Shown here: piece after piece, positions 1 through 64,000 of the stretch | Layout of the letters: the number at the start of each line of letters is the position of its first letter | How positions within the stretch are numbered: the stretch's first letter is position 1 | Source of the DNA: Actinomycetota bacterium | GTDB lineage: Bacteria; Actinomycetota; Thermoleophilia; Gaiellales; Gaiellaceae | Assembly (NCBI GenBank): GCA_005884575.1 | Contig: VAWW01000055.1 | Coordinates: 1-64,000 of the forward strand | Direction: 5' to 3' | Length of the DNA stretch: 64,000 nucleotides | Translations under genes and position numbers: made by a program | The notes under the pieces: generated by a model | What the model was told of the DNA's origin: nothing | What the model saw: only the letters and a program-made list of their open reading frames with translations | The model's database searches: none

Positions 1-2
1 TT

Positions 3-617
3 GCAGCGCTTCGCGGCCGCTGGATCTCGTGCGCGTTGTTCGCATCGGTCGCCGCGCTCGCGCGGCCGCAGGGAGCACTCGTCGTGCTTCCCGTCGCCGC
101 GGCCGTCTGGCGCGCGTGGCCGAAACTCGAGCCGCGCGCCCGCGGGCTTGCGGCAGGCGCCGTCGCTGCTCCGGTCGCCGCGCTCTTCTCGTTCCCGCTC
201 TACCTCGGCAGCGTGCTCGGCGACAGCAACGCGTGGTCGAAGGCACAGCAGGCGTGGGGCCGGTCGTTCCGGCTCGACGGGTTCGTCTCCGCGTTCGGCG
301 AGCTGCCGGCGCGCGGCGGCACCGACCACTGGCTCCTCCGCGACGCGCTGTTCTGCCTCGCCTACGTCGTCATCCTCTTCGTCGCCTACCGCGCGGGAGT
401 TCCCAGGGGATGGATTGCGGCCGGGGCGTTGATGGTGCTGCTTCCGCTCGAGACGGGCTCCTTCATCTCGGTCGCGCGCTTCGGCCTGCTGGCCCTGCCG
501 GTGTTCTGGGGATTGGCCGTCCTCGCGCGCCGCCCGGCAATGGACTGGGGCCTTCGCGTCCTCAGCGTGGCACTGCTCGTCCTGCTCACGCTGACGATGC
601 CGCTCATCTTTCCCTAG
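3..617 (+). CDS. Membrane mannosyltransferase-like protein, C-terminal part
   Basis: The gene enters from the left edge, so only its C-terminal ~204 residues are present, reading in frame from base 3 to a TAG at 615-617. The visible part is a polytopic membrane protein with at least four hydrophobic helices. The motif ARPQGALVVLPV and a later GDSNAWSKAQ..WGRSF segment resemble the luminal-loop pattern of PIG-V-like or dolichol-phosphate-mannose-dependent mannosyltransferases. Its stop overlaps the GTG of the next gene, a polyprenol-phosphate-mannose synthase that would make the expected sugar donor. Family assignment rests on these motifs and the neighbour; the catalytic N-terminus is outside the window. 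Confidence 0.6.
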   Translation, partial: AALRGRWISCALFASVAALARPQGALVVLPVAAAVWRAWPKLEPRARGLAAGAVAAPVAALFSFPLYLGSVLGDSNAWSKAQQAWGRSFRLDGFVSAFGELPARGGTDHWLLRDALFCLAYVVILFVAYRAGVPRGWIAAGALMVLLPLETGSFISVARFGLLALPVFWGLAVLARRPAMDWGLRVLSVALLVLLTLTMPLIFP

Positions 618-1330
618 TGCCGAGAGCCACCATTTGTCTCCCGACGTACAACGAGCGCGAGAATCTCGAGCCGATGCTGCGCGCGCTCGGGCATCACGAC
701 GTCCGCGTACTCGTGATCGACGACAACTCGCCGGACGGCACGGGCGAGCTCGCCGACCGGCTCGCGGCTGAGCTCGATTTCGTCGCCGTGCTGCACCGCG
801 AGCGGAAGCAGGGCCTCGGGCCCGCGTACCTCGCCGGCTTCCGGCGCGCGCTCGCCGACGGCGCGGAGCTCGTGCTCGAGATGGACTGCGACTTCTCCCA
901 CGACCCGGCCGACGTCCCGCGGTTGATCCAGGCCGTCGAGGACGGTGCCGACCTCGCCCTCGGCTCCCGCTACGTCGACGGCGGCGAGGTCGCGAACTGG
1001 GGACGCGTGCGGCGGTTCGTCTCCACGGGCGGATCGTGGTACGCGCGCCTGGTGCTCGGCGTCGGCGTGCGGGATCTGACCGGCGGCTTCAAGTGCTACC
1101 GGCAGGCGGTGCTCGAGCGGATCGACCTCGACGGGGTGCACTCGAAGGGCTACGCGTTCCAGATCGAGACGACCTATCGCACGCTGCGCGCGGGATTTCG
1201 CGTCGTCGAGGTGCCGATCCGGTTCGTCGACCGCGCCGAAGGTCATTCGAAGATGAGCCGCTCGATCGTCCTCGAGGCAGTGTGGAAGGTGCCGCTGCTC
1301 AAGGCGGCAGCGCTCGCCGGTAGGCTCTGA
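617..1330 (+). CDS. Polyprenol monophosphomannose synthase (GT2)
   Basis: This 237-residue GT2 glycosyltransferase should transfer mannose from GDP-mannose to a polyprenyl phosphate at the inner membrane face. It starts ATICLPTYNERENL, has VIDDNSPDGTG, the metal-binding EMDCDFSHDP region, GSRYVDGG and DLTGGFKCYR, all typical of DPM1/Ppm1 catalytic domains. There is no C-terminal membrane domain, so it resembles the stand-alone soluble type. The GTG at 617 is chosen because it overlaps the TAG of the preceding membrane glycosyltransferase and places the conserved first strand at the N-terminus. Translational coupling of donor synthase and user enzyme is likely. Confidence 0.87.
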   Translation: MPRATICLPTYNERENLEPMLRALGHHDVRVLVIDDNSPDGTGELADRLAAELDFVAVLHRERKQGLGPAYLAGFRRALADGAELVLEMDCDFSHDPADVPRLIQAVEDGADLALGSRYVDGGEVANWGRVRRFVSTGGSWYARLVLGVGVRDLTGGFKCYRQAVLERIDLDGVHSKGYAFQIETTYRTLRAGFRVVEVPIRFVDRAEGHSKMSRSIVLEAVWKVPLLKAAALAGRL

Positions 1331-1334
1331 GGCG

Positions 1335-1661
1335 ATGCGGGACGTGACGGACGCCGGCTTCGAGACGGACGTGCTGGCCGCCGAGCGGCCGGTCGTCGTC
1401 GACTTCTGGGCGCCGTGGTGCGGACCGTGCCGGGCGATCCACCCGATCCTCGAGCAGCTCGAGGCGCAGACCGGCGGCGAGGTGGAGTTCGCGCGCATGA
1501 ACGTCGACGAGAATCCGGAGGTCGCTGCGCGCTACGGCGTCCTCTCGCTGCCGACGGTGATCCTCTTCGCAAGCGGCGAACCGCGCGAAACGGTGATCGG
1601 CGCGCGCCCGCGCAGCCACTTCGAGCGAGCGTTCGCAGCCTGGCTCGGCGCCGCCGCGTAA
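1335..1661 (+). CDS. trxA: Thioredoxin
   Basis: A 108-residue single-domain thioredoxin, the usual length for the family. The active site WCGPC lies in VVDFWAPWCGPCR at about residues 21-33, and the cis-proline loop is seen in VLSLPTVILF. It would act as a cytoplasmic dithiol-disulfide reductant. It begins 4 bp after the mannosyl-phosphate synthase stop with an ATG, so it is probably the last gene of that short operon. No signal peptide or extra domain is visible, which argues against a secreted thiol oxidase. Confidence 0.93.
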   Translation: MRDVTDAGFETDVLAAERPVVVDFWAPWCGPCRAIHPILEQLEAQTGGEVEFARMNVDENPEVAARYGVLSLPTVILFASGEPRETVIGARPRSHFERAFAAWLGAAA

Positions 1662-1668
1662 CCGCCCC

Positions 1669-1692
1669 ACGTCGGTACCAGGTACCGATGCA
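1669..1692. repeat. GGTACC-A-GGTACC palindrome, copy 1
   Basis: The core TCGGTACCAGGTACCGA (1672-1688) is a perfect 8-bp inverted repeat around one A. It lies between the convergent trxA and thiL genes. The same core, with matching flanks (GTCGG / CCGATGCA), recurs at 18361-18378 and 35652-35676. It could form a small cruciform or be a protein-binding site; function is unknown. Confidence 0.7.
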
Positions 1693-1722
1693 GAAGTGTG
1701 CCGCAAGTGCGCCGAAAGTGTG

Positions 1723-2565
1723 TCAGGTGCGGAAGTGCTCCCAGCCGCCGAGCTCGACCGGATTGCCGTTCAGCGTGAGGACGACGCCGGTGCCTTCTTC
1801 GCAGCGGCCGATCACGGGGAACTCGAGCGGGTCAGGCGTGGCGGCCAGTAGCTCGTAGTCCTCGCCGAAGCCGAGCGAGCCGATGTCGGCCGCGAGCGGG
1901 ACGCGCTCGAGCTCGATCGCGATGCGGCACCCCGATCGCTCGGCGATCCGCGCCGCGTCGACCGCAAGGCCGTCCGAGATGTCGAGCATCGCGTGCGCGA
2001 CACCTGCGAGCCGGCGGCCCTCCTCGAGCCGCAACGGCGGTCGCAGGTGCGCCGCGACGTGCGAGCTCTCGCGCCCGTCGCGCAAAGCCGCATAGCCGGC
2101 GCCCGATCCGCCGAGCGGCCCTGTCACGACGACGAGGTCTCCCGGCCGCGCGCCTGCCCGCCCTGGCACCCGCTCGGCGCGGCCGACCGCGGTGACGCTG
2201 AGGTAGACACGGTCGGACGCCGTCGTGTCGCCGCCGATCACCGGCACGGCCGGCTCGTTCAGTCCCTCGTAGAGCTCGACGACGTCCTCCAACTCGGTCG
2301 TCCCGGGCACGCCGAGGCTCACGATCAGCCCTTCGGCCTCCGCGCCCGAGGCGGCAAGGTCGCTGAGATTCACCGCGGCCGCCTTGTAGCCGAGATCCCG
2401 CCACGAGGTCCAGTCGAGCCGGAAGTGGACGCCCTCGACGAGCGCGTCCTGTGTGACGACGAGGCCACCGTCGAGCTGCGCCGCGTCGTTCTCGATGCGT
2501 TGCGCGAGCCCGCGCCGCTCGAGCTCCCCGAGCAGGCGGAGCTCGCCCGCGTCACCGAGCTGCAT
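1723..2565 (-). CDS. thiL: Thiamine-monophosphate kinase
   Basis: This 280-residue protein phosphorylates thiamine monophosphate to thiamine pyrophosphate, the last step of the pathway. It carries the PurM/ThiL-family motifs DALVEGVHF, GGDTTAS and LDISDGLAVD. The ATG at 2565 is preferred over an in-frame codon 13 residues upstream because it puts the conserved GELRLLGEL segment at the N-terminus. It overlaps the end of thiE by 14 bp and is the last gene of the thi operon. The length is slightly below the ~300-330 common in the family. Confidence 0.9.
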   Translation of the reverse strand: MQLGDAGELRLLGELERRGLAQRIENDAAQLDGGLVVTQDALVEGVHFRLDWTSWRDLGYKAAAVNLSDLAASGAEAEGLIVSLGVPGTTELEDVVELYEGLNEPAVPVIGGDTTASDRVYLSVTAVGRAERVPGRAGARPGDLVVVTGPLGGSGAGYAALRDGRESSHVAAHLRPPLRLEEGRRLAGVAHAMLDISDGLAVDAARIAERSGCRIAIELERVPLAADIGSLGFGEDYELLAATPDPLEFPVIGRCEEGTGVVLTLNGNPVELGGWEHFRT

Positions 2566-3103
2566 CGATCGCCTCGACGAGCCGCCGCACGTCGGCCGCG
2601 GCACGGATCACGGCGACGCCCGTCGCGCCAGCGCGAATGCAGTCGGCCGCGTTCGACGCGTCGACGCCGCCGATCGCGACGACCGGCACGGAGACCGCCC
2701 GGCAGATCGCGGCAAGGCCCTCGAGCCCGATCGGCAAATCCGCGTCGGGCTTCGACGGCGTCTCCCACACGGGGCCGGCGCCGATGTACGCAGCGCCGTC
2801 CTGCTCGGCGGCGACCGCCTCCTCGACGCTCGCAGCCGACAGCCCCAGTAGCAATCCTTCCGCCCGCGCCCGCTCGGCGCCGCTGTCTTCGCGCCCGAGG
2901 TGCACGCCGTCCGCGTGCAGTTGCAGTGCCGCCTCGATGTCGTCGTTCACCACGAACAGAGACGGCAGCTCGCGGAACGGCCGTCCGCGCTCGAGGAGCT
3001 CTTCGGTCGACGCGCCTTTCACACGCAGCTGGACGACGGTCGCGCCATCCTCGACCGCGCGGCGCGCGGTCTCCACGTCGTCGACGAGGACGTGCAGCCT
3101 CAC
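2552..3103 (-). CDS. thiE: Thiamine-phosphate synthase
   Basis: ThiE joins HMP-PP and thiazole phosphate to give thiamine monophosphate. The 183-residue TIM-barrel protein shows VQLRVKG, NDDIEAAL, DGVHLGRED, the diagnostic IGAGPVWETPSK loop and AIGGVDASNA. Position four of the usual QLREK/QLRDK motif is Val here. The start is a GTG in a four-base GTGA overlap with the stop of thiM (3100-3103), giving tight coupling. It is about 20-30 residues shorter than many ThiE proteins, mainly at the N-terminus. Confidence 0.9.
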   Translation of the reverse strand: MRLHVLVDDVETARRAVEDGATVVQLRVKGASTEELLERGRPFRELPSLFVVNDDIEAALQLHADGVHLGREDSGAERARAEGLLLGLSAASVEEAVAAEQDGAAYIGAGPVWETPSKPDADLPIGLEGLAAICRAVSVPVVAIGGVDASNAADCIRAGATGVAVIRAAADVRRLVEAIDAAR

Positions 3104-3900
3104 GCTTCCTCGATCCGCACCCGTGCGTCGAGCGTCGCAGGATCGAGGTTCCAGAGGGCGTCGTAGAGCGCGACGTGGAAGGAACCGGGCCCGCGCGCAC
3201 CCTCGGCCGCATCCTCGCCCGCGACGCCGAAGGCGCCGAGCGCCTCCGCGGCCGCCTCGAGCGGCTGCTGCGGCTTCACCGCGACGAAGCATCCCGTGAG
3301 CGCACTCGACATGCAGCCGGTGCCCGTCACTGCAGCGAGCAGTCGATGGCCGTTCGTGACCCTCAGGACACGCGAGCCGTCCGAGACATGATCGACCGGG
3401 CCGGTCACGGACGCGACGAGGCCGAGATTCGTCGCAGCCGCCCGCGCGAGCTCGCCCGCCTCGCCGGCCGTCCCGATCGACTCGACGCCGCGCACCTCTG
3501 CCGCGACACCCACGAGCGTGGCCACCTCGCCCGGGTTCCCGCGGAGGACGGCGACATCGACCTCGGCCAGAATCCGCTTCGCCGTCTCGGTGCGAAAGCG
3601 GGTCGCGCCCGCGCCGACGGGGTCGAGGACGACGGGAATCCCGCGCGCGCCGGCCGCCTTCCCGGCGAGCAGCATCGCCTCGATCCAGGGCGCAGAAAGC
3701 GTGCCGATGTTGAGGACGAGAGCCGAGGCGAGCTGAACCATCTCCTCGACTTCCTCCCCCGCATGCGCCATCACTGGCAGCGCTCCGATCGCGAGCGTCG
3801 CGTTCGCCGTCTCGTTCATGACGACGTAGTTCGTGATCTGGTGGACGAGAGGCTTCCGCTGGCGGAGCTCGCCGAGCGTCCTGCCTGCAGAGACCGCCAT
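3100..3900 (-). CDS. thiM: Hydroxyethylthiazole kinase
   Basis: A 266-residue ribokinase-like enzyme that phosphorylates 4-methyl-5-(2-hydroxyethyl)thiazole, the salvage route to the thiazole half of thiamine. Recognisable segments are KPLVHQITNYVVMNETANATL at the start, LDPVGAGATRFR in the middle, and TGTGCMSSALTG, which holds the catalytic Cys and anion hole. Its ATG abuts the TAA of thiD with no gap, and its stop overlaps thiE. Its presence means the operon supports thiazole salvage; no thiazole biosynthesis genes lie in this window. Confidence 0.93.
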   Translation of the reverse strand: MAVSAGRTLGELRQRKPLVHQITNYVVMNETANATLAIGALPVMAHAGEEVEEMVQLASALVLNIGTLSAPWIEAMLLAGKAAGARGIPVVLDPVGAGATRFRTETAKRILAEVDVAVLRGNPGEVATLVGVAAEVRGVESIGTAGEAGELARAAATNLGLVASVTGPVDHVSDGSRVLRVTNGHRLLAAVTGTGCMSSALTGCFVAVKPQQPLEAAAEALGAFGVAGEDAAEGARGPGSFHVALYDALWNLDPATLDARVRIEEA

Positions 3901-4677
3901 TTACGCTCCTTTGACGTTCAGGACGTCGACGGGCCCCTCGCCAGCGCCGAGCTCGACCAGCCCGTGCGCGACCGCCGCCGAGGCGGCCGCAGTCGCCGCG
4001 CGCGCCGCGTCGAGCAGCGAGTCGCCCCGCGCCAGATGCGCGGCGAGCGTGGCGGAGTGCGTGCACCCCGCGCCGTGCGTCGCCGCGACGGCGTGTCGCT
4101 CGACCGGGATCTCGTGATGCTCGCGCCCGTCGAACAGGTGGTCGACCGCGTCGTCGCCGTGGCCGCCCGTGACGACGACGGCGGGCGCGCCGAGCGCGTT
4201 GATGACCTCGGCGAGCTCGCGCCGCGATCCCTCGCGCCCCGCGAGCGCCCGCGCCTCCATCAGGTTCGGCGTCACCACCGTCGCGAGCGGGAAGAGCCGC
4301 GTGACGAGCGTCTCGACGGCGCCGTCCTGCAGGAGCTTCGCGCCCGAACTCGCGACCATCACCGGATCGACGACGAGCGGCACGCCACGGCCCTCGAGGA
4401 AGTCCGCGACCGTCTCGATCGACGCACGCGAGAAGAGCATGCCCGTCTTCGCCGCGTCGACGCCGATGTCGGCGAACACGGCCTCGAGCTGCTCGCGGAC
4501 GAAACCCGGCGGCAGCTCGTGCACCGCCGTGACGGCGACAGTGTTCTGCGCCGTCAGCGCGACGAGCGCGCTCGTCCCGTGGCAGCCGGCGGCGGCGAAG
4601 GCCTTCAGGTCTGCCTGGATCCCGGCGCCGCCGCCCGAATCGGACGTGGCGATCGTCAGACATCTCGGAACGGCCAT
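3901..4677 (-). CDS. thiD: Hydroxymethylpyrimidine (phosphate) kinase
   Basis: This 258-residue kinase phosphorylates HMP and HMP-phosphate, supplying HMP-PP to ThiE. Motifs: IATSDSGGGAGIQADLKAF at the N-terminus, LVVDPVMVASSG, and THGAGCTHSATL with the anion-hole loop near the C-terminus. It is the first gene of thiD-thiM-thiE-thiL. The ATG is only three bases from the conserved 3' end of a TPP riboswitch, so expression should fall when thiamine pyrophosphate is abundant. Confidence 0.94.
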   Translation of the reverse strand: MAVPRCLTIATSDSGGGAGIQADLKAFAAAGCHGTSALVALTAQNTVAVTAVHELPPGFVREQLEAVFADIGVDAAKTGMLFSRASIETVADFLEGRGVPLVVDPVMVASSGAKLLQDGAVETLVTRLFPLATVVTPNLMEARALAGREGSRRELAEVINALGAPAVVVTGGHGDDAVDHLFDGREHHEIPVERHAVAATHGAGCTHSATLAAHLARGDSLLDAARAATAAASAAVAHGLVELGAGEGPVDVLNVKGA

Positions 4678-4678
4678 G

Positions 4679-4753
4679 CTCTCCCTTCGCCGGTACGAAC
4701 CGGATCAGGTTCGACGGGTGTGATCTCAGCCCCGGACGGGGGCACCCCGGTAG
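4679..4753 (-). promoter_or_regulatory. TPP riboswitch (THI element) controlling thiDMEL
   Basis: On the minus strand the order of conserved elements is GGGGTGCC (4748-4741), CTGAGA (4729-4724), GAACCTGATC (4712-4703) and the terminal GCGAAGGGAG (ending 4681), matching the THI-box consensus. A candidate -10 box TACGCT (4764-4759) would start the transcript near the aptamer's 5' end. The final GGGAG is both the 3' strand of P1 and the only Shine-Dalgarno-like sequence before the thiD ATG at 4677. Control by ribosome-site sequestration is therefore the simplest model; no terminator hairpin fits in between. Confidence 0.95.
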
Positions 4754-4789
4754 ACGAAAGCGTAGCGGCGCGGTACGTTCGAGGGAGGC

Positions 4790-5872
4790 GTGGAGCAGGC
4801 GACGGAACCGGCTGCCGGAATCTCGCTCGATGAGCTGCAGCTCGCCGCGAGGAATCACGCGATGCCGCTCGAGGTGCTGCGTCAGCCGCTGACGCCGACC
4901 GGGCTCCACTACCTGCTGATCCACTACGACATCCCGGCCGTCGACACGGCGACGTGGCGGCTCGAGCTCGGCGGGCTCGTGGAGCGGCCGCTCTCGCTCT
5001 CGCTCGAGGATCTGCGGGCACGGCCGGCCGTCGACCTCACCGTCACGATGGAGTGCGCCGGGAACGGCCGCGCGCGACTCGAGCCGCGGCCGATCGCGAT
5101 GCCGTGGCTCGGCGAGGCCGTCGGCACCGCGCGCTGGAGCGGGGTTCGGGTGCGCGAACTGCTCGACGAGGCCGGCGTCCTGCCCGACGCGGTCGAGGCG
5201 GTTTTCAGCGGCATCGACCGCGGCGTCGAAGGCGACGTCGCGCAGCAGTACGAGCGCAGTCAGCGGCTCGACGAGCCGGCCCTCGACGACGCCGTGCTCG
5301 CCCATTCGATGAACGACGCGCCGCTGCTCCCGCAGCACGGGTTCCCCCTCCGCCTCGTCGTCCCGGGCTGGTACGGGATGACGAACGTGAAGTGGCTCGA
5401 ACGGATCACGCTCGTCGACCGTCCGTTCGACGGCTACCAGCACAGCACGGGCTACCGGTTCAAGCGGCACGAGGACGATCCGGGCGTCCCGGTGACGCGC
5501 ATGCTTCCCCGCGCGCTGCTCGTGCCACCGGGCATTCCCGACTTCTACTCGCGCGAGCGAATCCTGGGTCCCGAGCCGTGTCTGCTCGAGGGGCGCGCGT
5601 GGTCGGGATACGGCGAGATCGTCCGCGTCGAGGTCAGCGCCAACGAGGGCACGACCTGGTTCGACGCCGACCTCGAGGACGACGTCGGCTCGCGCTGGGC
5701 CTGGCGCCGCTGGACAGCCGAGTGGGATCCGCTCGCGTGCGGGCGCTTCGTCCTCTGCTCCCGCGCGACCGACGCGGCCGGGAACGTCCAGCCGGTCGAA
5801 TCCGTGTGGAACGTCGGCGGCTACGCGAACAACGCGGTCCAGCGCGTCGCCGTCACGGTCGCCGCGGGCTAG
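4790..5872 (+). CDS. Sulfite oxidase-family molybdopterin oxidoreductase
   Basis: This 360-residue protein has the sulfite-oxidase fold: a Moco-binding domain (about residues 40-235) and a C-terminal Mo-co dimerisation domain (about 245-355). The molybdenum ligand Cys is in MECAGNGR (about C89), followed by a GWYGMTNVKWL segment typical of the Moco pocket. No signal peptide or heme domain is visible, so it appears cytoplasmic and the electron partner and substrate are unknown. The start is the GTG at 4790, preceded by a GGGAGG site. A moeA gene for molybdenum cofactor maturation lies at 53 kb. It is divergent from the thi operon. Confidence 0.85.
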   Translation: MEQATEPAAGISLDELQLAARNHAMPLEVLRQPLTPTGLHYLLIHYDIPAVDTATWRLELGGLVERPLSLSLEDLRARPAVDLTVTMECAGNGRARLEPRPIAMPWLGEAVGTARWSGVRVRELLDEAGVLPDAVEAVFSGIDRGVEGDVAQQYERSQRLDEPALDDAVLAHSMNDAPLLPQHGFPLRLVVPGWYGMTNVKWLERITLVDRPFDGYQHSTGYRFKRHEDDPGVPVTRMLPRALLVPPGIPDFYSRERILGPEPCLLEGRAWSGYGEIVRVEVSANEGTTWFDADLEDDVGSRWAWRRWTAEWDPLACGRFVLCSRATDAAGNVQPVESVWNVGGYANNAVQRVAVTVAAG

Positions 5873-5889
5873 ATCGGCACACTGGAGCG

Positions 5890-8127
5890 GTGACCGTCAC
5901 CGTTCCCTGGCTCGACCTCCTCGAGGGAGAGGAGCTCGCGTACACGACGCTCGAGCCGCCGCGCGCACCGCGCACCGAGCCGGTTCCGGGCGACCTCCAC
6001 CCGCGCGTTCGCGAGGCGCTCGCGGCACGCGGGATCGAGTCGCTCTTCGCGCACCAGCGGGAGGCGTGGGAGCGGGCACAGCTGGGTGGCAACCTGATCG
6101 TCACGACCGGGACGGCCAGCGGCAAGACGCTCGCCTTCAACCTCCCCGTGCTCGACGCGCTCGCGACCGAGCCGAAACGGCGCGCGCTCTACCTCTACCC
6201 GACGAAGGCGCTCGCGCAGGACCAGCTGCGCGCCCTGGGCGAGCTGAAGGTGCCGCGCATCCGCGCCGCGATCTACGACGGCGACACGCCGAGCGAGCGG
6301 CGCTGGCAGGTGCGGAAGTGGGCAAACCTGATCCTCACGAATCCGGACATGCTGCACGTCGGCGTCCTGCCGCACCACGACCGCTGGGCCGACGTCCTGC
6401 ACAACCTCGCGTACGTCGTCGTCGACGAGGCGCACGTCTATCGCGGCGTCTTCGGCTCGCACGTCGCGAACGTCCTCCGCCGGCTCCGCCGACTCGCGCG
6501 CGTGTACGGCGCGGAGCCGCAGTTCCTGCTCGCCTCGGCGACGATCGCCAATCCCGGAGAGCTGGCCGAGTCGCTGCTGGGCGCTCCCGCGACTGTGATC
6601 GGCGACGACGCGGCGCCGCGGGCGGAGCGCACGATCGCGCTGTGGAACCCGCCGCTCCTCGACGAGGAGCTCGGCCTCCGCGCCAGTCCGCTCGGCGACG
6701 CGTCGCGGCTGATGGCCGGACTCGTCACGCGCGGCCAGCGGACGATCTGCTTCGCGAAGAGCCGCAAGGCGGCCGAACTCGTGCACCGCTTCACCGTCGA
6801 GCGCGTCGACGGCGAGACGGCGAAGCGGCTCGCGCCGTACCGCGCCGGCTACACGCCGCAGCAGCGCCGCGCGATCGAGCGGCGGCTCGTCGAGGGCGAG
6901 CTACTGGGCGTCTCGGCGACGGACGCGCTCGAGCTCGGGATCGACATCGGACTGCTCGACGCGGCGATCTGCGTCGGCTTTCCCGGCACGGTCGCTTCAC
7001 TCCGCCAGCAGTGGGGACGCGCCGGCCGCCGCGGCCACGGGCTCGCCGTCCTCGTCGCCTCCGAGGACGCGCTCGACCAGTTCTTCATGCGCGAGCCGGA
7101 GGCGCTGCTCGGACGTCGAGTCGAGGCGGCGATCCTCGACCACGCGAACCCGCGCGTTCTCGACGGGCACGTCAGAGCCGCCGCCTTCGAGGCCCCGCTC
7201 GACGACGCCGACCGCAACGCACTCGGCGACGAGGCGCTCGAGCGCGCCACGCTACTCCCGGAGCTGAAACGGACGAAGGCCGGCTTCGTCTGGGCCGGCA
7301 AGGACTACCCCGCAGCGCGCACGCCGCTCCGCTCCACGGACGCAGAATCGTTCACCGTCGTCGACTCCTCGACCGGCGCGCTGCTCGGCGTCGTCGAGCG
7401 CAGCCGCGCGTACTCGACCGTCCACCAGGGCGCGATCTACCTTCACCTCGGCGAGCCGTACCTCGTCCAGGAGCTCGACCTCGTGACCCGCACCGCCTTC
7501 GTCCACCCGTTCACCGGCGACTGGTACACGCAGGCGAAGAAGGAGACGACGACGCAGATCGAGGAGACGCTGCGCGCCGAGCGCCGGCTCGGCCTCGAGC
7601 TCTCCTTCGGCCGCGTCTCCGTCACCGAGCAGGTCGTCGCGTACCAGAAGAAGGGAATCCGCGACCAGGCGGCGTTCGAGACCGTGCCGCTCGACCTGCC
7701 CGAGACGACGTTCGAGACCGAAGCCGTCTGGTACGTCCCGGAGCCCGCGCAGCTCGAGGGCCTCGAGCAGATGCCGGCGCTCCTCTCCAGCCTGCACGCG
7801 GCGGAGCACTCGATGATCGCGCTGCTGCCGCTCTGGGCGATGTGCGACCGCTGGGACATCGGCGGCCTCTCGACGAACATCCACTTCCAGACCGGCCGCC
7901 CGACGGTCTTCATCTACGACGGCCACGCGGGCGGCGTCGGAATCGCCGAGCGCGGCTTCGAGGTCTTCGAGGGCTGGGTCGCCGACACCGCGGCGCTCCT
8001 GCGCGGCTGTCCGTGCACCGACGGCTGCCCCTCCTGCGTCCAGAGCCCGAAATGCGGCAACCTGAACGAGTACCTCGACAAACGCGGCGCGCTGACCCTG
8101 CTCGAACGGATGTCGAATTCGGCCTAG
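5890..8127 (+). CDS. DEAD/DEAH-box helicase with DUF1998 zinc domain
   Basis: A 745-residue superfamily 2 helicase. Walker A is TTGTASGKT (about residues 72-80), the Walker B box is VVDEAHVYRG (about 178), and motif VI is QQWGRAGRRGHG (about 373). The C-terminal ~200 residues form a DUF1998-type domain ending in a four-cysteine cluster GCPCTDGCPSCVQSPKCGN (about 707-725) that probably binds zinc or an Fe-S cluster. This architecture matches the YprA/Hrq1-like family, associated with DNA repair. The GTG at 5890 is used because GGAG lies just upstream and the conserved VPWLDLLE start follows. The preceding gene ends 17 bp upstream. Confidence 0.88.
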   Translation: MTVTVPWLDLLEGEELAYTTLEPPRAPRTEPVPGDLHPRVREALAARGIESLFAHQREAWERAQLGGNLIVTTGTASGKTLAFNLPVLDALATEPKRRALYLYPTKALAQDQLRALGELKVPRIRAAIYDGDTPSERRWQVRKWANLILTNPDMLHVGVLPHHDRWADVLHNLAYVVVDEAHVYRGVFGSHVANVLRRLRRLARVYGAEPQFLLASATIANPGELAESLLGAPATVIGDDAAPRAERTIALWNPPLLDEELGLRASPLGDASRLMAGLVTRGQRTICFAKSRKAAELVHRFTVERVDGETAKRLAPYRAGYTPQQRRAIERRLVEGELLGVSATDALELGIDIGLLDAAICVGFPGTVASLRQQWGRAGRRGHGLAVLVASEDALDQFFMREPEALLGRRVEAAILDHANPRVLDGHVRAAAFEAPLDDADRNALGDEALERATLLPELKRTKAGFVWAGKDYPAARTPLRSTDAESFTVVDSSTGALLGVVERSRAYSTVHQGAIYLHLGEPYLVQELDLVTRTAFVHPFTGDWYTQAKKETTTQIEETLRAERRLGLELSFGRVSVTEQVVAYQKKGIRDQAAFETVPLDLPETTFETEAVWYVPEPAQLEGLEQMPALLSSLHAAEHSMIALLPLWAMCDRWDIGGLSTNIHFQTGRPTVFIYDGHAGGVGIAERGFEVFEGWVADTAALLRGCPCTDGCPSCVQSPKCGNLNEYLDKRGALTLLERMSNSA

Positions 8128-8174
8128 CCCGTTCGTCGTAGTCTCGTCATCGACCCTCTCGAAGGAGGCTCACA

Positions 8175-8537
8175 ATGGAGTACTTGCTTCTGATCCACGA
8201 CGACGAGTCGGTATACGCCACGCTGAGCGAGAACGAGCTCAGCTCGCTCGGCCAGGAGTACGGGGCATACACAGAGGCCCTGAAGACGAGCGGTGTCTAC
8301 CGCGACGGCCGGCAACTGCAGCCGAGCTCGGCCTCGACGACCGTCACGGTCCGCGACGGCGAGCAGGTCGTCACCGACGGACCGTTCGCCGAGACGAAGG
8401 AGCAGCTCGGCGGCTTCTACCTGATCGAGGTCGATTCGCTCGACGACGCAATCGAGTGGGCGGCGAAGATCCCGTCCGCACGTGGCGGCACGATCGAGGT
8501 GCGGCCGCTCGTTCCCATGCAGGTGCCGGCGCAGTAG
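8175..8537 (+). CDS. YCII/DGPF-domain protein
   Basis: A 120-residue protein of the YCII-like DGPF family. It begins MEYLLLIHDDES and contains TDGPFAETKEQLGGFYLIE, which includes the family-naming D-G-P-F motif. A strong AAGGAGG ribosome site precedes the ATG, and a TAGTCT -10-like box lies at 8139-8144. Genes of this family are usually paired with ECF42 sigma factors, and one overlaps its 3' end here. The biochemical role of DGPF proteins is not established; they may sense or process a small molecule. Confidence 0.88.
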   Translation: MEYLLLIHDDESVYATLSENELSSLGQEYGAYTEALKTSGVYRDGRQLQPSSASTTVTVRDGEQVVTDGPFAETKEQLGGFYLIEVDSLDDAIEWAAKIPSARGGTIEVRPLVPMQVPAQ

Positions 8538-9748
8538 ACGCGGTCGCCGCACTGTTCCGCGAGCACCACGGCCGGGTGCTCGCCACCCTGATCGGCGTCC
8601 TCGGCGACTTCGACCTCGCCGAGGACGCCCTCCAGGATGCGCTCGCGACCGCGGTCGAGCGCTGGCCGCGCGACGGCGTGCCGGACAACCCGCCGGGCTG
8701 GATCGTCACAACGGCGCGGAACCGAGCGATCGACCGGATCCGCCGCGATCAGAACCTCAGGCGCAAGACCGAGCTGCTCGGACGGCTCGAGGAAGAGGAG
8801 AAGGTGGACGAGAGCACGATTCCGGACGAGCGGCTGGAACTGATCTTCACGTGCTGCCATCCGGCGCTCGCGGTGGAGGCGCGACTCGCGCTCACGCTGC
8901 GCTCGCTCGGCGGGCTGCAGACCGACGAGATCGCGCGCGCCTTCCTCGTCCCCGAGGCAACGATGGCGCAGCGGCTCGTTCGCGCGAAGCGGAAGATCCG
9001 CGAGGCGGGCATCCCGTTCCGCGTCCCTCCGGACCACCTGCTGCCGAAACGGCTCGCGTCGGTGCTCGCGGTTCTCTACCTGATCTTCAACGAGGGCTAC
9101 GGCCCGCCCGTCCGGCGGGAGCTGTGCGCGGAGGCGATCCGGCTCGGCGGGATCCTCGCGACGCTGATGCCCGACGAGCCCGAGGTGCACGGCCTGTACG
9201 CGCTGATGCTGCTGCAGGACTCGCGGCGCGACGCGCGCGTGCGCGACGGCGAGCTGGTGCTGCTCGAGGATCAGGACCGCACCCTCTGGGACACCGGCGA
9301 GATCGAGGCCGGCAAGCGGGCGCTCGACCGGGCGATCGCGCTGCGGCGCCCGGGGCAGTACCAGATCCAGGCGGCCATTGCCGCGCTGCACAGCGAGGAC
9401 GAGACCGACTGGGAGCAGATCGCCCGGCTCTACCTGCGGCTGCACGAGCTGCTGCCGTCGCCGGTCGTCCTCCTCAACGGCGCCGTCGCGATCGCGATGG
9501 TCGAGGGCCCGGAGGCGGGCCTCGCGGTCGCCGACTCGATCGACGGGCTCGACGGCTACTACCTCCTCCACTCGACGCGCGCCGACCTCCTTCGCCGGCT
9601 CGACCGGCGCGACGAGGCCGCGGCCGCGTACCGCCGCGCGCTCGAGCTCACGCACGAGGAGCCCGAGCGCCGGTTTCTCAGGCGTCGTCTGCAGGAGCTC
9701 GGCGCTGAATCGTCACCACCGTTCGACGCCGCCGACTCGATGCCGTAA
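8456..9748 (+). CDS. ECF42-type sigma factor with C-terminal TPR-like domain
   Basis: The protein contains sigma region 2 (LIGVLGDFDLAEDALQDAL and WIVTTARNRAIDRIRRD), region 4 (LGGLQTDEIARAFLVPEATMAQRLVRAK) and a long C-terminal extension of about 200 residues with helical repeats ending SLEL-like (ADLLRRLDRRDEAAAAYRRAL). That extension and the adjacent DGPF gene identify the ECF42 group, in which the extension is thought to control activity in place of an anti-sigma factor. The start is uncertain: GTG 8456 overlaps the DGPF gene by 82 bp, and conserved sequence begins near 8535 where only a CTG (8552) is available. Regulatory targets cannot be seen. Confidence 0.83.
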   Translation: MGGEDPVRTWRHDRGAAARSHAGAGAVDAVAALFREHHGRVLATLIGVLGDFDLAEDALQDALATAVERWPRDGVPDNPPGWIVTTARNRAIDRIRRDQNLRRKTELLGRLEEEEKVDESTIPDERLELIFTCCHPALAVEARLALTLRSLGGLQTDEIARAFLVPEATMAQRLVRAKRKIREAGIPFRVPPDHLLPKRLASVLAVLYLIFNEGYGPPVRRELCAEAIRLGGILATLMPDEPEVHGLYALMLLQDSRRDARVRDGELVLLEDQDRTLWDTGEIEAGKRALDRAIALRRPGQYQIQAAIAALHSEDETDWEQIARLYLRLHELLPSPVVLLNGAVAIAMVEGPEAGLAVADSIDGLDGYYLLHSTRADLLRRLDRRDEAAAAYRRALELTHEEPERRFLRRRLQELGAESSPPFDAADSMP

Positions 9749-9831
9749 CCCAGTTTCGCGGCGGGTGCGGCAGTGTCGTGGGTCGAGGGGAGCGATCCCT
9801 TCGAGCCGCAGACAACCACGAGGGGAAAACC

Positions 9832-10567
9832 ATGCGCTCCAGGAAGCTGAGCCGCCGCATGCGCGCGCTGACCGCAGCGGCCGCCGTCGCACTCGTCTCC
9901 GGCGTGTCGTTCGGCGTCGCCGACGACGGCAGCGGGCAGAAGGGCCAGCAGGGCAACGCGAGCTACACGATCGGCCTGTTCGGCGACATGCCGTACAACG
10001 CGCAGGGCAAGGCTGACTATCCATTCCTGCTCCAGGACATCAACGAGGGCCGCGTCGCCTTCTCCATGTTCGAGGCGACCTCAAGGCCGGCAGGGATCCA
10101 ACGACAACTACCCGTACCACGACACCGACGCCGAGATCCAGCGGCAGCGCAACGAGGAGACCGCGCGCAAGGACGCGAACCTGCACTAGCTCGCCGAGGG
10201 CTTCCAGTACGCGAGGCAGACGGGCGCGAAGGGCGTGCTGATCGTGTGGCAGGCGGATCCGAACTTCAACAACGAGCAGCATCCGGCGAACCCACACGAC
10301 TTCGACGCGTATCCCGACTACGTGAACGCGCTCCGTAACGAGACGAGCGCCTTCGCCGGCCAGGTCGTCCTCGTCCACGGCGACAGCCACTACTTCAAGA
10401 TGGACAAGCCGCTGACCTTGCCGAGCGGGAAGGTGCTTCCGAACTTCACACGCGTCGAGACGTTCGGCGCGGCGAGCACGCACTGGGTGCAGGCGACGAT
10501 CGATCCGAAGAGCCGCAACCTGTTCCTGTTCGAGCCGATGATCGTCGCCGCGACCGCGACGTCGTAA
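9832..10567 (+). pseudogene. Decayed secreted metallophosphoesterase-like gene
   Basis: An intact start (ATG after AGGGG) encodes an Arg-rich signal peptide and the segment YTIGLFGDMPYN, the first strand of a calcineurin-like phosphoesterase. Near 10065-10095 the conserved reading switches frame. The downstream frame reads QGSNDNYPYHDTDAEIQRQR, then meets an in-frame TAG at 10187-10189 (probably from a Trp codon), then continues LAEGFQYARQTGAKGVLIVWQADPNFNN to HGDSHYF and the stop at 10567. The gap between the two parts appears to be a sizeable deletion, since homologous proteins have a long catalytic middle. Two independent lesions make a functional product unlikely. Confidence 0.82.
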
Positions 10568-10591
10568 GGCGCCGCTTGCGGTGCCGCTTCA

Positions 10592-10618
10592 GGACGCGCC
10601 GGCTCGGCCGGCGCGTCC
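10592..10618. terminator. Strong GC hairpin between convergent genes
   Basis: A perfect 12-bp stem (GGACGCGCCGGC at 10592-10603 and its complement at 10607-10618) closes a TCG loop. It lies 3' of both the phosphoesterase pseudogene and the convergent ligD, where a bidirectional terminator is expected. There is no U-tract, as is common in high-GC actinobacteria. Confidence 0.6.
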
Positions 10619-10693
10619 GTCTGAAACGACCGGTCGACCCACGGACCCAATCCCAAACGAGCTAGGGGGAGAGAGGCCGCGCGGGCGCTCGGG

Positions 10694-12964
10694 TCAGCCG
10701 AGCGCCGCGAGCGCCTTGTCCAGGCGCTGCTTTGTCTTCAGCACGCCTTCGAACAGGTCGCCGTGCTTCCGGACGCGCTCGAGCGTCGCGGCCATCGTGA
10801 AGAGCTTCGGGTCGAGCCCCCGCTTCACCTCGTTCCAGCGCAGCGGCGTCGAGACCGGCGCGCCCGGCTTCGGCCGCACCGAGTAGACGGATGCGATCGT
10901 CTTTCCCTCCCCGTTCTGGTTCGCGTCAATGAGCACGCCGCGGCGCTTCGACTTCGACCACTCGGTCGTCGCGAGCCCGCGGTTCGAGCGCGCGATCGCC
11001 CCGGCGACGATCTCCGCGAAGCGACGCGTGTCGTCGAACGTGTGGCGGCGCTCGACCGGAACGAGCACGTGCATGCCGTCGGCACCGCTCGTCTTCGCGA
11101 ACGACTGGAGCCCCAGCGCGTCGAGCGCCGCCTTGACGAGCAATGCCACCTCGACGGTCTCCGCGAAGCCGACGTCCGGCGACGGCTCGAGGTCGAAGAG
11201 GACGAAGTCCGGCCGGTCGGGCTTGTCGACGCGCGAGTACCACGCGTTCATGTCGATGCAGCCCATGTTGACCATCCAGAGCAGCGCGAGCTCGTCGTTC
11301 ACGAGCGGGAAGTTGACCCACTTCTTCGTGCCGGCGCGGTCACGCGTCGAGACGAGCGCGCGGTAGGTCGGGATCCAGTCCGGCATGTGCTTCGGCGCGT
11401 CCTTCTGGAAGAACGCCTTGCCGTAGGCGCCGTCGGGATAGCGGCGCATCGTGAACGGCCGGTCGCGGAGATGCGGGATCAGCACCGGCGCGACCGCGCG
11501 GTAGTACTCGATCAGGTCGCCCTTCGTGATCCCGTCGTCGGGCCAGAAGAGCTTGTCGAGGTTCGAGAGCTTCAGCAGCCGCGGCCCCGACTTGACCTCC
11601 TCCTCGACCGGCTCCTCGCGGCGAACCTCCTCCGGCGCCTTGTCGTCGCGCAGGCCCTGGAACGACGGCGCGCGCAGTCGGCCGTCGTGCGTCCACTCGA
11701 CGAACTCGACCTCGCAGACGAGCTTCGGCTCGACCCAGACGACGTCCGCCTTCTTCACCTTCGGCATCTTCGGGACGACCGGGAACGGAGACATGTCGCG
11801 CTCGAGCGGCTTCAGCCTCTCGAGCAGGTCCTCGATCACCGACTCGGTGAAGCCGGTGCCGCAGTTGCCGACGTAGACGAGCTCGCCTCCGAGCCAGTGG
11901 CCGAGCACGAGCGAGCCGAAGCTCCGCGCGCGGCGGCCCTGCCCCTTCGTGTAGCCGCAGATCAGGAACTCCTGCCGGCCGGTCGTCTTGATCTTCAGCC
12001 AGAGCCGCGTCCGGCGGCCCTGCAGGTAGGGCGAGTCTGCCTTCTTCGCGATGATCCCCTCGAGCCGCTGCTCGCGCGCCGCCTCGAGCAACGCGTCGCC
12101 GTCCTCGAACGTCTCGGAGAGCCGAATGCTCGTGCTCCGCCGGTCGATAAGCTGCTCCAGTCGCTCGAAGACCTCGTACGCGTACGGCGTTCCCAGCTTC
12201 GCCTGCTGCATCGCGGAGAAGCTCGGCCGGCCCTCCTCGTCGAACGCGCACACCTCGCCGTCGACGACGCAGTCGGGCGACTTGACGGCCCTCGCGAGCG
12301 CCTTCGCGATCTGTGGGAAGCGAGCGGTCAGGTCGTTGGAGTTCCGGCTGACGAGGCGAGCCTCGCCGCCGTGGACGTAGCCGATCGCGCGGTAGCCGTC
12401 CCACTTGACCTCGTACAGCCAGTCGTCGCCTCTCGGCACCTCGTCCGTGAGAGTCGCGAGCATCGGCTGGTACTCCCGCCGCTCGCTTGGCTCTGCGCTG
12501 CCTTCATCGCGCTTCTTGATCAGTAGCCAGTTCTTCGGGTCGCCGTCGAGCTTCGCCGGGACGAGCGTCCACGTTCCCTCGAGCCGCTTGCCGTGCAGGC
12601 GGACGGTCAGCCCACCGTCCTTCTTCTCCTCGAGGAGCTCGTACGTCCCGTTGTCCCAGATCTCGACCGTGCCGGCGCCGTAGTTCCCCTTCGGGATCTC
12701 GCCCTCGAAGGTCGCGTAGTCGAGCGGATGGTCTTCGACGTGCACGGCAAGCGCGCGCTGGCCCGGCTCGAGCGGGACGCCCTTCGGTACTGCCCACGAC
12801 GCAAGCGCGCCGTTCCGCTCGAGGCGAAAGTCGTAGTGGAGACGCCGTGCGTCGTGGCGCTGGACGACGAAGATCGGCTGCTTCGACTTGCGACGCTTGC
12901 CCGAGAACGGCTCGGGCGTCGCCTTCGGGTCGCGCTTGCGCCGGTAGGTATCGAGCTCGGACAC
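10694..12964 (-). CDS. ligD: Multidomain DNA ligase D (PE-LIG-POL)
   Basis: A 756-residue LigD-type protein of non-homologous end joining. Order: 3'-phosphoesterase (about residues 1-150, with QRHDARRLHYDFRLE), ATP-dependent ligase (about 165-450, adenylated Lys in EVKWDGYRA, then DGEVCAFDEEG, EGIIAKKADSPY and LWLKIKT), and primase-like polymerase (about 470-756). This is the Pseudomonas-like order rather than the mycobacterial POL-PE-LIG. Between YEVF and RLEQLIDRR the ligase seems to lack about 20 residues that normally hold motif III (FDLL..DG). Start: GTG 12964, with GGAG just upstream; ATG 12982 is an alternative. No ku gene is in the window. Confidence 0.88.
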   Translation of the reverse strand: MSELDTYRRKRDPKATPEPFSGKRRKSKQPIFVVQRHDARRLHYDFRLERNGALASWAVPKGVPLEPGQRALAVHVEDHPLDYATFEGEIPKGNYGAGTVEIWDNGTYELLEEKKDGGLTVRLHGKRLEGTWTLVPAKLDGDPKNWLLIKKRDEGSAEPSERREYQPMLATLTDEVPRGDDWLYEVKWDGYRAIGYVHGGEARLVSRNSNDLTARFPQIAKALARAVKSPDCVVDGEVCAFDEEGRPSFSAMQQAKLGTPYAYEVFERLEQLIDRRSTSIRLSETFEDGDALLEAAREQRLEGIIAKKADSPYLQGRRTRLWLKIKTTGRQEFLICGYTKGQGRRARSFGSLVLGHWLGGELVYVGNCGTGFTESVIEDLLERLKPLERDMSPFPVVPKMPKVKKADVVWVEPKLVCEVEFVEWTHDGRLRAPSFQGLRDDKAPEEVRREEPVEEEVKSGPRLLKLSNLDKLFWPDDGITKGDLIEYYRAVAPVLIPHLRDRPFTMRRYPDGAYGKAFFQKDAPKHMPDWIPTYRALVSTRDRAGTKKWVNFPLVNDELALLWMVNMGCIDMNAWYSRVDKPDRPDFVLFDLEPSPDVGFAETVEVALLVKAALDALGLQSFAKTSGADGMHVLVPVERRHTFDDTRRFAEIVAGAIARSNRGLATTEWSKSKRRGVLIDANQNGEGKTIASVYSVRPKPGAPVSTPLRWNEVKRGLDPKLFTMAATLERVRKHGDLFEGVLKTKQRLDKALAALG

Positions 12965-13068
12965 GGCTCCAGCATGCCCCATGTTTGGGTGGCGACACCG
13001 TCGGTTACGACTGGAAGTGAGGGGCCGTGGCAAGTATCGAAGGCTTCTCCACCCAGCGGGGGGTCGAT

Positions 13069-13097
13069 GCTCGAGGCCGGTTTTGCCGGCCTCGAGC
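13069..13097 (-). terminator. Perfect hairpin downstream of accA
   Basis: A 12-bp stem (GCTCGAGGCCGG and its complement) with a five-base loop lies about 110 bp past the accA stop and 105 bp before ligD. Its placement fits termination of accDA transcription. No T-run follows on the minus strand. The rest of 12965-13208 shows no gene. Confidence 0.5.
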
Positions 13098-13208
13098 CCT
13101 ATGAGGGTCGGTTTGCCGCAGTACGAGGATCCGGGGATAAGCCTGTGGATGGTGTGGAAAAGTTGCCGTACGGGGCAACCCGAATCTGAGGAAAACTGTC
13201 GAAACTCC

Positions 13209-14141
13209 CTACGCGAAGATGCCGAGCGAGCGGAACTTCGCCCGGCGGCGGCGGCGGAGCTCGTCGCCGCTGAAGCTGTCCAGCTCGTCGAGCGCGTCCC
13301 GCAGCGACTCGCCGAGAAGGCGCGCGGCCTCGTCGACGTCGGCGTGAGCGGCGGGTTCCGGCTCCGGCACGATCCCGTCGATCACGCCGAGCTCGAGGCA
13401 GTGCGCCGCGTCGGGCTTGAACGCGGCCGCCGCCTTCTTCGCCTGCGAGGCGTCTCTCCACAGAATCGCTGCACAGCCCTCCGGTGAGATCACCGAGTAG
13501 ATCGCGTTCTCCTGCATCAGCACCCGGTCGGCGAGCGCGATCGCGATCGCACCCCCGGAGCCCCCCTCGCCGATCACGCACGCGACGGTCGGGACGCGCA
13601 GCCGCGCCATCAACGCCTGGGACTGCGCGATCATCCCGCCCTGGCCGTGCTGCTCGGCTGCGACACCCGGGTACGCGCCCGGAGTGTCGACGAGCGAGAT
13701 CACCGGAAAGCCGTGCCGATCCGCGAGCTCCATCGCGCGCATCGCCTTGCGGTAGCCCTCGGGGTACGGCATCCCGAACTGGCGCTTCGTCCGCTCCTGG
13801 ATGTCCCGGCCCTTCTGCTGGCCGACGAGCACGACGGTGCGGCCGTCGAGCTTGCCCAGACCCGTCACCATCGCGCCGTCGTCGGCGCGGCCGCGGTCGC
13901 CGTGCAGCTCGAACCAGTCGTCCAGAAGGCGCGCCACGTAGTCCAGGGTGTACGGCCGGTCCGCGTGCCGCGCGAGCTCGACGCTCCGCCAGATCTCCTC
14001 GTCCGTGGGCTCGGCGGTCATCCGGTCGAGCTGCCGCTGGAGCCGCTCCAGCTCGCCCGACAGGCGCGCGCCGCCGAGCAGCGGCAGGCTGCGGAGCTTG
14101 CTCAGCCGCTCGCGGAGTCGTAGCTCGGCTTCACTCGCCAT
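13209..14141 (-). CDS. accA: Acetyl-CoA carboxylase carboxyltransferase subunit alpha
   Basis: The 310-residue alpha subunit of carboxyltransferase, which with AccD moves CO2 from carboxybiotin to acetyl-CoA to make malonyl-CoA. Crotonase-fold signatures seen: DGRTVVLVGQQKGRD, FGMPYPEGYRKAMR, PVISLVDTPGAYPG and VIGEGGSGGAIAIALADRV. It overlaps the end of accD by 11 bp, so the two are co-translated. The malonyl-CoA product feeds the fab operon at 18-23 kb, and the biotin ligase that activates the carrier protein is at 23.3 kb. accB and accC are not in this window. Confidence 0.95.
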   Translation of the reverse strand: MASEAELRLRERLSKLRSLPLLGGARLSGELERLQRQLDRMTAEPTDEEIWRSVELARHADRPYTLDYVARLLDDWFELHGDRGRADDGAMVTGLGKLDGRTVVLVGQQKGRDIQERTKRQFGMPYPEGYRKAMRAMELADRHGFPVISLVDTPGAYPGVAAEQHGQGGMIAQSQALMARLRVPTVACVIGEGGSGGAIAIALADRVLMQENAIYSVISPEGCAAILWRDASQAKKAAAAFKPDAAHCLELGVIDGIVPEPEPAAHADVDEAARLLGESLRDALDELDSFSGDELRRRRRAKFRSLGIFA

Positions 14142-14970
14142 CGAACAACCTCAGCAGCCGCGCGACCGTGGGCCGGAGCTCCTGCCGGTGGACGATCGCA
14201 TCGAGGTGGCCGAACCGGAGGTTCTGCTCCGCGAGGCCGAAGTCGTCCGGCAGCTTCTCGCGCGTCGTCTGCTGGACGACACGCGGGCCCGTGAACGCGA
14301 TCAGCGCATTCGGCTCGGCGAGCGAGACGTCGCCGAGGCTCGCGAAGCTCGCGAGCACGCCGGCGGTCGTCGGATGCGCCATCACGACGATCAGCGCGCA
14401 GCCGGCGTCGTGCAGGTCCTCCACCGCGCAGACCGTCTTCGGCAGCTGCATCAGCGACAGGATCCCCTCCTGCATGCGGGCGCCGCCCGAGCTCGTGACC
14501 GTGACGAGCGGAACCGTCCGCTCGATCGCCGAGTCGCACGCGCGGGAGAACTTCTCGCCGACGACGCTCCCCATCGAGCCGCCCATGAACGTGAAGTCCA
14601 TGACCGCGAGCTCGCACGAGCGGTTCTCGACCGCGGCCTGGCCGATCACGATCGCCTCCCCCAGGCCCGTCGACATCTCCGCCTCGGCGAGCCGCTCCGT
14701 GTACGGACGCAGGTCGAAGAAGTTGAGCGGATCCTCCGAGCGGAGGTCGGCCGCCTCCTCGACGAAGCTGCCCGTATCGGCGAGCGACGTGATCCGCGCC
14801 CGCGCGGTCATCGGGAAGTGGTGGCCGCAATGAAGGCAGAGCCAGAGATTGGCCTCGAGCTCGTCGTCCCGGTAGTGGGACTGGCACGAGGGGCACGTAT
14901 TCGGATCGCGCCGCGGAGCCGGAGGGACGTCTTTCGTCTCGATCGAGACGTCGATGTGCGGCTCGGCCAT
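14131..14970 (-). CDS. accD: Acetyl-CoA carboxylase carboxyltransferase subunit beta
   Basis: The 279-residue beta subunit of carboxyltransferase. The N-terminus has the four-cysteine zinc ribbon C-P-S-C then C-L-H-C (about residues 26-48), diagnostic of bacterial AccD. The crotonase core includes GGSMGSVVGEKFSRA, TSSGGARMQEGI, HPTTAGVLASFASLGD and TGPRVVQQTTREKLP. It is the first gene of accD-accA. Separate accA and accD genes, rather than the fused acyl-CoA carboxylase beta chains of most actinobacteria, are a useful marker of lineage. Confidence 0.95.
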   Translation of the reverse strand: MAEPHIDVSIETKDVPPAPRRDPNTCPSCQSHYRDDELEANLWLCLHCGHHFPMTARARITSLADTGSFVEEAADLRSEDPLNFFDLRPYTERLAEAEMSTGLGEAIVIGQAAVENRSCELAVMDFTFMGGSMGSVVGEKFSRACDSAIERTVPLVTVTSSGGARMQEGILSLMQLPKTVCAVEDLHDAGCALIVVMAHPTTAGVLASFASLGDVSLAEPNALIAFTGPRVVQQTTREKLPDDFGLAEQNLRFGHLDAIVHRQELRPTVARLLRLFDGE

Positions 14971-15059
14971 TCGGCGAGTTTAGACTTGTCCGTCGGGGTG
15001 GCGGTTACAGACCGGCCGCGCAGCGGCCCGTCCGCGAAGCGGACCGGTGGAGGGGGTTC

Positions 15060-15081
15060 GGGGGAACCGGGAGGTTCCCCC
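15060..15081 (-). terminator. Hairpin between the arginase-family gene and accD
   Basis: The 9-bp stem GGGGGAACC / GGTTCCCCC with a GGGA loop lies 15-36 bp past the stop of the arginase-family gene. Two smaller hairpins, GGCCGC..GCGGCC and GTCCGC..GCGGAC, lie at about 15013-15043. The cluster probably ends that operon and leaves room for the accD promoter in 14971-15010. Confidence 0.5.
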
Positions 15082-15096
15082 GTGAGGCGTGTGCGT

Positions 15097-15873
15097 TTAC
15101 AGACCGAGCGCGGCGGCCAGCCGCTCGAGTTTCGGGGCATTCGCCGGATCGGGCGCGAGGCCCGTGAAGCCGGCACCCAGGATCGTCGCCCGGCCGGCGA
15201 GGTCGCGGAGCAGCCGCTCGACGTCGTCCAGGGTGGGACCGCCCGGCTCGGGCATGAAGACGCTCAGCTCGCCCGGATCGAAGACGTCGACGTCGAGCGC
15301 GACGTAGACGCAGTCGACGCCCTCGAGCGCACGGTCGATCGCCTCGGGCCCCGCATGGACGCCGCTCGCCGCGATGAATTCCTCTTCGGGCGGATCGAGA
15401 TTGCGAGCGCCGACGAGGGCGACGTCGTCCGCGGCTACGGCGCCGCCGTCGATCAGCATCCGCAGCGGCATTCCCCACTCGTTGCCGGACGGAGACGTCT
15501 CGGGCGTGTTCAGATCCCCGTGCGCGTCGAGCCAGACGACGGCGAGACGATCGTGGCGCGTCGCGAGACCTTCGACGGCGCCGACGTGCGAGCAGCAGCA
15601 CCCGCCGAGGACGAGCGGGCGCTCGGGCAGGTCGGATGCGAGCGCGAGTGTCTGGTCGCGCAGCGATTCCTCGTCGATCACGCTCGCCTCCGGATACTCG
15701 AGGTGCAGCGATGCGGACTCGGCCATTTTCTCGCCGCCCTTGCCCCACGCCCGTGGGACGCGGACGAGCCCGGCGCCGAACTCGCGGCCGCACGAGTGAC
15801 ACTGGTAGTCCGGCCCGAGCGACACCGCCGTGAACGTCCGGCAGTCGGGACACTTGGCGCGCAGACGACTCAC
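15097..15873 (-). CDS. Arginase-family hydrolase with N-terminal zinc ribbon
   Basis: A 258-residue protein. Residues about 7-29 form a two-knuckle zinc ribbon (CPDC, then CHSC), followed by an arginase/agmatinase-like domain with LGGCCCSHVGAV in place of the usual GGDHS, VVWLDAHGDLNTPE (DAHxD metal site) and VALDVDVFDPGE (DxDxxDP metal site). The binuclear Mn site residues therefore look intact. The substrate is unknown; arginase, agmatinase, guanidinase and formiminoglutamase activities all occur in this fold. The GTG start lies in a GTGA overlap with the upstream GNAT gene. Confidence 0.82.
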   Translation of the reverse strand: MSRLRAKCPDCRTFTAVSLGPDYQCHSCGREFGAGLVRVPRAWGKGGEKMAESASLHLEYPEASVIDEESLRDQTLALASDLPERPLVLGGCCCSHVGAVEGLATRHDRLAVVWLDAHGDLNTPETSPSGNEWGMPLRMLIDGGAVAADDVALVGARNLDPPEEEFIAASGVHAGPEAIDRALEGVDCVYVALDVDVFDPGELSVFMPEPGGPTLDDVERLLRDLAGRATILGAGFTGLAPDPANAPKLERLAAALGL

Positions 15874-16757
15874 GTCAGATCCTTCTCGTAGACGACATCC
15901 TCGCTCGCGACGTGCATGCCGACGCGCTCGTACAGGCGGGTCGCGCCGCTCGGGTTCGAGGCGTCGACGCCGAGCGCGGCGGCCCGCTTCCCGCGGGCGT
16001 GGAACTGACCGAACGCATGCCGCAGCAGGGCCTCGCCGATGCCGCGCTTTCGCCACGAGGGCCGAACGCCGAGCATGCCGACGAACCCGTCGGCGCCGCG
16101 CTCCTCGCAGCGCGCGAAGCCAGCGACCTCGTCGCCGTCCCAGGCGATGAAGTAGAGCGACGTGTCGCTCTCGTCGACGCGCACGCGCCTCCACTCGTCG
16201 AAGGGCAGCGAGCGGAACCCCCATTCGTTCGCAAACGCCTCGTCGATCGCGTCGAAGAACACCCGGGCGTCCTCCGGCCTGAACGCCGCAGGTCGAATGC
16301 CCTCGGGCCACTCCGGTGCAGGCGGGGGACCGTTCAGCTCCATCCGCATCTCGTAGAAGTACCGGACGGGTTCGTAGCCGCGTGCGGTGACGAGCTCGGT
16401 TCTGAGGTCGTCGCTTGCGAAGGCGTCGAGCCGCAGCTGCAAGCCGCCGGCCTCGCGGACGCGCTGCTCAGCGAGGTCGAGCAGAAACGGCTCGAGATCG
16501 CGGCGGCCCGGGCGAGAAGCGACGAAGCTCTCGCACGCGTCGCCGAGCACGACCCACGCGACGGCGTCGAGGCGTCCCTTTCGTTCCACGAGCCACGAGC
16601 CCGTCGGCAGGTCAGCCGACGTCCACAGGACACGGATGTCCGCCGCGGACAAGAGCGCGCGCCCGACGAGCTCGATATCGAAGACACGTATGACGTCCGC
16701 AACCGCGTCGACGTCCGCCGGCGTCGCCGGGCGCGTCTCAGGCGGCGACGAGCTCAT
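15870..16757 (-). CDS. Tandem GNAT acetyltransferase
   Basis: A 295-residue protein with two GNAT folds in tandem. The C-terminal copy is well conserved: GDEVAGFARCEER, MLGVRPSWRKRGIGEALLRHA (the acetyl-CoA loop R-x-x-G-x-G/A variant RKRGIG) and DASNPSGATRLYERVGM. The N-terminal copy (about residues 5-130) is degenerate. This layout recalls mycothiol synthase (MshD), but nothing in the neighbourhood supports that function. The ATG at 16757 gives a 20-bp overlap with the upstream HAD gene; the 3' end overlaps the arginase-family gene by four bases. Confidence 0.78.
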   Translation of the reverse strand: MSSSPPETRPATPADVDAVADVIRVFDIELVGRALLSAADIRVLWTSADLPTGSWLVERKGRLDAVAWVVLGDACESFVASRPGRRDLEPFLLDLAEQRVREAGGLQLRLDAFASDDLRTELVTARGYEPVRYFYEMRMELNGPPPAPEWPEGIRPAAFRPEDARVFFDAIDEAFANEWGFRSLPFDEWRRVRVDESDTSLYFIAWDGDEVAGFARCEERGADGFVGMLGVRPSWRKRGIGEALLRHAFGQFHARGKRAAALGVDASNPSGATRLYERVGMHVASEDVVYEKDLT

Positions 16758-17400
16758 CGAGCGTCCCCGGCAGCGCCGAGAGGTCGTGCAGCTCGCGCGT
16801 CGGCTCGGGCTCCGGGTCCTCGCCGAGGCGGTTGATCCAGACCGTCGGGATCCCGAGCGCCGTCGCCGGCGCGATGTCGTGGAAGAGGCTCGCGGCGACG
16901 TGGACGTATCCGTCGCGGTTTGCGTCGCTGCGGCCGAGGAAGACCTCCCAGTGCCACGGCGACGGCTTGTAGGAGCCGATCTCACCGGCGACGATCTCGA
17001 GCTCGAAGGGGACGCCGATCTGCTCGATCGAGGCGTCGATGAAGTCGCGGTCGGTGTTCGAGAGAATCGCGAGTCTCCAGCCGCGGTCGCGCGTCTCCTC
17101 GAGCGCGGCGCGCACCTCCGGGAAGGCGGGCCAGGTCGGCAGCGAGCGGGAGAGCGCGTCGCCCTCCTCGGCAGGCAGGTCGAGACCCTCCTCGTCGGCG
17201 AGCCGCTCGAGCGACCCGTCGAGCACCTGGCGGTACGACTGCTTCGGATTCTGCCGCTGAACCTGCGGCTCCACCTCGTGGTAGCGGTGGAGCAGGCGGC
17301 CGGCGCGGTCGGCGCCCCACAGCCGCTCGAGCTCGCGGACGATGCCGGCGTTCCAGTCGATCAGCGTCCCGTAGCAGTCGAACGTCGCCCAGCGGTCCAC
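16738..17400 (-). CDS. HAD hydrolase, haloacid dehalogenase type II-like
   Basis: A 220-residue HAD enzyme. The nucleophile Asp is in TFDCYGTLIDW, motif II is LAILSNTD, motif III Lys is in YKPSPWHW, and the final acidic region is HVAASLFHDIAPA, typical of L-2-haloacid dehalogenases. The true substrate may be a phosphate ester. The GTG start at 17400 sits only 6 bases from a minus-strand TAGGGT, so the message may be leaderless. It heads HAD-GNAT-arginase, three genes linked by overlaps. Confidence 0.82.
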   Translation of the reverse strand: MDRWATFDCYGTLIDWNAGIVRELERLWGADRAGRLLHRYHEVEPQVQRQNPKQSYRQVLDGSLERLADEEGLDLPAEEGDALSRSLPTWPAFPEVRAALEETRDRGWRLAILSNTDRDFIDASIEQIGVPFELEIVAGEIGSYKPSPWHWEVFLGRSDANRDGYVHVAASLFHDIAPATALGIPTVWINRLGEDPEPEPTRELHDLSALPGTLDELVAA

Positions 17401-17406
17401 GGCGCG

Positions 17407-17416
17407 ACCCTACACT
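17407..17416. promoter_or_regulatory. Overlapping divergent -10 boxes
   Basis: The 23-bp divergent gap (17401-17423) holds a plus-strand TACACT (17411-17416), 7 bases before the cupin ATG, and a minus-strand TAGGGT (17412-17407), 6 bases before the HAD GTG. The two boxes share the central TA. At this spacing transcription would start at or near the start codon on both strands. Sequence evidence only. Confidence 0.5.
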
Positions 17417-17423
17417 CCACGTC

Positions 17424-17915
17424 ATGGCTGATCGAGCGACGCGGTACCGCTGGGACGACCTGGAGCGCGAGCAGCTGAACCCGAGCATCGGGCGGCGGCT
17501 CGTCACCGGCGAACGCCTGATGCTCGCGCACGTCTACTTCACGAAGGGCGGAACCGTCCCGAAGCACGCGCACGACAACGAGCAGATCACCTACGTCCTC
17601 GACGGCTGCCTCCGCTTCTTCCTCGGCGACGACGGCGACGAGGTCGTCGACGTGCGCGCCGGCGAGGTGCTCGTCATTCCGCCGAACCTGCCGCACGCGG
17701 CCGAGGCGCTCGAGGACACGCTCGACGTCGACATCTTCAACCCGCCGCGGCAGGACTGGCTGACAGCAGGCCTGAAGGCGAGTAGCTCCGGCCCGTGCTC
17801 GTGCAGCCAGTCGCGCTGCGCACGCCAGTGCGGGCGGCGCTGCTCGACGAGCGACCAGAACCGGCGTGAGTGGTTGTGCTCGCGCAGGTGGCAGAGCTCG
17901 TGGACGACCACGTAG
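17424..17915 (+). CDS. Cupin-domain protein with read-through tail
   Basis: Residues 1-113 are a small single-domain cupin with a metal site in GGTVPKHAHDNEQ (H48, H50) and PPNLPHAAE (H91), ending DIFNPPRQDWL. Relatives normally stop 5-15 residues later. Here no stop follows: residues 114-163 are antisense to the metallopeptidase gene on the other strand and are Arg/Ser/Cys-rich, unlike a real domain. The original 3' end was probably lost in a deletion near 17763-17773. The core domain could still fold. Substrate unknown. Confidence 0.72.
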   Translation: MADRATRYRWDDLEREQLNPSIGRRLVTGERLMLAHVYFTKGGTVPKHAHDNEQITYVLDGCLRFFLGDDGDEVVDVRAGEVLVIPPNLPHAAEALEDTLDVDIFNPPRQDWLTAGLKASSSGPCSCSQSRCARQCGRRCSTSDQNRREWLCSRRWQSSWTTT

Positions 17916-18304
17916 TCGAGCACCTCGTACGGCGCGAGGACCAGCCGCCAGTTGAAGGAGAGCGTGCCGCGCGAGGAGCACGAGCCCCAGAGCGTCCGCT
18001 GGCCGCGGATGTGGATGCGGGCGAACGAGACGCCGAGCGGCTCGGCCTCCTCCTCGGCGATCGCCGAGACGAGCTCGCGGGCCGCGGTGCGCGCCTCCGA
18101 CTCGCTGACGTCGCGCGCGTCGAGACCGAGCCGCGGCACCTGGCGCGCGCGCTCCTTCTCGATCCAGGCCCGCTTCTCCTCGAGCACCTGCTCGATCTCG
18201 GCGCCGCTCATCCAGCGCGGCGCGGTCAGCCGTGCCGGCTCGCCCCAGGGCACCTCGAGCCGCCACATCCGCGCGCGTGGCGAGCGAACGACCTCGACGT
18301 CCAC
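17591..18304 (-). CDS. YgjP/SprT-like metallopeptidase with read-through tail
   Basis: Residues 1-177 form a YgjP-type (DUF45/WLM) domain with LWGSCSSRGTLSFNWRL, the zinc motif HELCH (H135, H139) and a further ligand in REHNHSRRFW (H145), ending DWLHEHGPELLAF. Residues 178-237 have no family likeness and are antisense to the cupin core. Like the cupin, the gene seems to have lost its own stop. The GTG at 18304 begins DVEVVRSPRARMWRLEV, the usual N-terminal strand. Substrates of this family are poorly known. Confidence 0.75.
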   Translation of the reverse strand: MDVEVVRSPRARMWRLEVPWGEPARLTAPRWMSGAEIEQVLEEKRAWIEKERARQVPRLGLDARDVSESEARTAARELVSAIAEEEAEPLGVSFARIHIRGQRTLWGSCSSRGTLSFNWRLVLAPYEVLDYVVVHELCHLREHNHSRRFWSLVEQRRPHWRAQRDWLHEHGPELLAFRPAVSQSCRGGLKMSTSSVSSSASAACGRFGGMTSTSPARTSTTSSPSSPRKKRRQPSRT

Positions 18305-18360
18305 ATCCGCGAGGCTACCGCCCGCCGCGGCTGTGGACAGAAGGTTGCACTTTTGCGCGC

Positions 18361-18378
18361 GTACCTGGTACCGACGTC
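18361..18378. repeat. GGTACC palindrome, copy 2 (partial)
   Basis: GTACCTGGTACCGACGTC matches copies at 1669-1692 and 35652-35676 (reverse orientation relative to copy 1) but lacks the outer GG on one side. Its last bases run into the fabF stop codon (18377-18379), so it lies in the gap between the metallopeptidase start and fabF. Confidence 0.55.
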
Positions 18379-19639
18379 ATTCGTCCCAGCGCTTGACGAC
18401 GACGCACGCGTTGTGGCCGCCGAAGCCGAACGAGTTGTTCAGCGCGTAGCGGACATTTGCGTCGCGCGATTCGTTCGGGACATAGTCGAGGTCGCATTCG
18501 GGGTCCTCGACCTCGTAGTTGATCGTCGGCGGGAGCGTTCTCTCGTGAACGGCGAGCGTCGTGAACACCGCCTCGACCGCGCCGGCCGCGCCGAGGCAGT
18601 GGCCGGTCGCGCCCTTCGTGCCGGAGACGGCGATGCGGTAGGCGTCCTCCTCGCCCATGGCGAGCTTGATCACCCGCGTCTCGCTCGCATCGCCGATGGG
18701 CGTCGACGTCGCGTGCGCGTTGATGTAGTCGATCTGATCCGCGCCGACGCCTGCGTCGCCCATCGCCATCCGCATCGCGCGCGCAGGGTTCTGGCCCGTC
18801 GGATCCGGCTCCGTGATGTGGCTCGCGTCCGACGAGACGCCGTAGCCGCTGATCTCGGCGTAGATCTTCGCGCCACGCGCCCTGGCATGCTCGAGCTCCT
18901 CGATCACGATCACCGCGCCCGCCTCGCCCATCACGAAGCCGTCGCGCCCCGCGTCGAACGGACGTGACGCGTGCTTCGGATCGTCGTTGCGTCGGGAAAG
19001 CGCGCGCATCGCACCGAAGCCTGCGATGCCGACCTTGTTGATCGCCGCCTCGGTGCCACCGCAGAGCATCACGTCCGCGCGGCCGAGCCGGATCGCGTCC
19101 GTGCCGTCGCCGATCGCCATGTTCGACGCTGCGCACGCCGTGCACTGGGACGAGAGCGGCCCCTTCGTGCCGAGCTCCATCGACACCCAGCCCGCGCCCA
19201 TGTTCGGGATGATCGCCGGGATCGCGAACGGGTTGACCCGGTCGGGCCCTCGGTCGCGCAGCGTGTCATAGCAGTCCTGGTAGCTCTTCAGCCCGCCGAT
19301 CCCGGTCGCGATCGACGCGCCGATCCGGTCGGCCTCCTTGGCGATGTCGAGCCCGGAGTCTGCCTCGGCCTGGCGCGCCGCCGCCACGATCAGCTGCGCG
19401 AAGCGGTCCATGCGCCGCGCCTGTTTGCGGTCGATCCACTCGCCCGGATCGAAGTCCTTCACCTCGCACGCGAACTGGACGGGGAAGCCCTCGGTGTCGA
19501 ACTGCGTGATCGGCGCGGCGCCCGACCCGCCCGCGATCAGGTTGCTCCAGCTGGTCGCGACGTCGTTGCCGAGCGGCGTCACCGCGCCCATGCCCGTGAT
19601 GACGACGCGCCGCCGTCCGTTGAGAGAGCCATTTGCCAT
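18377..19639 (-). CDS. fabF: Beta-ketoacyl-ACP synthase II
   Basis: A 420-residue condensing enzyme that elongates acyl-ACP with malonyl-ACP. The Cys-His-His triad is visible in SSQCTACAASNMA, INAHATSTPIGD and GATGHCLGAAGAVE, and the C-terminus has NNSFGFGGHNACVVV. The ATG follows the fabG TAG/TAA region directly, with no spacer. Normally acpP sits between fabG and fabF; it is absent here. This is the last gene of sigma-fabZ-fabH-fabD-fabG-fabF. Confidence 0.95.
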   Translation of the reverse strand: MANGSLNGRRRVVITGMGAVTPLGNDVATSWSNLIAGGSGAAPITQFDTEGFPVQFACEVKDFDPGEWIDRKQARRMDRFAQLIVAAARQAEADSGLDIAKEADRIGASIATGIGGLKSYQDCYDTLRDRGPDRVNPFAIPAIIPNMGAGWVSMELGTKGPLSSQCTACAASNMAIGDGTDAIRLGRADVMLCGGTEAAINKVGIAGFGAMRALSRRNDDPKHASRPFDAGRDGFVMGEAGAVIVIEELEHARARGAKIYAEISGYGVSSDASHITEPDPTGQNPARAMRMAMGDAGVGADQIDYINAHATSTPIGDASETRVIKLAMGEEDAYRIAVSGTKGATGHCLGAAGAVEAVFTTLAVHERTLPPTINYEVEDPECDLDYVPNESRDANVRYALNNSFGFGGHNACVVVKRWDE

Positions 19640-20365
19640 CTACATCCCCAAGCCGCCGTCGACGAGCAGCACCCCGCCCGTGATGAACGAGGCCTCGTCG
19701 GAGCAGAGGAAGCGTACAGCGCCTGCCACGTCCCCCGGCTCGCCGAGCCGGCCGAGCGGCGTGTTCCCGAGCATCGCTGAGGTCGCCTCCTCCGGCAGGA
19801 CATCTGTCAGCTGGGTCTTCACGTAGCCGGGCGCGACGACGTTCGCGCGGACGTTCCGGCTCCCGAGCTCTCGGGCCAGGGACTTCGTGAAGCCGATGAT
19901 CCCGGCCTTCGAGGCGCCGTAGTTCGTCTGCCCCCAGTTGCCGTGGACGCCGACGATCGACGAGACGTTGACGATCGCGCCGGCGCGGCGCTTCATCATC
20001 CCGCGGGTCACGGCGCGGCAGGTGTAGAAGACCGAGCTGAGGTTCGTGTCGATCACGGCGCGCCAGTCGTCGTCGGACATTCGCGCGAGCAGCCCGTCGC
20101 GGGTCACGCCGGCGTTGTTGACGAGGATGTCGACGTCGCCGGCCTCTTCGACGAGTTGCTTCGCCTGCTCGGCGACCGACACGTCCGCCTGGATCGCCCT
20201 CCCGCCGATCTCGGAGGCGAGGGCCTCCGCCTCGTCTTTCCCGGAGCGGTAGCCGACGACAACGGTCGCGCCGGCGCACGCGAGTTCCTGCGCGATCGCG
20301 CGGCCGATTCCCTTCGACGCGCCGGTGACGAGCGCCGTCCTGCCCTCCAGCGACGCAAAGCTCAC
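19640..20365 (-). CDS. fabG: 3-oxoacyl-ACP reductase
   Basis: A 241-residue SDR reductase that uses NADPH to reduce beta-ketoacyl-ACP. It has the cofactor loop TGASKGIGRAIAQ, the NNAG motif (ILVNNAGVTRDGL), catalytic Ser in VNVSSIVG and YxxxK in NYGASKAGI. The GTG at 20365 forms a GTGA overlap with the fabD stop. The length and the VTRDGLLARM segment are typical of FabG rather than of a general SDR. Confidence 0.95.
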   Translation of the reverse strand: MSFASLEGRTALVTGASKGIGRAIAQELACAGATVVVGYRSGKDEAEALASEIGGRAIQADVSVAEQAKQLVEEAGDVDILVNNAGVTRDGLLARMSDDDWRAVIDTNLSSVFYTCRAVTRGMMKRRAGAIVNVSSIVGVHGNWGQTNYGASKAGIIGFTKSLARELGSRNVRANVVAPGYVKTQLTDVLPEEATSAMLGNTPLGRLGEPGDVAGAVRFLCSDEASFITGGVLLVDGGLGM

Positions 20366-21291
20366 GGAGTGGCCAGCTGCTCTTCCAGCTTCTCCAGCGC
20401 CGCGAGATTGTTGACGGAGACCGTCTTGACGCTGCGGTCGATCCGCTTGACGAGACCGGAGAGAACGTTGCCCGGCCCGACCTCGACGAACGTTCGGACG
20501 CCGTCGCGGACGAGCGACCCGGCGGCCTGCGTGAAGCGCACCGGCGCCGTCAGCTGGTCGACGAGCAGCGGGCCCATCCGGCTCGCGTCCTCGATCCGCG
20601 CCGTCACGGTCGACATGAACGGCGCGACCGGCTCCTGGAACTTGACGCGCTCGATCGCGGGGCGCAGCCGGTCGGCGGCGCGGGCCACGAGCGGCGAGTG
20701 GAATGCCCCTGAGACCTTCAGCTTCACCGTCCGGCGCGCGCCCTCCTCCTCGGCCGCGGCGCAGCACTCGTCGACGGCGGGATTCTCCCCGGAGATCACG
20801 ATCTGCCCGGGACAGTTGTAGTTCGCGGGCCACACGCCCAGGATCCGCCGGCACAGCTGCTCGACGACCTCGTCCTCGAGCCCGAGGATCGCAGCCATCG
20901 AGCCGGGATGCTGCGCTGCCGCCTCGGCCATCGCGAGGCCGCGCTCCCGCACGAGGGCGATCGCCTCCGCGTCGCCGATCGCCCGCGCCGCGGACAGCGC
21001 CGCGAACTCGCCGACGGAATGGCCGACGACGACGTCCGGCTCGATCCCGCGCGCGCGCACGGCGGCGAGCATCGCGAGGCTCGTCGCGACGAGCGCCGGC
21101 TGCTGGACCGACGTGTCGTAGAGCTCCTCGGCATCGGCCTCGAAGCAGAGGCGAACGAGGTCGAGCCCGCAAGCCTCGCTGCCGCGCCGGAAGACGTCCA
21201 TCGCCTCCGGCACCGCCTCCGCGATGTCGCGGCCCATCCCGGCCTCGAACGCCCCCTGGCCCGGAAAGCAGAACGCGATCTTGTCCTTCAC
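20362..21291 (-). CDS. fabD: Malonyl-CoA:ACP transacylase
   Basis: A 309-residue acyltransferase that loads malonyl groups onto acyl carrier protein. It begins KIAFCFPGQGAFEAGMG, has the nucleophile Ser in VVGHSVGEFAAL, the Arg in ALVRERGLAM, and the catalytic His in VSGAFHSPLV. The GTG at 21291 overlaps the fabH stop by GTGA and removes 14 upstream residues that are not family-like. An ACP gene must lie elsewhere, since none is seen in this operon. Confidence 0.95.
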   Translation of the reverse strand: MKDKIAFCFPGQGAFEAGMGRDIAEAVPEAMDVFRRGSEACGLDLVRLCFEADAEELYDTSVQQPALVATSLAMLAAVRARGIEPDVVVGHSVGEFAALSAARAIGDAEAIALVRERGLAMAEAAAQHPGSMAAILGLEDEVVEQLCRRILGVWPANYNCPGQIVISGENPAVDECCAAAEEEGARRTVKLKVSGAFHSPLVARAADRLRPAIERVKFQEPVAPFMSTVTARIEDASRMGPLLVDQLTAPVRFTQAAGSLVRDGVRTFVEVGPGNVLSGLVKRIDRSVKTVSVNNLAALEKLEEQLATP

Positions 21292-22286
21292 GCAGCCATC
21301 TCCTTCGTCCATTCCAGCAGGGCCGATCCCCACGTGAGTCCCGCTCCCATCCCCGTCATCAGCACGAGCTCTCCGTCCCGCAGCCGCCCGTCCGCGGCCG
21401 CGTCGGCCAGAGCGAGCGGGATCGACCCCGAGGAGGTGTTGCCATACCTGTCGACGTTCACCACTACCCGCTCCGACGGAATTCCCAGCTTCTTGGTTGC
21501 GTGGTCGATGATCCGGACGTTGGCCTGGTGCGGGATGTAGACGTCGACGTCGTCGATCGTGACGCCGCAGCGCTCCATCAGCGTCTCCGCCGACTGGACG
21601 AGGATCCGGGTCGCGAACTTGAAGACCTCACGACCGTTCATCTTGACGAACTTCTCCGGCTCGTCGAAATGCCGGGAGCCGCTGCCGGGCAGCCAGAGGT
21701 GGACGCCGCCGCCGCCGTCGGCGCCGAGCTCGAAGCCGAGGAAGCCGCCGCCGGCCACCGGCTCCATCACGACCGCGCCCGCGCCGTCGCCAAAGAGGAC
21801 GAGCGTGGAGCGGTCGTCCCAGTCGAGGATCTTCGAGAGCACGTCGCCCCCGACGACCAGCGCCCGTTGCGCGAGGCCGCCGGCGAGCATCCCGTAGGCC
21901 TGGGCCAGCGCGTACATGAACCCGGTGCAGCCGGCGGAGAGGTCGTAGGCGGCCGCGTCGGCGGCACCGAGCCTGTCGGCGAGAATCGCGCCCGTCGACG
22001 GGAACGACATGTCCGGGGTAACCGTGGCCATGACGAGCAGGTCGATGTCCTTCGCCTCGACGCCGGCGTTCTCGAGCGCGCGAAGGCACGCGGGCAGCGC
22101 GATGTCGGACATCGCCTCCTCCGGCGCCGCGATCCGCCGCTCGCGGATTCCCGTGCGCTCCATGATCCACTCGTCGGTCGTGTCGACGAGCCGTTCGAGC
22201 TCGGCGTTGTCGAGCACGCGCTCGGGAACGTGGCAGCCAAGCCCGGTGATCGAGATCGTCCGGCCGTTCGACGCGGTCCCGATCAC
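21288..22286 (-). CDS. fabH: Beta-ketoacyl-ACP synthase III
   Basis: A 332-residue initiating condensing enzyme that joins an acyl-CoA primer to malonyl-ACP. Key residues: Cys in DLSAGCTGFMYAL, His in YIPHQANVRI and Asn in RYGNTSSGSIPL. The start ISITGLGCHVPERVLDN and the WIMERTGIRERR loop are classic FabH. The GTG at 22286 overlaps the fabZ stop. Primer choice (acetyl versus branched) cannot be read from the sequence alone. Confidence 0.95.
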   Translation of the reverse strand: MIGTASNGRTISITGLGCHVPERVLDNAELERLVDTTDEWIMERTGIRERRIAAPEEAMSDIALPACLRALENAGVEAKDIDLLVMATVTPDMSFPSTGAILADRLGAADAAAYDLSAGCTGFMYALAQAYGMLAGGLAQRALVVGGDVLSKILDWDDRSTLVLFGDGAGAVVMEPVAGGGFLGFELGADGGGGVHLWLPGSGSRHFDEPEKFVKMNGREVFKFATRILVQSAETLMERCGVTIDDVDVYIPHQANVRIIDHATKKLGIPSERVVVNVDRYGNTSSGSIPLALADAAADGRLRDGELVLMTGMGAGLTWGSALLEWTKEMAA

Positions 22287-22726
22287 GCGTCCCCCACGAA
22301 GACGGTCAGCGTCGCCTGCGCCGCGATCTCGTCGCCGACGCGGGCCACACCCTCGCCCTTCGCGATCGGCCCGCGCACCCGGACGAACTCGCACTCGAGC
22401 GTCAGCTCGTCGCCCGGCTCGACGATCCGCTTGAACTTGCAGCCGTCGATGCCGGCGAAGAACGGCAGCTTGCCCGCGTTCGCCGGGTCGGCGAGCACCG
22501 CGACCGCTCCGGCCTGCGCGATTGCCTCGACGGTGAGCACACCCGGCATCACAGGCCGCTGCGGGAAATGTCCCGGAAACCACCAGTCGTCGGGGCGGAC
22601 GTGCCGCCGCGCGACGACGCGCTTTCCCGGCTCGAGCTCGAGCACCTCGTCCACGAGCAGGAACGGATCGCGGTGCGGGATGATCTTCTCGATCTCCTCC
22701 CGCCCAAAGGGAGCGGAAGGGGTCAC
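22283..22726 (-). CDS. fabZ: 3-hydroxyacyl-ACP dehydratase (FabZ-type)
   Basis: A 147-residue hot-dog-fold dehydratase. It has IEKIIPHRDPFLLVDEV and the catalytic stretch WFPGHFPQRPVMPGVLTVEA, in which the His (GHFP) and the Glu (VEA) form the active site. It would dehydrate beta-hydroxyacyl-ACP. The GTG at 22726 overlaps the sigma factor stop by GTGA, tying fatty acid genes directly to a regulatory gene. FabZ is favoured over FabA by length and motif. Confidence 0.92.
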   Translation of the reverse strand: MTPSAPFGREEIEKIIPHRDPFLLVDEVLELEPGKRVVARRHVRPDDWWFPGHFPQRPVMPGVLTVEAIAQAGAVAVLADPANAGKLPFFAGIDGCKFKRIVEPGDELTLECEFVRVRGPIAKGEGVARVGDEIAAQATLTVFVGDA

Positions 22727-23295
22727 GCGACCTCGCGGTCCCCGAAGCGCTCGCGCAGCCGCGCGCGACCGCGGTGCGCGTAGCACTTCGCCGTCCCTAC
22801 CGGCATCCCGGACGCGGCGGCGATCTCCTCGAAGGACCAGTCGAGCGCGTCCTTCAGGACGACGACCTGCGCTTGGTGGCGGTTGATTCCGGCGAGCTCG
22901 GAGCAGAGCTCGCGCCGCAGCTCCGAGTTGCCGGCGGCGCGGACGGGATCGCCGTGGGCGGACGGACGGAGGTCGTCGACGAGCGGCTCGTGCGCGCGGA
23001 CGCGCTGGCGCTCGGCGACGTCGCGGCACGTGTTCACGACGAGCCGGTGCAGCCACGTCGAGAACTGCGACTCGCCGCGGAACTGCTTCAGCCGCACGCA
23101 CAGCTTCGCGAGCGCCTCCTGCGACGCGTCGCGCGCGTCCTCGGGATCGCGCAGCAGGTGGCGCGCGAGCCGCTCGACCTTCGGAGCATGACGTTCGCAG
23201 AGCGCCGCGAGGGCACGCGCGTCGCCGTCCTTCGCCCGCTTGACGAGGATCGGGTCGCTCAGCTTCTCGTAGACGAGCTCGCGAGGGACGTGCAC
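22723..23295 (-). CDS. ECF-type RNA polymerase sigma factor
   Basis: A 190-residue sigma-70 family protein with region 2 (LLRDPEDARDASQEALAKLC, FSTWLHRLVVNTCRD) and region 4 (DWSFEEIAAASGMPVGTAKC). No anti-sigma gene is adjacent; the next gene on the operon is fabZ, joined by a GTGA overlap. It may control its own operon or envelope lipid supply, but this is inference. The GTG start at 23295 lies 9 bases from a minus-strand TAGACT. It is divergent from birA across a 22-bp gap. Confidence 0.88.
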   Translation of the reverse strand: MHVPRELVYEKLSDPILVKRAKDGDARALAALCERHAPKVERLARHLLRDPEDARDASQEALAKLCVRLKQFRGESQFSTWLHRLVVNTCRDVAERQRVRAHEPLVDDLRPSAHGDPVRAAGNSELRRELCSELAGINRHQAQVVVLKDALDWSFEEIAAASGMPVGTAKCYAHRGRARLRERFGDREVA

Positions 23296-23303
23296 GGCCG
23301 GAC

Positions 23304-23310
23304 TAGTCTA
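23304..23310. promoter_or_regulatory. Overlapping divergent -10 boxes
   Basis: The plus-strand TAGTCT (23304-23309) is 8 bases before the birA GTG; the minus-strand TAGACT (23310-23305) is 9 bases before the sigma-factor GTG. The boxes share five base pairs. This is the only A/T-rich stretch in the 22-bp gap, so both genes probably start from it, with little or no leader. Confidence 0.5.
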
Positions 23311-23317
23311 ATCGGGC

Positions 23318-23899
23318 GTGGACGACGGGCTGACCGCGGCGGAAGTGCAGCCGCTGCTCCGGGGGCGCCTCGGCAGCCCGTACCTCTTCGTCGCGCGCTG
23401 CGCGTCGACGCAGCGGCTGCTCGCGGAGGACGCGCCGGAGGGCGCCCTCGCCGTCGCCGACGAGCAGACCGAGGGCCGCGGCCGGCTGGGCCGGAGCTGG
23501 GAGGCACCGGCGGGCACGAGCATTCTCTGCTCGCTCGTCCTGCGACCCCCGGTCGAGACGGCGCGGCTACCGGAGCTGACCCTCGTCGCGGGACGGGCCG
23601 TCGCGGCCGCGATCGCCGACGTGACCGGGCTCGAGCCGAGCGTCAAGTTTCCGAACGACGTGCTCGTCGGCGGCCGCAAGGTGGCGGGAATCCTCGCCGA
23701 GGCGAGCGAAGGCCGGGTCGTGCTCGGGATCGGCGTCAACGTCAACCAGACGGAGGACCAGCTACCGGGCGAGACGGCGACGCCGTCGTCGTCGCTGCGG
23801 ATCGAGAAGGACGATCCCGTGCCGCGTGCGCCGCTGCTCGCCGCGATCCTCCTTCGCCTCGAGCGGGAGCTCGACGCCTGGCTAGCGTCTCCGGCGTAG
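23318..23899 (+). CDS. birA: Biotin-[acetyl-CoA-carboxylase] ligase
   Basis: A 193-residue biotin protein ligase that attaches biotin to the carrier protein of acetyl-CoA carboxylase. It has EQTEGRGRLGRSWEAP (biotinyl-AMP loop), KFPNDVLVGGRKVAGIL (catalytic Lys region) and VLGIGVNVNQ. It lacks both the N-terminal DNA-binding domain and most of the small C-terminal domain, so it is a short class I enzyme without repressor function. Location next to the fab operon fits its role in lipid supply. Its 3' end overlaps the convergent amidase gene by 18 bp. Confidence 0.92.
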   Translation: MDDGLTAAEVQPLLRGRLGSPYLFVARCASTQRLLAEDAPEGALAVADEQTEGRGRLGRSWEAPAGTSILCSLVLRPPVETARLPELTLVAGRAVAAAIADVTGLEPSVKFPNDVLVGGRKVAGILAEASEGRVVLGIGVNVNQTEDQLPGETATPSSSLRIEKDDPVPRAPLLAAILLRLERELDAWLASPA

Positions 23900-25912
23900 G
23901 GTCGACGTGTTGCCGGCCGCGTCCTCGGCGGAGACCGAGTAGGCCTTCGGGCGGACGCGCATCCAGAAGTAGACCGGCCCCGCTGCCTTCACCTTCTTGA
24001 CGAAGCGCCGTGCGGCAGCCCTGAGCGTCACCGTCGCGGGCCCGTCGAGGCGGAAGCGCAGCGCCCTCCACGAGACGGGGACGAGTGACGGCGCCCGCGT
24101 GTCGACGACGAGCGGCAGCGATCGCACGAGGGCGCCGACCGTGAGCACGATGCTGTACGTCCCGTCGGCCGCCGGTGCTCCCGCGACCATGCCGTCCCAG
24201 GTCGCGGTCGCCGACACGCCCGCGTCGAATGTGCCCGATGCAAGATTCACGACCGGCTGGCCGTCGCGCTGCACGTCGACCGAGGCGTCCGCGGTCTGGG
24301 CGAGCGTGAACGACACGGTCGCAGCGTCCTGAACGCCGTCGCCGTTCGGCGAGATCGCCGCCGGCGTGACGGTGAACGCCACGGTGCTCCGGTCGATCTG
24401 GATCCCGACGACGTCGGTCGCTTGCTGGCCGTCCGCCGTCTGCGCCTGCAACACGATCGTGTATTGACCGTCCGGGACGGTCGGCAGGGCGGTGAAGGTG
24501 AAGGTCTGCTTCCCGGCCGGCTTCGGCTCGCTGAAGAGGGACGTGACCGTCGTGCCGGCCTGGTCGACGAGCGTCGCCGTCACGGTCGCGGCGATGGAGA
24601 GCGTGTACCCGATCGTCGACGTTCCCGCGGTAACGGGCGGCGTCGCCGTGACGGCGGTGAGTGCGAGCGGCGGGAGGTTGGCCCCGATCGTCCCGCGGGC
24701 CGGCCGGACGCTCGAGCCGGCGGCAATCGTCCATGCGTAGCTCCCCGGCGGTGCGGCCGTTGCGTCCCAGGTCCAGTCGACGTTCGAGCTCGTACCCGTC
24801 CCGGTGGCGACCGTCTTTCCGGTCGAGTCGGCGACGGTCACGGTCCACGGCAGAGCGACCGACAACCGGGCGGTGAAGCGGACGGGACCGCCGACCTTGC
24901 CGCTCGCGACCGGCGCGTAGAGCTTCGGCAGGCCGAGCGCCGCGACGTCCCTCGCGATCCCCGGGATCTGCGCGTAGAACGCGTCACCTGGGCAGTCGGT
25001 GAAGTACGTGTCGCGGTGGCCCGAGATCATCCGCAGGAAGACCGGCACCCCCGCGGGGAAGCGCGAGTTCCCGCCGGAGGGAATGGTGAGCGTCGCGAGC
25101 GGATCGAGGTGCGCGACGTCGAGCCGCCACGCGAGCAGCTGCTCGAGCGCGGTCTTCGCGGCCGGCGGTATGCCGGTCTTGTCGAACGTGCCGATCACCG
25201 AGATTCCGACGGAGCCGGTGTTGAACCCCTGCGAGTGCGCACCGATCACGTTCTTGTCGACGCCCCCGTACCGGCCTTCGAAGATCTGGCCGTACTTGTC
25301 GACGAGGAAGTTGTAGCCGATGTCGTTCCAGCCGTTTCCCTTCACGTGGTACACCTCGATGCCGCGCACCATCGCTGCGGACTGCTCCGGCGAGTAGTTG
25401 TTCGTGTTCACGGTGTGGTGGACGAGCGCGAAGCTGAGCGTCGGCGCGTACTGCGGCGCGGCGCGGCGGATCGTCTCGTCCGCCTGCCAGCCGGAGCGCG
25501 GGATGATCGACGGGCTGCCGGCGATCGAGAGCTTGCGCATCGGCACGAGCGAGACCGGACTCCAGAGGAAGTAGGCGCGCAGACGGCTCACCTTCCCGCG
25601 CAGCCGGTACTGGATCGCGTTCGCCGTCCCCGTCCACTCGGGGTTGCTCTTGCGCCAGGAACCGGAGCGTCCCCAGTCGTCGTCGGCCTCGAGCCACTTG
25701 CTCCAGCGGCCGCCGGCGGCGCGCGTCCGGAAGAACGGCGCGCCCGATCCCTGCCAGTGCAGTCCGACCATGTTGAACCGTCGGGGAGCCGCCGCCGCGA
25801 GCGAGCGGCCGCCGGGATGCAGCGGCACGTCTCGACTGACGATCGTGACGTCCGCCGCGGCGGCAACGGGAACGAGCGCGAGCGCGACGAGTGCGGAGAC
25901 GACAAGCTTCAT
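23882..25912 (-). CDS. Secreted N-acetylmuramoyl-L-alanine amidase (PGRP/Amidase_2)
   Basis: A 676-residue exported protein. The ATG at 25912 gives a signal peptide (MKLVVSALVALALVPVAAAA). After a ~100-residue N-terminal region comes an amidase_2 domain (about 150-330) with zinc-site residues in FALVHHTVNTN and ISGHRDTYFTDCPG, plus NGWNDIGYNFLVD. The C-terminal half holds two or three FlgD-like or Ig-like beta domains (for example ISPNGDGVQDAATVSFTL) that may bind cell wall. It should cleave the lactyl-peptide bond of peptidoglycan outside the cell. Divergent from the NfeD gene. Confidence 0.87.
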   Translation of the reverse strand: MKLVVSALVALALVPVAAAADVTIVSRDVPLHPGGRSLAAAAPRRFNMVGLHWQGSGAPFFRTRAAGGRWSKWLEADDDWGRSGSWRKSNPEWTGTANAIQYRLRGKVSRLRAYFLWSPVSLVPMRKLSIAGSPSIIPRSGWQADETIRRAAPQYAPTLSFALVHHTVNTNNYSPEQSAAMVRGIEVYHVKGNGWNDIGYNFLVDKYGQIFEGRYGGVDKNVIGAHSQGFNTGSVGISVIGTFDKTGIPPAAKTALEQLLAWRLDVAHLDPLATLTIPSGGNSRFPAGVPVFLRMISGHRDTYFTDCPGDAFYAQIPGIARDVAALGLPKLYAPVASGKVGGPVRFTARLSVALPWTVTVADSTGKTVATGTGTSSNVDWTWDATAAPPGSYAWTIAAGSSVRPARGTIGANLPPLALTAVTATPPVTAGTSTIGYTLSIAATVTATLVDQAGTTVTSLFSEPKPAGKQTFTFTALPTVPDGQYTIVLQAQTADGQQATDVVGIQIDRSTVAFTVTPAAISPNGDGVQDAATVSFTLAQTADASVDVQRDGQPVVNLASGTFDAGVSATATWDGMVAGAPAADGTYSIVLTVGALVRSLPLVVDTRAPSLVPVSWRALRFRLDGPATVTLRAAARRFVKKVKAAGPVYFWMRVRPKAYSVSAEDAAGNTSTLRRRR

Positions 25913-25982
25913 AGAAACGCGACCCGACGGCCAGGGTCGCAAGAACCCTCTTCGGCGGCAAGGGTGCGTGCCCCTTCCCAGA

Positions 25983-25988
25983 TAGAAT
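25983..25988 (+). promoter_or_regulatory. Candidate -10 box for the NfeD gene
   Basis: TAGAAT lies 10 bases before the GTG at 25999 and is the best -10 match in the 86-bp divergent gap (25913-25998). No convincing -35 is present in the GC-rich stretch upstream. The rest of the gap contains only short GC-rich inverted repeats. Confidence 0.4.
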
Positions 25989-25998
25989 CTTTACGACT

Positions 25999-27282
25999 GT
26001 GAAAGGGCGCCTGTTGCGGGGCTTTTTCCTCGCCGTCACGGTGCTGGCGCTCGCCGGACCGGCGCAGGCGGCGTCTCCGCCGCGCGTTCTGGCGATCCGG
26101 TTCGGCCCGGATCTCGAGATCAATCCCGTCACGCAGGACTACTTCACCCACCAGCTCGACCGCGCCGCAAAGGACGGGTACGACGCCGCAGTCGTGGAGC
26201 TCGATACGCCCGGCGGCCTCTCGAGCTCGATGAAGAAGATGTACCAGGCCGAGCTCCGCTCGAAGATTCCGGTGATCGTCTACGTATCGCCGGAGGGGGC
26301 GCGCGCCGCGTCGGCCGGCGTCTGGATCTCGCAAGCCGCGGACGTGCTCGCGATGGCGCCGACGACGAACATCGGCTCGTCGACGCCGATCAGCGGCAGC
26401 GGCCAGAACCTCGGCAGCGACCTCCGCCGCAAGGTCGTCAACGACGCCGCCGCATCGCTCACGGCGCTCGCCCAAACGCACCACCGCAACACGACCTGGC
26501 CCGCCCTCGCCGTCCGCAAGGCGTCGAACCTCACCGCAGAGCAGGCGCTGAAGATGCACGTGATCGACGTGATCGCGCCGAGCCTCCCCGCACTGCTGAA
26601 GAAGCTCGACGGCTACCGGACGAAGGACGCTCTACGGCCGTTCACGCTCCATCTGGCGGGCGCGCGCATCGACCACGTCTCGCCGGGCTTCCTGACGCGG
26701 CTCCTGAACACGATCATCGACCCGAACCTGATCTCGCTGCTCTTCCTCGCGGGCATCGCGGGGATCGGCTTCGAGATCTTCCACCCCGGCATCGTCCTTC
26801 CCGGCGCACTTGGTGCCGTCTCGCTGCTCACCGCGCTCTTCGGCTTCTCGGTGCTGCCCGTCAGCTGGGCAGGGATCATGCTGATCCTGCTCGGGATCTT
26901 CCTGCTCGTCGTGGACGCGCACGTCGTCACGCACGGGGCACTGACGCTCTCGGGGCTGACGAGCCTCGCAGTCGGGATGCTGCTGCTGTTCCACAATGCG
27001 CCGGCGCCGTACCACACGTCGCTGCCGCTCGTTCTCTCGATCACGGTCTCGCTCGGCCTCTTCTGGGCGTTCGCGATCACCAAGGCCGTGCAGGTCCGCC
27101 GCCGGCCGGTCCAGGTGAAGGAGAGCCGCGTGGTCGGCGAGGAGGGCGTCGTCCGCACGCCCCGCCAGGTCTTCGTCGCCGGCGAGCTATGGCGCGCGCA
27201 CCGCGCCGACGGCGGCGACCTCGTCCCGGGCGAGCACGTGCGCGTCGAGGACGTCGACGGGCTCGAGCTCACGGTGAGATAG
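25999..27282 (+). CDS. NfeD-family membrane serine protease (ClpP class)
   Basis: A 427-residue membrane protease. A signal peptide is followed by a ClpP-like domain with ELDTPGGLSSSM, the catalytic Ser in GARAASAGVWIS and the Lys candidate in SDLRRKVVNDAAA. Then come four to five membrane helices (about residues 235-360) and a C-terminal OB-like NfeD domain (VVGEEGVVRTP). This is the long NfeD1b form, usually encoded beside a slipin, as here. The partner protease-stomatin pair is linked to membrane quality control. Start: GTG 25999. Confidence 0.9.
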   Translation: MKGRLLRGFFLAVTVLALAGPAQAASPPRVLAIRFGPDLEINPVTQDYFTHQLDRAAKDGYDAAVVELDTPGGLSSSMKKMYQAELRSKIPVIVYVSPEGARAASAGVWISQAADVLAMAPTTNIGSSTPISGSGQNLGSDLRRKVVNDAAASLTALAQTHHRNTTWPALAVRKASNLTAEQALKMHVIDVIAPSLPALLKKLDGYRTKDALRPFTLHLAGARIDHVSPGFLTRLLNTIIDPNLISLLFLAGIAGIGFEIFHPGIVLPGALGAVSLLTALFGFSVLPVSWAGIMLILLGIFLLVVDAHVVTHGALTLSGLTSLAVGMLLLFHNAPAPYHTSLPLVLSITVSLGLFWAFAITKAVQVRRRPVQVKESRVVGEEGVVRTPRQVFVAGELWRAHRADGGDLVPGEHVRVEDVDGLELTVR

Positions 27283-27291
27283 GGTCAGCAC

Positions 27292-28074
27292 ATGGCCGCT
27301 GGCCTGATCGCGCTCGCCGCCGTTCTCATCATCGTCGTCCTCTTCCTGATCTCGGCGATCAAGGTCGCGCGCGAGTACGAGCGCGGGATCGTCTTCCGCC
27401 TCGGGCGCCTGCTGCCGGAGCCGAAGGGGCCGGGACTCTTCCTGCTGATCCCGGTCGTGGACCGGATGGTCAAGGTCGACCTGCGGACGATCACGCTGAA
27501 CATCCCGCCGCAGGAGGTCATCACCAAGGACAACGTGCCGGTGCGCGTCAACGCGGTCGCGTACTTCCGGATCGTCGCGCCCAAGGACGCGATCGTGCAG
27601 GTCGAGAACTTCATGGTCGCGACCTCGCAGATCGCACAGACGACGCTGCGATCGGTGCTCGGCCAGCACCAGCTCGACGAGCTGCTCTCCGAGCGCGAGA
27701 AGATCAACGCGATCCTGCAGGGGATCATCGACGAGCAGACCGCGCCGTGGGGGATCAAGGTGTCGATCGTCGAGGTGAAGGACGTCGAGATCCCGCAGGG
27801 GATGCAGCGCGCAATGGCGCGGCAGGCCGAGGCCGAGCGCGAGCGGCGCGCGAAGGTGATCAACGCCGAAGGCGAGTATCAGGCCTCCGAGCGGCTGAAG
27901 GACGCGGCGCTCGTGATCGAGCAGCACCCGACGGCGCTGCAGCTCCGTTACCTGCAGACCTTGCTCGAGCTCGGCTCGTCCCAGTCGACGACGATCGTCT
28001 TCCCGGCTCCGGTCGACATCCTCAGCACGTTCGTCGAGTCGCTGCGACCGAAGGGGAACGGCGGCTCGAGCTGA
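27292..28074 (+). CDS. Slipin / stomatin-like SPFH protein
   Basis: A 260-residue SPFH protein: one N-terminal membrane helix, then a band-7 domain ([38 protein letters not shown]) and an Ala/Glu-rich coiled coil ([19 protein letters not shown]). Slipins assemble into membrane scaffolds and are substrates or partners of NfeD proteases. It follows the NfeD gene by 9 bp, the standard operon. Its stop overlaps the likely CTG start of galT. Confidence 0.93.
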
Positions 28075-28949
28075 CCGACCTGCGGCGGGATCCTCTCTCC
28101 GGCCGCCTGGTCGCCGTTGCGCCGAACCGCCGCAGGCGCCCGGGCGCGGCCGCGGGACTGATCGAGCCGGCCACTGACGCGGAGCTCGACGAGTGCCCGT
28201 TCTGCGAAGGGCGGGAGGACCGGACGCCGCCGGAGAGCTTCGCCGTGGCGGACGGCCCGCGAAGTCCCGACACCCCCGGCTGGCGCGTTCGCGTCGTGCC
28301 GAACCTCTATCCCGCCTTCGAGCGGCAGGAGGTCGTCGTCCACTCGCCGCGACACGCCCGTTCGTTCGCGGAGCTCGCGGACGACGAGCTCGCCGCGACC
28401 GCGATCGCGTGGGCCGCGCGCGCCGACGCCGCACGGGCCGAGGGATTCGGCTACCTGCACGCGTTCGTCAACGAGGGCCGCGCCGCCGGCGCCAGCCTCC
28501 AGCACTCCCACTCGCAGCTCGTCTGGCTTCGAGACGCGCCACCCGCCGCAGCCGGCGAGGCCCCGGGCGGCCTGCGTGACCTCGTGCGCAGAGGGCGCGA
28601 GACGGAGCTCGAAGTCACGCATCGCGCGGACGTCATTGCGTTCTGCCATCCGGCGGGCCGCCTGCCGTACGAGATGGCGATCGCCTCGAAAGAGGAGCTC
28701 GCGCCGTGGCCGGACGGAGCGACGCTCGTCGTCGCGCTCGAGGTCTTACGCGAGGCCGTGCAGCGACTCCAGCGCGTCGAAGGTCTCGTCCCGTGGAACG
28801 CATGGCTCCACCAGGGGCGCGACTGGCACATCGAGCTCGTGCCGAGACTCGCCACGCTGGCGGGCATCGAGCTGGGAGCGGGAATCTACGTCAACACCGT
28901 CGCACCGGAGGATGCGGCAGCGGCGCTGCGGTCAGCTGAGGCCGACTAG
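28071..28949 (+). CDS. galT: Galactose-1-phosphate uridylyltransferase family protein
   Basis: A 292-residue GalT-like HIT-superfamily protein. It has the zinc pair [13 protein letters not shown], and the nucleotidyl-transfer motif QHSHSQ in place of HPHPQ. The family start, [16 protein letters not shown], lies directly after the slipin stop, and no ATG, GTG or TTG exists in frame between 28000 and it. The only candidate is CTG 28071, in a CTGA overlap with the slipin stop. The usual Leloir partners are absent nearby, so it may act on another sugar phosphate. Its TAG shares bases with the stop of the convergent MerR gene. Confidence 0.87.
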
Positions 28950-29257
28950 GCCTCGGCGCCGGCGGCGGGCTCGGCCTGGGCCTCGCGGAACCGCCGGGCG
29001 GCCTCGATCGCCGCGCCGAGGTTGAGTCCCTTGTCCTTCGCCTGCTTGATCAGCATCACGGTCTCGAGCGCGTCGATGTCGTAGATGCGCTGCTTCTTCC
29101 CCTTCGTGGGAATCTGGGCCTTGTTGGTCCAGTAGTCCAGCTGCATCTTCGAGATCCCGGCGATCTGACAGACCTGACCGAGATAGAGCTCTACCTTGTC
29201 GAGATGGTCCGCAAGATTTATCGGTTCTAGAAGATCCATCTGCCTGCTGATCGCCAT
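28946..29257 (-). CDS. MerR-like helix-turn-helix regulator
   Basis: A 103-residue protein with one MerR-type winged helix: VCQIAGISKMQLDYWTNKAQ (HTH) then KKQRIYDIDALETVMLIKQAKDKG (wing and second helix). It lacks the long dimerisation coil and effector domain of classical MerR proteins. It lies 135 bp downstream of gyrA in the same direction and has its own good promoter. Target unknown; a role near DNA supercoiling genes is only suggested by position. Confidence 0.85.
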   Translation of the reverse strand: MAISRQMDLLEPINLADHLDKVELYLGQVCQIAGISKMQLDYWTNKAQIPTKGKKQRIYDIDALETVMLIKQAKDKGLNLGAAIEAARRFREAQAEPAAGAEA

Positions 29258-29298
29258 ACGGCACCTTTTCCTGAGTCGGGTCGAACCTCTGAGAAACA

Positions 29299-29327
29299 GT
29301 TATAGAGCCCTCTCACCATTTTGTGAA
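29299..29327 (-). promoter_or_regulatory. Sigma-70 type promoter for the MerR-like gene
   Basis: On the minus strand TTCACA (29327-29322), a 17-bp spacer and TATAAC (29304-29299) match the -35/-10 consensus at five of six bases each. The start would be near 29292, giving a leader of about 35 nt before ATG 29257. This is the best classical promoter in the window. The gap 29328-29392 also contains a CCGGGG..CCCCGG inverted repeat that could end gyrA transcription. Confidence 0.65.
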
Positions 29328-29392
29328 GACCGGGGTTGTTAAAACCTCCCCCGGATGGGGTAAATTCCTACTCGAAAGTGGTAAAGATAGAC

Positions 29393-31897
29393 CTACGTCG
29401 ACGGCCCGGAGCCGGCGGTCTCGGCAGTGTCGCCGTTGTCCGACTCCACCACCGGCGCGAGGCTGGAGACGTACTCGCCGTCGCGCAGGCGCATCGCGAT
29501 CACGCCCTGGGTCGAGCGACCCATGCGCTTGATGTCCTCGACCGGCATCTTGATCACCGTGCCGCCGGTTGAGATCAGCATCACCTGGTAGCCGTCGCGA
29601 ACCACACGCGCCCCCGCGAGCTTGCCCTTCGACTCGGTCAACTGCACGGTCTTCACGCCGAGCCCACCGCGGCCCTTCATCGGATACTCGGACACGCGTG
29701 TGCGCTTGCCGTACCCGTTCTCGGTCACGACGAGCAGGTCGGCCGCGTCCTCGGCGATGTTGATCGAGATCACCTCGTCGCCCGCACGCAAGCGCATGCC
29801 CTGAACGCCCGACGCGTCGCGGCCCATCGCGCGCACGTCCTTTTCGTGGAATCGGATCGCCTGCCCGCCGCGCGAGACCATCAGGATGTCGTCGTCGCCC
29901 GTCGAGTGGCGCACGCCGACGAGCTCGTCGCTCTCGCGCATCTTGATCGCGATGATCCCGTCGGCCTTCAGCGGCGTGTTGTAGGCCGCCAGCTCGGTCT
30001 TCTTGACGACGCCGTTCTTCGTCGCGAAGACGAGGTACTTCGCCTCCTCGAAGTTGCGCGTCTGGATCACGGCGCGCACGAGCTCGCTCTGGCGGAAGGG
30101 CAGCAGATTGACGATCGCCCGGCCCTTCGACTGGCGCGATCCGAGCGGCAGCTCGTGCACCTTGAGGCGGTAGACCTTGCCGACACTGGTGAAGAAGAGG
30201 ATGTAGTCGTGCGTCGACGCGACGAACAGGTGCTCGATGTAGTCCTCGTCCTTGAGGTCCATGCCCATGACGCCGATGCCGCCGCGGCGCTGCTCGCGGT
30301 AGGCGGTGACCGGTAGTCGCTTGATATAGCCGGAGCGGGTGATCGCGATCACCATGTCCTCTTCCGCGATCAGATCCTCGAGCTCGAGCTCCTCCTCGGC
30401 GGCGACGATCTCGGTGCGGCGGTCGTCGCGACGGCCGTAGATCTCCTTGATCTCGAGCAGCTCGTCGCGGATCAAGCCGTCGATGCGGGCAGGATCGCCG
30501 AGAATCGCGCGTAGCTCCTCGATCCGCTCGCGCAGGTCCTTGTACTCGGCCTCGACCTTGCCGCGCTCGAGCGCCGTCAGCGCGCGGAGCCTCATGTCGA
30601 GGATGGCTTGCGCCTGGATCTCGCTGAACTCGAACTGCGCCATCAGCTCCCGGCGCGCCTCGTCGGCGTCCTGCGCGGCGCGGATCAGCACGATGATCTC
30701 GTCGAGCGCGTCGAGCGCCTTGAGGTAGCCCTCGAGGACGTGTGCACGCTTCTCCGCCTGGCGGAGCTCGTACTTCGAGCGGCGGGTGACGACCTCGCGC
30801 TGGTAATCGAGGTAGTGCGTGACGAGCTCGAGCAGCGAGAGCGTCCGCGGCACGTTGTCGACGAGCGCGACGGCGTTGTAGCCGAACGTCTGTTGCAGCG
30901 ACGTGTGCTTGTACAGCTTGTTCAGCGCGACCTGCGGAATCGCGTCGCGCTTCAGCTCGACCTGGATCCGCATTCCGTTGCGGTCCGAGTGGTCGGCGAG
31001 GTCGGAGATCTCGGTCAGCACCTTGTCGCCGACGAGCTCGGCGATCTTCTTGATCACACCGGAGTCGCCGCCCTTCTTGACGCCGTAAGGCAGCTCGGTG
31101 ATCACGATCGCGGACTTGCCGCCGCGCAGCTCCTCGATGTGAGCGCGCGCGCGCATGACGATCCGCCCGCGGCCGGTGCGATACGCATCGCGAATACCCG
31201 AGCGGCCGACGATGATCCCGCCGGTTGGAAAGTCGGGCCCCTTGACGTGCTTCATCAGCTTCTCGACGTCCGTGTCCGGGTCGTCGATCAGCGCCACGAT
31301 TGCGTCGATCGTCTCTCCGAGATGGTGCGGCGGCATGTTCGTCGCCATCCCGACCGCGATCCCGGCCGCGCCGTTGACGAGCAGGTTCGGGAATCGGGCC
31401 GGCAGCACCGTCGGCTCCCGCTTCGACTCGTCGTAGTTCGGCTGGTACTCGACGGTGTCGGCGTCGATGTCCCGCAGCATCTCCGTCGCGAGCCGCGAGA
31501 GCCGCGCCTCGGTATAGCGCATCGCGGCCGGCGGGTCGTCGTCGATCGAGCCGAAGTTGCCCTGCCCGTCGACGAGCGGGTAGCGCAGCGAGAACGGCTG
31601 CGCCATCCGCACGAGCGTGTCGTAGATGGACGCGTCGCCGTGCGGGTGGTACTTGCCCATGACGTCGCCGACGGTCGCCGCAGACTTCTTGTACGGCCGG
31701 TTCGGCTGCAGGCCGGCCTCGTGCATGCCGTAGAGCACGCGGCGGTGAACGGGCTTGAGGCCGTCGCGCACGTCGGGCAGCGCGCGACCCACGATGACGG
31801 ACATCGCGTAGTCGAGATAGCTCGAGCGCATCTCCTGCTCGAGCTCGCGGGCCTCGATCCGGCCCGGCCCTAACGCTCCCGTTTCCAACTCAGACAC
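29393..31897 (-). CDS. gyrA: DNA gyrase subunit A
   Basis: The 834-residue breakage-reunion subunit of gyrase. It has the catalytic Tyr in [29 protein letters not shown] (quinolone region) and the GyrA box QRRGGIG, which separates gyrase from topoisomerase IV. Six beta-pinwheel repeats form the C-terminus. The position equivalent to E. coli Ser83 is Ala, as in mycobacteria. GTG 31897 is preferred (GGAAG five bases upstream); TTG 31909 would add four residues. It follows gyrB by 66 bp. Confidence 0.96.
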
Positions 31898-31921
31898 GTT
31901 TGCTTCCAACCAGCGTGCAGG

Positions 31922-31940
31922 CTTCGGCCGAAGGCCGAAG
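31922..31940 (-). repeat. GGCCGAA tandem repeat and hairpin between gyrB and gyrA
   Basis: The unit GGCCGAA repeats three times at 31927-31947, and CTTCGGCC / GGCCGAAG form an 8-bp stem with a GAA loop. It lies in the gyrB-gyrA gap just before the gyrA start, so it could modulate read-through or translation. The gap otherwise has no clear promoter. Confidence 0.5.
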
Positions 31941-31963
31941 GCCGAAGGTCTGCGCGGGTTCCA

Positions 31964-34840
<2,877 letters not shown>

Positions 34841-34841
<1 letters not shown>

Positions 34842-35896
34842 CAGACGACCTTGCCGTCGCGAATCTCGATCAGCTGCGCCGGCTCGCCGGGGAGGAACGA
34901 CGCGTCGGTCGCCGTGACGAGCGTCTGGCCGAGCTGCACGACGTGCCGCGCCAGGATCTCGCGGCGCGCGGGATCGAGCTCCGACAGCACGTCGTCCAGC
35001 AGCAGGAGCGGCGCCGCGCCGCTGCGCTCGGCGATCAACTCCGCCTCGGCGAGCAGGAGCGCCAGGACGGCGAGCCGCTGCTCGCCCTGCGAGCCGAAGC
35101 TGCGGAGGTCGCGCGCGCCAGCGGAGATCGCGATGTCGTCGAGGTGCGGGCCGAGGCTCGTCACGCCTCGTTCGAGATCGCGCTCGAGCCGTGCCTCGAG
35201 CGCTTCGCGCGACGGCGGCTCCCCGGTGTAGCGAAGCTCCGCCTCCGGGAGGCCCAACTCGCCCGCCCGCTCGGCGAACGGCGGCGCGAGCCGCGCGAGC
35301 GCTTCGCGACGGGCCGCCACGAGCTCGGCCCCGAGCGCCACGATCTGCGCCGTCCACGGCTCGACCGCGTCGCGGGAGGAGAAGCCCGCGGCGACGCGGC
35401 GAAGTGCCGCATTCCGCTGCGAGACGGCGGCGGTGTACTCCGAGGGGAGCGCAGCGCGGGCCGGCGAGAGTCGGCCGAGCGCGCGGTCGAAGTACGCGCG
35501 CCGCACGATCGGCCCGCCCTTGACGACCGAGAGCCGGTCGGGAGTGAAGACCAGCGTTGCAACCTCCGAGCGGAGCTGCTCGGCCCCGCGGAGCGGCGCA
35601 CCGTTGACGGACGCTCTTTTCCCCCGCCCTGTGGACAGATCGACACGAATTTGCATCGGTACCTGGTACCGATGTCCGTCCAACTGCACCCGCGCGGCGT
35701 CCGCCCCGAAGCGGATCAGCTGCGCGTCGTTGCGGGTGCGCGGTGAGAACCCCTGTGTGCCCACGTGCAGCGACTCGAGCAGGTTCGTCTTGCCCGCGCC
35801 GTTCGGGCCGGTGACCAGGACGACGCCCGGCTCCAGGCGCTGTTCGAGCCGCGCGTACGAGCGGAAGTCGACGAGCGAGACCGTCTCGACGATCAG
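34841..35896 (-). CDS. recF: DNA replication and repair protein RecF (CTG start)
   Basis: A 351-residue SMC-like ATPase that helps load RecA at gaps. Walker A, GPNGAGKTN, is encoded at 35809-35783, and the signature and Walker B are in FGSQGEQRLAVLALLLAE and PLLLLDDVLSELD. The first usual start codon in frame (GTG 35764) lies after Walker A and so cannot be right. Upstream the protein reads LIVETVSLVDFRSYARL, the expected RecF N-terminus, beginning at CTG 35896, one base after the dnaN stop. No ATG, GTG or TTG occurs in frame before the next upstream stop. Residues around HRYQVPMQI are encoded by a dispersed palindrome. Confidence 0.92.
35652..35676. repeat. GGTACC-T-GGTACC palindrome, copy 3, inside recF
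   Basis: ATCGGTACC-T-GGTACCGAT (35655-35673) is a perfect 9-bp inverted repeat. It is the best copy of the element also seen at 1669-1692 and 18361-18378. It is in frame inside recF and encodes HRYQVPMQ, in a surface loop region where RecF proteins vary, consistent with a tolerated insertion. Confidence 0.75.
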
Positions 35897-35897
35897 C

Positions 35898-36995
35898 TCA
35901 GCCGGGCAGCCGGATCGGCATCACGAGGTACGTGAAGTCGTCGCTCTCGCCCTGGAGCACGGCCGGCCGGAGCGGGCTGATCAGCTTGAAGCGCACCTCG
36001 TCGCCGGTGACCGACTCGAGCCCGTCGCGGAGAAAGTCCGCGTTGAACCCGATCTCGAGCGGGTCGCCTGTGAAGGGCGCCGGCAGCGACTCCTTCGACT
36101 CGCCGACCTCGTGGGTCCGCGCGGTGACGGTGAGCTCGCCTTCCGCGAAACGAAGCTGGAGCGGTGATGTGCGCTCGATCATCACGGCCGCTCGGCGGAC
36201 GACATCGAGGAGTTCGTTGCGCGGCAGCGCGAGCTCGTGCTCGAAGCTCTCGGGCAGCAGCTGGCGGTAGTTCGGGAACTGGCCGTCGATGCGGCGGGTT
36301 GTCATCGCGATGCCGTCGACCGAGAAGACGACCTGGTTCTCGTGCACCCCCAACTCGACCTCGTCGCCCGACTGCGCGATCCGCGTCAATTCCTGCAGCG
36401 CTCGTGCCGGGATGATCGCCTCGAGCTCGGGCACCTGGCCGCCGAGCTCCGTCTCCTTCACCGACAACCGATAGGAGTCGGTCGCCGCCATGACGAGCTT
36501 GCCGGCCTCGAAGCGGGCAAGGATTCCGGTGAGCACCGGGCGCGACTCGTCGCGCGACGCAGAACGCGCAACCCGGTTGACCGTCTCGAGCAGTGCCTCG
36601 CGGTCGACCGTGAAGGTCGTCACCGCGTCGAGCTCGGGCAGTCGAGGAAAGTCCTCCGCGTTATAGGTGTGCAGTGTGTAGCTCGCCGACCCGGAGGTCA
36701 CGTGCACGACCGACTCCTCGGGCCGGTGCTCGATCTCGACCTCCTCCGAGGGCAGCAGCTTCGCAAGCTCCACGAGCCGCCGGCCGGGAACGACAACTGC
36801 GCCGTCACCCTCGATCTGGGCCGGGACGGTCGTCCGCAGCGAAAGTTCCATGTCCGTTGCCGCGAGCTGGAGGTCGTCGCCGGCGGAGCGGAGCAGGATC
36901 CCCGAGAGGATCTGCACCGTCGCGCGTGTCGAGACCGCGCGCGAGACGACCGCAAGACGCTGGACGAGATCGTCGCGCCGGACGGTGATCTTCAT
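35898..36995 (-). CDS. dnaN: DNA polymerase III sliding clamp (beta subunit)
   Basis: The 365-residue beta clamp, three repeated domains, a standard length. Recognisable regions: MKITVRRDDLVQRLAVVSRAV, LLRSAGDDLQLAATDMELSL, RPVLTGILARFEAGKLVMAATDSYRL (split here at DSYRLS) and the C-terminal YLVMPIRLPG tail. The ATG at 36995 is chosen over one 11 codons upstream because it is the family start. It is 163 bp from dnaA and one base from the CTG of recF. Confidence 0.96.
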   Translation of the reverse strand: MKITVRRDDLVQRLAVVSRAVSTRATVQILSGILLRSAGDDLQLAATDMELSLRTTVPAQIEGDGAVVVPGRRLVELAKLLPSEEVEIEHRPEESVVHVTSGSASYTLHTYNAEDFPRLPELDAVTTFTVDREALLETVNRVARSASRDESRPVLTGILARFEAGKLVMAATDSYRLSVKETELGGQVPELEAIIPARALQELTRIAQSGDEVELGVHENQVVFSVDGIAMTTRRIDGQFPNYRQLLPESFEHELALPRNELLDVVRRAAVMIERTSPLQLRFAEGELTVTARTHEVGESKESLPAPFTGDPLEIGFNADFLRDGLESVTGDEVRFKLISPLRPAVLQGESDDFTYLVMPIRLPG

Positions 36996-37158
36996 CCCTG
37001 TGCCCACTGGTACTTCAGTTTCAATCATTTAAAAGAACCTCGTCGTAGTAATAGGGAGTGTGGACGGCGGGGAAGACGGTGAGCAGCCGCATGGCTGCGG
37101 GCCCCGGGACCTGTATGCGAAGTGGGGACAAGAGCCGGTTCTCAACAGGCCGCTGCCG
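36996..37158. other. dnaA-dnaN intergenic region
   Basis: This 163-bp gap has an A/T-rich patch (37024-37058), one TGTGGA core (37059-37064) that matches the inverse DnaA-box core TCCACA, a near match at about 37120-37130 (GTGGGGACAAG) and a GCAGCC-GCAT-GGCTGC hairpin at about 37084. It could carry the dnaN promoter and secondary DnaA sites. Box density is lower than in the region upstream of dnaA. Confidence 0.5.
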
Positions 37159-38535
37159 CTATCTGACTTGTTTCACGCGCGCCGTCAATTCCTGCACCAG
37201 GTTGTACACGGACCTGTCCTCACGGATCAGGCGCGCGATCTTCGAGGTCGCATGGATGACCGTGGTGTGGTCGCGCCCTCCGAACTCCTTGCCGATCTTC
37301 GGCAGCGAGGAGTCCGTCAGCTCGCGGGAGAGGTACATCGCGACCTGGCGCGGATAGACGATGTTCTGGGAGCGCTTGTCGCCGCAGAGCTCCTCGAGCG
37401 TCAGGTTGAAACGCTCGGCGACGAGATCCTGGATCCGCTTGATCGAGACCGCCGCGGCCTCGCCCTGCGGGAAGACGTCCTTGAGCACGTCCTGGGAGAG
37501 GTCGACGGTCATCGCGCGCCCGGTCAGCGACGAGAACGCGACGACCCGGGTCAGCGCACCCTCGAGCTCGCGGATGTTCGTCGAGACGCGGCCCGCGATG
37601 AACGTCAGCACCTGCGGGTCGGAGACGTGGATCCCGTCGGTCTTCACCTTCTTGCGCAGGATCGCGATCCGCGTCTCCAGATCGGGCGGCTGGATGTCGG
37701 TGATCAGCCCCCACTCGAAGCGCGAACGCAGCCGCTCCTCGAGCGTCGCGATCTCGCGCGGCGGGCGGTCGCTCGACATGCAGATCTGCGAGCCGGCCTC
37801 GTAGAGCGAGTTGAACGTATGGAAGAACTCCTCCTGGATCCGCTCCTTGTGCTCGAAGAACTGCACATCGTCGATCAGCAGGACGTCGTAGGTGCGGTAC
37901 CGCTGCTTGAAGCCCTCGATCCGCTTGTCGCGCAGCGAGTTGATGAAGTCGTTCATGAACGTCTCGCTCGTGACGTACTTGACCGAGAGCTCGCTGGAGT
38001 GCTCGCCGACGTACTGCGCGACCGCCTGCAAGAGATGGGTCTTGCCGAGACCCGTCCCCCCGTAGATGAAGAGCGGGTTGTACGCCTGCGCCGGCGCCTC
38101 CGCCACGGCGAGCGCGGCCGCGTGCGCGAAGCGGTTCGAGGAGCCGATCACGAACGAGTCGAAGGTGTACTTCGGGTTCATCCCGCCCGGCTCGGTGCGG
38201 GCGAAACGCGGCGCCTCGCCCACCGGCTGCGGCCCGTCGACGGGCTCTGCACCCGGGGCGGCAGGCTCGAGCTGTTCCTGCACTTGCAGGTGAATTTCCC
38301 GTTCGGCGCCTGTGACGTCGCGCACCGCGGCGCCGATCAGGCCGAGGAAATGACCCTCGATCCATTCGCGGGTGAAGTCGTTCGGAACTCCGAGAACGAA
38401 CGTGTCATCGCTCAGGTTCGATCCGCCGACCTCGCCGAACCAGGTGCGGTAGGTCGTCTCGTTGAGTGCCCCCCTGAGCCGACTCGCCACCTCGCTCCAC
38501 AGGCTCTCAGCAGTCAGCTCGATCGAGTGCTCCAA
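37159..38535 (-). CDS. dnaA: Chromosomal replication initiator DnaA
   Basis: The 458-residue initiator. Domain I is residues 1-85 ([17 protein letters not shown]), domain II is a short linker to about 118, domain III has Walker A GGTGLGKT (159-166) and Walker [10 protein letters not shown] (D222-D223), and domain IV ends with the DNA-binding signature [15 protein letters not shown] (about 424-438). The start is TTG 38535: no ATG or GTG is nearby, and an AAAGGA site lies 13 bases upstream, farther than usual. It reads away from the probable oriC. Confidence 0.96.
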
Positions 38536-38796
38536 CGCGGCGCGACGGTCCTTTCAACAGGGTCGGGGAGCGCGAGCATACCAGCGTGTTCTGTGGAAGC
38601 AAAAGACGTGCCTTTGCAGGTGTTTATCGGGTTCCACACCACTCTCCACAACTGTGGAAACGAGGGGTTTTCCACCCCCTTCCGCGCCGTTTGCAGCCTC
38701 TTCTTCTGTGGAGAAACCGGTGGATGAATGCGTTCTCTATACTGGCCTTTTGCCGTCCCCCTTCGGGGGAACTTTCGTCTCTCCCACTGGAATCAC
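38536..38796. other. Probable replication origin oriC (dnaA-rpmH intergenic)
   Basis: In 261 bp there are five exact TCCACA cores, the invariant half of DnaA boxes: 38592-38597 (minus), 38633-38638 (plus), 38645-38650 (plus), 38653-38658 (minus) and 38707-38712 (minus), plus near matches at 38671-38676 and 38718-38723. Outer bases differ from TTATCCACA (for example GTTTCCACA, TTCTCCACA). The region sits at the strand switch between dnaA-gyrA and rpmH-parB. A TATACT box (38738-38743) may be the rpmH -10. A/T-rich stretches at 38600-38630 could unwind. Confidence 0.75.
38645..38658. promoter_or_regulatory. Inverted DnaA-box pair
   Basis: TCCACA-AC-TGTGGA is a perfect inverted repeat with a 2-bp spacer, so two DnaA cores face each other almost in contact. 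It is the centre of the box cluster. Such close opposed pairs are uncommon and might act in origin control or dnaA autoregulation. Confidence 0.6.
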
Positions 38797-38931
38797 GTGA
38801 AGCGGACCTACCAACCAAACGTTCGCCGCCGCAAGCGCAAACACGGTTTTCGTGCGCGCATGGCGACGCGCGCCGGCCGCGCGATCCTGAAGCGTCGCCG
38901 CGCAAAGGGCCGCGCGCGGCTGTCCGCGTAG
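38797..38931 (+). CDS. rpmH: 50S ribosomal protein L34
   Basis: The 44-residue L34 protein, of universal length. It reads [18 protein letters not shown] with the typical [19 protein letters not shown] tail. The GTG at 38797 is the only start that gives the conserved N-terminus; TGGA lies eight bases upstream. It is first in rpmH-rnpA-yidD-yidC-khpB, the standard order to the right of the origin. Confidence 0.96.
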
Positions 38932-38942
38932 GCGCGGCGCCG

Positions 38943-39287
38943 GTGAAGCGCCCGAACCGCCTCTCCCGCTCCCGGGACTTCGATGCCGTCTACCGGCACG
39001 GCCGTTCGGCGTCGACACGCTTCCTCGTTCTCTACTGGTTTCCCCAGGAGGAGCCGGGCGAGCCGCGCTTCGGCTTCTCGGTCCCGCGCACGGTCGGCGA
39101 CTCGGTTGCGCGGAACAAGATCAAGCGACAGCTGCGAGAGGTCTGGCGCGCGCGGCTCGAGTCGGTGCCGCCGGGAAAGGACTATGTGCTGATCGTGCGG
39201 CCGGGCCTGCCCGAGGCGATCGAGTCCAACGGCTTCGATTGGCTGGGCGAGCGCGTGGACGAAGTGCTCGGCAAGGCGACCGCGTGA
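38943..39287 (+). CDS. rnpA: Ribonuclease P protein component
   Basis: A 114-residue basic protein that aids the RNase P RNA in 5' tRNA maturation. It begins KRPNRLSRSRDFDAVYRHG and has the RNR-type motif VARNKIKRQLREVWR. The GTG start at 38943 is 11 bp after rpmH. Its stop overlaps the yidD GTG (GTGA). The length is slightly under the usual 115-125. Confidence 0.95.
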   Translation: MKRPNRLSRSRDFDAVYRHGRSASTRFLVLYWFPQEEPGEPRFGFSVPRTVGDSVARNKIKRQLREVWRARLESVPPGKDYVLIVRPGLPEAIESNGFDWLGERVDEVLGKATA

Positions 39288-39589
39288 CTGGAACCCGCGC
39301 AGACTCCGCGCTTCGCGCTCCGCTGCACGTTGCGGAAGACGCGGCGGACGGAGCGTTCTTCGGTCGCTTGCGCCGCGCGCCCGCGGGCTTCGGCATCGGA
39401 CTCGTCTGGCTCTACCGGGCGACGCTCGGCGCGCTGTTCCCGACGACGTGCAAGTACCACCCGTCCTGCTCGCAGTACGCGATCGACGCGTTGCGCGAGA
39501 AGGGCTTCGTCCGCGGCTCGCTTCTCGCCGCATGGCGACTGCTCCGCTGCAACCCGTGGAGCCACGGAGGCTTCGACCCGGTCCGATGA
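39284..39589 (+). CDS. yidD: Membrane protein insertion efficiency factor YidD
   Basis: A 101-residue YidD protein with the core TTCKYHPSCSQYAIDAL and LLRCNPWSHGGFDPVR, holding the conserved cysteines. A ~25-residue N-terminal extension (residues 1-30) precedes the domain, whereas most YidD proteins start close to it. The GTG at 39284 is in a GTGA overlap with rnpA, and the stop overlaps yidC (ATGA). It assists YidC in membrane insertion. Confidence 0.93.
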   Translation: MTGTRADSALRAPLHVAEDAADGAFFGRLRRAPAGFGIGLVWLYRATLGALFPTTCKYHPSCSQYAIDALREKGFVRGSLLAAWRLLRCNPWSHGGFDPVR

Positions 39590-40440
39590 TCCTGCTCGTC
39601 GCGAGCATCCTCACTCCGCTCGAACACGCGCTCAAGCACGTCCTCTTCTGGCTGCACGACACGCTCAACCTGCCCTGGGCATGGTCGATCGTCGCCCTGA
39701 CGGTGATCGTCCGGATGATCCTCGTCCCGCTGACCGTCCGGCAGATCCACTCGATGCAAAGCCTCCAGCGACACGCGCCGGAGATGAAGGCGATCCAGCA
39801 GAAGTACAAGCACGACAAGCAGAAGCAGAACGAAGAGCTGATGAAGTTCTACAAGGAGAACAAGATCAACCCGGCGGCGTCGTGTCTGCCGATGCTGGCG
39901 CAGTTCCCCGTCTTCATCGCGCTCTACTACGTGCTGCGGAACTTCGCGAAGCATCCGCCGCTCGGCGATCTCTCGTGGCTGCACTTCATCCCCTCGATCG
40001 CGGACAAGACGACGGCGCACTGGGGCGGCTACGTGCTGCTCGTCGTCTACGTGCTCAGCCAGATGGCCTCGACGCTGTACATGTCGGCGACGATCGACAA
40101 GACACAGCGGATCCTCTTCATGATCATGCCGCTCGTCTTCGTGTTCGTCGTTGCGCGGTTCCCGACGGGCCTCGTCCTCTACTGGATGACGACGAACCTG
40201 TGGACGGTCGGGCAAGGGCTGGTCACTCGCCGACTCGTGCCCAAGACCGCGGCGCCGGAGGGCGGACTCCTCGGAGCCTGGCGGCAGGCTCGCGGTGAGA
40301 GCCCGGGCGGAGGCGGCAGCGGCGGCAACGGGGCCAAGCGGAAGCCGCCTGCCCCGAAGCCGGCCGCGCCGCAGGCCGCGAAGCCGAAGCCGCCGGCGCA
40401 GCGTCCCGTCAGGCGGAAGAAGAAAAAGGCGCGGAAGTAG
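39586..40440 (+). CDS. yidC: Membrane insertase YidC
   Basis: A 284-residue YidC/Oxa1 insertase of the short Gram-positive type, without the large periplasmic domain. Hydrophobic segments: residues 2-20, 26-50, about 105-120, 145-165 and 175-205, with the cytoplasmic coiled hairpin HAPEMKAIQQKYKHDKQK between the second and third. The C-terminal 55 residues are Gly/Pro/Lys-rich and end KKKKARK, a tail that can contact ribosomes. ATG 39586 overlaps the yidD stop. Confidence 0.95.
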   Translation: MILLVASILTPLEHALKHVLFWLHDTLNLPWAWSIVALTVIVRMILVPLTVRQIHSMQSLQRHAPEMKAIQQKYKHDKQKQNEELMKFYKENKINPAASCLPMLAQFPVFIALYYVLRNFAKHPPLGDLSWLHFIPSIADKTTAHWGGYVLLVVYVLSQMASTLYMSATIDKTQRILFMIMPLVFVFVVARFPTGLVLYWMTTNLWTVGQGLVTRRLVPKTAAPEGGLLGAWRQARGESPGGGGSGGNGAKRKPPAPKPAAPQAAKPKPPAQRPVRRKKKKARK

Positions 40441-40442
40441 CG

Positions 40443-41144
40443 ATGGAGGTCTCGGGCGAGCTCGTCGTCGAGGCGACCGGCGAGACTGTCGGCGAGGCGA
40501 AGTGGGCCGCGCTGCGGGAGCTCGAGCGGATGGCGCCCGGGCTGGACAAGGCGGCGGTTCGGTTCGAGGTGCTCTCCGAGGGAGAGCGCGGGCTGCTGGG
40601 CGTCGGCTATGCGCCGGCGCGCGTGATCGCGCAGCTGCCGGCCGAAGCCGTCCGCGAGCCGCGTCCGCCGGCCGCGCCGCGCGAGGGCGAGAGCGAGCTC
40701 GCCGCCGATGCCCGGGGTCTCGTGGAACGGATCGCCGCGGCGATCGGCGTCCAGTGCCGTGTCGATGCGCACGAGGACGACGAGACGGTGACGGCCACCG
40801 CGAGCGGCCACGACCTCGGGATGCTGATCGGCCGCCACGGTCAGACGATCGACGCCGTCCAGTACCTGCTCAACGCGATCGTCTACCGCACGTACGGCGA
40901 TGCGCGGAAGGAGGTCGTCGTGGACGCGGCCGGCTACCGCGAGCGCCGGCGCGAGACGCTCGAGTCGCTTGCCGTTCGAAGCGCGGAGCGCGCGCTGCAG
41001 GAGCTCGACCGGGTCGAGCTCGAGCCGATGACCGCCGCGGAGCGCAAGGTCGTCCACGTGCGCCTGAAGGACTACGAGGGCGTCGAGACGGCCTCCGAGG
41101 GGACCGAGCCGAATCGATACGTCGTCGTCTTACCCGCTCGATGA
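40443..41144 (+). CDS. khpB: RNA-binding protein KhpB (Jag: Jag-N, KH, R3H)
   Basis: A 233-residue RNA-binding protein. The Jag-N domain (residues 1-60) ends LGVGYAPARV, a KH domain (about 85-165) has IGRHGQTIDAVQYL, and an R3H domain (about 170-233) has AERKVVHVRLKDYEGVET. It is thought to act with KhpA in post-transcriptional control of envelope genes. The ATG is 2 bp after the yidC stop. This position right after yidC is conserved. Confidence 0.93.
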   Translation: MEVSGELVVEATGETVGEAKWAALRELERMAPGLDKAAVRFEVLSEGERGLLGVGYAPARVIAQLPAEAVREPRPPAAPREGESELAADARGLVERIAAAIGVQCRVDAHEDDETVTATASGHDLGMLIGRHGQTIDAVQYLLNAIVYRTYGDARKEVVVDAAGYRERRRETLESLAVRSAERALQELDRVELEPMTAAERKVVHVRLKDYEGVETASEGTEPNRYVVVLPAR

Positions 41145-41166
41145 CTGGCTCCGCGCGGTCGTCGCG

Positions 41167-41703
41167 GTGCCTGGCCTGACGGCGCTCGACCTCGACGAGG
41201 CACGCCAGGTGCTGCTGGACGACTCGCTGCGCGCGGTCACGGTCCTGCGCGAGTTCGCAGGGCCAATCGTGGACGTCGGCTCGGGCGGCGGCGCACCCGG
41301 GATCCCGCTGGCGGTGTCCCTGCCGGATCGCAAGGTGACGCTGCTCGAGGCGGAGCGGCGCAAGTGCGAGTTCCTCGAGCGGTGGGCGCCGTCGAACGCG
41401 CGGGTCGTCTGGGGCCGGGCCGAGGAGCAGGAGACAGACGTCTACGGAGTGGCCGTCGCAAAAGCGCTCGCGCAGCCGCCTGTGGCTGCCGAGTGGTGCC
41501 TGCCGCTCGTGCGGCCCGGCGGTGCGGCTGTCCTCTTTCTCGGGCCCAGCGCCGACATCCAGGCCGTCGCGCGCGTGAGCGAGCAGCTCGGCGGCGGCGC
41601 ACCGCAGGAACGAGACGGCCTGCTCGTCCTCCCGAAGCTCGGGCCGACGCCGCGCGGGTTTCCCCGTCGCCCCGGCGTCGCGAGGAAGCGACCCCTCGCA
41701 TGA
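41167..41703 (+). CDS. rsmG: 16S rRNA (guanine527-N7) methyltransferase
   Basis: A SAM-dependent methyltransferase of RsmG type: VDVGSGGGAPGIPLAV is the SAM loop and LLEAERRKCEFL the following acidic turn. From GTG 41167 the protein is 178 residues, short for RsmG (usually 200-240). The in-frame codons upstream (from about 41131) read YPLDDWLRAVVAVPGLTAL, which looks like the family N-terminus, but no ATG, GTG or TTG precedes them. The true start may be a rare codon inside the khpB end. The product targets G527 of 16S rRNA. Confidence 0.85.
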   Translation: MPGLTALDLDEARQVLLDDSLRAVTVLREFAGPIVDVGSGGGAPGIPLAVSLPDRKVTLLEAERRKCEFLERWAPSNARVVWGRAEEQETDVYGVAVAKALAQPPVAAEWCLPLVRPGGAAVLFLGPSADIQAVARVSEQLGGGAPQERDGLLVLPKLGPTPRGFPRRPGVARKRPLA

Positions 41704-41742
41704 AGGAGTAGCGCTCGCGAACTGTCCGGGCGCGTCGCCACA

Positions 41743-42507
41743 ATGGGCAGCGTGCCCGGACGGATCTACGCGCTCGCGAACCAGAAGGGCGGCGTCGGCA
41801 AGACGACGACTGCGATCAACCTCGCGGCCTGTCTCGCCGAGGCCGGCTCGCCGTCGCTCGTCGTCGATCTCGACCCGCAGGCGAACGCGACCTCCGGGCT
41901 CGGAGAGCGCGCGAACGGCACCTCGAGCTATGACCTCCTCGACGGCGTTCCGCTTCCCGATCTCGCGAAGCCGACGCGGTTTGCGAACCTCGATCTCGTT
42001 CCGGCGAAGAAGGATCTCGCCGGCGCGGTCGTCGAGCTCTCGCGCCGGGCGGACGGTGAGCGCTACCTCGCCGAGGCGCTCTCGACCGGCACCGAGCGCT
42101 ACGACTTCGTCTTCCTCGACTGCCCGCCGTCGCTGGGGCCGTTGACGGTGAACGCGCTCGCCGCGGCCGACCGGGTGCTCGTCCCGGTGCAGGCCGAGTA
42201 CTACGCCCTCGAGGGCCTGAGTCAGCTCGTCGAGTCGGTGGAGCTGATCCGCCGGCGGTTGAATCCGCGTCTCGGCATCGGCGGAGTTCTGCTGACGATG
42301 GTGGACGCGCGGACGAAGCTCGCCTCCGACGTCGAGGCGGAGGTGCGGCGGCACTTCGGCGACCTAGTCTTCAAGCAGTCCGTGCCGCGGTCGGTGCGGC
42401 TGGCCGAGGCGCCGAGCCACGGGCTGCCGGCGATCGCGTACGACCGTCGTTCGGCCGGCGCAGACGCGTACTGGAAGGTGGCGATGGAGCTTGTCGAGCG
42501 CGCCTAG
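41743..42507 (+). CDS. parA: Chromosome partitioning ATPase ParA (Soj)
   Basis: A 254-residue Walker-type ATPase. The deviant Walker A is NQKGGVGKTTTAINL, Walker A' is VVDLDPQANAT, and Walker B is FVFLDCPPSLG. It binds DNA as an ATP dimer and is driven by ParB. ATG 41743 is used; GTG 41752 is possible. It overlaps parB by 17 bp and lies on the right arm of the origin as in most bacteria. Confidence 0.95.
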   Translation: MGSVPGRIYALANQKGGVGKTTTAINLAACLAEAGSPSLVVDLDPQANATSGLGERANGTSSYDLLDGVPLPDLAKPTRFANLDLVPAKKDLAGAVVELSRRADGERYLAEALSTGTERYDFVFLDCPPSLGPLTVNALAAADRVLVPVQAEYYALEGLSQLVESVELIRRRLNPRLGIGGVLLTMVDARTKLASDVEAEVRRHFGDLVFKQSVPRSVRLAEAPSHGLPAIAYDRRSAGADAYWKVAMELVERA

Positions 42508-43336
42508 GAGAGGGCTCGGCCGCGGCCTCGAGGTCCTGATCGGCGGCGCCGAGGCCGCCGGCAAGGAGCTGCTCGAGCTACCAGTCGACGTGATCCATCC
42601 GAACCCGCGCCAGCCGCGGCGCCGCTTCGAGCCCGAGCCGGCCGCCGGGCTGACCGAGTCGGTTCGCTCCCAGGGCGTGATCCAGCCGCTGCTCGTGCGC
42701 CCGCGCGCCGCGGGCGGGTACGAGATCATCGCCGGCGAGCGGCGCTGGCGGGCGGCACGCGAGGCCGGGGTCGCCACGATTCCCGCGGTCATCCGCGAGG
42801 CCGACGACCGTAACGCGCTCCTGCTCGCACTCGTCGAGAACGTCGCGCGCGAGCAGCTCTCGGCGGTGGAGGAGGCGCGTGCGTACGCGGTGCTCTTCGA
42901 CGAGTTCGGCCTGACGCTCGGCGATGTCGCAGAGCGGGTCGGTCGCTCGAAGCCGGCCGTCTCCAACCGGCTGCGCCTGCTCGAGCTCCCCGACGACGTG
43001 CTCGGGATGGTCGATCGCGGCCAGATCACGGAGGGGCACGCGCGTGCGGTGCTCGCCGTGCCGGACCACGAAGGCCGCCGCCGGCTCGCGCGCGAGATCG
43101 TCCAGAAGGGTCTGAGCGTCCGCGCGGCCGAGCAGCGCGCCCGCTGGGCCGGCGCGAAGCAGAAGCCGCGGAAGAAGGGCGCGACGGTCGATCCCGCGCT
43201 CGCCGCACGCGTGCGCGACCGCGTCGAGAAGCTGACCGGCTTCGGCGCGAAGGTCACGGGCAAGCGCGTCGAGATCGCGTTCGCCGACGAGCACGAGCTC
43301 GAGGAGCTTGCCGAGGCGCTCGACCGGCTGCGGTAG
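42491..43336 (+). CDS. parB: Chromosome partitioning protein ParB (Spo0J)
   Basis: A 281-residue ParB. The N-terminal CTPase domain has GERRWRAAREAG and LVENVAREQLSAVEEA; the central HTH (LGDVAERVGRSKPAVSNRLRLL) binds parS; the C-terminus is the dimer domain (GKRVEIAFADEHELEELAEAL). The start is TTG 42491 inside the end of parA. A clear consensus parS was not recognised in the window. A terminator follows about 50 bp downstream. Confidence 0.95.
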   Translation: MSSAPRRGLGRGLEVLIGGAEAAGKELLELPVDVIHPNPRQPRRRFEPEPAAGLTESVRSQGVIQPLLVRPRAAGGYEIIAGERRWRAAREAGVATIPAVIREADDRNALLLALVENVAREQLSAVEEARAYAVLFDEFGLTLGDVAERVGRSKPAVSNRLRLLELPDDVLGMVDRGQITEGHARAVLAVPDHEGRRRLAREIVQKGLSVRAAEQRARWAGAKQKPRKKGATVDPALAARVRDRVEKLTGFGAKVTGKRVEIAFADEHELEELAEALDRLR

Positions 43337-43385
43337 GTACCCTCGAGTCAGATCGCCCTCGCTGGCGGTCGCAGGTCGCTGGAGG

Positions 43386-43413
43386 CCTCGGGATGAGTCC
43401 CGGGGTCTTTTTT
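43386..43413 (+). terminator. Rho-independent terminator after parB
   Basis: CCTCGGGA (43386-43393), loop TGAG, TCCCGGGG (43398-43405) and then TCTTTTTT (43406-43413). The 8-bp stem plus T-run is the only classical intrinsic terminator seen in the window. It ends 25 bp before the response-regulator ATG, so it may serve as an attenuator for that gene as well as the end of parAB. Confidence 0.85.
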
Positions 43414-43438
43414 ATGCCCGAAACGAAGGAGCCCAGAG

Positions 43439-43915
43439 ATGTCAGTACTCGCACCGACGAAAGTCATGACCGTGGAGGACGACCCGATCGTGCGGGCTGA
43501 CCTTCGCGTGATTCTCGAGGACGCCGGCTTCGACGTCTGCGCAGACGCGCGCGACGGTTTCGAGGCGGTCGAGCTCGCCCGACACCACCGGCCCGATCTG
43601 ATCCTGCTCGACCTCGTCCTTCCGAGCCTCGACGGCATCGAGGCCACCCGCCGCATTCTGGGCGAGCGGGACGTGCCGATCGTCGCGCTCACCGGCCACG
43701 CGAACGGACCACTGCTCGACCTCGCGCTCGAGGCCGGAGCCACGGCAACCGTTACCAAGCCGTTCGGCGAACGGCAGCTCGTCGGGACGATCCGCGGCGT
43801 CCTCGCCGAGCGCGAAACGGAACAGGATCATCTCCGCTACCTCGTCGAGCGGCTCGTGCGCGAGGGTTGCTCGGAGCGGGAGATCGAACGCGCTGTGAGA
43901 GGCGCGACCTCGTGA
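43439..43915 (+). CDS. Single-domain response regulator
   Basis: A 158-residue protein. Residues about 5-122 are a receiver domain with VEDDPIVRADL (acidic pocket), LILLDLVLPSLDG (phospho-Asp), VALTGHAN (Thr) and TVTKPFGE (Lys). The remaining ~35 residues form a short helical tail (LVERLVREGCSEREIERAV) that may be a reduced HTH. It is not a recognisable ANTAR domain. The AAGGAG ribosome site lies 8 bases before ATG 43439. The cognate kinase is not adjacent. Its stop codon abuts the 3' end of the convergent tRNA gene. Confidence 0.85.
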   Translation: MSVLAPTKVMTVEDDPIVRADLRVILEDAGFDVCADARDGFEAVELARHHRPDLILLDLVLPSLDGIEATRRILGERDVPIVALTGHANGPLLDLALEAGATATVTKPFGERQLVGTIRGVLAERETEQDHLRYLVERLVREGCSEREIERAVRGATS

Positions 43916-43989
43916 TGGGCGATCGTGGATTCGAACCACGGACCTCCGCCTTATCAGAGCGGCGCTCTAACCAACTGAGCTAATCGCCC
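43916..43989 (-). tRNA. tRNA-Ile (anticodon GAT)
   Basis: The 74-nt minus-strand sequence folds as a tRNA: acceptor GGGCGAT pairs with ATCGCCC, the D-arm contains AGCTCAGTTGGTTAGAGC, the anticodon loop is CTGATAA (anticodon GAT) and the T-arm has GGTTCGAATCC. The discriminator base is A and no CCA is encoded. The gene ends exactly at the stop of the convergent response regulator, with no spacer. Confidence 0.96.
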
Positions 43990-44089
43990 GCGCGGCGGCC
44001 CAGTCTAGCCGCTTCGGGCCGCGTGATGAACTCGAGCGTGTCGGCCGTTCGTTTCAGACGTACGGGCAGAGCCCGCGCGTCCTGAAGTC

Positions 44090-44107
44090 GGCACCGCAAG
44101 CGGTGCC
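44090..44107 (-). terminator. Hairpin directly after the small hypothetical gene
   Basis: GGCACCGC / GCGGTGCC form a stem around AA, starting at the base next to the stop codon of the minus-strand gene at 44108. A second short hairpin, CGGGC-AGA-GCCCG, lies about 10 bp farther. No T-run follows. Confidence 0.5.
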
Positions 44108-44359
44108 TCAGTGAAAGCGCTGGGTCCGGCGGAGATAGTCCTCCACCGCCAGCAGGAAGGACCTGTCGGAGGCGATCTCCGTCAGTGTCCCCTTCGTCGC
44201 GTCGTCGAGCTCCTGGTCGTGGGCGAGCTCCGTCAGGAAGCTCCCGAGGCCTCCGTTCTGGGTCAGCGCCGCCATCTTCAGGAAGATCCGTCGGGCGTCG
44301 TCGTCCTGCGAGATCGCCTCGAGCGACTCGAGGTCCTGGAGCCAGCTTCCGAGCATCAC
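44108..44359 (-). CDS. Small hypothetical acidic protein
   Basis: An 83-residue protein, MMLGSWLQDLESLEAIS to YLRRTQRFH, rich in Leu, Asp and Glu and predicted mostly helical. No known domain is recognised. It is judged real because the composition is protein-like (unlike the antisense Arg-rich frames), a hairpin sits immediately after its stop, and the antisense frame has no family likeness. No promoter is obvious. It stands alone between tRNA-Ile and the BFN gene. Confidence 0.6.
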   Translation of the reverse strand: MMLGSWLQDLESLEAISQDDDARRIFLKMAALTQNGGLGSFLTELAHDQELDDATKGTLTEIASDRSFLLAVEDYLRRTQRFH

Positions 44360-44442
44360 ACTGGTGCAACGAACCCGCGCCCGCCCTGGTTACGGCCAGG
44401 TTTCGCACGAGAGGCCTGAGCTAACATCACGTTCAGAGCCGC

Positions 44443-44955
44443 ATGCAGGAGATGACGATTTACGGGGTCAGCTTCGACTTGGTCGGCAAGCAGCCGATCG
44501 TTCTGCTCAAGACCGCCGAGGGGAACAAGTTCCTGCCGATCTGGATCGGGCACCCGGAGGCGGCGGCGATCCTAATGAAGCTCCAGAGCCAGGCCCCGCC
44601 GCGGCCGATGACCCACGATCTCGTCACCGACATGCTCGAGCAGCTCGGCGCCCAGGTCATCCGGATCACCGTGACCGAGCTTCGCGAGAACACCTTCTAC
44701 GCGCAGATCACCGTCCAGCTCGACGGCACGGAGATCGACGTCGACTCGCGTCCGTCCGACGCAATCGCCCTGGCGATTCGGGCCGAGGCGCCGATCTTCG
44801 CCGCCGACCGGGTGATCGAGGAGTCCGCGATCGAGTTCGAGGGCGAGGAGGTGACCGAGGAGGAGATCGAGGAGAAGGTCACCGAGTTCAAGCAGTTCCT
44901 CGACGAGGTCACCCCGGACCAGTTCGCCGTCGAGGACGGCGAAGAGAACAACTAA
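44443..44955 (+). CDS. Bifunctional nuclease (BFN, DUF151) domain protein
   Basis: A 170-residue protein with the BFN/DUF151 domain: VLLKTAEGNKFLPIWIGHPEA, then MTHDLVTDMLEQLGAQV and VDSRPSDAIALAIRAEAPIF. Bacterial members are common in actinobacteria, but the activity is mostly inferred from a plant nuclease with DNase and RNase action. The C-terminal 40 residues are strongly acidic. A TAACAT box lies at 44422-44427. Its TAA overlaps the TAG of the convergent L,D-transpeptidase. Confidence 0.88.
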   Translation: MQEMTIYGVSFDLVGKQPIVLLKTAEGNKFLPIWIGHPEAAAILMKLQSQAPPRPMTHDLVTDMLEQLGAQVIRITVTELRENTFYAQITVQLDGTEIDVDSRPSDAIALAIRAEAPIFAADRVIEESAIEFEGEEVTEEEIEEKVTEFKQFLDEVTPDQFAVEDGEENN

Positions 44956-46265
44956 TAGACGTACACGCTCTCGTCGTACCCGTTCATCTCGTAGAGGCGG
45001 GGCGCGACCCACAGCGGGACGCGGACGCAGCCGTGCGACGCCGGATACGCCGGCACGGACGGGTAGCCGTGGATCGCGAAGCCGCGTAGGAAGTACGTCG
45101 GGTAGTACAGGACCCAGTCCCAGCCGGTGACGCGCCGGTAGACCTGCCAGCGCCCGAGCGGCGTGTTCCCGGTCGCGCCGGTGGAGACATGGACCACGAG
45201 GACGATCTTGCCGCGGCGCACCTCGAACAGCACCTGGCGCGCCTTGTCGATCTCGACGTGGTCTCCGCGGTAGCGCGCCGGCGGTGTCGTTCCGATCGCG
45301 ATCCGCCGCCAGAGCGCGAGGTCGACACGGCCGGTGCGCGCAAGTCCGTGCACCTTCTGGAATGCGAGGACTGCCGAGTACGTGTCGTCGTCGAAGCGGC
45401 CGTCGATTCCACGGAGCGCGTAGTGCATCGCGGCGAGACGCTGCTCGAGCGCGCGGACGCTGAGTCCGATCGAGCCGAGTTGGAGGTTCGGCTCGACGAC
45501 GGTCGTCTCGGCGCGGGTCTGTGCGGCGACATAGCCGGCGGCGGGAACTGCCGCGATCTCGACGCGGTACGGGCTCGGCTCGCGCGTCGGGAGCGAGATG
45601 CGCAGCGGTGCCGGGCGACGCAGATCGGCGACGAGGCGGCCGGCGCGCCAGATCCGCACGCGGAGCCAGCCCGCGGCCGCCGGCCGCAGCGCGGCGGTCA
45701 GCGCCAGCGGGGTGCCGACTGCGCCCGAGCCCGCGAACGCCGCGGTCACCTCGGGGCGGATGCCGATCGCGATGGGCGGGGACGCCGCGAGCGTGGTGCG
45801 TGCGACGTAAGGACCCGACCGGCTCAGGTGTGCGAGGGCGATGCGAAAGGAGCCGTTGGAGCGGAGCCGGCCGACGGCGACCTCTCGGCTGCCGCTGTAC
45901 AGCGCGACGGGCGCACCGGCCGTCGCGGGCAAGGCGATCCCGTGCAGCGCGACCGGCTTCCCGAACGCTGCCCGGCGCGGCGCCACGAGCGTGACGCTCC
46001 CCGCGTCGACCTCCACCACCGCCGACTCGCCGGCGACCGTTGCGACGGTCGTCCAGCGTCCGGCGGCGTACGTGTGCTCGACGGTCGCGCCGTCGGCGCT
46101 CGTGCCGTCGCCGAAATCCCAGTGAGCCTCGGCGCCCGCCGTGAGCGTCGCGGCGAGCGGAGCTGCGCCCGAGGCCGGCGACGCGGTCACTGCGGGAGGC
46201 GCGGCGGTCGCGGTCGACGGGACCGCGAATGCGAGGGCGCAGCAGACGGTCAGCGCACGGCGCAC
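44952..46265 (-). CDS. Secreted L,D-transpeptidase with PKD-like and peptidoglycan-binding domains
   Basis: A 437-residue exported protein: signal peptide (MRRALTVCCALAFAVPSTATA), a PKD-type repeat (HWDFGDGTSADGATVEHTY), Ig-like sheets, a peptidoglycan-binding domain (LGSIGLSVRALEQRLAAMHY to LAFQKVHGL) and a C-terminal YkuD domain (about 320-437) with IHGYPSVPAYPASHGCVRVP, which contains the catalytic His and Cys. It should form 3-3 cross-links or attach proteins to peptidoglycan. It pairs functionally with the penicillin-binding protein at 49.5 kb. Confidence 0.88.
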   Translation of the reverse strand: MRRALTVCCALAFAVPSTATAAPPAVTASPASGAAPLAATLTAGAEAHWDFGDGTSADGATVEHTYAAGRWTTVATVAGESAVVEVDAGSVTLVAPRRAAFGKPVALHGIALPATAGAPVALYSGSREVAVGRLRSNGSFRIALAHLSRSGPYVARTTLAASPPIAIGIRPEVTAAFAGSGAVGTPLALTAALRPAAAGWLRVRIWRAGRLVADLRRPAPLRISLPTREPSPYRVEIAAVPAAGYVAAQTRAETTVVEPNLQLGSIGLSVRALEQRLAAMHYALRGIDGRFDDDTYSAVLAFQKVHGLARTGRVDLALWRRIAIGTTPPARYRGDHVEIDKARQVLFEVRRGKIVLVVHVSTGATGNTPLGRWQVYRRVTGWDWVLYYPTYFLRGFAIHGYPSVPAYPASHGCVRVPLWVAPRLYEMNGYDESVYVY

Positions 46266-46286
46266 CGGCTGGACTCTACGGATCGG

Positions 46287-46955
46287 TCAGGTCGTAACGG
46301 CCGCGACCAGGGCGATCGAGTTGAAGAGGGCGTGGACGATCATCCCCGGGATGACGCTGTCCGTCTTGGCGCGCAGCCAGGTCAGCAACATCCCGAACGC
46401 CGCCAGAACCGGCAGCGCCTCGACAAGGCCGTGCGCGAGCCCGAAGGCGATCCCGACGACGACGATCGCCAGCGGACGTCCGTACTGCTCGAGCAGCCCG
46501 TAGCCGACCCCCCGGAAGGTCAGCTCCTCGACGACCGGCGCGACGAGCGCCACGACGACGAAGTTCGCCGCGTACGCGCCGGCGTGGCTCGGCTCCCAGT
46601 GCGACGGCGTCAGTCCCTGCTCCTTGCCCGCGTTCAGGAACGGGGAAAGCGCGGCCGAGACGACGTAGACGCCGGCGATGGCAGCGAAGCCGTAGCCGAC
46701 CGCGCCGCGGATCGAGCGTGGCCGGCGAAGTGCGAAGAGCTCGTCGGTGTCGACCGCCGCGACCGCGTAGACGAACGCGAAGAAGAGCGCGTAGAAGATC
46801 AGGCCCGAGACGGCGCTCGAGTAGTGGTAGAGCGCGTCGCGCTCGTTGGCTGCGGAGCTCGAGCTGCCGCTGAAGCGGACGGCATAGTTCGCTGCCGCGA
46901 GCGCGCCGACGATCGCGGCCCACGCGGCGATCCGCCCGCGGCTCCAGCGCCTCAC
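46287..46955 (-). CDS. CPBP family intramembrane metalloprotease
   Basis: A 222-residue membrane protein with about six helices and the three CPBP (Abi) motifs: VVEELTFRGVGYG (EExxxR), IAFGLAHGLVE (FxxxH) and MIVHALFNSIA (HxxxN). Members cleave within membranes or process prenyl-modified and anchor proteins; the substrate here is unknown. The GTG at 46955 overlaps the stop of the upstream HAD gene by GTGA. Confidence 0.87.
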   Translation of the reverse strand: MRRWSRGRIAAWAAIVGALAAANYAVRFSGSSSSAANERDALYHYSSAVSGLIFYALFFAFVYAVAAVDTDELFALRRPRSIRGAVGYGFAAIAGVYVVSAALSPFLNAGKEQGLTPSHWEPSHAGAYAANFVVVALVAPVVEELTFRGVGYGLLEQYGRPLAIVVVGIAFGLAHGLVEALPVLAAFGMLLTWLRAKTDSVIPGMIVHALFNSIALVAAVTT

Positions 46956-47566
46956 GCGAGCTCCTGCACCGCGTCCGCAAGCGGAGCCGGCCGGAACTGC
47001 ATCCCGGCGGCACGGGCGCCTTCCTCGTCGGCGGGGCTGTCGCCGACGTGGAGCGCACGCTCCGGCGGCACGCCGAGCCGCTCGAGCGCGAGCCGAAAGA
47101 TCGCGGGATCGGGCTTCGGCGCCCCGGCCTCAGCTGAGGTGAAGACCGGCAGGTCGAGGCCGAGCCGCCGCAGATGGTCGTGGAGGCCGACGTCCCAGTT
47201 CGAGACGACGGCGGTCCGGACGCCCCGCTCGGACAGGGCGCGCGCCGCCTCGAGCGCTCCGGGGACGGGATCGAAGACGAGCGAGTCGATGTAGGCGGGC
47301 GCGAACTCGTCCGGGTCGAGCGCCGCACCGGCCGCGTCGAGGAAGACCTGCGCGCAGTCACGCCGCAAGAGCGCGAGCGTCGCCTCGTCGCGCCCCTCGT
47401 GCGAACGCGGAATGTAGTGCTCGGTCTCGATGCGGAACGCCTCCGCGACCTCTGCGGCGGTCCGCTCGACCCCTCGCGTTCGCAACGCTCGCACGAGCGT
47501 GGGCACCGGATCGCGGAGCGTCACGAGCGTTCCATAGGCGTCGATCGTGACGGCGTCGACGCTCAC
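46952..47566 (-). CDS. HAD-superfamily hydrolase
   Basis: A 204-residue HAD hydrolase with a helical cap. Motif I is TIDAYGTLVTL, motif II is AVVSNWD, motif III is GAPKPDP, and motif IV is LHVGDSPADEEGARAAGM. It resembles the REG-2-like or phosphoglycolate-phosphatase-like group; the substrate is not predictable. A minus-strand TATGAT box lies 9 bases before the GTG start at 47566. It is coupled to the CPBP protease gene. Confidence 0.84.
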   Translation of the reverse strand: MSVDAVTIDAYGTLVTLRDPVPTLVRALRTRGVERTAAEVAEAFRIETEHYIPRSHEGRDEATLALLRRDCAQVFLDAAGAALDPDEFAPAYIDSLVFDPVPGALEAARALSERGVRTAVVSNWDVGLHDHLRRLGLDLPVFTSAEAGAPKPDPAIFRLALERLGVPPERALHVGDSPADEEGARAAGMQFRPAPLADAVQELA

Positions 47567-47575
47567 GGCGCCGGA

Positions 47576-47585
47576 ATCATAGAGT
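47576..47585. promoter_or_regulatory. Overlapping divergent -10 boxes
   Basis: In the 26-bp gap, plus-strand TAGAGT (47580-47585) is 7 bases before the DUF2203 ATG, and minus-strand TATGAT (47581-47576) is 9 bases before the HAD GTG. The boxes share the central TA. TATGAT is a near-perfect -10. Both transcripts would be leaderless or almost so. Confidence 0.55.
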
Positions 47586-47592
47586 CCGTTCG

Positions 47593-47985
47593 ATGCACTA
47601 CTTCACGCCGGACGAGGCGAACGCGGCGCTCGAGCGTGTCCGCCCGCTGGCCGAGCAGATGGTCGAGCGTCGCCGCGCCATGCTCGCGGCGCAGGCGCGG
47701 GAGGAGGAGCTCGGCGCGCGTGTCGCGGGGAACGGCGGCGGCATCGATCCAGGCGAGCCGGCGCGAACGGAGGCGGTCGTCGAGGACGAGGCGCGCGCGA
47801 TCGCGCAGCTCGTCGACGAGATCCACGCACTCGGTGCGCAGGTCAAGGACATCGACACCGGGTTGCTCGACTTCCCGTCGCTGCGCGAGGGCGAGGAGGT
47901 CCTGCTCTGCTGGCGCGTCGGCGAGGACGACATCCGCTACTGGCACACGCTCGACGGCGGCTTCGCGGGAAGGCAGCCCCTCTGA
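47593..47985 (+). CDS. DUF2203 domain protein
   Basis: A 130-residue protein of the DUF2203 family: MHYFTPDEANAALERVRPL at the start, a central heptad-rich helix, QVKDIDTGLLDFPSLREG, and LCWRVGEDDIRYWH at the end. The family is widespread in Gram-positive and thermophilic bacteria with no assigned function. Its stop overlaps the probable CTG start of the next gene. Confidence 0.88.
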   Translation: MHYFTPDEANAALERVRPLAEQMVERRRAMLAAQAREEELGARVAGNGGGIDPGEPARTEAVVEDEARAIAQLVDEIHALGAQVKDIDTGLLDFPSLREGEEVLLCWRVGEDDIRYWHTLDGGFAGRQPL

Positions 47986-48725
47986 GCCTTCACGCCGGCG
48001 GCTTCGAGATCGTGCCGCTGCGGGACACGGAGGCCTCGTTCGGGACGATGCGCGAAGCCTTCGGCGTCGATTCGGACGAGCCCTGGGTGTTGCCGTTCCA
48101 CGCATACCTCGTCCGCGGTGCGCGACTGACGGCGATCGTGGACACGGGTGTCGGTCCGCTGCCGCGCGAGTTCCTCCCCGATGCCGAGGGCCATCTGCCC
48201 GGGCGGCTCGCCGCGGCCGGCGTGCGTCCGGAGGAGGTGGAGCTCGTCGTCCTCACGCATCTGCACGTCGACCATGTCGGCTGGAACACGCTCTTCGGCC
48301 GGGCGCGCATCGTCGCGAACCGCGTCGACCTCGAGTACTTCCGCGAGGCGCGCGGCGACCGCGAGTACTTCCGGCGCGAGGTGGCTGCCCTGGAGCTCGA
48401 TCTCGTCGAGGGCGAGGCCGAGATCGCGCCGGGTTTGCGGCTCGTTCCCGCGTACGGGCACACGCCCGGACACATGCGCGTCGAGGTCGGCGGGGGCGCG
48501 GCCCATCTGCTCGGCGACGTCGCCGTGCACGAGCTGCAGCTCGCCGATCCCGGGCTCGCGTACTCCGCGGAGGTCGACGCGTCGCGGGCCGCCGCACTGC
48601 GCGCCGAGCTCCTGCCCCGCCTCGCGGACGCCGGCGTACCGGTCGCGCTCGGCCACCTCTCGCCGGACGGGCTCGGGCGGATCCGCCGGGCCGGCGACGG
48701 CTTCGCCTGGGAGCCGCTGCGCTAA
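47982..48725 (+). CDS. MBL-fold metallo-hydrolase (probable CTG start)
   Basis: A 247-residue metallo-beta-lactamase-fold hydrolase with the zinc motif LTHLHVDHVGW (HxHxDH), a further ligand His in GHTPGHM and Asp in HLLGDVAVH. The first usual start (GTG 48012) cuts into the first beta strand, whereas CTG 47982 gives LSLHAGGFEIVPL, the expected start of the fold, and lies in a CTGA overlap with the DUF2203 stop. It resembles lactonase-like or quorum-quenching members, but the substrate is unknown. Confidence 0.83.
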   Translation: MSLHAGGFEIVPLRDTEASFGTMREAFGVDSDEPWVLPFHAYLVRGARLTAIVDTGVGPLPREFLPDAEGHLPGRLAAAGVRPEEVELVVLTHLHVDHVGWNTLFGRARIVANRVDLEYFREARGDREYFRREVAALELDLVEGEAEIAPGLRLVPAYGHTPGHMRVEVGGGAAHLLGDVAVHELQLADPGLAYSAEVDASRAAALRAELLPRLADAGVPVALGHLSPDGLGRIRRAGDGFAWEPLR

Positions 48726-48758
48726 GGAACGGGCTGCCGCCCGTCGAAACAGACGGGC

Positions 48759-49484
48759 ATGCCGTTCTGGCACCGACTCGTGATCGCGGCGGCCGTCTTC
48801 CTCGCGGTCTCGATCGTGGCGCGGATCATCGACTGGCGGCTCTCACAGAAGCAGCTCGCGCCCGAGGCCTCGACGCGCTATCGCGTCCTCCGCCGGAGCA
48901 TCACGACGGCGATCCTCGTCGTCGGCTTCTTCTCCGCGCTGCTCGTGATCCCGCAGGTGCGTGCGGTCGCCGGCGGGCTGCTCGCCTCGTCCGCGGTCCT
49001 CGGCGTGATCATCGGCTTCGCCTCCCAGAAGACGCTCGGGAACTTCGTCGCCGGGCTCCTGATCGCGATCACGCAGCCGCTGCGGCTCGGCGACCACGTC
49101 ACGGTCGACGGAACGGACGGGATCGTCGAGGAGATCGGCCTCACCTACACGTTCATCCGCACCCAGGACGACGCCCGGATCGTGATCCCGAACGAGAAGC
49201 TGGCCTCGGATACGATTCGCAACTCCACGATCCGCACCCGCGAGAAGGTCGCCGAGATCACCCTGCAAGTACCGCTTTCAACCGACCTCGGCCGCGTCGT
49301 CGACCGGCTCAGGGGACTCCTCGCCGACCGGCGCGACCCGGACGTTTTCGTCACGGGTCTGGACGGGAACGCGTCGATAGTCATGCGCGCCCGTGTCGAG
49401 GACGAGGACGAGGCCCTGCGGCTCGAGCGCGAGCTGCGGCTGCGCGCGCACGCCGTCCTGCGCGCCGAAGGCGTCTACGCATGA
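48759..49484 (+). CDS. Small-conductance mechanosensitive channel (MscS family)
   Basis: A 241-residue MscS-type channel with two or three N-terminal helices, the pore-lining helix ASSAVLGVIIGFASQKTLGN and the beta domain (PLRLGDHVTVDGTDGIVEEIG, VIPNEKLASDTIRN). It opens on membrane tension to release solutes after hypo-osmotic shock, which fits the trehalose-making genes at 61-63 kb. Its stop overlaps the PBP start by ATGA. Confidence 0.92.
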   Translation: MPFWHRLVIAAAVFLAVSIVARIIDWRLSQKQLAPEASTRYRVLRRSITTAILVVGFFSALLVIPQVRAVAGGLLASSAVLGVIIGFASQKTLGNFVAGLLIAITQPLRLGDHVTVDGTDGIVEEIGLTYTFIRTQDDARIVIPNEKLASDTIRNSTIRTREKVAEITLQVPLSTDLGRVVDRLRGLLADRRDPDVFVTGLDGNASIVMRARVEDEDEALRLERELRLRAHAVLRAEGVYA

Positions 49485-51748
49485 CGCCGCCGCCCCGCGG
49501 GCCGAGACGCGCCTCCTCGGGACCCGACCCCTGGATCGCCGCCCGCCGCCGGAAGCGGCGCCGCGAGCGGATCAAGCATCGCCGGCACCGACGCGGAATC
49601 CTGATCGGGCTGTTCCTCCTCGTCCCGCTCACTCTGCTCGTGGCCGTCGGGATCGGCGGCACCGCGGCGTTCGGCGCGAGCTGCGACCTCAACTCGCTGC
49701 GGCCGGTCGGCATCGGGCAGAACTCGTTCGTCTACGCGGCCGACGGCTCGGTCCTCGGCGCAATCCCGGCAGAGCGGAACCGGACGCCGGTGTCCCGCAA
49801 GGAGATCAGCCCATGGATGCCGAAGGCGACGGTCGCGATCGAGGACCGCCGCTTCTACCAGCACGGGGCGATCGACTACCAGGGCACGCTGCGCGCGCTG
49901 ATCGCGGACATCCGCGCCGGCCACGCCGTGCAGGGCGGCTCGACGATCACGCAGCAGCTCGTGCGCAACCTCTACATCTCGCGCGAGAAAACGCTGCAGC
50001 GGAAGGTCAAGGAGGCCTGCCTCGCGATCAAGCTCTTCCGGCGCTGGTCGAAGAACAGGATCCTGACCGCGTACATGAACCAGGTCTACTACGGGAACCA
50101 CGCCTACGGGATCGAGGCCGCGGCCGAGACGTACTTTTCGCGGTCTGCGAAGGACCTGACGCTCGCGCAGTCCGCGATGCTCGCCGGACTTCCTCGCGCG
50201 CCGTCGGTCTATGACCCGTTCCATCGTCCCGTGGACGTCCTTCGCCGCCGGGACGACGTTCTGCGGGCGATGCTCGCCAACGGCGTGATCACCTCGACGC
50301 AGTTCATCGAGGTGCAGTCGGACCGCGAGCTGCACCTGGACCCCGGTCGCAGGTACACGCGGATCCGCGAGCCGTACTTCTTCACGTACGTCGAGGACGC
50401 GTTGCAGCAGCAGTACGGCTCGTCGACGGTCCGCTCGGGCGGCCTCAAGGTGTACACGACAATCGATCCACGGTTGCAGCGCGCCGCCCAGTCGGCCATC
50501 AAGCGCGTCCTGACCTACAGCTCCGATCCGTCCTCGGCAGTTGTCGCGATCGATCCGCGCAACGGAGCGATCCGTGCGATGACGGCCGTCACTCCGGGTC
50601 GCAAGGGAAACAAGTTCAACCTCGTCAGCCAGGCGCGCCGCCAGCCCGGGTCCACGTTCAAGGTCGTTGTGCTGACGACGGCGGTCTCGATGGGCATCAA
50701 CCCGAGTTCGACGTACTACCTCTCCGCGCCGCTGCACTACCAGCCCGATCCGACGTGCAACCCGAGCGACCCGAATTGCGCGTGGGACGTGCAGACGTAC
50801 GACCACAGCTATCTCGGCGCGACGTCGATCGAGAACGCAACCGTCCACTCCGACAACACCGTGTTCGCGCGGTTGATCCTCGACGTCGGCCCCGAGAGGG
50901 TTGTGAAGATGGCGTACAAGCTCGGCGTCCGCTCGTCGGCGCTCGACGCGGTGCCGTCTCTGACGCTCGGGTCGGTCGGCGTCTCGCCGCTGGAGATGGC
51001 CTCGGTGTACTCGACGCTCGCGGCCGGCGGCGTCTACTCCCGGCCGATGGCGATCACGAAGGTCGTCCTCCCGAACGGCAAGGTCGACGCCGACACCGGC
51101 TGGGGCAAGCCGCACCGCGAGCGCGTGATCTCCGACGGCGTCGCGTACACCGTGACGCAGGTGCTCGAGCAGAACATGCTCCACGGGACGGGCACCGGCG
51201 CCTACTTCGGCCGCACGTCGGCGGGCAAGACCGGAACGACCGACAACTATGCGGACGCGTGGTTCTGCGGCTATGTGCCGCAGCTCGAAGCGAGCGTGTG
51301 GATCGGCTATCCGAAGGCCGAGATCCCGATGCTGAGCGTCCACGGAATCGCCGTCTCCGGTCCGACGTTCCCGGCACAGATCTGGCACTACTTCATGGAG
51401 GCGGCGGTCGGCCACCAGGCGACGCTCGACTTCCCGTCGCCGTCGACGCAGCCGGTGTGGATCCCGTTCCGCGGCCAGTATCAGTACAGCGGCGCGTCCG
51501 GCTACACCTCGTCCTCGTCGAGTGCCCCGGCGGCCCCGGCGACGACCACTGGCGCCGCGACGACGAGCGCGCCGCCACCGCCGACCGTCGAGACGGTCGG
51601 GCCCGCGACGACGCAGCAGCCGGCGCCGGCACCGACGCCTGCTCCGACCCCGGTTCCGGAGCCGACACCGGCGCCGACGTCGAGTCCCACGCCGACGGTC
51701 GCGCCGCCGTCGCCGCAGAAGCCGGACGGCGGGTTCACGACACCGTAA
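49481..51748 (+). CDS. Class A penicillin-binding protein
   Basis: A 755-residue bifunctional peptidoglycan synthase: a basic cytoplasmic tail (RRRKRRRERIKHRRHRR), a membrane helix (about 40-62), a GT51 transglycosylase domain (VAIEDRRFYQHGAID, QGGSTITQQLVRNLY) and a transpeptidase domain with SxxK in QPGSTFK (about S391), SDN in VHSDNTVF and KTG in SAGKTGTTD (about 581). The last ~75 residues are Pro/Thr/Ala-rich and likely disordered outside the membrane. ATG 49481 overlaps the MscS stop. Its TAA abuts the kinase stop. Confidence 0.94.
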   Translation: MTPPPRGPRRASSGPDPWIAARRRKRRRERIKHRRHRRGILIGLFLLVPLTLLVAVGIGGTAAFGASCDLNSLRPVGIGQNSFVYAADGSVLGAIPAERNRTPVSRKEISPWMPKATVAIEDRRFYQHGAIDYQGTLRALIADIRAGHAVQGGSTITQQLVRNLYISREKTLQRKVKEACLAIKLFRRWSKNRILTAYMNQVYYGNHAYGIEAAAETYFSRSAKDLTLAQSAMLAGLPRAPSVYDPFHRPVDVLRRRDDVLRAMLANGVITSTQFIEVQSDRELHLDPGRRYTRIREPYFFTYVEDALQQQYGSSTVRSGGLKVYTTIDPRLQRAAQSAIKRVLTYSSDPSSAVVAIDPRNGAIRAMTAVTPGRKGNKFNLVSQARRQPGSTFKVVVLTTAVSMGINPSSTYYLSAPLHYQPDPTCNPSDPNCAWDVQTYDHSYLGATSIENATVHSDNTVFARLILDVGPERVVKMAYKLGVRSSALDAVPSLTLGSVGVSPLEMASVYSTLAAGGVYSRPMAITKVVLPNGKVDADTGWGKPHRERVISDGVAYTVTQVLEQNMLHGTGTGAYFGRTSAGKTGTTDNYADAWFCGYVPQLEASVWIGYPKAEIPMLSVHGIAVSGPTFPAQIWHYFMEAAVGHQATLDFPSPSTQPVWIPFRGQYQYSGASGYTSSSSSAPAAPATTTGAATTSAPPPPTVETVGPATTQQPAPAPTPAPTPVPEPTPAPTSSPTPTVAPPSPQKPDGGFTTP

Positions 51749-53014
51749 TTACGGCGTTGCCGTCGCCGTCGTGTCCGTGGTTGCCGGCGCGGTCGTCGGC
51801 GGCGGCTCTGTGGTCGCGGGTGGCGGCGCGGTCGTCGGCGGCGGCGCGACGGTCGTCGGAGGAGGCGCCGTGGTGGCGGGCGGACGCGTCGGTGTCTTCG
51901 CGCGCGTCGTCGCCGCCGCAGTCGTCGTCGGGGCCGGCGCGACGGGCGCCGCCGCAGTCGTGGTCAGCTTGGGGAGCGATCGGGTCGGAATCGCAGGCAG
52001 CGCGGTCGAGACGTTTGCGCCGCTGCTCGTGCCGTCGCTCCGGGTGACCGCGACCGCCGCCACGCCGCCCGCGGCGAGGAGCGCGAGGGTTCCGAGCGCG
52101 ATCGCGAGACGCCGGCGCGAGCGGCGACCGCCGCCGCCCCGTTGCGGCCGAAGGACCCGCGTGACCGCGGCCGTGTCCTGCGCGACGACGGCGGAGGTCG
52201 ACGCCGATGCGGTCGGCGGCGCGGGAGCCCCGAGCTCGGCGGTGAGCGCGCGTCCGTCGGGCGGACGCTCGGCGGGATCCTTCGCGAGCGAGGCCTGGGC
52301 GAGCGCGGCGAGCGCGGGCGGAGCGTGGCTCCGGAAGCGTTCGAGCGGCGGCGGCGGCTCGTTCCGATGCAGCGCGACGAGATCCATCGGCTGTTCGGCC
52401 TCGAACGGGAGCCGGCCGGTCAGCATCCGGAACAGCAGCACGCCGAACGAGTAGACGTCGCTCGCCGGACTCGCCGGCTGTCCACCTGCCTGCTCGGGCG
52501 AGATGTACGCGGCGGTGCCGAGCACCGTGCCCGCCTCCGTGAGCGTCCCGCCCTGGCCCAGCCGCGCGATCCCGAAGTCGGCGATCTTCGCTCGGCCCTC
52601 GGAGTCGAACAGCACGTTCGCGGGCTTGAGATCGCGATGCACGAGACCTCGCGCGTGCGCGTGCGCGAGACCGGCGGCGATCTCGGACGCGATGTGCGCG
52701 GCGTCGGCGTCCGGCAACGGCGTCCCCTCCTCGAGCCGGTCCTCGAGCGAGCCGCCGGGAAGGTACTCGAGCACCATGTACGGGCGTCCCTCGGCCTCGC
52801 CGTAGTCGTAGAGCTGCGTGATGTTTGGATGCGCGAGCGAAGCGGCGGCCCTGGCCTCGCGGTCGAAGCGCGCACGGTCGGCGTCGGGCGCGAGCAGCTT
52901 CAGCGCGACGCGTCGTCCTAGCTCGAGATCGTCGGCCGCCCAGACCTCCGACATGCCGCCCCGTCCGAGAAGCGCGACGAGCCGGTAGCGGCCGGCGATG
53001 GTCTCTTCCGCCAT
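51749..53014 (-). CDS. Transmembrane serine/threonine protein kinase (PknB-like)
   Basis: A 421-residue Hanks-type kinase. It has LGRGGMSEVWAADD (Gly loop), VALKLL (Lys), LVHRDLKPANVLF (catalytic Asp) and IADFGIARLG (DFG) with an activation loop ending YISPEQAGG. After a Gly/Arg linker there is one membrane helix (about 303-325). The extracellular part is a Thr/Pro-rich tail without PASTA repeats, so it does not sense muropeptides like PknB. Its location opposite a PBP suggests cell-wall control. The ATG start is 6 bases from TAACGT. Confidence 0.92.
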   Translation of the reverse strand: MAEETIAGRYRLVALLGRGGMSEVWAADDLELGRRVALKLLAPDADRARFDREARAAASLAHPNITQLYDYGEAEGRPYMVLEYLPGGSLEDRLEEGTPLPDADAAHIASEIAAGLAHAHARGLVHRDLKPANVLFDSEGRAKIADFGIARLGQGGTLTEAGTVLGTAAYISPEQAGGQPASPASDVYSFGVLLFRMLTGRLPFEAEQPMDLVALHRNEPPPPLERFRSHAPPALAALAQASLAKDPAERPPDGRALTAELGAPAPPTASASTSAVVAQDTAAVTRVLRPQRGGGGRRSRRRLAIALGTLALLAAGGVAAVAVTRSDGTSSGANVSTALPAIPTRSLPKLTTTAAAPVAPAPTTTAAATTRAKTPTRPPATTAPPPTTVAPPPTTAPPPATTEPPPTTAPATTDTTATATP

Positions 53015-53019
53015 GCCGG

Positions 53020-53026
53020 TACGTTA
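53020..53026. promoter_or_regulatory. Overlapping divergent -10 boxes
   Basis: Between the kinase ATG (53014) and moeA, minus-strand TAACGT (53026-53021) is 6 bases before the kinase start, and plus-strand TACGTT (53020-53025) is 11 bases before the first of two moeA GTG codons. The two boxes overlap by five base pairs. The divergent gap is only about 20 bp. Confidence 0.4.
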
Positions 53027-53036
53027 TGCGCCGATC

Positions 53037-54230
53037 GTGGTGCGGTTACTCACCGTGACGGAGGCCCAGGAGCGTGTCCTGGAGCGAGTCCGGACGCTGC
53101 CGCTGGAGCCGGTGCCGATCGCCGAGGCCGCCGGCCGCGTGCTCGGCGAAGACGCTCGCGCGCTCGTCGACCTGCCGCCGTTCGAGAGCTCGGCGATGGA
53201 CGGATTCGCGGTGCGTGCAGCGGACCTGCCTGGACGCCTTCCCGTCGTCGAACACATCGCCGCCGGCCGACCCGCGACGGGGCCGCTCGGTCCGGGCGAG
53301 TCGATGGGCATCGCGACCGGCGGCGTCGTCCCCGCGGGCGCCGATGCCGTCGTCCCCGTCGAGTATGTTGTCCATCATGACAACGACATTGTCGTTGACG
53401 AGGCTCCTGAGCCTGGTGCGAACGTTCGCCCACGCGGCGGCGACCTGCGTGCGGGCGAGGTCGTCGTCCCTGCCGGAGTGCGGCTCGGCGCCGCCGCCGT
53501 CGGGGCGCTTGCCGCGGCGGGCGTGGCCGAGGTCCACTGCGCACGCCGTCCGCGGGTCGCCGTGCTCACGACGGGGACCGAGCTCGCGCGGCCGGGGGAA
53601 CCTCTCGCCGCCGGCCAGGTCTACGAGGCGAACGGGACGATGCTCGCGGCCGCGGTCGCCTCCGCGGGCGGCGACATCGAGCTCCTGCCGGCGGTCGAAG
53701 ACACCGAGGAGGCGCACCGGCGCTCGCTCGAGCGCGGGCTGACCACGGACGTCCTCGTCACCTCGGGCGGCGTCTCGGTCGGACCGCACGATCTCGTCCG
53801 CCGGATCGAGGCCGAGCTCGGCGTCGAGGAGATCTTCTGGCGTGTGGCCGTCAAGCCGGGGAAGCCGGTGTCGTTCGGCGTGCGCGGGGAGACGCTGGTC
53901 TTCGGCCTGCCGGGCAACCCCGTGTCGTCGCTCGTCGGCTTCGAGCTCTTCGTTCGACCTGCGCTGCTCGCGCTCCAGGGTCTCGCCTCGCCGCTCCCGC
54001 GCCTGGAGCGGGGGCGGCTCGCGAAGAGCGTGCGCCGGAACCCCGCCCGGGACGAGCTAATCCGGGCGCGCTCCCGCCTGGACCCGGACGGCATCGTGCT
54101 CGAGCCGCTCGAGGGACAGGAGTCGCACATGATCGCCCGCGCGGCGCTGGCCGACGCGCTCGTGCTCGCGCCGATGGGCGAGGGCGAGCTCGAGGTCGGC
54201 GAACCGGTCGCCTACCTGCCGCTTCGGTAG
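53037..54230 (+). CDS. moeA: Molybdopterin molybdenumtransferase MoeA
   Basis: A 397-residue MoeA, which inserts molybdate into adenylylated molybdopterin. Seen: PPFESSAMDGFAVRAAD, ATGGVVPAGADAVVPVE, VLTTGTELARPGEPL, TSGGVSVGPHD and FGLPGNPVSSLVGFELFV. Start codon choice is open: tandem GTG at 53037 and 53040, or ATG 53013, which would overlap the kinase start codon. The sulfite-oxidase-family enzyme at 4.8 kb is a possible consumer of the cofactor. No other moa or moe gene is nearby. Confidence 0.92.
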   Translation: MVRLLTVTEAQERVLERVRTLPLEPVPIAEAAGRVLGEDARALVDLPPFESSAMDGFAVRAADLPGRLPVVEHIAAGRPATGPLGPGESMGIATGGVVPAGADAVVPVEYVVHHDNDIVVDEAPEPGANVRPRGGDLRAGEVVVPAGVRLGAAAVGALAAAGVAEVHCARRPRVAVLTTGTELARPGEPLAAGQVYEANGTMLAAAVASAGGDIELLPAVEDTEEAHRRSLERGLTTDVLVTSGGVSVGPHDLVRRIEAELGVEEIFWRVAVKPGKPVSFGVRGETLVFGLPGNPVSSLVGFELFVRPALLALQGLASPLPRLERGRLAKSVRRNPARDELIRARSRLDPDGIVLEPLEGQESHMIARAALADALVLAPMGEGELEVGEPVAYLPLR

Positions 54231-54233
54231 GGC

Positions 54234-54938
54234 TCAGCCCCGTGCGGCGGCCTGCGTCGAGACGGCCGAGAATGCATCGCCGCCGCGCGGCTCCACGCGG
54301 ACGAGCTTCGCGTAGACGATGTAGCGGTGGCTGGCGAAGAACCGCGGGTGGCACGCCTGGAGCTCGAGCTGCTCGCGCTTCGGCGAGCGGAGAACGGAGA
54401 GGTCGCTGGCGGTGACGATCCGGTGCTTCGTCGCGCGGTCGACGAACGTCGCGTACGGCAACTCGATCTCGATCGCGTCTCCGGCCCGGATCGCGTCGAT
54501 GTGCGCGAACGGCGCGAGGTACGTCGTCCGGTGTCCGGCGACGTAGACGAGGCGGTTCTCGCCGGGCATGAACGTGCGCAGGTCGCGGCCCGGGCCCTTC
54601 GTCAGCGTGTCGTGGTCGGTGCCGTTGACGAGAACCATGTCGAGTCCGACGCGGTCGATCTTGATCCGGCCGATGGCCGACCCGCGCTTCATCGACTGGC
54701 GAAAGGCCGTCGCCTCCCGCCGGATCGTGCGGCGCTCCGCCGCGAGGTTCGTCCGCAGCGGCGCCGGCCGGTAGTCGGAGACGAGGTGCTTGTACGAATC
54801 CGCGAGCTTGCCCTGCTGCCAGTGCGTGTAGAGGGCGGTGAAGGGATCCTGCCAGCGCCAGACCAGCACGGCCCACCCGAGCGTGAGGACGCCGGCCACG
54901 ATCATGAGCGTGCCGAGGATCCGGGCAGCGCGCCGCAT
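54234..54938 (-). CDS. Sortase, class E-like
   Basis: A 234-residue membrane-anchored sortase. One N-terminal helix (residues 9-30) precedes a linker and the sortase barrel with catalytic His in YVAGHRTTYLAPF (about 136), Cys in LQACHPRFFASHR (about 195) and the following Arg. The CHPRF context fits class E, common in actinobacteria, rather than class A. Substrates with sorting motifs were not identified in the window. The ATG shares a base with the M28 peptidase stop (TGATG). Confidence 0.86.
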   Translation of the reverse strand: MRRAARILGTLMIVAGVLTLGWAVLVWRWQDPFTALYTHWQQGKLADSYKHLVSDYRPAPLRTNLAAERRTIRREATAFRQSMKRGSAIGRIKIDRVGLDMVLVNGTDHDTLTKGPGRDLRTFMPGENRLVYVAGHRTTYLAPFAHIDAIRAGDAIEIELPYATFVDRATKHRIVTASDLSVLRSPKREQLELQACHPRFFASHRYIVYAKLVRVEPRGGDAFSAVSTQAAARG

Positions 54939-56833
54939 CAGCTTTCTAACGCGCTGCGCTCGGTCTCCGATGCGCGGCGGGCCTGCGCGGGCACCAGCAA
55001 ACGGCGGAGGACGGAGCGGATCGGCCCCCGGCGCCCGCGCTCGAGTGCATCGGGGTAGGGCGCGTACCGGCCGACGACGAGCACGACGAGCTGCGCGGCA
55101 CCGGCGAGGAAGCCGAGCCCGATCACGAAGGCGGGAAACGGCGCATAGCCGAGCGCGAACAGCTCCGCGACGTACCAGGGCGCTTCGAGGCCGAGTCCGT
55201 AGCGGGCACCGAATGACCAGAGCAGGAGCAGCGGCCCGGCGAACCCCGCGAGCAGCACGGCGAGACGTATCCACGCCGGTTGCGCGCGCACCTGCGGGAG
55301 CCAGAGCCAGATGTGCAAGGCCGGGAGGACGAAGACGAGAGCGAACGGATTCGTGGCGACGACGAGGAGCGCGGCGACGCCGAGCGCCAGCAGCGCACCC
55401 GTGTGCCCGGCGAGTTCCTCCTCGATCCGAACCGTGCGGCGCGGGAGCAGCCGGTCGCGGGAGACGAACCAGCCCACGATCATCAGCGCGACCAGACCGA
55501 GGATCCCTGCCGCGGGCCAGTGTTGGACTCCCGTACCCGCGATCGCCGGCGGCCGCGGCGCGCCCTGGGGCCAAACCCCGAGGACCGCGAACAGGAAGAA
55601 GACCGCCCCGCTCCAGAGCCAGAACCCGAGCCGGCTGCGGTAGCTCCGCAGTGCGGGCGCGACCGGCAGGCGCCGCCGGCGGCAACGGGCGAATAGATCG
55701 ACGACCGCTGCGAAGTACGGCAGGAGCGCGGCGATGAGGACGAGCTCGACGGCCCACCCGCGGATGATGCGCGGGCCGAGATAGACGTAGCTCGAGGTTC
55801 CCTGCGCGAGGTCGAGCCCCTGGTCGAGTGCATCGAGGACGTTCTGTGCCGACCGGCCCAGCTGGCCGAGGCGCAGCAGATCGAGCCGCAGGGGGGTGTC
55901 TGAGAACGCGTCCGGCGGCCGGTCGCCGGCCGAGGTGACGGTGACCGCGGGAATCCCGCGCGCGACGAACGGCGCCTGGCCATAGAGGCTGAACGGGAAG
56001 CCGAGGTCGATCAGCTGCCGGAGGGCGCTCGGTCGTTCCGGCTGGTGCCCGGTCTCCTGCTGGATCTGCGCGGCGACCGTCTCGACGAGCGACGCGGCCG
56101 GCGAGCGCGGCGTGTCGCCCGCGAACTCGAGGCGGGGCGCGCCCGTCGAGGCGATCGAGTCGAGATCCAGCACGGCGATGACTCCGTCCCGGTAGGGCGA
56201 GTGCGCGGCGAAATGGGCCGCGCCGAGGTTCCCGTAGGCACCGCCGTCGGTGGAGAGGAAGATGATGGTGAAGATTGGCTGCACCCGCGCGCGCGATGCG
56301 CCGCCGGTCGCCGTCGCGCCCGGGTTGGCGTAGGCACGCGCGAGCTCGACCAGTGCGGCCGTTCCGGACGCGTTGTCGTTCGCGCCCGGCCCCGCTCCGG
56401 CGTTGTCCCGGTGCGCCATCACGACGATCGCCCGTTGCGAACGGCCCGGGGCGATCGCGAGCAGATTCACGAGCGGCACCTTCCCGAGCCCTGGAACGTC
56501 GGCCCGGAAGCGCTCCGCCTGCGTCGTGAACCCGTAGGGCGAGAGCTGTTCCGAGAACCAGCGCTCGGCACCGAGCGCGGTCGCCGTTCCCGGGACCCGG
56601 TTCGGGTAGCTCTGGGCCAGCTCGGTCGCGAGCTCGAGCGCCGCCGTGCGGTCGAAAGCCGGCGGGAGGTTGGGCGGCGGCAGCGGCGTCGGTCGTGCAA
56701 CGCTGAACGCGGCGAGCAGGAGCGGCAGCGCCACGAGCAGCCAGGTCCCGCGGTACAGCCGCCCGTTGACGGGGCGCTGGAGTGAGCCCCGTCGCGGCCG
56801 GCGACGCTCCCGGGGTGGGGGGACGGCCGCCAT
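54938..56833 (-). CDS. Membrane M28-family metallopeptidase
   Basis: A 631-residue protein: a basic N-tail, one membrane helix (about 30-48), an extracellular M28 zinc-peptidase domain (about 60-340) with VVMAHRDNAGAGPGANDNASG and IFLSTDGGAYGNLGAAHF, then roughly seven to eight membrane helices in the C-terminal 270 residues. The metal ligands His and Asp are in place, while the usual Glu-Glu pair is replaced by Thr-Asp. The role may be peptide turnover at the cell surface. A minus-strand TACTAT box lies 9 bases before ATG 56833. Confidence 0.83.
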   Translation of the reverse strand: MAAVPPPRERRRPRRGSLQRPVNGRLYRGTWLLVALPLLLAAFSVARPTPLPPPNLPPAFDRTAALELATELAQSYPNRVPGTATALGAERWFSEQLSPYGFTTQAERFRADVPGLGKVPLVNLLAIAPGRSQRAIVVMAHRDNAGAGPGANDNASGTAALVELARAYANPGATATGGASRARVQPIFTIIFLSTDGGAYGNLGAAHFAAHSPYRDGVIAVLDLDSIASTGAPRLEFAGDTPRSPAASLVETVAAQIQQETGHQPERPSALRQLIDLGFPFSLYGQAPFVARGIPAVTVTSAGDRPPDAFSDTPLRLDLLRLGQLGRSAQNVLDALDQGLDLAQGTSSYVYLGPRIIRGWAVELVLIAALLPYFAAVVDLFARCRRRRLPVAPALRSYRSRLGFWLWSGAVFFLFAVLGVWPQGAPRPPAIAGTGVQHWPAAGILGLVALMIVGWFVSRDRLLPRRTVRIEEELAGHTGALLALGVAALLVVATNPFALVFVLPALHIWLWLPQVRAQPAWIRLAVLLAGFAGPLLLLWSFGARYGLGLEAPWYVAELFALGYAPFPAFVIGLGFLAGAAQLVVLVVGRYAPYPDALERGRRGPIRSVLRRLLVPAQARRASETERSALES

Positions 56834-56841
56834 GGCAGGGC

Positions 56842-56848
56842 TATAGTA
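56842..56848. promoter_or_regulatory. Overlapping divergent -10 boxes
   Basis: The symmetric CTATAGTAG stretch gives plus-strand TATAGT (56842-56847) and minus-strand TACTAT (56848-56843). The minus box is 9 bases before the M28 ATG (leaderless), while the plus box leaves a ~32-nt leader with GGGAGGGAA before the response-regulator GTG. Confidence 0.5.
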
Positions 56849-56886
56849 GGCGGGAGGGAACACGGACGGCAGGCCCGCAGACTCGA

Positions 56887-57588
56887 GTGCAAGAACCCGC
56901 GACCATCCTGCTCGTCGACGACGAGGACGCCGTCCAGAAGCTTCTCGCCTATCCCCTGGAACACGAGGGCTACCGGGTCGTGCAGGCACGCGACGGCGAG
57001 GAGGCGCTCGAGCGGTTCGCGTCCGAGCAGGTCGACCTCGTCGTGCTCGACATCATGCTTCCCCGGCTCGACGGGCTCGAGGTCTGCAAGCGTCTGCGGG
57101 CCCGGAGCACGGTGCCGATCATCATGCTGACCGCCCGCGACGACGAGCTGGACAAGGTCGTCGGCCTCGAGCTCGGCGCCGACGACTACATCACGAAGCC
57201 CTTCTCGATCCGTGAGTTCCGCAGCCGGGTACGGGCGCTCCTGCGACGGGCCGCGATCTCGCCGCGCGCCGACGGCGCCGACGAGGAGATCCTGGGCCTG
57301 GACGGACTGCGGATCGACGTCGGCAAGCGCACGGTCGAGCTCCGGGGCGAGCCCGTCCGGCTGACGTACGTCGAGTTCGAGCTCCTGCGGACGGTGGCCG
57401 CGCGGCCGGGCCGGGTCTTCACGCGCCAGATGCTGCTGGAGGCGCTCTGGGGCGACTCCGCGTATCGCGAGCCGCGCACGATCGACGTCCACGTCCGGCA
57501 TCTGCGGGAGAAGCTCGAGCGCGACTCGCGGGCGCCCGAGTTCATCGAGACCGTGCGCGGAGTCGGCTACCGCTTCCGCGACCGCTGA
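56887..57588 (+). CDS. OmpR/PhoB-family response regulator
   Basis: A 233-residue regulator. The receiver has ILLVDDEDAVQKLL, VVLDIMLPRLDG (phospho-Asp), IIMLTARDDE and YITKPFSIRE; the C-terminal winged helix has VRLTYVEFELLRTVAARPG and TIDVHVRHLREKLE with GVGYRF at the end. The GTG at 56887 removes an upstream in-frame stretch that overlaps the divergent peptidase start. It is followed 4 bp later by its kinase. Confidence 0.94.
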   Translation: MQEPATILLVDDEDAVQKLLAYPLEHEGYRVVQARDGEEALERFASEQVDLVVLDIMLPRLDGLEVCKRLRARSTVPIIMLTARDDELDKVVGLELGADDYITKPFSIREFRSRVRALLRRAAISPRADGADEEILGLDGLRIDVGKRTVELRGEPVRLTYVEFELLRTVAARPGRVFTRQMLLEALWGDSAYREPRTIDVHVRHLREKLERDSRAPEFIETVRGVGYRFRDR

Positions 57589-57592
57589 CGGC

Positions 57593-58984
57593 ATGAATCC
57601 GTTCCGGAGCGTCGGCGCGCGCCTCAGCTTCGCACTCGCGGTCGTCGTGGCGGCTGCGCTTGCGATCGTCTACGTCGCGCTCGTGCCGACGCTCGAGCGC
57701 CGACTCGTGAACGCTAAGGTCGCGCAGCTTCGGAGCGCGGCTCCCGGTCTCCGGACGCAGCTCGCCGAGGCCGACTTGACGTCGGTCGACTTCGTCACGA
57801 ACGCCGCGGTGAGCGCGAACGCGCGCGTCGTCCTCTTTACCCCGCTCACCCAGTCGCCGCGCACGCTGAACGTCTTCGCCGACTCGCTGCAGGGACGGAA
57901 CGCGTCGGACGTGGAGAACGATCCGATCGCGCTCGCCGCGTCGACGTCGCTCGCCCCGCGGAGTGGAACCGTCGAGCGCGGCGACGAGCGGTTCGCCGAG
58001 GCCGCGGTGCCGGTGAGGTCGGACGGGAGCGTGTTGCTCCTGACGTCGTCGCTCCACGACGCTCTCTCGTACGTGCACCTCGTCCAGCGGCGGCTGATCG
58101 CAGCCGGCCTGATCGCCCTCGTCGCCTCGGTCCTCCTGGGGTTCGGCGCCGCGTCGGTCTTTGCGCGCCGGATCAAGCGGCTCGAGCGCGCTGCGGACCG
58201 GATCGCCGGCGGCGATTTCTTGGAGCCCGTCGTGGATCACGGCAGCGACGAGCTCGGCGAGCTCGCGCGGGCGTTCGACCGGATGCGCGCACGGCTCGCC
58301 CGCCTCGACGACGCCCGGCGCGCCTTCATCGCGAACGCGTCGCACGAGCTGCGGACGCCCTTGTTCTCGCTCGGCGGCTTCCTCGAGCTGCTGCAGGACG
58401 AGGACCTCGACCCGGCGACGCGCCGCGAGTTCCTGACCACCATGTCCGAGCAGGTCGAGCGGCTGACGAAGCTGGCGACCGATCTCCTCGACCTGTCACG
58501 GCTCGACGCGGGTCGCCTGCGGATCGACCGGGAACCGGTCGAGCTCGCGCCGCTCGCGCAGCTGCTCGTGGACGAGTTCAGCGCCGTCGCGCGCGCCGGC
58601 GGGCATCCGCTCGAGGCGATCGTCGAAGAGGACGCCGTCGCGCTCGCGGACCCGGAGCGCACCGTGCAGATCGGCCGGATCCTCGTCGAGAACGCGCTGA
58701 AGCACACCCCGCCCGGAACGCCGGTCCGCGTCGTCGCCCGTGCCCCGGCCGAGCTCGCGGTCGAGGACGAGGGCTCGGGCATTCCGGAGAGTCAGGTGGG
58801 CGAGGTGTTCGAGCGCTTCACCCGCCTCGACGGCGCGCTCGCTTCGGGCAGCGGCCTCGGCTTGGCGATCGCGAGCGAGCTGGCGGACGTAATGGGCGGC
58901 TCGATCCGCCTCGAATCGGAGTCGGGGACGGTCTTCGCCTTGGTGCTACCGGTCGCCGCGCGTGACCGGCTCGCAATCCGGTGA
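57593..58984 (+). CDS. Sensor histidine kinase
   Basis: A 463-residue membrane kinase: helix 1 (about 10-32), an extracellular sensor of ~125 residues, helix 2 (about 160-182), HAMP, HisKA with the phospho-His in NASHELRTPLFS (about 249) and HATPase with ILVENALKHTPPG (N), VEDEGSGIPES (G1) and GSGLGLAIASEL (G2). It pairs with the upstream OmpR-type regulator. Signal unknown; the downstream HtrA suggests envelope stress. Confidence 0.93.
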   Translation: MNPFRSVGARLSFALAVVVAAALAIVYVALVPTLERRLVNAKVAQLRSAAPGLRTQLAEADLTSVDFVTNAAVSANARVVLFTPLTQSPRTLNVFADSLQGRNASDVENDPIALAASTSLAPRSGTVERGDERFAEAAVPVRSDGSVLLLTSSLHDALSYVHLVQRRLIAAGLIALVASVLLGFGAASVFARRIKRLERAADRIAGGDFLEPVVDHGSDELGELARAFDRMRARLARLDDARRAFIANASHELRTPLFSLGGFLELLQDEDLDPATRREFLTTMSEQVERLTKLATDLLDLSRLDAGRLRIDREPVELAPLAQLLVDEFSAVARAGGHPLEAIVEEDAVALADPERTVQIGRILVENALKHTPPGTPVRVVARAPAELAVEDEGSGIPESQVGEVFERFTRLDGALASGSGLGLAIASELADVMGGSIRLESESGTVFALVLPVAARDRLAIR

Positions 58985-59018
58985 GCCACCGACTCGCATA
59001 AAGCACGTGAAAACGGTC

Positions 59019-59035
59019 GTGTCCGAAACGGACAC
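59019..59035 (+). terminator. Hairpin after the histidine kinase
   Basis: GTGTCCG-AAA-CGGACAC is a perfect 7-bp inverted repeat 34 bp past the kinase stop, followed by TTTCGG. It could terminate the two-component operon, or serve as an operator upstream of htrA. Confidence 0.45.
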
Positions 59036-59058
59036 TTTCGGCGACACGGCGAAGGATG

Positions 59059-59070
59059 GAACATATGTTC
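59059..59070. promoter_or_regulatory. LexA-like (SOS) box upstream of the HtrA gene
   Basis: GAACATATGTTC is a perfect 12-bp palindrome, in the context TGGAACATATGTTCGA. It fits the Gram-positive and actinobacterial LexA pattern CGAAC-N4-GTTCG at all but the first base. It lies 54 bp before the HtrA ATG, and a TTGACG -35-like hexamer follows (59077-59082). Binding by LexA is inference. Confidence 0.5.
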
Positions 59071-59123
59071 GATGGATTGACGAATCGACATGCGTTGGCG
59101 GCGTTGGACGGAGCTACGGCCGT

Positions 59124-60416
59124 ATGACGGCGTCTCCACAAAGCCAACGAACTCCTGGCCGAGCGGCCGCATCCGCGCTAGCTACAGTGGCTCGGGCGCC
59201 GATGCGCTCGTCCTTCCTCCCTGTCTCGCTCGTCTCTGCCGTCGCCGGCGCCGCTCTCGTCCTCGGGGTGGGCGCAGCCTTCGGGCTCTTCGACCGCAGC
59301 ACCTCGAAGACGGTCGTCGTCGCGCCGCAGCCGCAGCCCGCGGCCAGCACGCCCGCGACCGCGCGCTCGACTGCGCCTCTGCCGGCGACCTTCGACGCGG
59401 CGCGGATCTACGCGCGGCGCTCGCCGGGCGTCGTAACGATCTTCTCCTACTTCGGCACCGACCCGAATGCCGACGCTGCGCAGGGCTCGGGCTTCGTCGT
59501 CTCTAGCGAGGGCGCGATCCTCACGGACGCGCACGTGATCACGAACGCCGGCTCGACCGTCGCGGGCCAGTCGGTCACGCCGGCCGACTCGATCTACGTC
59601 GAGTTCGGCGACCACGACCGGATCCCCGCTCGTATCGTCGGCTGGGACGTCTTCGACGACGTCGGCGTGCTGAAGGTCGATCCGAACGCGCACCCGCTCA
59701 CCGTTGTCCTGCTCGGCAACTCCTCGACTGTCGCCGTCGGCGAGCCCGTGGCGGCGATCGGGAGCCCGCTCGGCAACGAGAACTCGCTCGCCGTGGGCGT
59801 TGTCTCCGCGATCGGCCGCTCGATCCAGTCGCTCACCTCGCGCTACCAGCTGATCGACGCGATCCAGACCGACGCCGCGATCACCCACGGCAACTCCGGC
59901 GGCCCGCTCTTCGACTCGCGCGGCCGCGTGATCGGGATCAACGCGCAGATTCGGAGCCAGGCCGGTTCCGGCAACGACGCCGGTGTCGGCTTCGCGGTTC
60001 CGATTGACTCCGCGAAGCGCTCGATGAAGGAGCTGCTCGCCACGGGCCGGGTGCATTACGCGTACGTCGGGATCACGACCGAGGACGTGACTCCTTCGCT
60101 CGCGCGGCATCTCGGACTCTCGGTCCGGCACGGCGCGCTCGTCGATGCCGCCACCCCTGGCGGACCCGGCGCGAATGCCGGTCTCCGCGGCGGGGACGAG
60201 ACGATCCACTTCCAGGGCGCCACCGTTGTCAAGGGAGGCGACGTGATCACCGCGATCGACGGGATCCCGGTCGCGAGCGCCGACGATCTCGTCCGTGTTG
60301 TGAGCGAGCGGCTGCGTCCGGGCCAGGTCGCGACCTTCTCGATCGTCCGGGGCGGCAGTCGGAAGACGCTGCCCGTGAAGCTGACCGAGCGGCCGGGAAA
60401 TCCGCACACTCCGTAG
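59124..60416 (+). CDS. HtrA/DegP-type serine protease with PDZ domain
   Basis: A 430-residue membrane-anchored protease: one helix (about 28-50), a trypsin-like domain with His in LTDAHVITN, Asp in DDVGVLKVD and Ser in ITHGNSGGPLF, and one C-terminal PDZ domain (about 320-425). ATG 59124 is used (GGAG ten bases upstream); ATG 59202 would shorten the cytoplasmic tail by 26 residues. It probably degrades misfolded exported proteins. It follows a two-component system, a common pairing. Confidence 0.92.
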   Translation: MTASPQSQRTPGRAAASALATVARAPMRSSFLPVSLVSAVAGAALVLGVGAAFGLFDRSTSKTVVVAPQPQPAASTPATARSTAPLPATFDAARIYARRSPGVVTIFSYFGTDPNADAAQGSGFVVSSEGAILTDAHVITNAGSTVAGQSVTPADSIYVEFGDHDRIPARIVGWDVFDDVGVLKVDPNAHPLTVVLLGNSSTVAVGEPVAAIGSPLGNENSLAVGVVSAIGRSIQSLTSRYQLIDAIQTDAAITHGNSGGPLFDSRGRVIGINAQIRSQAGSGNDAGVGFAVPIDSAKRSMKELLATGRVHYAYVGITTEDVTPSLARHLGLSVRHGALVDAATPGGPGANAGLRGGDETIHFQGATVVKGGDVITAIDGIPVASADDLVRVVSERLRPGQVATFSIVRGGSRKTLPVKLTERPGNPHTP

Positions 60417-60529
60417 TTCGGAGGTTCAGTAACTGGCTCGGCCGGGAATGAGCGTTGTGAGCATCCCCTTACAAGGGATCGGTAGAAATCGGCGGGTTTA
60501 CCCCGTCCAAACTCACGGTACGTATCCTC

Positions 60530-60994
60530 ATGGAGCCCTCCACCCCTAGCGGCGTGACCCGAGATCCGGGTGGCGGCGAGGCAAACGACGCGCGCGTCGT
60601 CCACCTGACGATCCCCGCGAAGGCGGAGTACATCACCCTCTGCCGGCTTGCCCTGACCGGCCTCGCCCGGGTGCGGCCGTTCACGGAGGAAGTGCTCGCA
60701 GACCTGAAGCTCGCGCTGACCGAGGCGGCGTCGAACTCGATCCGTCACGCCTACGGCAGGGACGAAGAAGGCCACGTCCAGATCGCATACGAGCTCCAAC
60801 CGGATCGGATCGCGATCGAGGTCGTCGACGATGGCGAGGGCTTCGACCCGGCGCTCGAGGGGGAAACCGGCGGCGACCTGACCGAGGGCGGTCTCGGGAT
60901 CGCGATCATCCGCTCGATCGCCGACGAGTTCGAGCTCGCGTCGCGCCCCGGCGTTCGCGGCTCGCGCCTGCGCTTCGTCAAGGTTCTCGCCTAG
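60530..60994 (+). CDS. RsbW/SpoIIAB-like anti-sigma factor kinase
   Basis: A 154-residue GHKL ATPase with LALTEAASNSIRHAYG (N box), VVDDGEGFDP (G1) and TEGGLGIAIIRSIADE (G2). Such proteins bind a SigB/SigF-type sigma factor or phosphorylate a STAS anti-antagonist, but neither gene is adjacent. The location between HtrA and the trehalose genes fits a general stress switch. The 113-bp upstream gap holds an imperfect hairpin near 60462-60480 and a GTTT..GGTAC-like pattern too weak to call. Confidence 0.86.
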   Translation: MEPSTPSGVTRDPGGGEANDARVVHLTIPAKAEYITLCRLALTGLARVRPFTEEVLADLKLALTEAASNSIRHAYGRDEEGHVQIAYELQPDRIAIEVVDDGEGFDPALEGETGGDLTEGGLGIAIIRSIADEFELASRPGVRGSRLRFVKVLA

Positions 60995-61058
60995 TAGCGA
61001 CCGGGCCACCCGCTATGGTGCCGGGCGCCCAGAGGCCCCCGACCCCCGCGCCTTCTCG

Positions 61059-62339
61059 ATGCTCCAGTCCGTCAACGTCGGTCACAAATCGCTTGCCGAT
61101 TACGCGACGATTGCGACGCGCGGTCTGATGGACGAGATCCTCCGGCTGGCGGAGCCGCTCGCGGGCAAGCGCGTCGTCCACCTGTCGGCGACGGCATTCG
61201 GGGGCGGCGTTGCCGAGATCAACTACACGCTGATCCCGCTGATGCAGAGCGCGGGGCTCGACACCGAGTGGCGCATCATCCACGGGCAGGACGAGTTCTT
61301 CAACGTCACGAAGACGATCCACAACGCGCTGCAGGGCAACCCGCAGGGTCTGACGCCCGAGCAGATCGAGATCTTCGAGCGCTACCAGGCGCTGAACGCC
61401 AAAGAGATCGATCCGAACGAGTACGACTACATGATCGTCCACGACCCTCAGCCGGTCGGGATGATCGACCACTTCGCCGGCAGCACCGCGAAGTGGATCT
61501 GGCGTGGGCACATCGACTTCTCGACCCCTAACTGGGACGTCTTCAACGTCCTGCTGCCGTCGATCAAGCGCTACGACGCGGTCATCTTCCACATGCACGA
61601 GTACGTGCCGAAGACCGACGGACTGCCGGAGTGCTACATCTGGCCGCCGGCGATCGACCCGCTCGCGCCGAAGAACATGGCGCTCAGCGCGGAGGACGCG
61701 GCCTACATCGTCGACCAGTTCGGGATCGACGTCGAGCGTCCGATGTTGACGCAGGTGTCGCGCTTCGACCCGTGGAAGGATCCGCTCGGCGTCATCGACG
61801 CGTATCGGATCGTCAAGGAGTCGTATCCGGACGTGCAGCTCGCGCTCGTCGGCTCGATGGCGCACGATGACCCGGAGGGCTGGGACTTCTACAACCAGAC
61901 GGTCGACTACGCCGCCGGCGATCCGGACATCTACATCCTCTCGAACCTGAACAACGTCGGCTCCGTCGAGGTGAACGCGTTCCAGGTGCACTCGGCCGCG
62001 GTGCTCCAGAAGTCGATCCGCGAGGGGTTCGGGCTGACGGTGTCGGAGGCGCTCTGGAAGTCGCGCCCGACGGTTGCCGGGAACGTCGGCGGGATCGTCA
62101 CGCAGATCCAGGACGGCCAGACCGGCTGGCTCGTCGACTCGTCCGCCGAGTGCGCCGAGGCGTGCCTGGAGATCCTGGCCGATCCGGGCATGGCCCGCGA
62201 CCGGGCCCGCGCGGGCAAGGAGTACGTGCGACGCCATTTCCTGACGCCGCGGCTGCTGCGCGACTGGCTCGTCCTCTTCAACCGGCTGATCGGAAACGAG
62301 ACGGACGCCGAGATCGACACCGTCGCCGCGGCGCGCTGA
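61059..62339 (+). CDS. treT: Trehalose synthase TreT (GT4)
   Basis: A 426-residue GT-B enzyme. It shows LADYATIATRGLMDEIL, HLSATAFGGGVAEINYTL, WRIIHGQDEFFNVTKTIHN and SIREGFGLTVSEALWKSRP (the Glu-x7-Glu motif). These match TreT, which makes trehalose from NDP-glucose and glucose. The ATG at 61059 follows a 64-bp gap with a TATGGT box at 61014-61019. It is followed by otsA, so the cell has two trehalose routes side by side. Confidence 0.88.
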   Translation: MLQSVNVGHKSLADYATIATRGLMDEILRLAEPLAGKRVVHLSATAFGGGVAEINYTLIPLMQSAGLDTEWRIIHGQDEFFNVTKTIHNALQGNPQGLTPEQIEIFERYQALNAKEIDPNEYDYMIVHDPQPVGMIDHFAGSTAKWIWRGHIDFSTPNWDVFNVLLPSIKRYDAVIFHMHEYVPKTDGLPECYIWPPAIDPLAPKNMALSAEDAAYIVDQFGIDVERPMLTQVSRFDPWKDPLGVIDAYRIVKESYPDVQLALVGSMAHDDPEGWDFYNQTVDYAAGDPDIYILSNLNNVGSVEVNAFQVHSAAVLQKSIREGFGLTVSEALWKSRPTVAGNVGGIVTQIQDGQTGWLVDSSAECAEACLEILADPGMARDRARAGKEYVRRHFLTPRLLRDWLVLFNRLIGNETDAEIDTVAAAR

Positions 62340-62364
62340 GTTTCCCGGCTCCCCGCCCGGGGAC

Positions 62365-62370
62365 TAGGGT
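62365..62370 (+). promoter_or_regulatory. Candidate leaderless -10 box for otsA
   Basis: TAGGGT lies exactly 6 bases before the otsA GTG at 62377, the same spacing as in the HAD gene at 17.4 kb. There is no Shine-Dalgarno sequence between them. This suggests a leaderless otsA transcript in addition to read-through from treT. Confidence 0.4.
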
Positions 62371-62376
62371 TGCGGG

Positions 62377-63843
62377 GTGAGCGGCCGACGCAAGCTGATC
62401 GTCGTCTCGAACCGCGGGCCCGTCGGCTACGGGCGGGCGCCGAACGGAGAGCGAATCGCGCGGCGGGGGGGCGGCGGGCTCGTGACGGCCCTGCGCAGCC
62501 TCGTCACGCACCACGACGTGACATGGATTGCGAGCGCGATGAGCGACGAGGATCGCGTCGTCGCGCAAGAGTCTCTCGAGGAGCCGATCGCGGAAATCGC
62601 CCGCGACGGGTCGCCGTACCGGCTGAAGCTCGTCGCACACGACCCGCTTGCGTACGACTGGTACTACAACGTCGTCGCAAACCCGACGCTCTGGTTCCTC
62701 CAGCACTACATGTGGGGACTGACGGAGTCGCCGAACCTCGATCTCGGCCTGCACCACGCCTGGTTCAACGGCTATGTCCCCGTCAACGAGACCTTCGCGA
62801 CGGCGGTCGTCACGGAGCTCGAGCGGCAGCCCGACGCAGCGGTCTTCTTCCACGACTATCACCTCTATCTCGCGCCCCGCCTCGTGCGGCAGCGCGTCCC
62901 ACACGCGCTGACGAGTCACTTCGTGCACGTCCCGTGGGCGCAGTCCGACTACTGGTCCGTGCTTCCCGACCACCTGCGCCGCGCCGTGCACGAGGGGCTG
63001 CTCGCGAACGACATCGTCGGCTTTCACACCGAGCGCTGGCGCCGCAACTTTCTCCGCACGTGCGAGGACATCCTGGGCGCGGACGTGGAGGACTGCTGCG
63101 TCACGTACGCGGGCCGGCGCACGCTCGTCACGAGCCATCCGATCGCGGTCGACGCGGACGAGTTCCACGAGCTGAAGGACACTGAGGCCGTCCTCGAGCA
63201 GGAACGCACCATCGCGGCCGCACGCCCCGAGTTCCTCGTCGTGCGCGTCGACCGGACCGATCCGTCGAAGAACGTCGTGCGCGGGTTCATGGCATTCGGC
63301 CTCTTCCTGCGCATGCACCCGGAGCTCCACGGGCGCGTGTCGATGCTCGCACTTCTCGATCCGTCGCGCCAGGACATCCCCGAGTACGCGGAGTACCTCG
63401 CCGCGATCCAGCGCGAGGTGCGCGCGGTCAACGACCGGTTCCAGCGCGAGGGCTGGGTGCCCGTCGACCTGCAGATCGCAGACAACTTCGCGCAGTCGGT
63501 CGCCGCGTACAAGCAGTACGACGTGCTGCTGGTGAACTCCGTCTTCGACGGGCTGAACCTCGTGTCGAAGGAGGCGCCGCTCGTGAACGAGCGCGACGGC
63601 GTCGTCGTCCTCTCGGAGAACACCGGGTCGCACGAGGAGCTGCGCGACTGGGTGATCACCGTCAATCCGTTCGACATCTTCGGGCAGGCGGAGGCGATTC
63701 ACCGCGCGCTGACGATGGAGCCGGATGAGCGGCGGCGGCGTGCGCAGGCGATCGCCCGCCACGTCGAGGAGCACGACCTCGAGGAGTGGATCGACGCGCA
63801 GCTCGGGGATCTCGACCGCATGGCTCCACAAACCCGACGCTAG
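62377..63843 (+). CDS. otsA: Trehalose-6-phosphate synthase
   Basis: A 488-residue GT20 enzyme, of usual length. It begins KLIVVSNRGPVGYGR, has RGGGGLVTALRSL, WFNGYVPVNETFA, FHDYHLYLAPRLVR, HFVHVPWAQSDYW and LVNSVFDGLNLVSKEAPLVN. It makes trehalose-6-phosphate from UDP-glucose (or ADP-glucose) and glucose-6-phosphate. The phosphatase OtsB is not in the window. Start GTG 62377. Confidence 0.93.
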   Translation: MSGRRKLIVVSNRGPVGYGRAPNGERIARRGGGGLVTALRSLVTHHDVTWIASAMSDEDRVVAQESLEEPIAEIARDGSPYRLKLVAHDPLAYDWYYNVVANPTLWFLQHYMWGLTESPNLDLGLHHAWFNGYVPVNETFATAVVTELERQPDAAVFFHDYHLYLAPRLVRQRVPHALTSHFVHVPWAQSDYWSVLPDHLRRAVHEGLLANDIVGFHTERWRRNFLRTCEDILGADVEDCCVTYAGRRTLVTSHPIAVDADEFHELKDTEAVLEQERTIAAARPEFLVVRVDRTDPSKNVVRGFMAFGLFLRMHPELHGRVSMLALLDPSRQDIPEYAEYLAAIQREVRAVNDRFQREGWVPVDLQIADNFAQSVAAYKQYDVLLVNSVFDGLNLVSKEAPLVNERDGVVVLSENTGSHEELRDWVITVNPFDIFGQAEAIHRALTMEPDERRRRAQAIARHVEEHDLEEWIDAQLGDLDRMAPQTRR

Positions 63844-63852
63844 GATCCGCCC

Positions 63853-64000
63853 ATGGCGGTCGCCGCCCCGGAGCAGCTCGAGCGCACCGATCCCGACGAG
63901 CTGTCCCGGCTCGTCGCCGACGCGCGGCGGGCGCAGCTCGCATGGCGCGACGTCTCCGCCGGCGACCGGGCACGGGTCTTGCGCGCCGCGGCGCGGGTGC
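63853..64000 (+). CDS. Aldehyde dehydrogenase family protein, N-terminal fragment
   Basis: The first 49 residues are present before the right edge: an ATG at 63853, then VAAPEQLERTDPDELSRL and RAQLAWRDVSAGDRARVLRA. The pattern of an Ala/Arg-rich helix followed by W-x-x-V-x-x-x-x-R-x-R-V-L-R-x-A is typical of aldehyde dehydrogenase N-termini. The catalytic part lies outside the window. It starts 9 bp after otsA, possibly in the same operon. Confidence 0.6.
   Translation, partial: MAVAAPEQLERTDPDELSRLVADARRAQLAWRDVSAGDRARVLRAAARV

Follow-up and report, generated by a model that had tools for sequence, protein, structure and literature searches.

The infC gene, which encodes initiation factor 3 (IF3), has a conserved non-AUG start codon (ATT or ATC) that limits its expression as part of an autoregulatory loop acting through IF3. 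In Streptomyces, the start codon of sigR is GTC in 32 of 34 species and GTT in the other two, and initiation at the GTC start is repressed by IF3, keeping SigR below RsrA; replacing it with a canonical start leads to overproduction (PMC5472188). In mycobacteria, CTG is not enriched as a start even when a Shine-Dalgarno sequence is present (0.03%; PMC4633059), and CUG starts are very rare, one survey having found that 2 of 61,358 ancestral AUG starts had switched to CUG (PMC5622118). Non-canonical starts and the coupling of a stop codon to a following start are both already known. Our literature search found no paper on a recF gene with a CTG start and none on start codons in the Gaiellaceae, the family considered here.

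We analyzed a 64,000-nucleotide stretch of DNA, hereafter the window, which is contig 67 of a draft Gaiellaceae genome (4.16 Mb in 130 contigs). The features of the dnaN-recF region are as follows, with the assignment of the gene downstream of recF being one that we presume from its position and sequence.

34392..34841, minus strand: gene downstream of recF, presumably dciA (DciA/DUF721-like); its ATG overlaps the recF stop as TGATG
34841..35896, minus strand: recF coding sequence read from the proposed CTG start; 351 codons plus a TGA stop, matching TIGR00611
35762..35764, minus strand: first canonical in-frame start in recF, GTG at codon 45, which would give a 307-residue product lacking Walker A
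35786..35809, minus strand: RecF Walker A motif GPNGAGKT, codons 30-37
35894..35896, minus strand: proposed recF start codon, CTG, shared by 79 of the 88 distinct family loci and marking the point where coding constraint sets in
35921..35923, minus strand: in-frame TGA upstream of recF; ATG, GTG and TTG are absent from here to codon 45
35898..37028, minus strand: dnaN (beta clamp), matching TIGR00663 with 299 bits; it starts at ATG 37028 or ATG 36995

The dnaN-recF gene order that helps to identify members of the RecF family is present in the window. On the minus strand, the dnaN stop (TGA, 35900-35898) is followed by a single G (35897) and then by the CTG (35896-35894), so a first-pass annotation of this DNA was correct in placing CTG 35896 one base past the dnaN stop. 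That annotation had also claimed that Walker A lies upstream of the first ATG, GTG or TTG in frame, which is borne out by the positions of the motif (codons 30-37) and of GTG 35764 (codon 45), and that start codons are absent between the CTG and the upstream in-frame TGA. We likewise found zero ATG, GTG or TTG among the eight codons that separate TGA 35923-35921 from CTG 35896. For RecF to retain Walker A, translation therefore has to start before GTG 35764. Read from the CTG, the 351-residue protein matches the TIGR00611 RecF equivalog model with 262 bits (cut-off 172) over model positions 2-339; read from GTG 35764, it scores 206 bits and matches model positions 46-339 only. For the neighboring dnaN, also on the minus strand, either of two in-frame ATG codons 11 codons apart (37028 and 36995) could be the start, and the conserved N-terminus MKIT starts at the second of these (36995).

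Alignment of recF from relatives had been proposed in the first-pass annotation as a check on the CTG start. The gene is contained in 91 of the 103 genomes of the family, many of which are incomplete drafts and mostly metagenome assemblies, and its N-terminal region could be read in 92 loci, of which 88 are distinct. These 88 loci have CTG at codon 1 in 79 cases, GTG in 4, CTT in 2, and CTC, CTA and GTT in 1 each, while ATG or TTG occurs in none (0/88). The recF frame is open and of full length throughout the family. Of the 79 CTG loci, 50 lack any ATG, GTG or TTG from the upstream in-frame stop to codon 24, and in several loci that stop immediately precedes the CTG or lies 1 (L133), 2 (L012, L122, L129, L130 and L140) or 3 codons (L032) before it, the immediate case being L121 (0 codons); these loci leave no room for a different upstream start. 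That most of the genomes are draft metagenome assemblies might suggest that a sequencing or assembly error hides an ATG or GTG, a possibility raised by the first-pass annotation itself as one that could overturn its claim. We rejected this explanation as vanishingly improbable, given that the CTG is shared by 79 distinct loci, including L022 in G018, a genome assembled as a single contig, and L158 in G094, which has five contigs.

The loci in which codon 1 is not CTG often have another start: GTG takes its place in four loci from at least three lineages, and both CTT loci have a TTG four codons upstream. In L017, codon 1 is CTA because the dnaN stop became TAA, producing a CTAA overlap. In L017, as in L170 (GTT), both CTG and canonical starts are missing from this position and from the nearby frame, and codon 1 of these two loci represents either another rare start or a draft error. 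About 30 extra bases precede the usual codon 1 in L148, where the dnaN stop still carries the CTGA; this lies in frame with recF and gives RecF a 10-codon N-terminal extension. Other families of the order have an ATG or GTG start at recF, except in a few genes whose N-termini could not be aligned, which indicates that CTG is a derived trait of the Gaiellaceae. By this comparison, the CTG start has been held through the evolution of about 30 genera of the family.

To locate the edge of the translated region, we profiled pairwise differences in the 22 loci with dnaN-recF gaps of at least 20 bases. Upstream of codon 1, we observed about 0.65-0.70 differences per base at all codon positions. The values drop abruptly at codon 1 (0.17, 0.00 and 0.26 at its three positions) and take on a protein-type pattern over codons 2-24 (0.27, 0.18 and 0.46). 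As differences of ~0.7 give way suddenly to a coding pattern at the CTG, we place the edge of the translated region at codon 1. These data bear on two further proposals, namely that translation of RecF begins inside the gene, at GTG 35764, to give a protein without Walker A, and that recF is decaying. A gene finder limited to ATG, GTG and TTG would indeed call that GTG; however, codons 2-24 are under protein-type constraint, Walker A falls inside the constrained part of the protein, and the frame remains open and full length in the family. An internal start and a pseudogene are both rejected by this coding constraint, and we regard them as extremely unlikely.

A second candidate is the adjacent codon 2, which is ATC in 70 of 88 loci, and ATC is listed as a rare start in translation table 11. 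However, codon 2 changes to GTC, CTC, AGC, ACC, GCC or CGC in several loci while codon 1 mostly stays CTG or GTG, and the CTG itself is kept where codon 2 has become GTC, CTC, AGC or ACC. Furthermore, base 2 of codon 1 is invariant in 83 loci, whereas base 2 of codon 2 varies. Because codon 2 varies while the CTG mostly stays, we rejected initiation at ATC or another adjacent non-standard codon, which we judge very unlikely.

We also compared codon 1 with leucine codon usage in the rest of the protein. Where the dnaN-recF spacing leaves the codon free, 34 of the 37 leucine codons at this position are CTG (92%). Over all RecF leucines, the most used codon is CTC (54%), with CTG at 31%, and no other conserved leucine column exceeds about 70% CTG. 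By this comparison, the predominance of CTG at codon 1 is beyond what codon usage predicts. Both marks of a non-canonical start are found at this gene, namely that the conserved RecF N-terminus has no canonical start and that the same codon is kept across relatives. Together, these analyses provide good support for CTG as the start codon of recF, kept across the family. The claim of the first-pass annotation that recF relies on CTG initiation is accordingly supported, since this is the sole reading that fits the family comparison.

The dnaN stop adjoins recF in 86 of 88 family loci, 44 of which overlap by 4 bases (CTGA in 43, CTAA in 1) and 42 of which have gaps of 1-187 bases; in the window the gap is 1 base, so that stop and start lie close together, as expected of coupled genes. 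Since dnaN and recF overlap or almost touch, and the recF frame is open far into dnaN in some loci, RecF might be made as a DnaN-RecF fusion through frameshifting or readthrough. The spacing between the genes nevertheless takes many values in all three frames, in-frame stops separate them in many loci, and conservation is absent upstream of codon 1 in the gap loci. The variable spacing and the stops led us to reject a fusion, which is exceedingly improbable.

In the overlap loci, recF starts on the base that ends the final dnaN codon, which is usually the glycine codon GGC (Gly in 39 of 44). Changing this codon to GGA, GGG or GGT would keep the glycine and give recF an ATG, GTG or TTG, and the base is still C in 44 of 44 loci. 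Of the 42 gap loci, 30 have C at the corresponding dnaN position (p = 7e-5 against the overlap loci, Fisher, with shared ancestry uncorrected), and the stop varies too. Mapped onto a RecF tree by parsimony, the junction passes from one class to the other (overlap or gap) 22 times, with well-supported branches forcing at least 13 of these switches, and codon 1 has 6 changes; the parsimony counts and the Fisher value serve as guides, not as exact probabilities. CTG is also kept in 34 loci without an overlap. Conservation of the CTG solely through the dnaN stop is therefore rejected as the whole answer.

Upstream of recF, pairing with the anti-Shine-Dalgarno sequence is weaker than in shuffled sequence. 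Given this weak pairing, and the overlap or short distance between the CTG and the dnaN stop in most loci, we infer that initiation at the recF CTG is a reinitiation by ribosomes that have terminated on dnaN. In a separate observation, GC-rich hairpins (for example, GGCGTCGC-AAC-GCGACGCC) occur a few bases before the recF start in the spacer loci L003, L006, L007, L116, L117 and L138.

We propose that recF would be fed mainly by ribosomes that have just finished dnaN, with little or no help from a Shine-Dalgarno sequence, and that formyl-methionine carried by the ordinary CAU initiator tRNA would start RecF at CTG 35896. The C of the CTG would make this initiation inefficient, so that a small fraction of the terminating ribosomes restart, and the inefficient restart would in turn hold the ratio of RecF to DnaN low. 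Taken as a whole, this reading, in which RecF starts at CTG by dnaN-coupled reinitiation and the weak start keeps RecF low relative to DnaN, is in our judgment highly probable on the comparative evidence. In E. coli, RecF binds DnaN, its normal level is 18-68 molecules per cell, and its over-expression is extremely toxic, with replisomes being destabilized (PMC10287930). We infer that low RecF dosage is probably the reason that CTG has been kept over the synonymous routes to ATG, GTG or TTG. Such a requirement cannot be strict, because GTG is tolerated in four loci.

We found that recF is not the only gene of the family with a recurrent CTG start. A metallophosphoesterase gene (TIGR00282; G018 C1:177040, minus strand; L298-L327), unlinked to recF, was read in 30 family loci, its codon 1 being CTG in 18, GTG in 8, TTG in 2 and ATG in 2, and 11 of its 18 CTG codons are CTGA overlaps with a long upstream frame. 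In four loci (L118, L124, L127 and L146), the aligned start of dciA is CTG (two loci), ATC or ACG, and the 25 codons before it and the 5 after it include no canonical start; two of the four have an ATG or TTG far upstream in an open frame. These non-canonical dciA starts come after a GGAGGT-like stretch. For dnaN and gyrB, a canonical start is always nearby. The implication in the first-pass annotation that the CTG start is an oddity of one gene in one genome thus stood as to the start and failed as to its uniqueness, since the start is family-wide and at least one other gene shares it.

Two surveys of open reading frame pairs, comparing ~0.8 Mb of the window genome with 1.2 Mb of G018, resolved a minority of pairs and are noisy because of spurious GC-rich reading frames. 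Among their pairs, we could accept just one CTG/CTG pair, recF, as a start and saw one clear CTG/GTG pair, the TIGR00282 gene, against 62 pairs with an aligned canonical start. Among 4-base overlaps between coding frames, G018 (1.2 Mb examined) has ~7 and G000 (0.83 Mb examined) has 4 of the CTGA type without a nearby ATG, GTG or TTG, counts that are an upper bound because the frames are unconfirmed as genes; ATGA, GTGA and TTGA overlaps exceed 130 in each of these stretches. A handful of other coding-like frames at CTGA (in G018 C1:1-1200000 and the G000 pieces) are candidate CTG-start genes. CTG starts are probably a small but regular class in the Gaiellaceae.

The initiation apparatus offers nothing that points to a change. 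An initiator-type anticodon stem-loop, GGGCTCATAACCC (CAU), is present in most family genomes, the copy in the window genome being a tRNA-Met(CAT), and IF3 is present in all 35 of the 35 more complete family genomes. We did not find a dedicated initiator tRNA with a CAG anticodon; the CAG version of the pattern occurs in six genomes, approximately as expected by chance for a 13-base pattern. Judged from these genes, the initiator tRNA and IF3 look ordinary.

Because the unlinked TIGR00282 gene also uses CTG, part of the CTG pattern may reflect general permissiveness. It is a plausible alternative, falling somewhat short of an even chance, that CTG is the recF start and is kept for reasons other than low RecF dosage: the family would simply tolerate CTG, a CTGA overlap would be adequate and reinitiating ribosomes would be indifferent to the codon. 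The mixture of CTG, GTG, TTG and ATG at the TIGR00282 gene, the two dciA loci with CTG and no canonical alternative near the aligned start, and the four recF loci with GTG instead of CTG are consistent with such tolerance. However, recF has few other NTG codons (4 GTG, no ATG or TTG), unlike the TIGR00282 gene, dnaN and gyrB; these remain rare even though one synonymous dnaN change would supply them in most overlap loci; and CTG is kept outside the overlaps too. Returning to the reading in which CTG limits RecF, we tentatively extend it to the family, at slightly less than even confidence: CTG may serve the Gaiellaceae as a regular fourth start in a handful of genes, among them recF and the TIGR00282 gene; it would occur mainly at CTGA overlaps and would have evolved to give low output of the downstream gene and, at recF, a fixed low ratio of RecF to clamp.

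Few non-canonical bacterial starts have been characterized experimentally, and CTG is rare enough as a start to be passed over by gene-finding software. In the Gaiellaceae, recF, an ancient and widely conserved repair gene, has held CTG across about 30 genera, at a position where one synonymous change in the neighboring gene would give a canonical start in most overlap loci. The comparison strongly indicates that evolution can preserve a weak start, and it makes the scarcity of RecF relative to the clamp a directly testable idea. It also has a practical consequence, as gene finders that accept ATG, GTG and TTG alone would give shortened versions of RecF and of at least one further Gaiellaceae protein, and the RecF ATP-binding site would be lost from the annotation.

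Among known systems, the recF start resembles that of Streptomyces sigR in being a conserved non-canonical start of an actinobacterial gene that lies beside an operon partner that matters when in excess. It differs in that sigR has a strong ribosome-binding site (AGGAGGTG), a position upstream of its partner and a GTC start, whereas Gaiellaceae recF has little or no Shine-Dalgarno sequence, lies downstream of its partner and starts with CTG; furthermore, control by IF3 has been shown for sigR. Like infC, recF has a conserved non-AUG start, although RecF, unlike IF3, is not an initiation factor. The 4-base stop-start geometry of ATGA and GTGA termination-reinitiation overlaps is shared by the CTGA found in half of the family, but the recF start is CTG and is kept also where the overlap has been lost. 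Finally, the gene order dnaA-dnaN-recF-(dciA)-gyrB is like that of the E. coli dnaA-dnaN-recF-gyrB operon, in which, unlike in the Gaiellaceae with their CTG, recF starts with ATG (PMC10287930).
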